Shown: one piece after another, positions 1-36,667 of the stretch
Layout of the letters: every line of letters begins with the position of its first letter
Position numbering within the stretch: position 1 is the stretch's first letter
Source: a virus
Reading direction: 5' to 3' (one strand)
Length of the DNA: 36,667 bases
Virus record (IMG/VR): IMGVR_UViG_3300009001_000031
Span: 1 to 36,667 of that record
Translations under genes and position numbers: made by a program
Notes under the pieces: model-generated
The model's database searches: none
What the model saw: only the letters and a program-made list of their open reading frames with translations
What the model was told of the DNA's origin: nothing

Positions 1-1
1 A

Positions 2-505
2 CCAGAGACTCTTAACAAGATACTCGGTTCTGCAAATCAGTATGCACAACTAAAGAAGTTACCTGCAGACAAAACAACATGGACAGATGAACAGTTAGAT
101 ATGTATTTTAATTACATAGAAAAACTTGTTGATATGCCTACTGTTGTTACGCAAGAATCTTTTGATACTATGTCAATAGAGGAAAAGCTTAATGCTGTAG
201 GACTTGAAGTAAATGATAGCACAGAGCCAGGTGTACAAGCAGCTGGTGACATGCTGGGAGGAGTTGTTAAAAAGATGGAACAACAAAATAAATATCGTGA
301 CGACCTTAAATGCCCATTCTGTGGACAGATGGTGTACGATAATCGTAATAGTAAACGGTCAGAGAAAAGTCCAGACTTTACCTGCAGCACTAATGACCCC
401 GTAATATGCGGAGGACATAGTGGTAAATGGCGTAAGTCTTGGTGGCTTGATAACTCAGACCTACCTAAGGAGTGGAATTTAGATGGCGAATCGTCAACAG
501 CGTAG
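2..505 (+). CDS. Zinc-ribbon protein, 5' end cut by window
   Basis: The frame is open from base 2, so the gene begins before the window; the first internal ATG (101) has no convincing ribosome site and the sequence upstream of it reads as normal protein. The C-terminal third has a CPFCG knuckle followed by two more cysteines (FTCS and VICGG), which is a plausible zinc ribbon, then a Trp-rich tail. Such ribbons in phages usually belong to nucleic-acid-binding proteins, but no specific family is recognised. It leads a tightly packed rightward cluster, and its last bases overlap the start of a tiny basic gene. Confidence 0.75.
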   Translation, partial: PETLNKILGSANQYAQLKKLPADKTTWTDEQLDMYFNYIEKLVDMPTVVTQESFDTMSIEEKLNAVGLEVNDSTEPGVQAAGDMLGGVVKKMEQQNKYRDDLKCPFCGQMVYDNRNSKRSEKSPDFTCSTNDPVICGGHSGKWRKSWWLDNSDLPKEWNLDGESSTA

Positions 506-569
506 AGCTGCTAAATCTAAAAAGAAAGACCAATATCGTGGTCTTAGAAAGAAAAATAAGAAAGGATAA
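483..569 (+). CDS. Tiny basic protein (28 aa)
   Basis: This is a 28-codon frame starting ATG GCG AAT CGT and ending TAA. It is rich in Lys and Arg, so the product should be strongly cationic and could bind nucleic acid. The start has a good AAGGAG Shine-Dalgarno sequence at 467-472, ten bases upstream. The frame overlaps the preceding gene's end and is followed two bases later by the next gene, as expected for a translationally coupled phage gene. No function can be assigned. Confidence 0.6.
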   Translation: MANRQQRRAAKSKKKDQYRGLRKKNKKG

Positions 570-571
570 CT

Positions 572-838
572 ATGATACCTAATACATTTAGAGGAGTAAG
601 TATACCCTCTTATATTAAAAGCAAAACACAGTTAGTAGCTTGGGCATTAGAAGAGTTTATGAACTCAGACCCTATAACTAACTGGGAGTTTGTAACAGAG
701 TTATACTGCCACAGATTTGGCGGGATACTGTTTAATTTAAGAGCAGAAGGTTATGAAATAACTACACTGCCTACTAAGACTAAGGGACTTGTCAGTTATT
801 ACTGTACTAAGTTACCTACTAAAACTACCATTAGCTAA
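572..838 (+). CDS. Small helix-turn-helix-like protein
   Basis: An 88-residue protein. Residues 20-65 (from TQLVAWALEEF to AEGYEITT) resemble the small winged helix domain found in many phage regulators and excisionase-like proteins: an N-terminal helix, a region ending in RFGGILFNLRAEGYEI, and a short beta hairpin. The pattern F-G-x-x-L-x-x-L-R-x-x-G-Y-x-I is typical of the HTH_39-like group, so DNA binding is inferred. AAAGGA lies five bases before the ATG. Its stop overlaps the next start (TAATG), so it is probably co-translated with the lysozyme-like gene. Confidence 0.7.
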   Translation: MIPNTFRGVSIPSYIKSKTQLVAWALEEFMNSDPITNWEFVTELYCHRFGGILFNLRAEGYEITTLPTKTKGLVSYYCTKLPTKTTIS

Positions 839-1248
839 TGATAGAAATATTAGTCGGGTGTTTGTTTCCTATTTTACTTACACCCGATAGTTTAACTGAG
901 TATCGTGAGTGCCGAGAAACAAAGTATATGGTGTACAGTGTGGAACAATGGTTACCCACAATACAAAGTTATTTTAAAGATGAAGACGTTGTTCGTGCCT
1001 TAAAGGTTATTTACTGTGAAAGCAGTGGAAGGCCTGCAGTTGTGGGACAAAACACTGACGGTACGAATGACGTTGGACTCTGGCAATTCAATGACAATAC
1101 CTGGACTTGGTTAAAATCTAAGCTTGGTATAATAGGTGATAGAACAAATCCAGAAGTTGCTACAAGATACGCAGCTTGGCTAGTCTACAATGATGGCTGG
1201 CATCACTGGAACAGTAGTAAACATTGTTGGAAAGGAACTAATGAATAA
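838..1248 (+). CDS. Lysozyme-like / transglycosylase (SLT-type) protein
   Basis: A 136-residue protein with a short hydrophobic N-terminus (residues 3-14) that could act as a signal or membrane anchor. The core matches the soluble lytic transglycosylase / goose lysozyme fold: a catalytic Glu61 in YCESSGRP, then the G-L-W-Q-F motif at 80-84 (DVGLWQFNDNTW), then a helical C-terminus ending in GWHHWNSSKHCW. It should cleave the glycan strand of peptidoglycan. It lies in the rightward cluster, more than 2 kb from the holin and DUF5675 genes on the other strand, so it could serve entry or lysis. The start overlaps the previous stop. Confidence 0.8.
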   Translation: MIEILVGCLFPILLTPDSLTEYRECRETKYMVYSVEQWLPTIQSYFKDEDVVRALKVIYCESSGRPAVVGQNTDGTNDVGLWQFNDNTWTWLKSKLGIIGDRTNPEVATRYAAWLVYNDGWHHWNSSKHCWKGTNE

Positions 1249-1423
1249 CGAGCAATTCAGTTATTACACAAACAAAAAAATATTAGACGATAGAAAAAAT
1301 GGCGTATCAGAAATTTATAACTTCCAATGTGAAGACTGTAAGAAAGCATACATTACAGACATAGGTTGGATGCATAAATGTGACGATTGTCATAAAAATT
1401 ATTTTGAGGATTCAAATGGCTAA
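1241..1423 (+). CDS. Small zinc-ribbon protein (60 aa)
   Basis: Start chosen at 1241 because AAAGGA lies five bases upstream and it overlaps the preceding gene by eight bases; an upstream in-frame ATG at 1190 lies deep inside that gene. Four cysteines, C30-x2-C33 and C47-x2-C50 (CEDC and CDDC), form a complete zinc-ribbon pattern. The family is not recognised; a role in binding nucleic acid or protein is inferred only from the zinc ribbon. Confidence 0.7.
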   Translation: MNNEQFSYYTNKKILDDRKNGVSEIYNFQCEDCKKAYITDIGWMHKCDDCHKNYFEDSNG

Positions 1424-1625
1424 AAAGAAACAATCAATAGATATAAATAAAATAAATATATTTAACAGTCCTAAGTTTATGAAAGTATGGGCGCAACAGT
1501 TTAGCAAAGCATGTGGTAGCGATACCTTCAATGTAGCACCTGACACAATAAGTCTTAGGGTATTAATGGACAAGTTTGTTAATGATTACAATTGGCATCT
1601 TGCACAGTTAGGAGAAGAAGAATGA
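1416..1625 (+). CDS. Hypothetical protein (69 aa)
   Basis: Start set at the ATG at 1416, with GAGGA five bases upstream and overlap with the previous gene; the longer frame from 1380 would add a hydrophobic stretch that reads as out-of-frame sequence. The product begins MAKKKQSIDINKINIF and has a basic N-terminus and an acidic end (GEEE). No motif recognised. Its stop overlaps the next start in an ATGA arrangement. Confidence 0.65.
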   Translation: MAKKKQSIDINKINIFNSPKFMKVWAQQFSKACGSDTFNVAPDTISLRVLMDKFVNDYNWHLAQLGEEE

Positions 1626-2185
1626 AAAATAGTTTTACAGATTACAGTAAAAAAATGCGTGATGCATCTGCAGTTACAACTGATGGTGAGTTAAAAGCTA
1701 GGTTTAAACACAGAGAAACAGCTGCAAAGTTAAGAGAGTTAGCTTCTACACTAGATACATTTGGAGGTAAAAGGTTTCTAGGTTTAACTAAAGACGATAA
1801 AGAAGTCTGGATTTCTTATACAGTTGACAGAGAAACATTAACTATAGACATTAAAGCAACACATAACTTAAAAAATATTGCTAAAAAAGCACCTAAAAGA
1901 GTTACTGTAGCTAACGGTGAGCATGCACCAGATGATTTAATGACAGCTAGAGGCATAGATACAGGTGCAGTAACAGACAGTACGTTACGTTACATGCAGC
2001 AATTATTAGACCTACCACAAGCAGTAGGTACAGTCAATGGTAAGTGTAGTACACAGCTATTTATGTATGTATCTAATGCAATATACGAAGGTAAGTGGGG
2101 ACTTAACGAAAATAAAGTACGTTGGATAGACGTATTAAAGTCTTGGGACTTCCCAACAGGAAAATACTTTACAATTTATGGATAA
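1622..2185 (+). CDS. Hypothetical phage protein (187 aa)
   Basis: Start at 1622 (ATGA overlap with the previous stop, GGAGAAGAA just upstream). The product is mixed alpha/beta and hydrophilic. A central segment (residues about 60-85, ending YTVDRETLTIDIKATHNL) looks like beta strands, followed by a helical C-terminal half with aromatic residues (KVRWIDVLKSWDFP). No membrane segment, cysteine cluster or catalytic motif is evident and no family is recognised. It ends eight bases into the SET-domain gene. Confidence 0.65.
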   Translation: MKNSFTDYSKKMRDASAVTTDGELKARFKHRETAAKLRELASTLDTFGGKRFLGLTKDDKEVWISYTVDRETLTIDIKATHNLKNIAKKAPKRVTVANGEHAPDDLMTARGIDTGAVTDSTLRYMQQLLDLPQAVGTVNGKCSTQLFMYVSNAIYEGKWGLNENKVRWIDVLKSWDFPTGKYFTIYG

Positions 2186-2495
2186 TGCACCAACATACAG
2201 ACCTTTACCTAAATATTTAACTATACAACCTAGCAAAATAGAAGGTTTAGGTCTGTTTACACTTAAAGCTATACGTGATTTAGAGACAAGTATAGGTGTA
2301 ACGCATGTGTTTATGGATGATAAAGGACAGGTAATACGTACACCTTTAGGAGGATTCATAAACCATAGCGACAATCCTAACTGTGAAGTAAGACGTATGC
2401 ATGGTACTTATGTTAATCATTTGTTTCCTTTACGTCCTATTAAAGCTAACGAAGAAATTACACTTAAATATACTATGTATAATATCAATGGATGA
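2178..2495 (+). CDS. SET-domain protein (putative lysine methyltransferase)
   Basis: A 105-residue stand-alone SET domain. Visible signatures are the N-terminal IEGLGLF segment (residues 21-27, the GxG region binding S-adenosylmethionine), the NHSDNPN motif (62-68, the NHS-x-x-PN hallmark) and the C-terminal NEEITLKYT segment (91-99) with the Tyr that usually lines the active site. Known SET proteins transfer methyl groups to lysine side chains; a phage copy could modify a host or virion protein, but the substrate is unknown. No pre- or post-SET zinc modules are present. The start overlaps the preceding gene by eight bases and the end overlaps the HNH gene by eight. Confidence 0.85.
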   Translation: MDNAPTYRPLPKYLTIQPSKIEGLGLFTLKAIRDLETSIGVTHVFMDDKGQVIRTPLGGFINHSDNPNCEVRRMHGTYVNHLFPLRPIKANEEITLKYTMYNING

Positions 2496-2763
2496 TATAG
2501 CACAAATACGAGAAGAGGCTTTTAAAAGGGCTGGAAACGCGTGTGAGTGGGCAAATTGTGACAGTAATAAATGGTTAGAGTTAGCTCATATAAAAGATAT
2601 AGGTATGGGTGGCAACAAAGCACGCAAATATAATGTAGATAATACAGCTGTACTATGTAAATGGCATCATGATATATATGATGGACGACAGTCTATGGGT
2701 ACTAAAGTAGCTTATAGAGAGTTATTACAGGGTTATTTAAATAGATGGTCAGGTGTTACTTAG
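2488..2763 (+). CDS. HNH endonuclease
   Basis: Start taken at 2488 (MDDIAQIREEAFKRAG), overlapping the SET gene; the longer frame from 2401 is an artefact of the other frame. The 91-residue product has the ordered HNH signature: Cys19 and Cys24 (CEWANC), the first His at 34 (LELAHIKD), a central Asn (VDNTAVLC, residues 50-57) and the CKWHHD segment (57-62) supplying a further Cys and the metal-binding His. This fits a metal-dependent nicking or cleaving nuclease. It is far from the terminase, so it could be a free-standing homing-type nuclease or a packaging partner. It converges with the leftward cluster with an eight-base overlap. Confidence 0.85.
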   Translation: MDDIAQIREEAFKRAGNACEWANCDSNKWLELAHIKDIGMGGNKARKYNVDNTAVLCKWHHDIYDGRQSMGTKVAYRELLQGYLNRWSGVT

Positions 2764-3016
2764 ACTTAGAACGTCTACTATAACCTATACCTGATACACC
2801 AAATCTCATAGCATCTTTTTCAGAAAGACTAGCTTTAGTTAACATTGCTTCAGCGTATTTGTATTTACCTTCTTCGGTAGCTTGTTTAGCTTTTTTAAGA
2901 TACATAACTCTTTTTTTGTTAAACATACTAGATAAAGCAAATGCTTGGTCCATACGTGACTCAGCTTCTTTTTTACCTGTGCCTTTATAATCTGGAACTG
3001 AATAAGGTAACTGCAT
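2756..3016 (-). CDS. Hypothetical protein (86 aa), last leftward gene
   Basis: A basic, helical product (rich in Lys, Ala and Met) ending in a Ser/Arg/Lys tail (YSRRSKSK). It is the terminal gene of the long leftward cluster; its start overlaps the preceding stop by one base (TAATG). The C-terminal codons overlap those of the convergent HNH gene by eight bases, leaving no room for a terminator. No family recognised. Confidence 0.6.
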   Translation of the reverse strand: MQLPYSVPDYKGTGKKEAESRMDQAFALSSMFNKKRVMYLKKAKQATEEGKYKYAEAMLTKASLSEKDAMRFGVSGIGYSRRSKSK

Positions 3017-3282
3017 TATGGATTTAATTTAGTACCTTGATTAGCACGGTTTCTATCTTCCCATGTTTTAAGGTCAGGTTTTTTATGTATAGGTTTTGTA
3101 CGTTTTTGACGATTTGCAAATTTTTTACCATAGTCATAAGCACCTATTAAAGTTAATGCTTTTGCACCAACATAACCTTTAGTTGTTTTACGTGCATAAT
3201 TTTCTGTTTGATTTAATGACATGCTATCACCACGGATTCCACCTAAACCTGCACCAACTATACGTTTAATATTACCAGCCAT
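3016..3282 (-). CDS. Hypothetical basic protein (88 aa)
   Basis: The start is placed at 3282 (MAGNIKRIVGAGLGGIRG), one base after the holin stop; an upstream ATG at 3330 would overlap the holin gene by 47 bases and adds residues that read as shifted holin sequence. The product is Lys/Arg-rich with Gly-rich N-terminal and Ala/Leu central segments (VGAKALTLIGAYDYG), which might associate with a membrane but are not a clear transmembrane helix. It sits just downstream of the holin gene, so a lysis-associated role is possible but unproven. Confidence 0.6.
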   Translation of the reverse strand: MAGNIKRIVGAGLGGIRGDSMSLNQTENYARKTTKGYVGAKALTLIGAYDYGKKFANRQKRTKPIHKKPDLKTWEDRNRANQGTKLNP

Positions 3283-3283
3283 A

Positions 3284-3586
3284 TTATTTACTCGCTGGTT
3301 TTGCTTTAGGACCGATTTGTTTTTTAGCAAACTCTTTTACAACTACTAACGCAGCAGCTCCACCAGATAAGGCGGCTAATTGTACAGCGTTAGCGTCAAC
3401 ACCTACTAAAGGTGCAACAGTTAATGCTGATATAAAAGCTTCTACAAATGTCCATACTGTTTTACTTAATACATCTTTGTATTCTTGGCTCATCTTATAA
3501 CTCCATGCTTCTGACCAGGGTGTCCACCGAACATCTTTTTTAAATGTACCATCTTGGTTACGTCTTCTTTTATCTTTAATAAACAC
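3284..3586 (-). CDS. r1t-type holin
   Basis: A 100-residue protein. After a charged cytoplasmic-type N-terminus (residues 1-31, KDKRRRNQDG) come two hydrophobic stretches: about 43-62 (TVWTFVEAFISALTVAPLVG) and about 66-84 (AVQLAALSGGAAALVVVKEF). The W-T-F-x-E-A-F-I-x-A-L start and the ALSGGAAALVVVKEF end match the r1t / actinophage holin type, small proteins that make holes in the inner membrane to release or trigger endolysins. An internal ATG (Met32, 3493) has its own GGAG seven bases upstream, so two start sites are possible. The first start overlaps the previous stop. Confidence 0.75.
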   Translation of the reverse strand: MFIKDKRRRNQDGTFKKDVRWTPWSEAWSYKMSQEYKDVLSKTVWTFVEAFISALTVAPLVGVDANAVQLAALSGGAAALVVVKEFAKKQIGPKAKPASK

Positions 3587-5244
3587 TAACTACTATAGTC
3601 CTGTTTACCAAAAAAATCTTTAAATATTTTATCTGCTGAACCTTTTGTCATAATAGGTATGTTTAATACATTTGTTTTACCACCTAAGTTCTTCATAGCT
3701 TTAGCTACTTTAGCAGCAGCTGCAGCTCTAGCAGCACTAGAAATTTCAAATGAACCAGATGATTTAGGTTTATCTTTTATTTTAGATTTAGGAGGAGTAA
3801 CTTTAAATGGTGTTCCTATCATTGTATTAGGTTTAACTGATTTTGTAAGATTAGTTAAAGCTTCTGCTTGATTAACTGTTTTAGAAGGGTCACCAGCAAA
3901 AGAATCAGTAAGTACATAACCTCTTTTAACAACAGATTCTAATTCTTTCATTTTAGAAGGGTTTTGTTTAGCCCATTCATTCCATAATTTTTGATATTCA
4001 GCTTTACTTTGTGCAATATCTCCTTCTCTTAAAATACTACCTACTCCTGGTCTTTGACCTTTACCAGATTTTTTAATATCTGATTGCCATACTTGCTCTA
4101 TTGTTTTACCAGCATAAGGACCTGTTTTAAAAGTAGCATTTAATGCAGAAAATTGTTTACCTAAATCGCTTCCTTTACTAGAAACTTCAAAAGTTTTTAA
4201 ACCAGTACCAGTTAATTGTTTATTGCCACGTTTACGAATCTCAGCATCTTGTAAGACTTGTCTTGCTTTACCTTTAGCTTGTATAGCTTTATCTCTTGCA
4301 ATCTTAGCATCATACTTTGCACGGTCACCAATAGACATTCCAGCTCTAATATCAGCAGCTTTATTAGCTTCATTAGCAGGAACAATTACTCTATCTTTTG
4401 TACCAGAACTTCTAATAAACATCTCTCGACTAGAGACTTTTTCAAATTCATCTCCACTAACACTTCTAGTAACACCTTCATCAAAATCAAATTCTAATTT
4501 TTCCATTTTAATTTGTTCTTGAATTACTCTTTCTTGATAATCAGCACCTACTTTTTTATGTTCTATTGCAATATCTGCATCTGATTTAAGCATACGTTCT
4601 GATAAATATTCTCTAGCAGGTCCTGTACCCATAATAGGTTTACCTGTTGCAGTTGTACCAACTTTCATTTCAGGATAATTTAATTTACCAGTTTCTTTAT
4701 TTGCTGTAATTTTACCTATAGGTGTAGGTTTAGGTTTTACAGGTTCACTTGGAGGAGCAGGTTCAAGACCCATTGTTACAGATTCCATAACATCAAACTT
4801 AACAGAGTACTTAGGTCCTTCAACTATTGGTGCTTGTTTTATTTGAGGAGGTCCTTGAATAGTTTTTTTAGCAATATTTTTTTCTTCTACTGCACTTGAA
4901 TATGATTGAGGAAGACTTGATTCTTTTTCTTGTAATACTTTTGTAATAGCTTTTTTTTCACTTTCAAGAAACCTTTTAGTATCTATTACTTTACTTTCAT
5001 AATTTGCAGATTTAGCAACGCTTTGTGCTGAACGTCCTTGTGCTGGAGCTACACGTCCTGCAAGTCGTGCTAACTCTTTATCTGCAGCAGCTATTTGTTT
5101 ATTAATATCAGCAAGGTTAGCTCTATCAGATTCTGTAGCCATTTTTTGTATTTGGTCTACTTCATAAGCTGTATCAAAATTTTCAAACTTAGGTCCTTGT
5201 GAACCTGGAGGTGTACCTGGTATATATTCTTTTTTCTTTGGCAT
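3586..5244 (-). CDS. Large hypothetical protein with conserved-looking C-terminal domain (552 aa)
   Basis: Mostly hydrophilic, Lys/Ala/Glu-rich and low in Cys, with predicted coiled-coil character in residues 30-120 and a Pro-rich linker around 160-185 (PAPPSEPVKPKPTP). A compact region near residues 375-470 contains YAGKTIEQVWQSDIKKSGKG, LWNEWAKQNPSKMKELE and GYVLTDSFAG...NQAEALTNL. This block resembles a conserved domain in many phage virion-associated or recombination-linked proteins, but its function is not known to me. An Ala-rich segment near residue 510 follows. It lies between the DUF5675 gene and the holin. A structural or ejected protein is a guess. Confidence 0.65.
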   Translation of the reverse strand: MPKKKEYIPGTPPGSQGPKFENFDTAYEVDQIQKMATESDRANLADINKQIAAADKELARLAGRVAPAQGRSAQSVAKSANYESKVIDTKRFLESEKKAITKVLQEKESSLPQSYSSAVEEKNIAKKTIQGPPQIKQAPIVEGPKYSVKFDVMESVTMGLEPAPPSEPVKPKPTPIGKITANKETGKLNYPEMKVGTTATGKPIMGTGPAREYLSERMLKSDADIAIEHKKVGADYQERVIQEQIKMEKLEFDFDEGVTRSVSGDEFEKVSSREMFIRSSGTKDRVIVPANEANKAADIRAGMSIGDRAKYDAKIARDKAIQAKGKARQVLQDAEIRKRGNKQLTGTGLKTFEVSSKGSDLGKQFSALNATFKTGPYAGKTIEQVWQSDIKKSGKGQRPGVGSILREGDIAQSKAEYQKLWNEWAKQNPSKMKELESVVKRGYVLTDSFAGDPSKTVNQAEALTNLTKSVKPNTMIGTPFKVTPPKSKIKDKPKSSGSFEISSAARAAAAAKVAKAMKNLGGKTNVLNIPIMTKGSADKIFKDFFGKQDYSS

Positions 5245-5846
5245 TAATCTATCTTTCTGCCATCAAGTTTAGCAGACATTACTTGAATCTCTCCACTTAT
5301 CTCTGATAATTTATCCATAACTGTATTTGTAAGTATGACATCATCAGTTGCTTTATTAGATATTTCTTTAACATCTCCATCATAATCTATATAAGTTACT
5401 TCTACATCTAAACCAGAATCAATAGCAGATTGTACTCTAGGATAAACAAACTTATATGCATCACGACTAGCACCAATAAACCCATCTTTTTTCACAATGT
5501 TGTTTTCTTGTGAATTACCTAACAATAAACAACCAGCTGTGTTTTCATCTGTGTTACCTGAATGCCATAAAATCCACTCAAATCCTGGTACATCTTGTAC
5601 CCATATCATGCCTTTATGAAAATCTGCACCATACCTAGATAAATAACGGTTATGAAATCCGCCTTCTTTACGTAGTTTAAGCTTGTATGTACCTGCAGGA
5701 ATACGTGTTTCACCCCAGACTTTTACATCTCTTTGCTCATCTTCTAATGTGTAGCATAGAAATGTACGTTTGTTATGGTTAACCTCAAACAACAGTCCTG
5801 ATGTAGAGTCTTTACCGCTACTAATCCTAAGAACTTCGTATTTCAT
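5244..5846 (-). CDS. DUF5675-family protein, possible cell-wall enzyme
   Basis: A 200-residue protein. The N-terminal 115 residues follow the DUF5675 pattern: YTLEDEQRD (32-40), GETRIPAGTY (45-54), HKGMIWVQDVPGFEWILWHSGN (from 77) and NTAGCLLLG (102-110). The spaced His95 and Cys106 (HSGNTDENTAGC) resemble the catalytic His/Cys motif of L,D-transpeptidase-like (YkuD) folds, so action on peptidoglycan is inferred. The C-terminal 80 residues are acidic with a helical tail. It lies next to the holin region and may be part of lysis. AGGA lies five bases before the ATG. Confidence 0.75.
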   Translation of the reverse strand: MKYEVLRISSGKDSTSGLLFEVNHNKRTFLCYTLEDEQRDVKVWGETRIPAGTYKLKLRKEGGFHNRYLSRYGADFHKGMIWVQDVPGFEWILWHSGNTDENTAGCLLLGNSQENNIVKKDGFIGASRDAYKFVYPRVQSAIDSGLDVEVTYIDYDGDVKEISNKATDDVILTNTVMDKLSEISGEIQVMSAKLDGRKID

Positions 5847-5994
5847 TTCCTACTTTTTCCCATACTTTACACCAACCATAGGGTGCTACTTGTTCTTTGA
5901 ATGTAATGCAATAGTTATTAGAATAATGTTTGCAATTACTACAATACTCACCAACTGTATTACTTCTGTTAACATATGCACCAGGTAACGGCAT
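5827..5994 (-). CDS. HiPIP-like four-cysteine small protein (55 aa)
   Basis: A short gene with four cysteines, C18-x2-C21-x7-C29-x12-C42, in the order CSNCKHY, YCITFKEQV, YGWCKVW. The C-x2-C-x2-Y, C-x-x-F and G-W-C-x-x-W pattern is that of high-potential iron-sulfur proteins, which carry a 4Fe-4S cluster, although the spacing before the third Cys is shorter than usual and there is no signal peptide. It may alternatively bind zinc. The start overlaps the upstream stop (TAATG) and the stop overlaps the DUF5675 start by 20 bases, which supports a real co-translated gene. Confidence 0.7.
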   Translation of the reverse strand: MPLPGAYVNRSNTVGEYCSNCKHYSNNYCITFKEQVAPYGWCKVWEKVGNEIRSS

Positions 5995-6128
5995 TATTTC
6001 TTTTTCTTTTTAACGATACGTTTAATTTTTCCATTTTTAGTTCTAGCAAAAATATGTGTTTTAGTTTCTCTAATGAAAGTACCACTATAAGTTTTACCTC
6101 CCCACTGCCATGTAACTTTTTTAGCCAT
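5994..6128 (-). CDS. Small basic protein (44 aa)
   Basis: The frame begins MAKKVTWQWGGKTYSG and ends in a run of lysines (IVKKKKK). The first 30 residues look like alternating beta strands (an SH3-like barrel is possible), the tail is polycationic. Start and stop both overlap the neighbours in TAATG arrangements, which supports translation. Nucleic-acid binding is a guess from charge; no family recognised. Confidence 0.65.
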   Translation of the reverse strand: MAKKVTWQWGGKTYSGTFIRETKTHIFARTKNGKIKRIVKKKKK

Positions 6129-6418
6129 TACCACTTAACCTTATCTGCCCAATAAGCTGCAGACATCTTACCTTTTTTAATATTAGAGGCATGCCTAGCT
6201 TTAAAAGATTTTTTTCTAGCTTTTTCTTTAGCTGATTTAGGGTTTTTACCTGCACCAGACACACCTTGTTGACCAAATCTAATTAGTTTAAGGGTATGTC
6301 CTTCTTGTGCTAATACTACATGTGATTTAGTAGGATGATTAGGTGTACGTTTAGGTTTATTAACACCACTTAATCTGTGTTTTTTAAGTAAATTTTTTTT
6401 TCTAGTTTCGTGTGCCAT
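6128..6418 (-). CDS. Conserved-looking small basic phage protein (KLIRFGQQG motif)
   Basis: A 96-residue, very basic protein. The segments HPTKSHVVLAQEGHTLKLIR, RFGQQGVSGAGKNP, KSFKARHASNI and KGKMSAAYWADKVKW form a pattern I recognise from many dsDNA phages (K-x-I-R-F-G-Q-Q-G, then S-F-x-A-R-H, then M-S-A-A-Y-W-A). Its role is not known; the charge and small size suggest binding to DNA in the particle or in the cell. AGGAGA lies five bases before the ATG. Confidence 0.8.
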   Translation of the reverse strand: MAHETRKKNLLKKHRLSGVNKPKRTPNHPTKSHVVLAQEGHTLKLIRFGQQGVSGAGKNPKSAKEKARKKSFKARHASNIKKGKMSAAYWADKVKW

Positions 6419-6503
6419 TGTATCTCCTAGTTTCTTTACGTACTAAGTATAGTGATATTATATAAATAATAAAATTACTTACTGTATATATTACTTTAAC
6501 CAT
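6402..6503 (-). CDS. Possible membrane microprotein (33 aa)
   Basis: A short frame starting MVKVIYTVSNFIIYIISLYL and ending KETRRYNGTRN. It fills the 77-base gap between two genes and overlaps both. Residues 5-21 are hydrophobic enough for one membrane helix. It lacks a clear Shine-Dalgarno sequence and could be chance coding in AT-rich DNA. It might be a small holin or antiholin if real. Confidence 0.3.
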   Translation of the reverse strand: MVKVIYTVSNFIIYIISLYLVRKETRRYNGTRN

Positions 6504-6699
6504 TTAATTTAAAAAGTAATTCAGTAAAGTTACTTTCTAACATATCTAGTTCACTATTTATTTCCATAACCATAGCATCACAAGCATTCTGATGTGATTT
6601 AATTTCTTCTATTGAGTTGAATACCCAACCAAATGCACTGATTAATATTGTAAAGATTACAGGTGCTATAGTCTTTGTGTCTATCTTTAATGTTGCCAT
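6496..6699 (-). CDS. Small membrane protein with coiled-coil tail (67 aa)
   Basis: Residues 11-27 (IAPVIFTILISAFGWVF) form one hydrophobic helix near the N-terminus, followed by an acidic, helical region with heptad-like leucines (INSELDMLESNFTELLFKL). This topology is shared by holins, inner-membrane spanin-like proteins and other lysis accessories; no motif separates them. GGAG lies six bases before the ATG, overlapping the stop region of the XhlA-like gene upstream. Confidence 0.65.
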   Translation of the reverse strand: MATLKIDTKTIAPVIFTILISAFGWVFNSIEEIKSHQNACDAMVMEINSELDMLESNFTELLFKLNG

Positions 6700-6706
6700 T
6701 GTTCTC

Positions 6707-6874
6707 CTACATTATGGCAGCAACAACAACACCACCTACTGCTACCAGTAATCCTAATACTTTATAAAATTCTTGTTTGTCTAATTTAGAATCTAACTTA
6801 TCTTCTATTTTATCTAGTCGTTCAATAACCATATTGAGAAGTTCCTTTTGGGTATAGCCATTGTTGTTTGACAT
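6707..6874 (-). CDS. XhlA-like membrane protein (55 aa)
   Basis: The frame encodes a hydrophilic, coiled-coil-prone N-terminal half (VIERLDKIEDKLDSKLDKQE, residues 16-35) followed by one C-terminal hydrophobic helix (VLGLLVAVGGVVVAAIM, 39-55). That order and size match the XhlA haemolysin/holin-accessory type. It would sit in the inner membrane with its coiled coil in the cytoplasm and could assist lysis with the neighbouring membrane proteins. It starts directly after the stop of the upstream gene (TAAATG). Confidence 0.65.
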   Translation of the reverse strand: MSNNNGYTQKELLNMVIERLDKIEDKLDSKLDKQEFYKVLGLLVAVGGVVVAAIM

Positions 6875-7012
6875 TTATGGTAAATCCTCATGCGACATCC
6901 AGTCCCATTCTTTATCATAGGAATTATCATAGTCCCATTTGCTTAATCTTTTAAGATAAGAACTAATTTCTTTTAAAAAATACCCTAATAAAAATCCAAT
7001 TATAAAATCCAT
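6875..7012 (-). CDS. Small membrane-anchored protein (45 aa)
   Basis: The frame starts MDFIIGFLLGYFLKEISSYL, with a short N-terminal hydrophobic segment, then an acidic, Trp-rich tail (WDYDNSYDKEWDW). The stop abuts the next ATG. No Shine-Dalgarno sequence is visible; instead a perfect TATAAT (complement of 7020-7025) lies seven bases before the start, so transcription could begin at or near the ATG. A recognisable -35 box is absent. Function unknown; it sits with other lysis-like membrane genes. Confidence 0.5.
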   Translation of the reverse strand: MDFIIGFLLGYFLKEISSYLKRLSKWDYDNSYDKEWDWMSHEDLP

Positions 7013-7034
7013 AAGGACGATTATAACAGATTAT

Positions 7035-7337
7035 TTACGCAGGTTTTGGATTGTCTGATTTAACTGTAGCTATGTGGTCTTTCCATGTAGTTGTACCATT
7101 GACCAAATCTTTATACTGCATATCAAGTTGGTCGCCAATAGAACCATAAGCTTCTTGTCTAGCTTGTATATAACCAAACTGTTGAGCATCCCATTTACTG
7201 TTAGCCAAGTCTGTTACAGACTGTGCATAATCAGCATCAGTAAACTCTAATCTTTCGTTATTAACTTGCTTGTACATTGGCTTAGCAGCTTCTATCTCTG
7301 CTGTAGCTTCAGTTGTTAGTTCTTCTAATGTTGCCAT
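7035..7337 (-). CDS. Tail-associated small protein (100 aa)
   Basis: Acidic and helical at the N-terminus (ATAEIEAAKPMYKQ). It ends in a pattern common in proteins encoded just after tail fibres in many aquatic phages: RQEAYGSIGDQLDMQYKD, then GTTTWKDHIATVKSDNPKP. Its exact function is not known to me; a fibre chaperone or a small virion component is likely from its position. It directly follows the run of appendage paralogues. Confidence 0.65.
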   Translation of the reverse strand: MATLEELTTEATAEIEAAKPMYKQVNNERLEFTDADYAQSVTDLANSKWDAQQFGYIQARQEAYGSIGDQLDMQYKDLVNGTTTWKDHIATVKSDNPKPA

Positions 7338-7360
7338 ATCTCTCCTATCTTACCATACTT

Positions 7361-7876
7361 TTACTTAGCTAGACCATATAAAGTGAATGTTCCACTTGCT
7401 ATGTTTCCACTACCAAAAAAGAACTCAACACCATCATTTGCTTCTGTAACAGTTAAAACCCCACCACCTTGATGTCCTTTTAGTGTTCCACTTGCATTTC
7501 TAGTAGTGCTTTCAATAGTCATAAAAGAATATTCACTAGCATTGTTCAAATTAAATAAATATAAAATTGCATTACCAACTTCTCCTGTTGCAGTTCCAGA
7601 ATTTGTAACATCAAAGTAAGTTATATTTGTAGCTGAACTATTCCCAAATGTTCCAGTTGCATCTAAATTCTTAGCAGCAAAATCATAATTAGCAGTTGTA
7701 TTAGCAGTGCCACTAGCAGTAAATCTTATTCTTCCAGTTACATTATCATTTACTGCATTCCAATTATTATAAGCAACCATATACACATCATAAGTGCTAT
7801 CAATACCTGTTAAAGTTACACTTGCTACTGCTGATGTAACTATTTCTTCATCTATTTTTATTAAGCTACCTGCCAT
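7361..7876 (-). CDS. Appendage / receptor-binding-type protein, paralogue 3
   Basis: A 171-residue, Ser/Thr/Asn/Gly-rich beta protein. It shares a plan with the next two genes upstream: an N-terminal MAGSLxxI strand, YDVYMVAYNNW, a GNAILYLFNLNN-x-SEYSF block, and an ending in F-T-L-Y-G-L-A-K. The fold is probably a jelly roll of the sort displayed on tail tips or capsids, where it would bind host surface sugars. The C-terminal L-Y-G ending recurs in many aquatic phage appendage proteins. It starts at the stop of the preceding paralogue. Confidence 0.7.
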   Translation of the reverse strand: MAGSLIKIDEEIVTSAVASVTLTGIDSTYDVYMVAYNNWNAVNDNVTGRIRFTASGTANTTANYDFAAKNLDATGTFGNSSATNITYFDVTNSGTATGEVGNAILYLFNLNNASEYSFMTIESTTRNASGTLKGHQGGGVLTVTEANDGVEFFFGSGNIASGTFTLYGLAK

Positions 7877-8403
7877 TATTTAACTCCATATACTGATACT
7901 TTTCCCTCATCAAAAGGTCTTGCACCATTACCATCAAAAATTTGTATTCCTGTCATACTTGCAGTTTGTTTTAATACACCAATATGTTTTGTTCCCTGCA
8001 AATTACCAGAAAGATTACCTGCAGTTTGTGATAAAGAAAATGTATAACTGCTAGATGAAAAAGGATTAAATATATAAGCAACTCCACCACCACTTTCTGG
8101 GCTTTGGTCTATTACTCCAAATTGATAAAATAAAGAAGTTTGATTAGTAAACCTACTTTCCCCAAAAGCTAAATTAGATTTTAAATTTAAATAAGCAATA
8201 TCATAATTACTTGCACTTATAACACTTCCACCACTATCAATATATCTACCATATAATGCAGTTCCAGTACCACCTGCAGTAGAAAAATCATTAGTTGTTA
8301 TTTTATAAACATCATAATCTGCACTAAAACAATCTGTAACATCAATACTAAGAACTGATGTTGTTACCTCTACTGATTTTATAAATTCTAAACTTCCTGC
8401 CAT
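7876..8403 (-). CDS. Appendage / receptor-binding-type protein, paralogue 2
   Basis: A 175-residue beta-rich protein. It begins MAGSLEFIKSVEVTTSVLSI, like paralogue 3, then has YDVYKITTNDF, NYDIAYLNLKS, a VAYIFNPFSSSSYTFSL block and an ending in KVSVYGVK. The identities with its neighbours are moderate, pointing to old duplication followed by divergence. No catalytic motif is visible. An exposed virion decoration or adhesin is inferred from composition and position after the tail fibre. Confidence 0.7.
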   Translation of the reverse strand: MAGSLEFIKSVEVTTSVLSIDVTDCFSADYDVYKITTNDFSTAGGTGTALYGRYIDSGGSVISASNYDIAYLNLKSNLAFGESRFTNQTSLFYQFGVIDQSPESGGGVAYIFNPFSSSSYTFSLSQTAGNLSGNLQGTKHIGVLKQTASMTGIQIFDGNGARPFDEGKVSVYGVK

Positions 8404-8406
8404 AAT

Positions 8407-8976
8407 CTAACTTTCTGCAATTCCATATAGGGATATGTCTGCTGTATTTATTGTACTTCCACTATTATCTTGTAATCTTATAGCATTTATTGTTTCAGCT
8501 ACTGTGTAAACTCCACTCCCAAAACTAAATTCAGCATTAGTTGAAGTATCAAAACCAAAACTATGTGATGTAGTAAAACTGTATTTAGAACTATCCCCTA
8601 AATTATATAAGTAAATATAACCATTTTGTTTTTCATTAGTTGCATTTCCTGGTGGTGCTAAATATGAAATAATTGAAGTTCCTGTACTTTTATTTTCTCC
8701 AAAAGTTCCACCACTATCCCCTCTTTGCATTGCATACTGATAGCTAGTTCCACCTTCAAAAGTTGAGCCACCATCATTAGAAAATTTTAAAGAAAGAAAT
8801 CTACTATCTGTTGTGTACTTAAGATTGTTAAAAGTTAAAAAATGAACATTGTAACTTCCTAAAGAAGTAAAATCAACAAAGCTATCAGTTGTTATATTTT
8901 GAGTTTCAATTAATTCTAATTTACCTAAATCTGCAACTCCTCCAAGAAGTCCAAATCTTGCTGCACCTAATGGCAT
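8407..8976 (-). CDS. Appendage / receptor-binding-type protein, paralogue 1
   Basis: A 189-residue protein with an extra Gly-rich N-terminus (MPLGAARFGLLGGVADLG) before the shared body: LELIETQNITTDSF, YNVHFLTFNNL, GYIYLYNLGDSSKYSFTTS and an ending in ISLYGIAES. It is the most upstream of three tandem paralogues. The added N-terminus could anchor it to the fibre or particle. It begins one base before the previous stop, so the set is translated as a unit. Confidence 0.7.
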   Translation of the reverse strand: MPLGAARFGLLGGVADLGKLELIETQNITTDSFVDFTSLGSYNVHFLTFNNLKYTTDSRFLSLKFSNDGGSTFEGGTSYQYAMQRGDSGGTFGENKSTGTSIISYLAPPGNATNEKQNGYIYLYNLGDSSKYSFTTSHSFGFDTSTNAEFSFGSGVYTVAETINAIRLQDNSGSTINTADISLYGIAES

Positions 8977-9423
8977 TTAAAACTCCTGTATAGCGTTAAG
9001 TAATGGTGTTCCTGCATTAACAAATAACAAAGATACTACATCTGTTTTATCAACTGTTGCTGTCATTGTATATCCTGCTGCTGCTGCAGTCTTAGCTGTT
9101 AAATCTCCTCCACCATTAACTGTTATAGCATTTATAGCTACAGTAAATGATGATGAACTATCTTGTGTAATAATTAATGTAATTGCACAAGTACCTGCGG
9201 CAGGTACATTTGTAAAGTCTATGTCTGTAATACTTTCTGTAAGGGTAATAGTTGCAACATTTCCTGATAGTACATCTATAGCTAGTACTCCTGATGAGCT
9301 TGTTACTGCTTGTACTTTTTCATTGTAGTTAGGAAGAAGTAAGCCATCTGTATTAGAATACTCTGCTAATCCATCTGTATCCCCACCTGTATTTGTTGCG
9401 TGTACTGGTCTAAATTCTGCCAT
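8977..9423 (-). CDS. Appendage protein sharing a domain with the tail fibre (148 aa)
   Basis: After a short N-terminus (MAEFRPVHATNTGGDTDGLA), residues 39-148 repeat the C-terminal domain of the 302-residue gene two positions upstream: SSSGVLAIDVLSGN, TLTESITDIDFTNVP, FTVAINAI, AGYTMTATV, and an ending in AGTPLLNAIQEF. This looks like domain duplication within the tail cluster. The domain is all-beta and probably exposed on the particle. Function is unknown beyond that. Confidence 0.65.
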   Translation of the reverse strand: MAEFRPVHATNTGGDTDGLAEYSNTDGLLLPNYNEKVQAVTSSSGVLAIDVLSGNVATITLTESITDIDFTNVPAAGTCAITLIITQDSSSSFTVAINAITVNGGGDLTAKTAAAAGYTMTATVDKTDVVSLLFVNAGTPLLNAIQEF

Positions 9424-9431
9424 GCTTTTCC

Positions 9432-9695
9432 TTAATTAATTAAATTTATATTATCTACTGTACCATCATACTTGGTAAAACTCAATATTCCCCCCATTGT
9501 AGAAATATTATCTGTTGTACCATCATATTCTGTAAAACTTAAAGTGTTGTTAGCTACTGTAATATTGTCTGCACTACCACTAGCTAATATGAATTTAAGT
9601 ACATCTGTTATGTTTATATCTTCATCTATAGGTTTATTACCAATAGTATCAATGCCTAGACTTCCACCTTCTTTAAGCATTAATAACAGTGACAT
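9432..9695 (-). CDS. Small repeat-containing structural protein (87 aa)
   Basis: The C-terminal half carries two copies of a short motif, TLSFTEYDGTTDNI and ILSFTKYDGTVDNI, separated by a few residues, which suggests a stacked beta structure such as a small fibre or solenoid. The N-terminus (MSLLLMLKEGGSLGI) is mildly hydrophobic. It lies between two genes that share a domain. Role inferred from location in the appendage cluster. Confidence 0.6.
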   Translation of the reverse strand: MSLLLMLKEGGSLGIDTIGNKPIDEDINITDVLKFILASGSADNITVANNTLSFTEYDGTTDNISTMGGILSFTKYDGTVDNINLIN

Positions 9696-10603
9696 TAACT
9701 CATCTCCTGTGTTGCTGTAAGATAAGGTGTTCCTGCGTCAAAAAATAAAAAGAATAGTAAATCTTCTGCACTTAATGTAGCTGTCATAGTAAACCCAGCT
9801 GCACCTGCTGTTTTAGCTGTCTGTGCTGTTAATGTTGGTGCATTTATATCTATATCATCGATAGCTACTGTGTATGCAGTAGAAGCATCTTGTGTTACTT
9901 TAACTGTAAAAGAAGATACACCATTAGTAGGTACATTTGTAAATTCAAAACCAGTTACATTTTCTGTAAGTGTTAATGAACCTGTATTACCATTAGCTAA
10001 ATCTATAGCAACAACTCCTGATGATGAAGATAAAGCTACATCTGTTTCTGCATAGTCTTTAAGTACTGCTGCTGATATTTCTTGGTCACTTGCATTTATA
10101 GCACCTGTCATAGTACCACCTGCTAAAGGTAATTTAGTATCTGCATACGCTTTAATACTTTCAGAAGAAGCTACTTTATCAGCACCAGGACTTGCAAAAG
10201 TATCATCATCTTGTAAATCTGAAGTACTAATTGCAGTTGCTAAAGAAGCTAAACCTGTATCTAACCTATCATTCATATCTTCAAAATGTTCAGCTAATAC
10301 AGCTAAACGAATTGTTGTACCTACTTGATGGTCAGGTGGAGTACCACCATATCTATTTTCTAAATCTCTTGTTATTGCAGATAATGTAGTTCCTAATGAT
10401 GTAGTAACTGATACAACCTCTCTATTACCAGAGTTATCTGGGTCTATAACTAAATAAATAGGACTACCTGAACTAGCATTAATAACTGTAGTTCCATTAG
10501 TTGTAGGTGCTGATGCTACTGTTGCAGATGTAGCAGCACTAGCTAATAAAGTAGCTAAAGTACTTTCATAAAAGTTAACTATTTGACTTTCTATATCTGC
10601 CAT
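9695..10603 (-). CDS. Tail fibre-like protein (302 aa)
   Basis: Residues 1-105 include DPDNSGNREVVSVTTSLGTT and a ITRDLENRYGGTPPDHQVGT segment, a motif typical of short tail-fibre or baseplate-linker proteins that display small beta domains. A helical and Ala/Ser-rich section follows (SSESIKAYADTKLPLAGGTM, the latter a common fibre repeat ending in G-G-T-M-T-G). The last 110 residues (SSSSGVVAIDLANGN to AGTPYLTATQEMS) are a beta domain duplicated in a downstream gene. The protein should form part of the host-recognition apparatus. Confidence 0.75.
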   Translation of the reverse strand: MADIESQIVNFYESTLATLLASAATSATVASAPTTNGTTVINASSGSPIYLVIDPDNSGNREVVSVTTSLGTTLSAITRDLENRYGGTPPDHQVGTTIRLAVLAEHFEDMNDRLDTGLASLATAISTSDLQDDDTFASPGADKVASSESIKAYADTKLPLAGGTMTGAINASDQEISAAVLKDYAETDVALSSSSGVVAIDLANGNTGSLTLTENVTGFEFTNVPTNGVSSFTVKVTQDASTAYTVAIDDIDINAPTLTAQTAKTAGAAGFTMTATLSAEDLLFFLFFDAGTPYLTATQEMS

Positions 10604-12571
10604 TTATGCTCCAAATCTCATAATACCATAAGCTGCAATACCTACTGTGTTAATAGAAGTTACATCTTCAAGAGATGGTTGTCTAGTACCACGCACTGTA
10701 ATGATAGCATAATGTGTGTCACTTCCAACTACATCATTAGATTGTATTGGATAACTTATTTGTTCAACTACACCACGAATAATTTCTTCTGGTTGAAATA
10801 TTTCTAATGTAACTGATGTACCTTCTTTACTTCTAAGTGCATTATACAAAGTATCTCCAAGACTTTTTACTTTAATAGGTTTTCTACCTGGTCTTTCTAC
10901 TCTGTCAGATATGTTTATAGGTATCTGTGCTACTACCAATTCAGGTCTAGCTAATGCACGAAACTGTACTGATTTGACTTTAGGAGTTGACAGACCATCT
11001 GTACTTTTAAGCACAACTTTACCAATAATATATCTTGACACTTCTGCTATTTGTTTTTCAACATCACCAACACCTGATATTTGTTCTATAGCTGTAGTAA
11101 ATGTTACAGCTTCAGGGCTATCTAAATCTTCAAACTTTGTTGAGTAAAGTAAATCTACTTGTGTATTTGTAGGTAATGTATTAGTTGATAGTTCAGCACC
11201 AACAAATTGTTTACTTTCTGCAGTAAAGAAATCTGCAGCAGATAATATTAAATAACCTTCATTTTCATATGTAGATGTTTCTTTATATACATCAGAACCT
11301 GACACAGTTATTATAAATTTACCATCACTTTGTGTAATTGTATTAACGTAATTATTACCTGCAGTTTGTAAATCTCTAGCAAAACCACCTGTTGGTAGAT
11401 AATATCGCCACAAATTTACTTCATTAGTTCCTTCTCTAACACCCATAAACACACTATCACGACTAACAAACATAGCGTGTGGTGTTGTATCTACACTATC
11501 AACAACAAATTCTTTTATTAATTGTCTATTAGAAAGTACATATAAATCATCAGCATTAACAAGTTCTGCTCTATAAAAACGTCCTACATCTCTAGCTATT
11601 TCTTTAGTACCAAAAAATATAATTCCTTCTGCAGCAGCAATAGAATGTATTTCTTCAAAAGGTATTTTTGTTTGTCCTTGATTAACAAACACACCACTAG
11701 ACAATTTAAATGAATATATATTACCATCAGTACTAGCTGCTAATACTACAGCACCACCATCAGTTATTCCTGATATTTCATGTGTAGGTTCTACTTCTAT
11801 TATTGCATCTGGTGCTGCAAAATCAGATGCCCAACTGTCATCAAATGGGTTACCTTCCCATACATATTCTGCAGTACCGTCATTACCAGTAACAAACAAA
11901 GTATTTTTAACAAACCATACGCCTGTTAATCCACCAGTAAATCCTGTATTATGTATTGCCCAACCATGTCCACCTGGTTCATAATGTGCAAATTGATGTG
12001 TAGCTGTACCTGTTGCAGCAGTAATGTATATTGTGTTACCAAATGCAGTTATACCTGTAATATCTTTAGTAATACCAGTACCTGTCATAGCAGTCCAAGT
12101 TTCACCGTTATCAGTGCTTTCATAAACTGTTTGTGCATCTGTTACATAAAGATTTCCATTAGTAGTTTGTGTCATGTAATTATTTGTAGAAGTAAAGTTT
12201 ATTCCTTTGTCAGCAGTTGTATATAACAAATGTATATGATATGAAGTTTCATCATCTCCGTGAAATACATCAATACCTTTACTATCCCAAAATCTATTTA
12301 CATCATCTGGTTTACCATCAGCTCTATGTGCAGTATCTAATCCTTGACCTGCATCAAATTTATTTCTTGAATATATACGTCCTAAGTTAGAAGTAAAATC
12401 TTCAGGGTTCTGTTTAACGTTTACATTTTGTCCTGCTTGTACATCAGAAGATTGTATAGTCATTTCACGACCAGGACCTACAGCTGTACGTAAATAAATA
12501 TTATCTAACTGTATATCGTATCCATATCGTTTAGGATTTTTAATACTTGTGGTGTTAGCTACTCTAGCCAT
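10604..12571 (-). CDS. Tail protein with Asp-box / beta-propeller region (655 aa)
   Basis: Residues about 130-400 contain repeated four-strand units with an Asp-box-like motif (ESTDNGETWTAMTG, residues about 149-162) and variants such as AASTDGNIYSF, which indicate a beta-propeller like those in sialidases and phage tail proteins. The N-terminus (YGYDIQLDNIYLRTAVGPG) and the C-terminal domain (residues about 540-655, IPINISDRVERPGRKPIKVK, then TLYNALRSKEG) look like particle-anchoring regions. No complete sialidase active-site set is evident, so binding rather than cleavage is likelier. It precedes the fibre gene and follows the adaptor. Confidence 0.65.
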   Translation of the reverse strand: MARVANTTSIKNPKRYGYDIQLDNIYLRTAVGPGREMTIQSSDVQAGQNVNVKQNPEDFTSNLGRIYSRNKFDAGQGLDTAHRADGKPDDVNRFWDSKGIDVFHGDDETSYHIHLLYTTADKGINFTSTNNYMTQTTNGNLYVTDAQTVYESTDNGETWTAMTGTGITKDITGITAFGNTIYITAATGTATHQFAHYEPGGHGWAIHNTGFTGGLTGVWFVKNTLFVTGNDGTAEYVWEGNPFDDSWASDFAAPDAIIEVEPTHEISGITDGGAVVLAASTDGNIYSFKLSSGVFVNQGQTKIPFEEIHSIAAAEGIIFFGTKEIARDVGRFYRAELVNADDLYVLSNRQLIKEFVVDSVDTTPHAMFVSRDSVFMGVREGTNEVNLWRYYLPTGGFARDLQTAGNNYVNTITQSDGKFIITVSGSDVYKETSTYENEGYLILSAADFFTAESKQFVGAELSTNTLPTNTQVDLLYSTKFEDLDSPEAVTFTTAIEQISGVGDVEKQIAEVSRYIIGKVVLKSTDGLSTPKVKSVQFRALARPELVVAQIPINISDRVERPGRKPIKVKSLGDTLYNALRSKEGTSVTLEIFQPEEIIRGVVEQISYPIQSNDVVGSDTHYAIITVRGTRQPSLEDVTSINTVGIAAYGIMRFGA

Positions 12572-13578
12572 TATGTTGGATAATTAATACTATTAAGTAC
12601 TACTGGTTCTGGATATTTTGCTCTTAAATTTTTTCTAGCTTGTTGTATTAATAAATTTTGATATTGCAACAAACTGTTTCTTATACTATTAGAACTACCT
12701 ATAGGTGCATTAGATACAGATATTTGTTCAGTTATGTAATTTGCATCTATCTTACTTATATCTTTACCTGCAACCATTTGTGCAGCAACACCTGCCATAA
12801 TAATTGGCTCATATTCACTTTCTAAACCTACGCTTGTAAGCGTATCTGTTTCTGATGTAGGAGATACAAACTTTTTTTTGAATGTTACAAATACTTCATA
12901 ACCAGAAGATACACCTTGAAATTGTAATGCATGTACTACTTGAGGTCCTGTTGTATAAGTCTTAGTACGTTCTACGCCATCTTCATCAGTCCAGGTAAAA
13001 CCGTTTGGTAAATCAACCATTTCAACGGCTACACCTATAAATTTAAGTCCTGTTTCATCTGTACCTGTACTAAAATCTGTAAATTGTGATATTGCTTTAA
13101 CAGGTGCTACTAAGTAATTATTATTATCAACATCACTACCGTATGTACCTATTATCCTGTAACCAGTACCTGATGTTAGAGTCTTTGTTTCTACTGCAAA
13201 TAGGGTAGGGTATAGGTTTTCTATTTGGTCTGTTACTGCATCAAATACATTTTTACGAGGAAACGCAGGAGCTATTTTAATTAAATCTCCAGCAGAGTGA
13301 GCTGCAGCAGTTGTACCTCTAGCACCTCTTGTAACTGTTATTTCATTAGTAACAGTGTTAAGAGCAGTAGAAAACATAAGTTCTTGTCCTATTTCAAGTA
13401 TCGCACCAGCATCTAATGCATCTTCTTCTTCAACACTAAACATATCATTTGCATAACCTATTGTTGTTGCTGAATCAGATACACCACCAGTTAAATAAGA
13501 ATAAGATTCAACACTTTCTGGTGGTTCTAGATATTCTCTATATACCCTGTCTACAAGGTCGCCTATTGTATTACTCAC
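12571..13578 (-). CDS. Head-tail adaptor / virion protein (335 aa)
   Basis: The N-terminus (MSNTIGDLVDRVYREYLEPP) followed by a section with EIGQELMFSTAL and EITVTRGARGTTAAAH is a pattern seen in phage neck and tail-knob proteins. The RGARGTTAAAHSAGD segment resembles sections of other phage structural proteins. The C-terminal helix-rich region ends KNLRAKYPEP. From its place between the decoration protein and the propeller tail protein, a connector or adaptor that links portal to tail is inferred. Confidence 0.6.
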   Translation of the reverse strand: MSNTIGDLVDRVYREYLEPPESVESYSYLTGGVSDSATTIGYANDMFSVEEEDALDAGAILEIGQELMFSTALNTVTNEITVTRGARGTTAAAHSAGDLIKIAPAFPRKNVFDAVTDQIENLYPTLFAVETKTLTSGTGYRIIGTYGSDVDNNNYLVAPVKAISQFTDFSTGTDETGLKFIGVAVEMVDLPNGFTWTDEDGVERTKTYTTGPQVVHALQFQGVSSGYEVFVTFKKKFVSPTSETDTLTSVGLESEYEPIIMAGVAAQMVAGKDISKIDANYITEQISVSNAPIGSSNSIRNSLLQYQNLLIQQARKNLRAKYPEPVVLNSINYPT

Positions 13579-13586
13579 AATGACTC

Positions 13587-13919
13587 CTAACTAGATTTGA
13601 ATATTAACTGTATTGCTTTGTCTGTTGTTTCAGTTCCGTCTGATGTAACTCTTAAAAATCCTGATGATGCAAAAGCCCAACCACTAGGGTCAACTCTTAC
13701 TACATTGTCTGCAGATACTACATAACTAACTTCTGTATTATCTGTTTCTACTACATCTTTCCAAGCAGTACCATCAAATGAAAAATCAAATGTTACGTTA
13801 GCACCAACCATTCCTGTAGGAAAAACTATACCTGATAGTAATAAACCATCTGTTTTTACTCCAGTAGAGTTACTTGCATCTTCTGAAACGTCAATTAAAA
13901 CTTGTTTTGATATTTGCAT
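13587..13919 (-). CDS. Small beta protein, likely head decoration
   Basis: A 110-residue all-beta protein with segments VTFDFSFDGTAWKDV, SYVVSADNVVRVDPSGWAFA and GFLRVTSDGTETTDKAIQLI. It is encoded directly after the major capsid gene, the usual place for a capsid cement or decoration protein, and the FSFDGTAWKDV pattern recurs in small phage virion proteins. An AAGGA ribosome site lies five bases before the ATG. A tail or neck role is the alternative. Confidence 0.55.
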   Translation of the reverse strand: MQISKQVLIDVSEDASNSTGVKTDGLLLSGIVFPTGMVGANVTFDFSFDGTAWKDVVETDNTEVSYVVSADNVVRVDPSGWAFASSGFLRVTSDGTETTDKAIQLIFKSS

Positions 13920-13945
13920 ATTGTCCTTACTATAGCAGAAGAAAT

Positions 13946-13967
13946 GGGAGGAAGGTGGATTCCCCCC
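13946..13967 (-). terminator. GC-rich hairpin after the capsid gene (possible attenuator)
   Basis: In the leftward transcript this reads GGGGGGAA-TCCACC-TTCCTCCC, an eight-base-pair stem with one G-U pair and a six-base loop. On the other strand the same site has an A-C mismatch, so it is better formed leftward. It starts 21 bases after the capsid stop. The following run (ATTTCTTCT) is only partly U-rich, so partial termination or 3'-end protection of capsid mRNA is more likely than full termination. Confidence 0.6.
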
Positions 13968-13987
13968 AAATCTTCAATATTTTTTTA

Positions 13988-15106
13988 CTAAGCTACGTCA
14001 GATATCTTAATATGGTATGAAGGAGGACCGAAGTCGTATCCCATTTCCATGTAGATAGCTTTTGCAATCTTAGCGCTGTCATCTTGGTCAATGTCTCTTA
14101 CGAACACAGTTCCATATCCTGGGATATTTGTGAATACTGGTTGTATGAATGCAAAGTCAAGAATGAACGCTGTATTTGCTGGGATGATATTAGGGTCAAT
14201 AACCATCATTCCGATTGTTCCGAATGGTGTAACTATTGAATCAATATCGATTCCTGCGATACTTCTATCTCTAGGTAAGATAGCGCCAGTAATACCGACA
14301 TTACCTTCTAGAAGTTCTTTGTTAAGGTCCAACAATTGTGCTGGGCTTAAGCAAAGTACTGGTTGTTGCATTGGAGCATGTGCATCGTAAAGCTTCTTTA
14401 AAGCATTTGCGATAGTATCCCAAGAAAGAACTTGGTCTGTTCCAGAGCCGTCTCCAGCTGTATCATTGTAATAAACGTTACCGCCAACAAATGTTGGAGC
14501 TGTAGCGTTATCAGCGTTAGCATTTAATGCTATGTATTCTGAGAGTCCTCTCATTTCACGAGTACCTGCTCCAGGAGTTACATTAGCTCCGTCTGAGAAT
14601 GTACCGTTAAATGCGAACCACTCAACTTCTCTAGCTACTTTTTCAAGAGCTAAAGACATTTGTTCTGCGAACTCATCAACAATAGGGTTGCTGTTAGCAA
14701 GTCCTAGTTCTGTTCCCGCAGTTACTGTTCCATCACCATCAGATTGCGCAACTGCTGCTGCTGACAATGTGAATGGGTTTTGGTTTTGAAATGATGCCAT
14801 TGCTGTATAGGTCATCTTTACACCTTTATGGAAAATCTGAGTTACGTTTGTGTATGCAACTCTATCTCTTCCAAGATATTCTGTTGGTGCTGCACCTTCC
14901 TGAGCTTTAGTAGGCTCAGAAGAGACTGTGTGAGAGTCTGATGCTTGGATTTGCCAGAAGGTAGATTGTAAAACCTTTCCTCCATTAAGGCCTCCAGTAG
15001 CACTAAGAAATGGTGTTCTTTGACCACCTACACGGAATAGCTCCCCAGAAAAGTTATTAACATTCTGAGAATAAATTGTATTTCCTGTCAAGCTTATGCC
15101 TGCCAT
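13988..15106 (-). CDS. Major capsid protein, SU10 type
   Basis: 372 residues. The order of features matches the SU10-like (DUF5309) major capsid family with the HK97 fold: a VGGQRTPFLSATGG N-terminal arm (residues about 27-40), TFWQIQASDSHT, a long helix region with EQMSLALEKVAREVEWFAFNG, REMRGLSEYI, a central domain, and a C-terminal segment TPFGTIGMMVIDP then AFIQPVFTNIPGYGT. It forms the capsid shell. A perfect GGAGGT lies six bases before the ATG, and the codons use more C and G than neighbours, both consistent with very high expression. The scaffold gene is just upstream. Confidence 0.9.
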   Translation of the reverse strand: MAGISLTGNTIYSQNVNNFSGELFRVGGQRTPFLSATGGLNGGKVLQSTFWQIQASDSHTVSSEPTKAQEGAAPTEYLGRDRVAYTNVTQIFHKGVKMTYTAMASFQNQNPFTLSAAAVAQSDGDGTVTAGTELGLANSNPIVDEFAEQMSLALEKVAREVEWFAFNGTFSDGANVTPGAGTREMRGLSEYIALNANADNATAPTFVGGNVYYNDTAGDGSGTDQVLSWDTIANALKKLYDAHAPMQQPVLCLSPAQLLDLNKELLEGNVGITGAILPRDRSIAGIDIDSIVTPFGTIGMMVIDPNIIPANTAFILDFAFIQPVFTNIPGYGTVFVRDIDQDDSAKIAKAIYMEMGYDFGPPSYHIKISDVA

Positions 15107-15140
15107 TTTATACCTCCGTATATTTCCGTATTAATTGTTA

Positions 15141-15602
15141 CTATTTTTTATCTTGGTCCATGATGTTTAACTTTGCACGAAGTTGGTCTTTGACTGTACC
15201 ATTCTTCATAACATTAGCTAATTGTTCATCTAGTCCCTGAGGCATTACAGATGTCGAATTTGCATCAAGTGCAGCTACTCTAGCACGTGCATCGTCTTGT
15301 ACTACTGGTTCAGGTTCAGGTTGTGTTACGTCCTGTACTTGACCTGTTGGTTCAAAACCATACTCATCTTTAGCAAACTGTGTTATAGATTCTGCGTTAA
15401 CAGGACCATCATACACTTGTTTTAGCGCTTTACCGAAACCTTTGTCAGTTGATAAACCGATTTGACCAAAGACTGAATCAATTTCTTTTTCTTTATAAGA
15501 AGCTAATTCTGCCTCAAGTTTTTTATTCTGCTCATCTTTTCTATCAAGAGCTTCTCTTAATTGCTTAACACCGTTTTCTGGTGCATCAAATTCATTTTCC
15601 AT
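15141..15602 (-). CDS. Capsid scaffold protein
   Basis: Start set at 15602 (MENEFDAPENGVKQLREALD) because GGAGGT lies five bases upstream; the longer frame from 15632 adds ten residues that lie in the leader. The 153-residue product is acidic with a strong coiled coil in residues 12-40 (LDRKDEQNKKLEAELASYKE), a disordered Glu/Pro/Gln-rich middle (QPEPEPVVQDD) and a basic helical C-terminus (VKDQLRAKLNIMDQDKK) that would bind capsid subunits. This is the standard design of internal scaffolds, and it lies directly before the capsid gene. Confidence 0.85.
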   Translation of the reverse strand: MENEFDAPENGVKQLREALDRKDEQNKKLEAELASYKEKEIDSVFGQIGLSTDKGFGKALKQVYDGPVNAESITQFAKDEYGFEPTGQVQDVTQPEPEPVVQDDARARVAALDANSTSVMPQGLDEQLANVMKNGTVKDQLRAKLNIMDQDKK

Positions 15603-15651
15603 TAGTACCTCCACTATGTATAAACCATTCAAACAAGACCATAGGATTCTT

Positions 15652-15789
15652 GTTGCGGTGCTACCTTAACACTTGACTTGTAACTCTGGTAGCAATAAGT
15701 TTGCAAGTCCATTACTCTACGGTTTTTAATACGAGCTTTCTACGTAGGCTTTGAAAGCTGAGTGCAGGTCTATTAGCGGACCACGCAAC
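15652..15789 (-). ncRNA. Structured untranslated leader of the scaffold-capsid genes
   Basis: This 138-base noncoding stretch of the leftward transcript can fold into a closed multibranch structure. GTTGCG (15789-15784) pairs with CGCAAC (15657-15652). Inside are hairpins GGTC/GACC (15782-15767), AGCTTTC/GAAAGCT (15759-15734) and TGCTACC/GGTAGCA (15694-15659). GACTTG in the linker (15719-15714) can pair with CAAGTC in the last loop (15680-15675) as a pseudoknot. A further hairpin ACAAGA/TCTTGT (15653-15633) shares two bases with the closing stem. Predicted transcription start is about five bases before the closing stem. It is not a tRNA. It may control capsid translation or be a released RNA. 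Confidence 0.55.
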
Positions 15790-15800
15790 GCTTAATGTCT

Positions 15801-15806
15801 ATTATA
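15801..15806 (-). promoter_or_regulatory. TATAAT -10 box for the scaffold-capsid leader
   Basis: A perfect TATAAT on the leftward strand, preceded directly by TG. The -35 region has no good match. A start seven bases downstream (about 15794) would place the RNA start just before the closing stem of the leader. It overlaps the end of the upstream gene, as expected for an internal promoter boosting capsid expression. Confidence 0.5.
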
Positions 15807-15808
15807 CA

Positions 15809-16768
15809 CTAATCTACTATAAGTCCAGTAACTTGTTTACCTTTTTTTGCAGACCCTAATGTCAAACCTTGTGTAGATAGTAACTCAGCATTAATACGCT
15901 GTAATCTTTGTGAAGCTTTTTGGTCGCCAAGTGTTGCTTCTTCAAGTGTTTCTAAATCTAATTCTCTACCTATACCTTGTGCTTGTGATATCATTCCACC
16001 TGCACTTTCATATAACTGAGATGCTTGTTGTGTTGTTAATCCTAATTTTCTAAGTTCTTCAAATCTACTAAATGTAGTAGTAAATCCTCTTGATGATGCT
16101 TGTGCTTGTAATTGCAATGTTTGAATTTCACCTTTAAGTATTTTATCTTCTACTTTAGGATTTATTAATCCAGCAAATATTGTTGCTTCATCAGCTTCTA
16201 TACCATATCTATCTGCATACAATTTTGCTACTTCAGGTATTTGGTCTATAACACCAGAATATACTGTATCTATACGTTGTTGAAACTCTGCACCAGATAC
16301 CTCTGCTCTAACTAATTCATTTAAATCATCTTCAAAATCATCAAAATTATTAATACCTACTTCTGATAATGTTTGTTTATAAGTAGCTTTTGTAGATAAT
16401 CCAGTTATTTCATCCATTATCATAGTTCCATCATCACGCATTAAATAACCAAACTCTTTTTCATAAGCTTTTGTTTTTCTTGTAGCACCTAATGACATAT
16501 CAGCATCACCATACTTGACATAAGCATTTGCAAACTCTTTCATAACTGATTCAGGCATAAAAGTAAATAAAGTATTAGCTATTTGCATACCTTTTTCTGC
16601 ACTAAATGTTTTTGTTGAAGTAGATGCTTCTGCTTGTGCTTCAGGTGTTTGAGGTTCTAATGAGTAACCTGCATCAATTAATGGGTCTCCGCCATTGTAA
16701 GATACATAATATTCTTCATCAGTTACATCATAATAAGTTGCTAAATCTTTTCTATATATTCTTGGCAT
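15809..16768 (-). CDS. Putative virion protein (319 aa)
   Basis: A soluble, acidic protein; N-terminal 45 residues are Tyr- and Asp-rich (YDVTDEEYYVSYNGGDPL), the rest mostly helical. Features include FDDFEDDLNELVRAEVSGAEFQQRID and LGLTTQQASQLYESAG. It is one of four mid-sized genes downstream of the giant gene; the group probably encodes internal or ejected virion proteins. It is the last gene before the scaffold leader. No enzymatic motif recognised. Confidence 0.6.
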   Translation of the reverse strand: MPRIYRKDLATYYDVTDEEYYVSYNGGDPLIDAGYSLEPQTPEAQAEASTSTKTFSAEKGMQIANTLFTFMPESVMKEFANAYVKYGDADMSLGATRKTKAYEKEFGYLMRDDGTMIMDEITGLSTKATYKQTLSEVGINNFDDFEDDLNELVRAEVSGAEFQQRIDTVYSGVIDQIPEVAKLYADRYGIEADEATIFAGLINPKVEDKILKGEIQTLQLQAQASSRGFTTTFSRFEELRKLGLTTQQASQLYESAGGMISQAQGIGRELDLETLEEATLGDQKASQRLQRINAELLSTQGLTLGSAKKGKQVTGLIVD

Positions 16769-18006
16769 TATTGATTCTCCACAAATGATTGACTAGGAAC
16801 TACTCCGCTTCCAAAAGCTTTCATAAAATTCTTTGTAAAATCAGCCATAACTGTTGCATTTCCTGAGTCCATTCCTATGTTTCTTAAATATTCTAGCTCT
16901 TTACTTTGGTCATTTAAACCTGCTAATGCTTTAATCATAGGGTCTTCTGAATCAACATCTATACCTAAAACAGATTTAACTGTTGCTTGTTTACTTTGTA
17001 CATAGTTACTCCATACAATATCTTTATCTAAATTGGGATAAGCAGCAAATCGTTTATCTTTTAATTGTTGTATTAATGTTGCTTTATATCCAGGATTGTT
17101 ACGTAAGTTTCCAGCAATTTCTCCTATGTTGTAAAAAGTATGTAATTCAACAGGTAAGTATGTGTCTAGTAATACTTGAGCTTCATCTTCTTTTAAGGTT
17201 GATTTAGTAATATCTAAACCTTCTAAAGCTTTACTAAATTCTGCATCTAATGCTTCTAAACTATAACTATCATCTAAAGCTTTTGTAATTTGTCTAGCTG
17301 TTTTTTCTCTAGACCAAGTACCAGATACCCATTTATCAGCTGCAAATTTAATAGCAGACTCAGGTAAAACACCTTGTAAATCACCTACTGTTTGTCGTAT
17401 AATAGCTTCGTAATCTACTCTATCTGCTTCATAGCCAATAGGATTTTTAATTTGTTTATTAATCTGATTGTATTGGTCAAAAGAAATACCTAATTTTCCT
17501 AATGCTTCACCTTGTTGTTCAGAGCCAAAAAACCCATCTAGTCCTTCTGCACCATATTTTAAATACCAATCATTAATAGCATCTAAATACACAGGTTCAT
17601 TCCAATAAGAAGCAGATGTTTTAAGTGAATCTAATCCTTGTAAAAAACTTGTAATACTATCTACATCTTCAAAATCTTTTGATAATTGAAATATATCAGT
17701 ACTCATCATTACAAACCTATCTCCATCAGGTCCACCAAATCCAGATATTAATTCTTCATTTGTAATTTTAAACATTTGATTAGATTTATATAATTCGTTT
17801 TTATATCCTTGTAATAAATCAAGAGAAGTTAATTGATTATCTTCTATGTCAGTTAACTCGTCTAAGTTCCAACCATCAGGTACTTCAAATATCATAGTTG
17901 TGTCGCCTCTATCTGCAGCAATATAATATTTACCAGTAGGTTTACCTTGCTCATTTACTATTTCTATTATCTGTGAACCCTTAGGTCCATAAGTTACATT
18001 ACTCAT
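16768..18006 (-). CDS. Putative internal virion protein (412 aa)
   Basis: An N-terminal beta region (GKYYIAADRGDTTMIFEVPD, residues about 24-43) leads into a long helical protein. A C-terminal stretch (KRFAAYPNLDKDIVWSNYVQ, LAGLNDQSKELEYLRNIGMD and GNATVMADFTKNFMKAFGSG) is a pattern I associate with repeated modules in large internal proteins of phages. No catalytic site recognised. The start overlaps the previous gene by four bases, the end overlaps the next start by one. Confidence 0.6.
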   Translation of the reverse strand: MSNVTYGPKGSQIIEIVNEQGKPTGKYYIAADRGDTTMIFEVPDGWNLDELTDIEDNQLTSLDLLQGYKNELYKSNQMFKITNEELISGFGGPDGDRFVMMSTDIFQLSKDFEDVDSITSFLQGLDSLKTSASYWNEPVYLDAINDWYLKYGAEGLDGFFGSEQQGEALGKLGISFDQYNQINKQIKNPIGYEADRVDYEAIIRQTVGDLQGVLPESAIKFAADKWVSGTWSREKTARQITKALDDSYSLEALDAEFSKALEGLDITKSTLKEDEAQVLLDTYLPVELHTFYNIGEIAGNLRNNPGYKATLIQQLKDKRFAAYPNLDKDIVWSNYVQSKQATVKSVLGIDVDSEDPMIKALAGLNDQSKELEYLRNIGMDSGNATVMADFTKNFMKAFGSGVVPSQSFVENQ

Positions 18007-19358
18007 TGACTAGCTCCAAACATATTTTTAACCCATCCAAAAGCTTGTTGTGAAGGTGTTTCACCTTTACCTAAATTACTTTCAGCATATTTGTTTTCCA
18101 TCCACAATGAAGGTGACAACTTCATTTGACTACTAAGGTTTTGTGCAAAAGCATTCATAATTGCATCTGAATCACCAGTAATTTCTTTACCCATTAAAGC
18201 TTGTGATTGTCCTAATTGTGCTACACCAGCACCTGCACCAGCACCTCTAATTAATCCAGCAAGAAAGTTTGCAGCTTCTGCTTTTACCCACCATTGAGCT
18301 ACTGAACCTAATCCAATACCTTTTAATGCAAACTCTAATCCTTCTGCTATAGGGTCTAAAGCTAATCCCATTTTAGATATAGAACCTTTAGGTATATTGT
18401 TATTTACTTCTATATCATTAATTATATTTCTATCTGTTACATCAGCTTTATAACCTTGTTCTTCTAAACCAGCATCAGGTAAATTTGGTGCTTCAGGTAT
18501 TGTTTCACCACTAGGAAAAGGTGACTGAGTACGTTCTGTAACACCTGCTGTGTAACCTTGTTCTTCTAATCTAGCATCAGGTAAATCTGGAGATTCTTTA
18601 AAATCATCTGCTCCCATAATATCTGCATAATCATTATCTGAAGCACTAAAATATAAATGCGCTCTTTGTTCATTAGATAAACCATCTGTTATACCTTTTT
18701 GATAATAGTTATCTATTTGTTCTTGAGTTAATTTTTTAATTTCTTTATCAAAATTATCTTCAAAATCATCTATATCAGGCATATCCTGTCTGTAATATCT
18801 TTCTACTTCTTCAGGAGATGGTTCTCTAGCAGCTAAATCAGCTTGTGCATCGTCAAATGCTTGCCAATCAATTAATTTACCATTTGAATAATTACTATTC
18901 CAATCGTCTATACCTTGTTCAGGAGATTCAAATAACTCTCCAGGTGCTAATCTACCCAATGTTGCTTGTCCACCATCATCGTATCTATAACGTCTATAAC
19001 CTTCTTTTCTTGCTCCAGAAGCAGGATTAAATCTATACTCTACAATAGATAATTTCATGTCAGGTGATAATTCATATCCATATTTACTTTTATAAAATCT
19101 AGGTCCACCTTCTTTTACACCAAGAAAATCTTCCTTAAAACCTTCAAATGTTGGAGCATTTTTATTAGCTTCTTCTAGTGAATCAAACACAGGAGTTTTA
19201 ACTTCTCTAAGAAAAGAAGTTCTTTGTTTTTCTGTATCATACATAAAAGTTTTATATACACCTTGATGTTTTCTAACTTCTACAGGTATAACTCCAGACT
19301 CAGAAACAATCCAAGCCCATTTATTTTTTACTTTAGGTCTGCCTTTTGGATTAGCCAT
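18003..19358 (-). CDS. Putative virion protein with internal repeat and hydrophobic C-terminal region (451 aa)
   Basis: A Lys/Trp N-terminus (PKGRPKVKNKWAWIV) followed by beta-rich and acidic, Tyr-rich sections. Residues about 255-310 hold two copies of a roughly 20-residue unit (LPDARLEEQGYTAGVTERT and LPDAGLEEQGYKADVTDRN). The C-terminal 120 residues include an amphipathic to hydrophobic, Gly/Ala-rich section (LAGLIRGAGAGAGVAQLG) that could contact membrane during DNA ejection. This is consistent with an internal or ejection protein but not proof. Confidence 0.6.
   Translation of the reverse strand: MANPKGRPKVKNKWAWIVSESGVIPVEVRKHQGVYKTFMYDTEKQRTSFLREVKTPVFDSLEEANKNAPTFEGFKEDFLGVKEGGPRFYKSKYGYELSPDMKLSIVEYRFNPASGARKEGYRRYRYDDGGQATLGRLAPGELFESPEQGIDDWNSNYSNGKLIDWQAFDDAQADLAAREPSPEEVERYYRQDMPDIDDFEDNFDKEIKKLTQEQIDNYYQKGITDGLSNEQRAHLYFSASDNDYADIMGADDFKESPDLPDARLEEQGYTAGVTERTQSPFPSGETIPEAPNLPDAGLEEQGYKADVTDRNIINDIEVNNNIPKGSISKMGLALDPIAEGLEFALKGIGLGSVAQWWVKAEAANFLAGLIRGAGAGAGVAQLGQSQALMGKEITGDSDAIMNAFAQNLSSQMKLSPSLWMENKYAESNLGKGETPSQQAFGWVKNMFGASQ
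18451..18590. repeat. Imperfect 38-base direct repeat inside a virion gene
   Basis: Two 38-base copies at 18451-18488 and 18553-18590 differ at three positions. They begin TAACCTTGTTCTTCTAA and encode the duplicated LPDAxLEEQGY unit on the leftward strand. The similarity at DNA level suggests a fairly recent tandem duplication. Confidence 0.8.
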
Positions 19359-20877
19359 TTAAATTCCTTAACAAATATGGAAGTACAGCTTTTTGCTGTT
19401 TTATCTTTTCTAAACCTTTTTCATAAGCAGATGCTTCTGTAGCATATTTTGTTTCAATATCTTCTTGTACAATTTCAGAAGGTGACTTATAAGCTTTAAA
19501 CATATCAGCATCTAGTCTACGTTCTGTAGGCATATATCCACCCATTTGTACATCAGAACGTTTTATATTTGTTCCTTCTAAATAATCTGTAAATATGTTA
19601 TTTATATCAAATTCTTTAGATGCATTAAAAGCATCCATTATTTGTGCAGAATATTTTTTACCAAAACTTACAGATAAGTTATCTAATTCTTTTTCAGTTA
19701 ATTGCCGACCTATTGCTTCAGCAGCAGTATCGGTCATTAACTCAATAAGACTTTCTTCATCAGGATATTCTTGTGTAGCTCTTTCAAATAACTGTTGCAT
19801 AATAGCTTCATCTTGTTTATCTTGAGTAGCTTTTTCTATTTGCTTTGTATCTTCAATAAATTTTTCTAATCCCCAGTTAAATAGTTTTCTATCCATCTGA
19901 GCTTTTTCAGATTCCATGTCTTGGTCTGAAAAGAATACAATATCATCCAATGCTTGAACTTCTTTATATTCTTCTGTGCCAGGTACTACATAATAGTAAT
20001 TGTCAATATAATCTGTAATTTGTTGTATTGTTGTAACTAAATCAGGACTGTATTGACCTTGTGTTGTTAAAAAATAATCTTTTGGTACAACTCCATTTTG
20101 TTCTAAATAATTTTGAAAGTTATATATTTCTGGATAACTTGCAGTACCACTCATAATAGCTCCAAGACCTTGTTCAAAATGTCCTGTAAAATCTTTTGTC
20201 ATAGGTACACCATAAGCATCTCTTTTAACTTCGCCTGTATCTGGGTCTATATCTACAACTGATTTAATTTTATCTTTACCACTCATATTTTGTATTAGAT
20301 ACATTGCTGTTTCATAGTCACCACTTGCTAAAGCATTTTGAGCAGCTTCCATAGTTGCTTGTGTATCTGCTTGTTCTGCAGTTATTTGTTTATATTCTGA
20401 AAGACTATTAGAAAAAACTATTGCATCTCCTCTACCATTATCATAAATATCAGCAAGAGTATTTCTTTGTTCGAGAGTTAACTTAGCTGTATCTTGCCAA
20501 ATTTTAGGGTCATTTAAAAACTCAACAATAAAATTAGGTGTTATAAACTCTGGCTCTATATTTAATTTATTAGCATTAAGTTTTAATACATTATTAAAGT
20601 CGCTTGTATCTGTGTTATAGCTACCTGTAGGAGCTGATACAGGGGTAGTTTGTACTTCTGCGCCACTACTGTCCACAACTTCTGTAACTTGATTAGGAGT
20701 TATATCTTCAGGTAATGATACTGCACCACCAGCAGTAGGTAAATTATCAAATGTTTCAGGACTATATCCTAAATAATTATTCTTATTATCATAATAAAAA
20801 TAAAGTATTGAACCATCTGGTTGTTGTTGAGTAATTGTTTTACTTTTATCTACTTTTTTCTTTCCAAATTTTGCCAT
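19351..20877 (-). CDS. Putative internal virion protein (508 aa)
   Basis: Begins basic (MAKFGKKKVDKSKTITQQQ), then a beta region (GSILYFYYDNKNNYLGYSPE), then a long helical body with acidic character. The segments DIYDNGRGDAIVFSNS and AAEAIGRQLTEKELDNLSVS resemble sections of other phage internal proteins (G-R-x-L-T-x-x-E-L is a recurring motif in such modules). It lies directly after the giant gene, with GGAAAG before the ATG. Function inferred from neighbours. Confidence 0.6.
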   Translation of the reverse strand: MAKFGKKKVDKSKTITQQQPDGSILYFYYDNKNNYLGYSPETFDNLPTAGGAVSLPEDITPNQVTEVVDSSGAEVQTTPVSAPTGSYNTDTSDFNNVLKLNANKLNIEPEFITPNFIVEFLNDPKIWQDTAKLTLEQRNTLADIYDNGRGDAIVFSNSLSEYKQITAEQADTQATMEAAQNALASGDYETAMYLIQNMSGKDKIKSVVDIDPDTGEVKRDAYGVPMTKDFTGHFEQGLGAIMSGTASYPEIYNFQNYLEQNGVVPKDYFLTTQGQYSPDLVTTIQQITDYIDNYYYVVPGTEEYKEVQALDDIVFFSDQDMESEKAQMDRKLFNWGLEKFIEDTKQIEKATQDKQDEAIMQQLFERATQEYPDEESLIELMTDTAAEAIGRQLTEKELDNLSVSFGKKYSAQIMDAFNASKEFDINNIFTDYLEGTNIKRSDVQMGGYMPTERRLDADMFKAYKSPSEIVQEDIETKYATEASAYEKGLEKIKQQKAVLPYLLRNLNG

Positions 20878-20878
20878 A

Positions 20879-23800
20879 TTACTTTCCTACGTTACTAAAT
20901 TGTAGAGCTTCTGTGTCATCTCTAAATAATCTTAACATGACACCCATCCATACATAGTAAAAGTCAGGATATTTTTTAGATACCTCTAATGCAACTTGAT
21001 GTGCCATTACACGCATTATTCTAGCTTCATCTTTTTCGGAACTCAACCACCAGTCAGGGTTGTTGGTATCTGAATATATCATAGACTGTGCTTCTAATTG
21101 TGACCACACGTCCCACATTTCAATAAAACCTTTACCTGCTTCTGTTCCTGCAGCAAAACTATTTGGATTTAACCAAGTATCTTTCATTTCTGCAAGTATT
21201 TCTTTTGCTTTAACAGCAGTTGTTAAACCATATTGCTGACTTTGAAAACCAGGTAAATCTTGTATTAAACTGTTTCTAACTAATCTTTTAAGAATAACTT
21301 TTTCATTAGTATTTAATTCTGATTCTTCTACTTTTTTACTAAAAGCAGCATATCTGTAATAACCAATAGTATCATTAACAGACCTTTTGTATTCATCAGG
21401 TGTTAACATAACACTATCTTGATATAATTGAGAAAAACTTCTTTCATCAGCAGGATTATCTGGTAATAAATAATATGAAGATAATGTGTATTGTTCTAAA
21501 ACATCTTTGTTTTTATCAGCCCATTCTTGTGTTCTAGCTGTAGTAAATCTTCTACCTTCTTTAGAAATTGATTTACCTGATGTTAACCATCCGTGTTCCA
21601 TACCAAATTCACTTATAAATTTTTCTGCTGCTTGAACATCATCACCATCTAAATCATCACGTATTTTACGATATTCTTCAGCAAGAACTTGTACACCCCA
21701 TAGTTTTCCATCTTTATCTTCTGTGTAATATACAGGTTTAATTCCTGTCGGACCAGCAAATTGGACAGCTGCTCTTACAAGAAACAAAACATTTGCTTTT
21801 CTTTTAGAGTATTCTAAAAATGCTTTATCAATATCTGCAGCATCTACATTATCAGGATTAAAAGGTCCACCATAAATTTTTCTTAAATATTTATCAAGGT
21901 CACCTTTTTTAAATAAACGTTGTTCTTCTCCAGTTATTTTTCCGTATCTGTAAATATCTATTGTTGATGAAGCACGCATAGCTTCGAGTTCTGATTTGTA
22001 TATATCTGAAGCATTTTCATCTCCTATAAATTCGTTTTTAAATCCTCCTAATCCTGCAAATAATTTTTTTAACCAAGGTGATGTTGGGAATACTTGTTTT
22101 ATAAAACTTTCATTAGGCGTAAACTCACCAAAAATTGTTTCTCGTACTTCTACACCAATACCATTTTCAGGTAATACTTTATTTAAAGCAAATGCTACAT
22201 AAGGGTTAGGTCCAGGAACAAAACCTTGTCCTAGTAAGTTAATACCTGTTACATAACTTTTACCTACAACTTTTGTTTTGCTATCACTACCGTAAATTAA
22301 ATTACCTAAATATCCACCAAATGGTGCAATGTATAAATCTGCATCTTCATTTGCTGGGTCTGGTGCAAAAAAACCTTCTCCATTAAAACCTAAAGCACCT
22401 GAACCTCTAGCACCTCTTACTGCAACTTGACCTTTACGTAAAAGATAAGGATTGTTGCCTAATAATTTACCCCAAGTTGTTGCTAATTCAAACCATACTT
22501 CAGGAAATGGAAAGATGTTTCTTGTAACATCAGATAACATATGTCTTTTACTTGTGTCATATAATAATGCTTTTGTACCAGATAAACCATATGCTCTAGC
22601 ATTTACATCAGCTACTTTAAAATCAGTGACACTACCAGCTGGTAATTTACTAAATCCACGCATTTCTTGTACTATTTTTTTTGGCACACCTAATTGAACT
22701 GCTTCGTCAATAAATTGTTTTCTTACTCTACCGTCAAAGTTTTTAAAGTTATCAAGTATCCAAGCATATCTAAATTGATTAAATGCAACAGACCTAGATA
22801 AATATGCATTTGGTTTAGTCATTAAATGTTGAAATAGGTAATTAACAGCTGTATCCATTCTATCTTCTACTCTTGCTAAAAATTTCATATCTTTTCTTTT
22901 AACTAAATCTTCAGATAGTTTGACATATCCTAAATCCATATCTCCACCATCAGGGTCTATGTATGTTTGAATCATTTTATAAAAATCTCTTTCTTGATTT
23001 TTCTTTAAAGGTTTTCTTAAATCATCACCAATTTTTATTCCACCTATGTTATCAAAATCCCTTATTTCATCTGCAAATATTGCATCACGTAATCCCTGAT
23101 TACCTGTATATGCTTTGTCAATGTTATATCTATATGTTTTTGTTTTGTCATCATAAAATACTTCATCACCTTTTTTTATAAATTGACCTGTTTTAATTCT
23201 TATACGAGCTTCAATTGATTGTAAGTATTGGTCTATAAAATCCATATCATTAGTTAACTTACTAAATCTACTACCACCCATATCTACTAATTTTTCTCTA
23301 GCTAATGCACCCTCTTTTGAAAATATCCATTCCATTAACTCATCTGAACCATATCCAAATTGTGCAACTTTATTAGCAATATCATCATTTCTTAGTAACA
23401 ATAATTCAAAACCCACAGCTTCTGCATATTCATAAGGACTTAGTTGTGATTTCTTTTTAGCAACATATTTAACAGCTTTATTTCTTAAACTACTTCTACC
23501 TTGTAATCCAGCTAGAGAAAAAGATTGTTGTGTTGCATTTAAATATTCAAAACTATCAAAAAGTTTATTAGTATCAGATATTTCAGTACCTTCTTTTCTA
23601 ACAAGTTTTTGTAATCCTTTACCAAGTCTGCTTTTTTGTGGTCCTGTTGTTACCCATTGTATATAATGAAATGGGTGATTAAAAAATCCATCCATATGTC
23701 CTGCAACAAATCGCATTTGTTCTTCTAAAAATACTCTTGTAAAAAATGCTGCTCGTAATAAAACAGCTGGTTTAAATAAATTTCTGTTATAAAAATCAAG

Positions 23801-26665
23801 TGTTAATGTAAATGCATCAGCAGCTAAATCTTTTGTAGGTAATCCTTTAAATTTATATGTACCATCTTCTTTTAACTCCATAAAAGGGTTTAATGTTTCT
23901 TTACCCCATTTACTTCTATAACTTATCCAGTTTTTAGCATCATTGTAAACTATACCTACACTATCCCAGATAGTATCAATTTCATCATATTGTTTAAACA
24001 TGCTTCCCATTGCACGGTTAATCAATCTGTAATCCATTAATTGAACTGCGTTATCAGCCATTTCTGATATTAAATGAGCAGAAGGTACAATAATATTTAT
24101 TTCTTGACCTCTATAATCTACAGTTTTAAATTTTTCCAATCCTTCTCCACCCATAGCATTAAAAGGCATATCTTCGCCCATCTCATCAATAAACATTTTA
24201 AAACGTTTTTCTTCGTCAGCATATTGTTTTTTCATAGCTTCACCAACAACTTTCCATTGACCACCTTGTTGTTTAACTAAATCAACATCACGCAATCCTT
24301 GCTCGTAAGCAAACTTACGTACTTTTTTATGGTCAAGAAAATCTACATTTAAAAATTCATTAAGAATTGTACTCATTTCTTTTTCTCCATAACCTACAGC
24401 TTGTAAGTGAGAATACAATTGGTCAAAAGCTGCATCTGCATTTCTAAGAGGCATACCCATTTCTGGTACAACAGATAACATTTTTCTTTGTGATGGAGTA
24501 TATCCAGCATTAAAAGTAGAACCAAACCCTAAAAGTTTTTCATATTTTTTATCTGTTACATTTGGTATTTCTTGTATATTTGTTTTTAAATTTTCAAAAG
24601 ATTGATAAATGTTTTCTTTTCTTGGAAGGTATCTTGATAAAGCAAAAGTACCATCAATAACTTTATCATTTTGTGTTAAAGGTTTTATAACTGATAATGT
24701 CTTTTTAAATTTCTTACCAGTTGTAAATGGAGTAATTGAAGCATTTAAACCTTGTCCTAAATAACTTCTAATACTTCTGTATTTAGCATCTTTATTACCT
24801 ATTGTTTGTAATAACTGTCCAGCACCTTTTTTAAGTAAACTATCACTACCACTTAACTTTTCTCCAACTTTAGCTGTATCAATTAATGCTTTGTTTAAAG
24901 CAAATGAGGCAGCTTTAGGCATCATATCTATTTGGTCGAAACTTTTAGTTCCTTGATTTTTAATAGTTACACCTTCATCAAATAACTGACCAAAAGTTTT
25001 TTTAATTTTATTTCTATCAGTTTCTTTAGCTATTTGTTTTACTAAATTACCAGAAGTATTTCTAAAGAAAGGATTACCTTTAATTCTTGCAATATCTTGT
25101 ATGTTTGTTTCTGCTAATGCACTGTATAGTTCCTCCATGTAAGGAGTACTTAAAAACTCATCTTTAGTTTGTTGAAAAAATCTAGGAACACGTCCACCAG
25201 CAATACCATATTCCTTCATTAATTTTTTACTAGCTTTGTAAAGTGAAATAGCTTCTTCGTCAACTTCTTTTAATTTAGCTGTTTTCCAAGAAATTAATGA
25301 TGGTGATATACCTTTACCTGTTAAACCATCAATAGCATTACCAACTTTATCAATAACTTCGTTTCTAATACCACCTGGATTTAAATTAATCTTTTTACCA
25401 GTTCTTACTATTTGACCTGCTTCTTCAGCTTCAAGTAGTTTGTTAACTCTACGTAAGTTTTTAAATTGATTGCTAATACCTCTAGTACCTTTACCTGCAA
25501 CAATTTCTGGTACAGCTTTATAAACAAAGTCTATTTTTCCAGAAAGTTTGTTAAATGCATCTGTGCCTGGTGCATGAATATAAGATGCTTGATATCTACC
25601 AGGTGAATAAGGAAGTAACTGTTCGTATGATTCTTCATTACGCATAAGGTCATCTGTGTTATAAACAAAGCTTTTGTTTCTTCTACCAGCATAAAAGTTA
25701 ATTTGATTTGGTTTTTCTAAACTTAAATAGTTTATTTCTCCACTTTCTTCTAAAGGTGCTAATGGTCTACCAATATGCTTATAGATAAGGTCAACTGCTT
25801 GTTGGTCGTTATATCCATAAATTTTTGTAAGGTCTTGATAATGTGGCATTTTTCTTGCATCAATAGTTTCAAATGTAAACCAATTATCTCTGTTGTAATT
25901 TAATGGTTTACCTGCTTGTGCTTCACGAATCATAGCATTAAGTATTGGCTCACCTGCTTTATCTTTAGCTTCACTAATAATATCTATTGTTTTTTGTATA
26001 TCATCTTTCCAATTAGTATCAATACCTAAATTTGGAACATCTGCACCACTAATATCTATTTTAATATTTTTAGCAGCTTGGTCTGGTGACATACCGTCTA
26101 TTAAGAATTTGTCGTATGCAGCAAGTGCTTGTATGTATTTCCAAGCTCTACCTGCAGCTGGACTATCTGGATTTTGCATATTAACAATATTTCCATCTTT
26201 ATCTGTGCCTTTTACAATAGGTCCAGCATAAGAAGGGTCTGGTAACGGATTCCAAATAGATGCATTCTCTGCTGCCCAATCTAAACCTGCAGCAAACCAT
26301 ACACCATATTGAACATCACCTTTAGCACCGTTTAAAGAAGTCATGCGCATGTCGTCATGGTAATCTTGTGATTGATACTTTTGATTTATTTGTTCCCAAA
26401 TTTCTGCTTCTTTTTTAACAGACTGTTCATAAATAGAAGATTGTAGTTCTTGTACATCTGAATCTTCAGCAGTTTTACCTAGTTGTGTTAATCCAACAAT
26501 TGTTGATTTAGGTAAGTTATCTAACTCTACAACGTTTCTTGTTAAAGCATTAGCAAAATCAGGATTGTCGTTAAACATTTGCACATTGTCTTTAAACAGT
26601 TTATTCTGTTTTTCTTTGAGTGTTAGAAATTCTTCCTCAAATATCGGGTCAGGAAATATAATCAT
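20879..26665 (-). CDS. Giant virion protein (1928 aa), probably internal/ejected
   Basis: At 5.8 kb this is the largest gene. The product is mostly helical and hydrophilic with low Cys. Around residues 955-1000 is a distinctive segment, FKPAVLLRAAFFTRVFLEEQ then MRFVAGHMDGFF, and near residues 1720-1790 another, SYYLLPDNPADERSFSQLYQ then DTIGYYRYAAF. Both recall very large proteins of short-tailed and actinobacterial phages. No peptidase, lytic or polymerase signature was found by eye, so an N4-type virion RNA polymerase is not supported. It lies two genes downstream of the portal, where T7-like internal core proteins or N4-like giants would be functional analogues: injected with DNA to build a channel. 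Confidence 0.65.
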   Translation of the reverse strand: MIIFPDPIFEEEFLTLKEKQNKLFKDNVQMFNDNPDFANALTRNVVELDNLPKSTIVGLTQLGKTAEDSDVQELQSSIYEQSVKKEAEIWEQINQKYQSQDYHDDMRMTSLNGAKGDVQYGVWFAAGLDWAAENASIWNPLPDPSYAGPIVKGTDKDGNIVNMQNPDSPAAGRAWKYIQALAAYDKFLIDGMSPDQAAKNIKIDISGADVPNLGIDTNWKDDIQKTIDIISEAKDKAGEPILNAMIREAQAGKPLNYNRDNWFTFETIDARKMPHYQDLTKIYGYNDQQAVDLIYKHIGRPLAPLEESGEINYLSLEKPNQINFYAGRRNKSFVYNTDDLMRNEESYEQLLPYSPGRYQASYIHAPGTDAFNKLSGKIDFVYKAVPEIVAGKGTRGISNQFKNLRRVNKLLEAEEAGQIVRTGKKINLNPGGIRNEVIDKVGNAIDGLTGKGISPSLISWKTAKLKEVDEEAISLYKASKKLMKEYGIAGGRVPRFFQQTKDEFLSTPYMEELYSALAETNIQDIARIKGNPFFRNTSGNLVKQIAKETDRNKIKKTFGQLFDEGVTIKNQGTKSFDQIDMMPKAASFALNKALIDTAKVGEKLSGSDSLLKKGAGQLLQTIGNKDAKYRSIRSYLGQGLNASITPFTTGKKFKKTLSVIKPLTQNDKVIDGTFALSRYLPRKENIYQSFENLKTNIQEIPNVTDKKYEKLLGFGSTFNAGYTPSQRKMLSVVPEMGMPLRNADAAFDQLYSHLQAVGYGEKEMSTILNEFLNVDFLDHKKVRKFAYEQGLRDVDLVKQQGGQWKVVGEAMKKQYADEEKRFKMFIDEMGEDMPFNAMGGEGLEKFKTVDYRGQEINIIVPSAHLISEMADNAVQLMDYRLINRAMGSMFKQYDEIDTIWDSVGIVYNDAKNWISYRSKWGKETLNPFMELKEDGTYKFKGLPTKDLAADAFTLTLDFYNRNLFKPAVLLRAAFFTRVFLEEQMRFVAGHMDGFFNHPFHYIQWVTTGPQKSRLGKGLQKLVRKEGTEISDTNKLFDSFEYLNATQQSFSLAGLQGRSSLRNKAVKYVAKKKSQLSPYEYAEAVGFELLLLRNDDIANKVAQFGYGSDELMEWIFSKEGALAREKLVDMGGSRFSKLTNDMDFIDQYLQSIEARIRIKTGQFIKKGDEVFYDDKTKTYRYNIDKAYTGNQGLRDAIFADEIRDFDNIGGIKIGDDLRKPLKKNQERDFYKMIQTYIDPDGGDMDLGYVKLSEDLVKRKDMKFLARVEDRMDTAVNYLFQHLMTKPNAYLSRSVAFNQFRYAWILDNFKNFDGRVRKQFIDEAVQLGVPKKIVQEMRGFSKLPAGSVTDFKVADVNARAYGLSGTKALLYDTSKRHMLSDVTRNIFPFPEVWFELATTWGKLLGNNPYLLRKGQVAVRGARGSGALGFNGEGFFAPDPANEDADLYIAPFGGYLGNLIYGSDSKTKVVGKSYVTGINLLGQGFVPGPNPYVAFALNKVLPENGIGVEVRETIFGEFTPNESFIKQVFPTSPWLKKLFAGLGGFKNEFIGDENASDIYKSELEAMRASSTIDIYRYGKITGEEQRLFKKGDLDKYLRKIYGGPFNPDNVDAADIDKAFLEYSKRKANVLFLVRAAVQFAGPTGIKPVYYTEDKDGKLWGVQVLAEEYRKIRDDLDGDDVQAAEKFISEFGMEHGWLTSGKSISKEGRRFTTARTQEWADKNKDVLEQYTLSSYYLLPDNPADERSFSQLYQDSVMLTPDEYKRSVNDTIGYYRYAAFSKKVEESELNTNEKVILKRLVRNSLIQDLPGFQSQQYGLTTAVKAKEILAEMKDTWLNPNSFAAGTEAGKGFIEMWDVWSQLEAQSMIYSDTNNPDWWLSSEKDEARIMRVMAHQVALEVSKKYPDFYYVWMGVMLRLFRDDTEALQFSNVGK

Positions 26666-27093
26666 TAATTGCCTGAATTAAGTAACTCTGCAATTGCAGG
26701 ATGAGGATTTACTTGATACAGAGCAGCTAATAATACATTTACACTAGGTACTTCTTCTATTGGCATACTTCCCATACCTATTGGTACACCTTCTGTTATT
26801 GGTTCGTTAGGTCTCTCAGTCCCTGCAAAAACATCTGGTCGCATAGGTGTTGTAGGTATTTGACCTCCCATAGATGGTCCACTTTGTGCAGGTAACGGTG
26901 CAGCAGCTTGTTGAGCTGATAAAAATGATTGTTCACCATATCCAACTCCAGGTATTCTTCTTATAGGTTGTGTAGAACTTCCAGGTCCACCATCTGTTCT
27001 ATTTTTACTTGCACCTGCTCCAGGTCCTGCTGCTGGTACTGGTGCTGGTTTTGCTGGTTGTCTATAACCGCCTCTAGTACGATTCTTTGCCAT
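26665..27093 (-). CDS. Pro/Gly-rich small protein of actinophage type (142 aa)
   Basis: A low-complexity N-terminal half (PAKPAPVPAAGPGAGASKNR), then TDGGPGSSTQPIRRIPGVGY with YGEQSFLSAQQAAAPLP, then TERPNEPITEGVPIGMG, and a short helical end (VNVLLAALYQVNPHPAIAEL). The order R-T-D-G-G, Q-P-I-R, Y-G-E, R-P-N-E-P-I-T-E-G is one I recall from small proteins encoded between portal and internal-protein genes in actinobacterial phages. It is probably disordered and may be a minor virion or assembly factor. It is read into the giant gene with a one-base overlap. Confidence 0.65.
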   Translation of the reverse strand: MAKNRTRGGYRQPAKPAPVPAAGPGAGASKNRTDGGPGSSTQPIRRIPGVGYGEQSFLSAQQAAAPLPAQSGPSMGGQIPTTPMRPDVFAGTERPNEPITEGVPIGMGSMPIEEVPSVNVLLAALYQVNPHPAIAELLNSGN

Positions 27094-27238
27094 TATAAAA
27101 TTCCTTTGTTATCAATATAATAATACCTTTTTGTGGAGTTATAATTTCAGTTACATTTTCTGACAGTATATCTAATTCGTCAGTTACACCGTATTCTTGA
27201 TAAATCATATCCCAAAATTCATTCTCTACAAAATCCAT
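27074..27238 (-). CDS. Small acidic protein (54 aa)
   Basis: A short frame starting MDFVENEFWDMIYQEYGVTD and ending FYNGKESY. It begins at the portal stop (TAATG overlap) and ends 20 bases inside the next gene, filling the only gap between portal and the 142-residue gene. Acidic N-terminal helix followed by a beta-like hydrophobic stretch (GIIILITKEF). Function unknown. Confidence 0.6.
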   Translation of the reverse strand: MDFVENEFWDMIYQEYGVTDELDILSENVTEIITPQKGIIILITKEFYNGKESY

Positions 27239-29022
27239 TACATTCCAAATGCTTGAGCTAATGAAGGTGGTTGTCCACCTTGCATCTGTGCCATCTGCTG
27301 TTGTTGTATCATAGCCATTTGCTCAGGTGTCATCTGTGGCTCTTCAGGAGTGTAAAACTGTCTTAAAATATCAAGTACATTACCTGGATTTTCATATATA
27401 GCTATTGCAGCCATTGTTGCTTGCATATCACCCTGTGCTGACCTAGCAAGTATTGAATCATATAAAACAGTTTCTGCTTTATTTTTTCTAATACGTTCTT
27501 GTACCTTAGCTACATTTTCAAGACCATCAATATTATCTTGTAATGTTTCTATATCTATAACACCAGCTTGTAGTAACTGTAAACCAGTAACAATTTTTTG
27601 TGGCTCATCAAATCCTGCCATAACACCATAGATACGTCTTGTTCTATAATCTCCACCAATATCTACTAATGGTTGATAGTTTTCAGAAAATGCAGTACCG
27701 TTTAAATAACCTGCTATAGGTTTTTTAGTAATACCTGTTTGATAAGACATGATTGTATCCATCTCTAATCTTTTTGCATCCATCTCTGTTAAACCAACTT
27801 TAATTAATTCTCTATATTCATTAATCATTAATGACATTGTTGAGTTAAGTTCTGATAATCCTGCACCAGTAACAAAAGAGTTAGGTGACTGTGAGTCATC
27901 AGTAACTGGATAACCACCTACCATACGTAGTTGTCTTTCTAATCTATCGACTTGTTGGAACAACTGATACGGCATATTGTTTTGTGGTTTAGAAACTTGT
28001 GTACCTGGTGACAAATAGTTTACTGCAAATCTACCTTTTCGGTATTGTCCGCTCTCTATCTCACCTGATATGTTAGTTTCTGTAAAAACACTATCTTCCA
28101 TAGCTATTGCTGACATAATGTTTATTTTTGCCATCATAGCCATTAAACCTATTACGTGGTCATACTGACCTTTAAGTTGGTCAAAAGATACACGCTTAAC
28201 AAATACAAATGGAGGTGTGCTTAATGTATTAGGTATAAAATCTAATATTAAGTTTCTTTCAGGGAATATAATGTATGTTCCACCTTGGTCATAATACTCA
28301 ATAATCCTTACACCTTGAGAAGTATTATCCTCCCATTGTTGTTCACGATTAGTGTCATATGACATAAATGGTGTTGCATAGTCCTGATACTCTTGACCTG
28401 TATCATCTTCGTCATCTTGTTTTAAAATCTCTTTAGCAAACTCTGGATAGATTTGAGCTAGTTTATATCTAGGTACTCTACGTACAACAGCTAACTCTCT
28501 TGGTTTTTGGTCAGGTCCAAAGTTTCCTGGAAATGTATCATAAGGGTCTCTTAGTTCTGCTGATGGATAGTAATAACCGTTAGCATCTCTTTTTGTTGAA
28601 ATAACCCATGCACAGAAACCATAACCTGGTAACCACCTAGCAGCTTGTGCTAACTGTAAGTTAAGGTTTTGTTTTTCATCATAGCTAGTAACAATACGTT
28701 CTAGTTTTTCTGCACGATTTTTTGCTCTAGCAGAATCTACTTCATTAGGTACATCTACTCTTACTTGAGGTACACCTGAAATCTTTTGTGCAAGTCGGTC
28801 AATACCAGACTGCAACATGTTAGGAGCTGGTAATAAATCAGCATCTGAGGTTTCCATTGTGTCACCTAGTAATGCTTTAATACCATCAGGTCCACCATTT
28901 AAAATAGCTTTAATTCTAGATTTACTAACTTGTCTATCTTGTACGTTTTTACCAGATGTTAAGTTAGCAGCATTAGCTATAACTTCTTTATAATTTTTTA
29001 CATCTATGTTTTCTATTCCCAT
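27238..29022 (-). CDS. Portal protein
   Basis: 594 residues, in the normal size range for podovirus-type portals. It is encoded directly after the terminase with a ten-base overlap. Helical N-terminal region with GLxxN-like packing (MLQSGIDRLAQKISGVPQVR), then a clip/wing pattern including YGFCAWVISTKRD, ELRDPYDTFPGNFGPDQKPR and AVVRRVPRYKLAQIYPEF, a stem region (SAIAMEDSVFTETNI, then YPVTDDSQSPNSFVTGAGLS) and a Gln/Met-rich C-terminal tail (MAMIQQQQMAQMQGG). The portal is the twelve-fold DNA channel at one capsid vertex and docks the terminase and the adaptor. Family-level assignment rests on this pattern and gene order. Confidence 0.85.
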   Translation of the reverse strand: MGIENIDVKNYKEVIANAANLTSGKNVQDRQVSKSRIKAILNGGPDGIKALLGDTMETSDADLLPAPNMLQSGIDRLAQKISGVPQVRVDVPNEVDSARAKNRAEKLERIVTSYDEKQNLNLQLAQAARWLPGYGFCAWVISTKRDANGYYYPSAELRDPYDTFPGNFGPDQKPRELAVVRRVPRYKLAQIYPEFAKEILKQDDEDDTGQEYQDYATPFMSYDTNREQQWEDNTSQGVRIIEYYDQGGTYIIFPERNLILDFIPNTLSTPPFVFVKRVSFDQLKGQYDHVIGLMAMMAKINIMSAIAMEDSVFTETNISGEIESGQYRKGRFAVNYLSPGTQVSKPQNNMPYQLFQQVDRLERQLRMVGGYPVTDDSQSPNSFVTGAGLSELNSTMSLMINEYRELIKVGLTEMDAKRLEMDTIMSYQTGITKKPIAGYLNGTAFSENYQPLVDIGGDYRTRRIYGVMAGFDEPQKIVTGLQLLQAGVIDIETLQDNIDGLENVAKVQERIRKNKAETVLYDSILARSAQGDMQATMAAIAIYENPGNVLDILRQFYTPEEPQMTPEQMAMIQQQQMAQMQGGQPPSLAQAFGM

Positions 29023-30935
29023 GGTGCGTTGTTCATCTCCGTCATTTTGTACTCTCCATAACTAGGATTATAGTCTAAACCCATGTCCGCAGTATGCTCT
29101 TTTTGCATACGTCTAAAAACTTTCATAGGAAACCAACTAGCCATAACTATATCAGTTTTTTCCTTATTTCGCTTTGAAACAGGTTTACCATCAAAGTATA
29201 ACAGTTGTTGCCTATATTGCTGTACTTTTGCATTTGACACACCATCACCGACAGGTAAGTGTATACGTCTATCTTCAAATAAGTCTGCCATAGCACCTAC
29301 ACCATACAATGGGTCATGTTTGTTTTTACCTGTAAGATGTCCCTGTATAGTAATACCAGTACGTAAAGTAAATTCTTTTATACTTGCATCTTGTCTAATT
29401 GCAGACTGAAAACCGTTTTCCTCTACTATCCAATGTCTACAATCGTACTCGTGTAACCATACAGCTATTTGGTCAAGTGCAGCTCTGATACCTCCACCTT
29501 TTTTATTTTCTAAATCAACTAGGTATAACTCACCTTTGTATTGGTCTATACCCCAAAGTACTGCAGCTTGATAACCAGATGATGCAGGGTCAAGTCCAGC
29601 AACTAAATGTAAGTTCTGATACATCTGCCCCATAACTAAATCTGGTCGCATACATTGGTCAATAATGTTCATAGTAAATATTTGTGTACCTTCTATGTAT
29701 GCTTGGTTGTAATACACCATCTCGAATGTCTGTCTACCACCTGTAGATTCAGCAGAGTGCAACCTAGACATTAACCATTTGTAAGAACGTTTACTTGCCC
29801 ATAACATACAGTCTGTGTGATTTTCTTCTTCATGTTCTGGTATTGCACAATCTATAGCGTGTGCTGTTTCTACAATACTGGTAAAGTTATCTGCAGCTAG
29901 TAAATGATTATATAAATCATCAGGGTGCTGTCTTGAACCAATTACAACTACAGCTGTATGTTCCTCTTTACGACTAGATAATGTTGTAGTCCACCATTGT
30001 CTAGTACTTTCCCTAGCACCTGGTTGTTGTGTAGTTTGGTGGTCCTCAATGTCGTCAGCAATAATAATATCGCAGTCACGAGATAAAATCTTTCCACCTT
30101 TACCTACAGCTACCATTGTTGGTGATTTAATACCTGCAACAGTACGTGTACCTACAGTAAATTGATTCTGTGACCAGTTTTTACCTGACCTGTTATCTGG
30201 CTTAAAAGATGCACCTGGTGGACAAAAGTCCTCTCTAAGTTCTTCATTAGTATCTAGTACGTCAAGTACAGCAGATAATGCGTTTTTAGCTATATCTTCG
30301 TTTCCACCTACCCACATAATACGTGTATTGGGGTTCTTGCATATTTGATATACAGCAAAATGTATTAACAGTTCAGTCTTTCCATGTCGAGGGGGTGACA
30401 GTATTAATAACTCTTTACCGTTTTCTATACTATCAATAATGTTATTTATCCAGTTTATATGGAATGGAGCGGTTTCATACTTCTTACCTAGCTCGGTTCG
30501 AAAATAGCGTTGTCGGAAGTTAGAAAAATTTTCTAATGCACCCTTAGCATCTTCGGAGAGTTCCCAATCTTCTGCAGCTATAGCATTTCTACTGTCTATC
30601 TTGTAGGCAGCGAGCATGCGACTAACGGTAGCTGAAGTGCAACCAAGGAGGGAAGCCGCGTTGGCTACCGTTATGTCGCCTGTTGCAACCTGGTCAGCTA
30701 TTCCCTCACTTACGAAAGCTCGGTAATGCTGTCCTCGCCTAACTGAAGCGTAATCGCCCTCGTCAGACTTACGTTCTATATTAATAGGTTTTTGTTCAGC
30801 TTTCTTGTTATGTCTTGAATCTCTTGCAAACTGTCTCTTTTGGCACTTAGGGGAACAGAATTTACGTTTTTTACCTGTTAATCTTTTCCTACAGCCCTCT
30901 GCTATACAGATTACATTATGTGATGATTCGACCAT
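29013..30935 (-). CDS. terL: Terminase large subunit with N-terminal zinc finger and HTH
   Basis: 640 residues. Residues 10-31 hold a zinc-finger pattern, C10-x4-C15-x11-C27-x3-C31. Residues about 79-113 hold a helix-turn-helix (DITVANAASLLGCTSATVSR). The ATPase follows: Walker A at 180-188 (SPPRHGKTE), Walker B at 289-298 (DIIIADDIED) and a motif III-like VVVIGSRQHPDD at 329-340. The RNase H-like nuclease has Asp449 (GLDPASSG), Glu505/506 (WIVEENGF) and Asp595 (KTDIVMASWF). It pumps DNA into the capsid and cuts it. No separate small subunit gene is seen beside it, so the added N-terminal DNA-binding modules may supply that role. AGGAAG precedes the start, with a promoter upstream. Confidence 0.9.
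   Translation of the reverse strand: MVESSHNVICIAEGCRKRLTGKKRKFCSPKCQKRQFARDSRHNKKAEQKPINIERKSDEGDYASVRRGQHYRAFVSEGIADQVATGDITVANAASLLGCTSATVSRMLAAYKIDSRNAIAAEDWELSEDAKGALENFSNFRQRYFRTELGKKYETAPFHINWINNIIDSIENGKELLILSPPRHGKTELLIHFAVYQICKNPNTRIMWVGGNEDIAKNALSAVLDVLDTNEELREDFCPPGASFKPDNRSGKNWSQNQFTVGTRTVAGIKSPTMVAVGKGGKILSRDCDIIIADDIEDHQTTQQPGARESTRQWWTTTLSSRKEEHTAVVVIGSRQHPDDLYNHLLAADNFTSIVETAHAIDCAIPEHEEENHTDCMLWASKRSYKWLMSRLHSAESTGGRQTFEMVYYNQAYIEGTQIFTMNIIDQCMRPDLVMGQMYQNLHLVAGLDPASSGYQAAVLWGIDQYKGELYLVDLENKKGGGIRAALDQIAVWLHEYDCRHWIVEENGFQSAIRQDASIKEFTLRTGITIQGHLTGKNKHDPLYGVGAMADLFEDRRIHLPVGDGVSNAKVQQYRQQLLYFDGKPVSKRNKEKTDIVMASWFPMKVFRRMQKEHTADMGLDYNPSYGEYKMTEMNNAPWE
30623..30673. repeat. 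Ten-base inverted repeat inside the terminase HTH coding segment
   Basis: TAACGGTAGC (30623-30632) and GCTACCGTTA (30664-30673) are perfect inverted copies 31 bases apart. They lie in a segment of clearly higher G+C than the rest of the gene. Packaging sites of many phages lie in or near the DNA-recognition part of the terminase genes, so this could be a pac-type site, but the codons alone may also explain it. Confidence 0.5.
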
Positions 30936-30972
30936 AAAAAACTATCTTCCTGTAGATGTTTGCGTAGTGCTA

Positions 30973-31001
30973 ATTATATGGTATAGTCCTGTTAATTACA
31001 A
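30973..31001 (-). promoter_or_regulatory. Promoter for the terminase/virion genes
   Basis: On the leftward strand TTGTAA (31001-30996) and a perfect TATAAT (30978-30973) are 17 bases apart, a good sigma-70-type match. The start would be near 30966, about 30 bases before the terminase ATG. On the other strand the same DNA holds TTGCGT and TATAGT (30982-30987), a weaker possible rightward promoter, so the site may be divergent. Confidence 0.6.
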
Positions 31002-31047
31002 ACATCAAACACAAGTAATTTGTTACAGGTGAAGTTGCAATCGGGAT

Positions 31048-31165
31048 GCAGAAAGCTGCTGACTGGCGAGACAGTACACTAGAAAGACAAAGGCAGTACC
31101 CAAGGACATTAGAAACTGTTTGATTAGCTTCCAATAACACTAATGCCCGCTCACGTCCAAATGCC
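31048..31165 (+). ncRNA. Candidate structured RNA upstream of the terminase
   Basis: This segment is GC-richer than its surroundings and holds ordered hairpins: GCAG-AAAG-CTGC (31048-31059), ACTG-GCGAGA-CAGT (31062-31075), then a nested set GGCA/TGCC (31092-31095 with 31162-31165), GGAC/GTCC (31104-31107 with 31155-31158) and ATTAG/CTAAT (31108-31112 with 31140-31144). Stems are short and the strand is uncertain. A leftward frame without a start codon also crosses it. Treat as a candidate only. Confidence 0.3.
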
Positions 31166-31244
31166 TTATACTGACTGGGTTTTTACTGTATAAAATTACC
31201 AGAATATATTTCTAGACTTACGTATGTATAGAAGAACATCTAGA

Positions 31245-31273
31245 TTGACATATGTAGGTCATATGACTATACA
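31245..31273 (+). promoter_or_regulatory. Rightward promoter in the control region
   Basis: A perfect TTGACA -35 box (31245-31250), a 17-base spacer and TATACA (31268-31273) as -10 box. The promoter lies on the left arm of the first long palindrome, with a predicted start near 31280, and would drive the early-type genes from 31595. Confidence 0.6.
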
Positions 31274-31360
31274 GATACAGTTATTCATAGCTAGTAGATA
31301 CATAATTATCTGTACAGAGTAAGTCTTCTGTATCTGTATAGACATAAATGTCCTACATAT
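31250..31360. repeat. Long imperfect palindrome 1 (control region)
   Basis: Perfect 14-base arms CTATACAGATACAG (31267-31280) and CTGTATCTGTATAG (31328-31341) are extended outward by CATA/TATG and by ATATGTAGG (31250-31258) with CCTACATAT (31352-31360), about 27 paired positions in all around a 47-base centre. The centre has its own AGATA/TATCT hairpin. It lies in noncoding AT-rich DNA between divergent gene sets. It may be an origin, a regulatory site or an RNA hairpin. Confidence 0.8.
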
Positions 31361-31386
31361 TACTATATATAAATTTAAATACAGAG

Positions 31387-31492
31387 GTATGGTAGTTTAA
31401 TGATGTGCCTTGATACTGTATGTAAGTCATAGATATATATACACCTAGTAATAAGTCCAATAGTGATATCAAGGTACATATTACTACCGTAC
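31387..31492. repeat. Long imperfect palindrome 2 (control region)
   Basis: GTATGGTAGT (31387-31396) pairs with ACTACCGTAC (31483-31492), and GTGCCTTGATA (31405-31415) with TATCAAGGTAC (31467-31477); each has one G-U type difference, which suggests pairing is kept at RNA or cruciform level. The 51-base centre is AT-rich. It begins 26 bases after palindrome 1. A ten-base direct repeat TGTCCTACAT at 31349 and 31519 flanks this palindrome. Confidence 0.8.
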
Positions 31493-31527
31493 ATCTGCTA
31501 TCCCCTTCACCCTCTGATTGTCCTACA

Positions 31528-31553
31528 TGTCCCCTGTACCTGCGGAGGGGACA
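31528..31553 (+). terminator. GC-rich hairpin before the first early gene
   Basis: TGTCCCCT and AGGGGACA form a perfect eight-base-pair stem with a ten-base loop (GTACCTGCGG), followed by a pyrimidine-rich tract (CTCCGTCTCTTTCTTTT). It lies about 40 bases before the ATG at 31595, so it could be an attenuator or an mRNA-stabilising 5' hairpin. No gene lies between 30936 and 31594. Confidence 0.55.
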
Positions 31554-31594
31554 CTCCGTCTCTTTCTTTTATCTATAAATTGATTGGAGATATA

Positions 31595-31861
31595 ATGGAA
31601 CTAGATGAAATTATGACTGTTGATACTGCAGTAGATACAGAGGGAGCTAAAGATACTGCGACTGAAACACAAGTAGATAGTAAAACATTTACTTGTAATG
31701 CGGATAATCATGAGGGTGATAGACAAGTGAAACTTGGCTTTAACTTTCGTGAGCAACGCTCTAAGAAAGAAGGGGATAGTTACAAGAACTATGAGTTCTG
31801 GTATAGAAACTTATGCAAGCCTTGTGGACAAAATCTACTTCTTGAGGCTCAAAAAGCCTAA
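31595..31861 (+). CDS. Small zinc-binding-type protein (88 aa)
   Basis: The start is the ATG at 31595, with GGAGA four bases upstream; the longer frame from 31463 covers the palindrome region and reads as noncoding. The N-terminal 30 residues are acidic and Thr-rich and look disordered. The C-terminal half has Cys34 (FTCNADNH) and a CKPC knuckle near the end, a plausible zinc site, around aromatic residues (YKNYEFWYRNL). First gene of the rightward early-type set; a strong terminator follows it. Function unknown. Confidence 0.7.
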   Translation: MELDEIMTVDTAVDTEGAKDTATETQVDSKTFTCNADNHEGDRQVKLGFNFREQRSKKEGDSYKNYEFWYRNLCKPCGQNLLLEAQKA

Positions 31862-31870
31862 TTTATATAT

Positions 31871-31913
31871 ACAGTATGTCTGGTACTCAATGTGCCAGAC
31901 TACTGTTTTTTTT
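31871..31913 (+). terminator. Strong intrinsic terminator
   Basis: ACAGTA-T-GTCTGG and CCAGACTACTGT form a 12-base-pair stem with one bulged T and an 11-base loop, followed by eight T residues (31906-31913). This is a textbook rho-independent terminator for the rightward transcript of the preceding gene. Genes after it would need read-through or their own promoter. Confidence 0.9.
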
Positions 31914-31957
31914 ATAAGTAGAACTATATAGACATTTGATGACGAGAAAGGAATACT

Positions 31958-32200
31958 ATGGTAGGTGTAATTTGTGGCTATTGTGAACAAGATATTGAAA
32001 ATACAAGTGACCGTTACTGGTATATAGGTAAAAAGAAATATCCTTTATACGTACATAACAGTTGTGGAGTTAAATTAGTATCACATGGCGAAAACATTTG
32101 GAAATATCACAGACTTGGTGTAACTAAGACTGAACATGCTGAATACGAAGAAAGTATTATTGAGGATGTATATTACGAACAAACTAAATTAAGTATCTAG
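31958..32200 (+). CDS. Small Cys-rich protein (80 aa)
   Basis: Residues 6-9 (CGYC) and the HNSC segment (33-36) give three Cys and one His in a C-x2-C...H-x2-C arrangement, fitting a small zinc-binding fold. The remainder is mixed and acidic at the C-terminus (EYEESIIEDVYYEQ). AAAGGAA lies six bases before the ATG, in a leader sequence repeated before 32524. Function unknown. Confidence 0.7.
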   Translation: MVGVICGYCEQDIENTSDRYWYIGKKKYPLYVHNSCGVKLVSHGENIWKYHRLGVTKTEHAEYEESIIEDVYYEQTKLSI

Positions 32201-32230
32201 TATACTTAAACTAACTATGAAAGGAATACT

Positions 32231-32434
32231 ATGGATAATATCGTAGATATTAAGAATGCATTAGATGTGATTAAACCCATATTAAATGCAGCCGAAATAA
32301 ATCAATTAAACAAAATGATTGAGAATGCAGTAACTGCATATCATGAAGGATTAGTTGATTCAAAGATAGCTAATGACCTAGATGTATTAAACATTACAGC
32401 GTCAAAGTTTATCTTTGATGATGCTGACTTTTAA
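32231..32434 (+). CDS. Hypothetical helical protein (67 aa)
   Basis: A small acidic all-helical protein (LDVIKPILNAAEINQLNKMI) without Cys. It is preceded by GAAAGGAATACT, nearly the same ribosome site as the previous gene. No family recognised. Confidence 0.65.
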   Translation: MDNIVDIKNALDVIKPILNAAEINQLNKMIENAVTAYHEGLVDSKIANDLDVLNITASKFIFDDADF

Positions 32435-32444
32435 TTAAAAGAAA

Positions 32445-32484
32445 CGCGTCTGTATCTGTCTCCCCTTGGCAGATACATTCGCTG
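32445..32484 (+). ncRNA. Repeated hairpin element, copy 1
   Basis: GCGTCTGTATCTG (32446-32458) faces CAGATACATTCGC (32470-32482). The pairing is GCG/CGC, an internal loop TCT/ATT, then GTATCTG/CAGATAC with an 11-base loop. A second copy at 34108-34141 keeps the outer bases and internal loop but has a different inner stem. It lies just before the leader of the 32524 gene, so a cis-acting RNA element (processing, attenuation or protein binding) is inferred. Confidence 0.6.
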
Positions 32485-32523
32485 CTTAAAAACTATATAA
32501 ACAATTAATGACGAAAGGAAACT

Positions 32524-32793
32524 ATGAAAATATCATTAGATAAATTAAATGATGAAGTACAAAAATTAGAAATGAGGTTTGTAGCTTTAACTACAATTGT
32601 ATTTACAATGCAAGATGAAATTATAAAAGACAATCCAGAATTTCTAAAGACATCTTTAGCAAATATGTTAGGTAATGACATGATTCGTGATGGTTTTACT
32701 CAATATGTAAACAATGAACCAGGCGTAACAGATGATTATAAAACATTTATGATGGAGATTAATGAAATAGCAAACAAATATGAGGAGGAATAA
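32524..32793 (+). CDS. Hypothetical protein (89 aa)
   Basis: The product is helical (DKLNDEVQKLEMRFVALTTI at the N-terminus looks like a coiled coil) and acidic. GAAAGGAA precedes the ATG. The leader (32491-32523) closely resembles that at 31922-31957. The stop overlaps the next start after GAGGAGG, a strong ribosome site. No family recognised. Confidence 0.65.
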   Translation: MKISLDKLNDEVQKLEMRFVALTTIVFTMQDEIIKDNPEFLKTSLANMLGNDMIRDGFTQYVNNEPGVTDDYKTFMMEINEIANKYEEE

Positions 32794-32912
32794 TGGCTAT
32801 GACAAAAGAAGATTTATTTGCAGTATTTGATACATTGCAAAAAGATTGGTTACTTGTAGAAGAAAATGGTAACGAAATTACTATTCAATTTATTGCAGAA
32901 GAGGAGGAATAA
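32793..32912 (+). CDS. Very small acidic protein (39 aa)
   Basis: A 39-codon frame starting ATG GCT ATG ACA and ending in four Glu codons. Strong GAGGAGG ribosome sites precede both this gene and the next, and starts overlap stops on both sides (TAATG). The sequence MTKEDLFAVFDTLQKDWLLV looks like a helix followed by a strand. Function unknown. Confidence 0.6.
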   Translation: MAMTKEDLFAVFDTLQKDWLLVEENGNEITIQFIAEEEE

Positions 32913-33478
32913 TGCCTAACTGGTGTAGAAATAATGTAGTAATTACAGGAGATAAAAATAGTATAGATGAACTTGTTGATGTCATTACAGTAGACGATGA
33001 TATTGTAGCGTTAACTAATACAATGCCTACCCCAAAAGATTTTGACGGTATGCATAGCGGTGCAATTACTATTGATGATGTTAGATATAGTAATTGGTAT
33101 GAAGATGCTGACGGTACTAGACGTCCAGTAATGGATATGCAACTTGATGACTTAAGAGAAAAATATAGTTGTACTAACTCTATTGATTGGCAGTATCTAA
33201 ACTGGGGTACTAAATGGGGTGACTGTGAAACTATTATTGACAGAGTAAATGATAAAACACTCAATGTATGGTTTGAATCTGCATGGGGTGAACCATTTTT
33301 ATTATTGCAACACATAGCAGAAACATACAAATTAGAAATAGTTAATATGTATCGTGATGAGTTTGAGTATGACTTACCCGAATCACACCGAACAGATTAT
33401 CCAATAGAAAACTTTGGTATGGTAGAACAAGAACATGTAAGTTCATTTAAAAACATAATGAAAGAATTTAATAGATAA
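32912..33478 (+). CDS. Api92-like protein (188 aa)
   Basis: The N-terminus MPNWCRNNVVITGDKNS matches the hallmark M-P-N-W-C-x-N of phage and plasmid proteins with the Api92 / DUF1281-type ferredoxin-like fold. Later aromatic blocks (IDWQYLNWGTKWG, residues 92-104, and VWFESAWGEPFLLLQHIAET) fit the same family, whose members are common in accessory regions of mobile elements but have no settled function. It is co-translated with the genes on either side (TAATG overlaps). Confidence 0.8.
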   Translation: MPNWCRNNVVITGDKNSIDELVDVITVDDDIVALTNTMPTPKDFDGMHSGAITIDDVRYSNWYEDADGTRRPVMDMQLDDLREKYSCTNSIDWQYLNWGTKWGDCETIIDRVNDKTLNVWFESAWGEPFLLLQHIAETYKLEIVNMYRDEFEYDLPESHRTDYPIENFGMVEQEHVSSFKNIMKEFNR

Positions 33479-33618
33479 TGGGTGGTTGGCTGCAATGTTA
33501 TAACTGTGATAAATGGCATCACACACATAATGGTGGTGCTTATATTTCAGGTAACACTTACTGTGAAAATTGTGCTGGAGAGATAGAGGCTTTCTGGCTT
33601 ATGAAGGAGGAAGAATGA
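33478..33618 (+). CDS. Zinc-ribbon microprotein (46 aa)
   Basis: A short frame with C7-x2-C10 (CYNC) and C29-x2-C32 (CENC), a complete zinc-ribbon pattern, separated by a His-rich turn (DKWHHTHNGG). It overlaps the previous stop by one base and the next start by four (ATGA). Such mini ribbons often bind nucleic acid or a protein partner; the target is unknown. Confidence 0.7.
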   Translation: MGGWLQCYNCDKWHHTHNGGAYISGNTYCENCAGEIEAFWLMKEEE

Positions 33619-33821
33619 CGTACAAATATGTAGATAGTAATGCTAGAAGAAATGAAAATGTTTTATCTGTTGACTTTACATTCAATGGAGACGTTGATAT
33701 GGATGAAGCTATTAAACAGATTGATGCAATGGTAAACGATATTGGTAATGATTACATTACGTTTACTTCGCATGAACCAAGAATATTTAGTATATCTAAA
33801 TATTCAAGCATACTAGAATAA
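33615..33821 (+). CDS. Hypothetical protein (68 aa)
   Basis: Start at 33615 because GGAGGAAG lies just upstream and it overlaps the preceding stop. Alternating strands and helices (VLSVDFTFNGDVDMDEAIKQ). Near its 3' end the DNA holds a perfect ten-base palindrome (33781-33805). Last gene before the long noncoding structured region. Confidence 0.65.
   Translation: MTYKYVDSNARRNENVLSVDFTFNGDVDMDEAIKQIDAMVNDIGNDYITFTSHEPRIFSISKYSSILE
33781..33805. repeat. Perfect ten-base-pair AT-rich hairpin
   Basis: GAATATTTAG (33781-33790), loop TATAT, then CTAAATATTC (33796-33805). It lies in the last codons of the upstream gene and just before the structured noncoding region. A U-tract is absent, so a terminator is unlikely; RNA processing or stability is possible. 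Confidence 0.65.
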
Positions 33822-33828
33822 ATACTCC

Positions 33829-34106
33829 GCTACTTACAATGAGAGTTTTCATAGTTCTCTCCGTTAGACCATATTGTAGGTAGCTTGTAGCACATTGACC
33901 GAAACACAAACTATGCGCAGGATAGTTATTGAATGGAAATTAGTTTGTGGTCGTTTCCTAAGGAAACAGTAAACGAACCTATTGGATAAGTTTCGGGGTG
34001 TGTTACAAGCTATCTATATGTACGTAGCTTACAGTTCAGATGCAATATATACGAAAGTATTGTTTGTTTCATGCCCAAATCTGGACTGTGAGGTGCTTAC
34101 AAGCAT
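33829..34106 (+). ncRNA. Large candidate structured RNA
   Basis: A noncoding chain of stem-loops. Unit 1: GCTACTTACAAT/ATTGTAGGTAGC (33829-33840 with 33873-33884) around GAGAG/CTCTC. Unit 2: GCTTGTAGCAC/GTGTTACAAGC (33883-33893 with 34000-34010), then CCGAAAC/GTTTCGG (33899-33905 with 33990-33996), then ACAAACTA/TAGTTTGT directly stacked (33906-33913 with 33941-33948) and GTTTCC-TAA-GGAAAC (33953-33967). Unit 3: ACAGTTCAGAT/ATCTGGACTGT (34031-34041 with 34079-34089) with an inner ATAC-GAAA-GTAT hairpin. Unit 4: GTGCT-TACA-AGCAT (34093-34106). The three long stems each contain one G-U pair. A TAGAAT -10 box (33814-33819) would start RNA about three bases before unit 1. Confidence 0.6.
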
Positions 34107-34107
34107 C

Positions 34108-34141
34108 CGCGTCTGTCGTATCTCCGTGAACGACATTCGCG
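34108..34141 (+). ncRNA. Repeated hairpin element, copy 2
   Basis: CGCG / TCT internal loop / GTCGT stem, ten-base loop, ACGAC / ATT internal loop / CGCG. Compared with copy 1 the bases GCGTCTGT and ACATTCGC are unchanged, while the inner stem differs on both sides in a compensating way. It closes the structured region and lies 25 bases before the next ATG. Confidence 0.6.
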
Positions 34142-34165
34142 TTTATTAACTATGAAAGGATATCT

Positions 34166-34651
34166 ATGAAAGAACATCTAATGCATTTAGGTGCGTCAAA
34201 ACAGGAACAAAAGTTATACAACTATACAGCTGTATACAATCCTAATGACACAACTAATGATAAAAAGGCATTACGTATTGGAGAAAAACCAGTCACAATG
34301 GTATATCGTGTTGAAGTATGGTCAGATAATATTGCCAATGCTTTAAACAAAGGTATGGAAATTGTAAATCTGCAACGTGCAGAGGAAATGACTGATTACG
34401 TTACAACTCATCCTAGATTACGGAATGTAGATTCTGTTACGATAGATGAGCTACATAAAATACGTGATGAAGCAATAGATATTGGTTTGTTTACTGATTG
34501 GATGATTATGACTCCAACAAGTATTCAAATCAATCTAGCAGACGATGAAGAACTACTGCAATCCCAAGTTCTAGAAAATGCTATGCATAGCGTAGCTAAC
34601 ATTGGAGATGAAGTAGACGATTATCTAAAGGAGATAACAGATGATGCCTAA
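34166..34651 (+). CDS. Hypothetical protein (161 aa)
   Basis: A soluble, acidic, mainly helical protein; the N-terminal 70 residues may include strands (KPVTMVYRVEVWSDN). No motif recognised. GAAAGGA precedes the ATG. It follows the structured RNA region and begins the set that ends with the AAA+ ATPase and its partner, so a linked role is possible but unproven. Confidence 0.65.
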   Translation: MKEHLMHLGASKQEQKLYNYTAVYNPNDTTNDKKALRIGEKPVTMVYRVEVWSDNIANALNKGMEIVNLQRAEEMTDYVTTHPRLRNVDSVTIDELHKIRDEAIDIGLFTDWMIMTPTSIQINLADDEELLQSQVLENAMHSVANIGDEVDDYLKEITDDA

Positions 34652-34946
34652 CGGTATGCGTCCAGCTATTCCACCAGAACCAAACCAATACAGAAAAGGT
34701 AAACAACCTACGCTGTTAACGGATGATAAAGTTAGAGTACTTCTAGCTAATCCAAACGAATGGTTCATTATCGGTGAAAAAGATAAGTGGATTAGTGGCG
34801 TTAAAGCAAATATTGAGTCCATGACTCAAGCAAACATTTCACACTTACGTGACAAAGGTAAGTTTGAAATACAACAAAGAAAAAATAAAAATGATGTTAT
34901 TGACATTTACTGTCGATACATCCCTATAAATAAGGAGATACTATGA
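34641..34946 (+). CDS. Hypothetical protein (101 aa)
   Basis: Starts MMPNGMRPAIPPEPNQYRKG after AAGGAG; the first or second Met could be used. A disordered Pro-rich N-terminus is followed by a compact alpha/beta body (VRVLLANPNEWFIIGEKDKW). Later it is basic (FEIQQRKNKNDVIDIYCRYI). It overlaps both neighbours, and the position before the AAA+ gene suggests a shared transcript. No family recognised. Confidence 0.65.
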   Translation: MMPNGMRPAIPPEPNQYRKGKQPTLLTDDKVRVLLANPNEWFIIGEKDKWISGVKANIESMTQANISHLRDKGKFEIQQRKNKNDVIDIYCRYIPINKEIL

Positions 34947-35656
34947 GCAATGAAAATTGTTGGGAACTAATAGAAAAAGTACTAGGTAGAAGTCGTAGAG
35001 TTTTACTCTTCGGTCCTCCAGGTACAGGTAAAACATATAGTGCAGTTAAGCAAAATGCACCATACGATACAAATGGTGACGAAGTTGTTTACCAAATCAC
35101 TATGACAGAAGATACAGCAGCAGCCAACTTAGAAGGTTTTTACAAACCAGCTAAAGATGGTGGATTTGAATGGCATGACGGTATTGCTATTCAAGCATGG
35201 CGTAACGGTGGTAGATTGGTTATCAATGAGATAGACCATGCATCACCAGATGCTATGACATTCCTACACGCTATTCTTGATGACCAAGATATAGCTATGT
35301 TGACATTGAATAACGATACAAAGGAGACAGTTAAACCAGCTGAAGGCTTTCAAGTCGTAGCTACAACTAACAGTCCACCAGAGTCATTACCTTTGGCTTT
35401 GAAAGACAGATTTCCTGTAAAAATATATGTTGACACAATACACCCTAAAGCCATGGAAAAATTTCCAGATGAGTGGCATGGTGTTATCAATGACACAACA
35501 TTAGTAGAAGATGATGAGGAACGTATCTCAGTACGTGCATGGACAGAGTTCTTTGCACTACAAGAGAAAGGTTTCACACCTGAAATAGCAGCCAAGCTAA
35601 TCTTTGCAGACAAAGCAGAAGAGCTTATAGATGCTGTTACATTAGCTCGTGCCTAA
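34943..35656 (+). CDS. MoxR/CobS-type AAA+ ATPase
   Basis: 237 residues with a complete AAA+ core: Walker A at 24-31 (GPPGTGKT), Walker B at 91-98 (RLVINEID), sensor 1 Asn in ATTNSP (around 143) and a Leu-Lys-Asp-Arg-Phe segment carrying the putative arginine finger (Arg156). The pattern is that of the AAA_5 / MoxR branch, in which ring ATPases act with a VWA-domain protein to remodel a target. The next gene is such a partner by position and motif. The match to cobalt-chelatase CobS is at family level only; chelation is not implied. ATGA overlap with the preceding stop. Confidence 0.85.
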   Translation: MSNENCWELIEKVLGRSRRVLLFGPPGTGKTYSAVKQNAPYDTNGDEVVYQITMTEDTAAANLEGFYKPAKDGGFEWHDGIAIQAWRNGGRLVINEIDHASPDAMTFLHAILDDQDIAMLTLNNDTKETVKPAEGFQVVATTNSPPESLPLALKDRFPVKIYVDTIHPKAMEKFPDEWHGVINDTTLVEDDEERISVRAWTEFFALQEKGFTPEIAAKLIFADKAEELIDAVTLARA

Positions 35657-36667
35657 CAGTAAAGCTTATCCGTATCCAGAGATTGTTACTGGTGAGAAAT
35701 GGGAAGTAGTAGGTACTGTTAACAACAGTCCCGAAGGTTCTACAGATAATCTCAACAGACAAATGACAGTCCCACTCGACAGAGAGTGTGAGGAATGTGG
35801 TATCAACCATAGTCGTATGATACGTAGACATGAACTTGGTCATGCCAAGTGGAGTCCTAAAACTATGGGTAAGCTAAAACCTGGTGTACGTGCAGAGGCT
35901 GTTCATGTACTAGAAGAAGTTAGAATTAACCATCTTTTATACGAGAACAAGCTTGCATTATCTGAACCTTCACAGTGTTTAGATATGATACAACAGAAAG
36001 CTAACAAACTAGTTTATGAATCAGGTATTGCAGAAATAATACTTATGGGTCTAGCTAGTAGGTGGAGAGTACCAGACAATGATGCTAACCGTAGATATGC
36101 TAGTTACAAATACAATGATGAATGGGTTGTTATGTCATCAGCTATGAACATGATTCATAATGATGATACTGTTACTGAATATCGTAAAAACCAAATTCAT
36201 TATGCACAAAAAGTTATTATGATGTACTATCAAAATATAACTAATCATGGCCATGGTCAAACTATTAGCTATCGTAAAGTACAAAAGTATGCAGAACCAT
36301 TAAGTGCAATACTTGACATGTTCAGGGATGCACCTACACAAGATGAAATATACAAACCTAAACCAAAACCTAATACCGCACCTGGTATGAGTGAAAGTGA
36401 AGGTGAGTCAGAGGAATCTAATGAGCTAGGCGGTGGTTCTTTAGAACAACGTACTAGAAATGATTTGGCTGACATGTTGTATCAAAGTACTCAAGGTATA
36501 GGTAAATGGGGTGAAATGTTTATACATCAACCTCCATTAACTGTTAACCTGCAAGGTAGACTTAAAGGTGGTAGAGCATATAGACCAGCTGACTTTGGTT
36601 ACAATCCTAAATACATTAACAGATACTGTGTAGATAAAAAGATATTCAAACAAAAGATGACACAACT
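35649..36667 (+). CDS. Metallopeptidase-like / VWA-type partner of the AAA+ ATPase, 3' end cut
   Basis: The frame is open from a GTG at 35649, overlapping the ATPase stop by eight bases, to the window end (339 codons visible). Near residues 47-50 is a CEEC pair and at 61-65 a HELGH (HExxH) motif in MIRRHELGHAKW, followed by VLEEVRINHLL with acidic residues that could complete a metal site. This resembles the putative metallopeptidase domain that precedes a VWA domain in the partners of MoxR ATPases (DUF2201 type). A Pro/Lys then acidic linker follows (around 240-265); the VWA domain itself would lie beyond the window. No GTG-specific evidence beyond the overlap is present. Confidence 0.7.
   Translation, partial: MPNSKAYPYPEIVTGEKWEVVGTVNNSPEGSTDNLNRQMTVPLDRECEECGINHSRMIRRHELGHAKWSPKTMGKLKPGVRAEAVHVLEEVRINHLLYENKLALSEPSQCLDMIQQKANKLVYESGIAEIILMGLASRWRVPDNDANRRYASYKYNDEWVVMSSAMNMIHNDDTVTEYRKNQIHYAQKVIMMYYQNITNHGHGQTISYRKVQKYAEPLSAILDMFRDAPTQDEIYKPKPKPNTAPGMSESEGESEESNELGGGSLEQRTRNDLADMLYQSTQGIGKWGEMFIHQPPLTVNLQGRLKGGRAYRPADFGYNPKYINRYCVDKKIFKQKMTQ

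Follow-up and report, generated by a model that had tools for sequence, protein, structure and literature searches.

Palindrome-bearing replication origins combine AT-rich, palindromic DNA with flanking repeats. In phage phi29, the pRNA, which is encoded near the packaging genes and relies on pseudoknot or loop pairing, forms an RNA ring on the packaging motor. ROOL and GOLLD (and OLE) are described in PMC12286853 as large ornate phage RNAs of unknown function, and the manA and wcaG motifs in PMC2864571 as structured RNAs of marine metagenomes and phages. The locus compared here with these systems is the gap between the leftward virion genes and the rightward early genes of a viral record. It probably constitutes the early-gene control region of a marine phage family, in which the gene of a structured RNA, named R1, would be accompanied by an early promoter, a fast-evolving palindrome and an attenuator. 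R1 is the most solid new element of this region, and the palindrome is a second, stranger feature.

The window, that is, the whole stretch of DNA analysed, corresponds to IMG/VR record IMGVR_UViG_3300009001_000031 (36,667 bases). Part of its right end is probably missing, since the terminal gene runs off the record and relatives extend up to about 43 kb. The gap is bounded by the terminase large subunit gene (29013-30935, minus strand; phrog_38, E 1.2e-68; PF05876, E 8.2e-6) and by the first early gene (31595-31861, plus strand), which encodes 88 aa without a family match. Among isolated phages, the best terminase matches are those of Streptomyces phages (24-27% identity), and the major capsid protein is 26-29% identical to those of Mycobacterium and other actinobacterial phages; a DNA-level search among isolated phages found no relatives of the record. 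From these distant terminase and capsid matches, an actinobacterial host can be guessed. Inspection of the terminase translation by eye shows that the protein is extended at its N terminus by a part that contains cysteine pairs and a stretch resembling a helix-turn-helix, which would suit a fused small-subunit function. Elsewhere in the window, a strong terminator-like hairpin with a T-run lies directly 3' of the first early gene (31878-31900), and 2178-2495 encodes a short phage protein that matches the SET domain (PF00856, E 9.7e-9). The stretch 34943-36665 carries an AAA (MoxR-like) ATPase gene and then a second gene, whose product presumably belongs to a protein type that has a VWA-like domain.

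Relatives were collected by a terminase search of viral contigs (261 related stretches, 80 retained), by a search with a conserved DNA pattern (at least 119 stretches) and, for a more distant clade, through that clade's own terminase (80 further loci). R1 was matched at 186 loci; the 88 unique sequences with enough flank were used for column covariation, and the 57 of these below 96% identity formed the set for the structure test. The palindrome was studied at 60 of the 186 loci, chosen for enough flank and made non-redundant by shared 8-mers. Its slot was defined as the 150 bases that follow the conserved motif TTGACA...GTCA; in the 10 relatives without a match to this pattern, a fixed offset served instead. 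Contig L084 (PAEL01000115.1), placed in a gammaproteobacterial MAG, is a phage of the window's family.

When 62 upstream regions (the window plus 61 relatives) are aligned, a block at approximately 30940-31200 is conserved far above the palindromes, and the ten-base blocks across 31016-31105 are mostly 0.79-0.98 identical to the window. This is the strongest element of the region, and the preliminary description had missed it. As read from aligned sequences, the plus strand of 31000-31152 encodes a structured RNA with a pseudoknot, with fold, strand and conservation all borne out. The covarying columns of the 88 unique sequences form a nested set of Watson-Crick pairs. The modelled core, which draws on covariation and on distant relatives, comprises 33 pairs in eight helices: an outer stem (31004-31010/31118-31124), a hairpin (31036-31039/31047-31050), a pseudoknot (31042-31045/31146-31149) and helices at 31022-31024/31105-31107, 31028-31031/31097-31100, 31056-31060/31092-31096, 31062-31065/31072-31075 and 31079-31080/31085-31086. 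Across the 57 sequences, 99.3% of 1881 cells are paired, with double-sided change at 17 pairs and in 203 cells. The structure scores 0.339 versus 0.133 in shuffles, a value that none of 500 shuffles reaches, and slid versions of it stay at or below 0.039, at least eightfold lower. Four of five measures beat all 500 shuffles, the exception being the number of further pair types (19/500). RNAalifold, run without the supplied structure, returned 23 pairs, 14 of them compensated. On the plus strand, the pair cells contain 178 G-U and 2 A-C combinations; a DNA palindrome or a minus-strand RNA would not yield such counts, which assigns R1 to the plus strand as RNA. Furthermore, many of the unpaired bases are invariant.

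The properties of R1 are those of a structured noncoding RNA: the pairs covary on one strand with G-U tolerated, and a coding signature is lacking. Substitution is flat by codon phase (0.137/0.147/0.125), and the reading frame is interrupted by an internal stop in 28 of 57 rows and is out of frame in 8 of 57. A small open reading frame noted by eye within R1 (ATG at 31046, about 25 codons) is ruled out by the same stops and flat codon phase. A single long RNA running from R1 through both palindromes was likewise rejected, as RNAalifold shows almost no structure at 31138-31215. Upstream of R1, a promoter-like site read from the sequence, TTGCGT-16-TATAGT with an extended -10 (TGn), occupies 30960-30987 on the plus strand and would set the predicted start; TGnTATAGT precedes R1 in 47 of 60 relatives. 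A second promoter-like site, TTGTAA-17-TATAAT (30973-31001, minus strand), faces the terminase and is a consensus match only, the count of such sites in the region being no more than in shuffles. Around the terminase leader, inspection of the alignment by eye shows an inverted repeat at 30941-30971 that reads TCACTA...TAGTGA or TGTCTA...TAGACA depending on the relative; it is possibly compensated and could serve as an operator or form a hairpin in the leader.

The R1 model, built from the 57 window-clade sequences alone, matches 45 of 79 loci of the distant clade, with E-values between 1.8e-28 and 8.6e-10; every match lies opposite the terminase strand. In the resulting alignment, 93.5% of the pair cells are kept and 233 double changes are found versus 73 in shuffles, with the reservation that these rows were fitted to the model, so that the alignment favours the model structure. 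Two measures do not beat the shuffles there (double-change pairs, 151/500; pair types, 53/500). The pseudoknot had been left out of the model, and its test in the distant clade is therefore unbiased by the fit. Its loop and 3' partner read CGGAC/GTCCG in 18 of the 45 distant-clade rows by our own count, and CGGGA/GCCCG also occurs among these rows. CAGGC/GCCTG is present in 2 aligned rows, with GCCTG also visible in the raw sequence of L264 and L222; CGGGC/GCCCG is found in L208 and, in the first, window-clade set, CGAG/CTCG in L145. By eye, the pairing needs one bulged base in 11 distant-clade rows and one tail is cut. At the level of the alignments, the pseudoknot is thus compensated several times.

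In 18 distant-clade loci measured, R1 lies 149 to 2252 bases from the terminase, which indicates that it is not simply a terminase leader. It is present as a single copy in all 13 records searched, and a profile scan found it once in 186 of 188 sequences. A pattern scan of cellular genome contigs gave one match, a phage contig inside a MAG, and among 299 genomes of the same phylum R1 was found in 1, the very same MAG. Collectively, the marine phage contigs with R1 are abundant and number in the hundreds.

The preliminary description had placed two adjacent long palindromes in this gap, and both are real: palindrome A (31250-31360, 111 nt) and palindrome B (31387-31492, 106 nt) have the lengths given there and are separated by 26 bases. 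The direct repeat TGTCCTACAT also occurs as reported, at 31349 and 31519. The main arms of palindrome A (31262-31280/31328-31346, 19 nt) are 95% complementary and its outer arms (31241-31262/31348-31369) are 77% complementary over 22 nt, with 25 Watson-Crick positions in a gapless count and 29 in a strict search with gaps. It is the sole gapless stem in the window that scores at least 13, while 30 intergenic shuffles reach at most 11. On either strand, no other hairpin window of the record ranks above it (GC-regressed z -4.9 and -5.0). Palindrome B pairs at 22 Watson-Crick and 5 G-U positions, and its windows rank high on the plus strand only; its left end contains a copy of the TATGGTAGT motif, which in relatives flanks palindrome A on both sides. 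Folding of 31200-31590 (391 nt) gives z values of -5.3 as RNA and -5.6 as DNA, with 0 of 100 shuffles reaching either. A consensus -35 box had also been placed on an arm of the first palindrome; TTGACA is present, but at 31245-31250, where it abuts the arm of palindrome A. A TATACA hexamer follows 17 nt later, at 31268-31273, inside that arm.

A palindrome recurs after the promoter motif in the relatives, although the sequence of its arms is not conserved; the conservation that the preliminary description had named as a check is thus largely borne out for the feature itself. According to a strict inverted-repeat score, 42 of the 60 slots exceed 99% of their shuffles and 22 exceed all 1800, whereas 18 fail the test; among the controls, 1 of 224 terminase windows and 8 of 60 early windows pass the 99% level. 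The mean fold z of the slot is -4.9 on the plus and -4.8 on the minus strand, with 75% and 73% of the values below -3, compared with 2% and 11% for terminase coding windows on the two strands. In this fold survey, the boundary of the second window falls within palindrome B; by the strict score, the slot of B exceeds 99% of shuffles in 13 of 60 relatives. A looser stem score, by which 60 of 60 slots had stems of 40-50 pairs, was dropped because shuffles average 38; 31 of 60 lie above their own shuffles. Between clades, the arm sequences are unrelated and turn over fast. In close relatives the two arms change jointly: 31 slot pairs are changed on both sides with pairing kept versus 3.2 expected, against 35 versus 34.5 in the terminase control. 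These changes were counted in sequence pairs of 86-98.5% identity in which sequences recur, so the ratio should be read as indicative and does not give a probability. A wider identity range is noisier (824 compensated versus 273 expected, with many single changes). The motif TAT[GA][GC]?TAG[TG] occurs in at least two copies within +215 to +480 in 39 of 60 relatives, versus 2 of 55 for a control stretch, and the copies are mostly 130-137 bases apart, a spacing that indicates that the motif brackets the palindrome. A palindrome kept by position while its letters are replaced is an unusual case.

The promoter-like site TTGACA-17-TATACA (31245-31273, plus strand) is the predicted early promoter, and its conserved motif continues through the spacer to GTCA; this motif is present in 50 of 60 relatives. 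The -10 element is poorly conserved in the window's clade, its match averaging 3.7 of 6 positions versus 3.25 at control offsets. A general promoter scan returned no more sites than in shuffles, and the TTGACA-17-TATACA site was not among its matches. In this clade, palindrome A starts inside the promoter, and a transcript from it would consequently lack much of the left arm. The distant clade carries a -10-like box, mostly TGCTATAAT (extended -10), followed about 7 nt on by a hairpin, GACACTTA...TAAGTGTC, in 16 of 18 unique sequences, with another hairpin in L207 and L208. The arrangement of an early promoter followed by an inverted repeat thereby extends beyond the window's clade.

Downstream of the palindromes, an antiterminator-like hairpin, TGTCCCC...GGGGACA (31528-31553, plus strand), shares an arm with a terminator-like hairpin that has a T-rich tail (31544-31566, plus strand). 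Terminator-like sites on this strand number 4 versus 0.3 expected, two of them overlapping at 31542-31566. Both hairpins fold in 9 of 12 distinct window-clade sequences, with arms that differ yet match (compensation judged by eye); in the remaining three, L007, L122 and L191, the search pattern did not find the pair. The preliminary description had proposed, as one option, a twin RNA-hairpin switch for the early promoter. Palindrome A does not behave as an RNA fold, as detailed below, but an attenuator-like pair does lie downstream, at 31528-31566. As a separate observation, perfect hairpins of 9-15 bp stand directly before the ribosome-binding sites of several early genes in L195/L196, L198/L199 and L201/L202 (G003, G004, G007); some have a common asymmetric centre (TTCCGAC, for example), and a role in processing or stability is possible.

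In the arrangement we favour, the R1 gene with its own promoter would be followed rightward by the early promoter, the attenuator and the first early gene. The start region of the early promoter would be occupied by a long inverted repeat, palindrome A and in the window also B. R1 would be a small RNA in its own right and would act either in trans or on the early leader. The palindrome would act as DNA, forming a hairpin or cruciform with an influence on opening or escape at the early promoter, and the attenuator would set read-through into the early genes. Alternatively, R1 might be a riboswitch-like regulatory leader of the early operon, and its place upstream of, and co-directional with, the early genes, its invariant unpaired bases and the pseudoknot partner at its 3' end are consistent with that role. 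This is possible, if on the improbable side, because a separate promoter-like motif lies between R1 and the early genes in the 50 relatives mentioned and also in the distant clade, and because the first early gene is not the same among relatives, where leaders vary. As to the palindromes, the significant slot stems contain 959 Watson-Crick, 11 G-U and 22 A-C cells (G-U versus A-C, p 0.08), and the distant-clade hairpin 19 G-U versus 13 A-C (p 0.38), far from the ratio in R1. An RNA fold would be expected to show the preference for G-U that R1 shows and the slot stems lack; this makes it more likely that palindrome A is kept, or remade, as a symmetry at the DNA level. The G-U/A-C contrast on the same DNA offers a practical means of separating RNA folds from DNA palindromes when working from raw sequence. 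The same counts, together with the overlap of the window-clade stem with the promoter itself, render it rather doubtful that the palindromes serve as leader hairpins in the early messenger RNA, for stability, processing or antitermination. That role would nevertheless suit the start of the distant-clade hairpin about 7 nt after a clear -10 box, the hairpins before the ribosome sites of early genes in relatives, and the hairpins at early junctions, which are commoner on the plus strand (50% versus 20% below z -3). The palindrome could also be functionless, left behind by template switching at a site where the fork stalls (against an R1 transcript or a promoter complex, for example), which would repeatedly copy one arm onto the other. 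Nearly pure Watson-Crick arms, joint arm change and fast sequence turnover agree with such an origin of the repeat, but the slot persists across many lineages despite the general instability of long palindromes (review PMC7999016), and we regard this explanation as unlikely.

The other option put forward earlier, a replication origin or initiator-binding site, found no positive support. Such an origin would consist of palindromes A and B together with R1, the palindrome being extruded or bound by an initiator so that replication starts there. The region shares with palindrome-bearing origins the AT-rich composition, the palindromes and the flanking direct repeat, TAT[GA][GC]?TAG[TG], of the 39 relatives. 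The cumulative GC skew, suggested as a check, does have its minimum and turn at this region. In four 43-kb relatives rotated at R1, however, the opposite turn lies at +10.9 to +12.0 kb, at the convergence of rightward with leftward genes, and not at a terminus half a genome away; the skew thus follows transcription and provides no evidence for an origin. No DnaA-box match occurs within +200 to +520 of the R1 start in five of five genomes, and no initiator, helicase or polymerase was recognised among the genes scanned, which were part of the gene set. The region differs from known palindrome-bearing origins in these respects, and also in its arms, which offer no common sequence for an initiator to read across clades. 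On balance, an origin of this kind is quite unlikely. In one 43-kb relative (G001), a phosphoesterase-type exonuclease (phrog_284) is encoded beside a Rad52-like annealing protein (phrog_3290) at about +7.4 to +9.3 kb from R1, and a palindrome-cutting nuclease of this type would be an attractive partner for the palindrome. An RNA-primed start, in which a transcript from the R1 promoter continues into the palindrome, is trapped as an R-loop by the extruded palindrome and is then extended by host enzymes, would suit a phage with these two proteins and without a recognised initiator, helicase or polymerase, yet it seems very improbable.

Compared with described systems, the early-gene control region we favour combines familiar and unfamiliar traits. 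The hairpins at 31528-31566 resemble transcription attenuators in that they would form a mutually exclusive terminator and antiterminator with a common arm, and differ from known examples in that no leader peptide or ligand was identified. R1 is similar to the phi29 pRNA in being a phage RNA near packaging genes with pseudoknot or loop pairing; unlike it, R1 accompanies a terminase of another type (phrog_38) and lies up to 2.25 kb from the terminase in distant relatives. No description of R1 was found in the literature on phage structured RNAs near terminase or on ornate phage RNAs, nor of the element in that on long early-promoter palindromes and Actinomarina phages, most subscription journals being outside the coverage of both searches. 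An Rfam search of the full window gave 0 matches at the gathering threshold, and a permissive search of 30936-31600 gave only matches far below the gathering score (E 0.2-3.6). The manA and wcaG motifs (PMC2864571) share with R1 the occurrence as structured RNAs in marine metagenomes and phages; they lie in 5' UTRs of metabolic genes, whereas R1 lies between the terminase and the early genes and matches no Rfam model. With ROOL and GOLLD (and OLE; PMC12286853), R1 has in common that it is phage-encoded, structured, pseudoknotted and found by covariation. It differs from ROOL and GOLLD in its core of about 152 nt, its place in an early control region, the absence of tRNA from the window and the lack of an Rfam match; ROOL and GOLLD are frequently found close to tRNA islands. 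By its aligned sequences, R1 resembles other phage structured RNAs of unknown role while belonging to no Rfam family tested, and this strongly covarying element would represent a new RNA class open to direct test.
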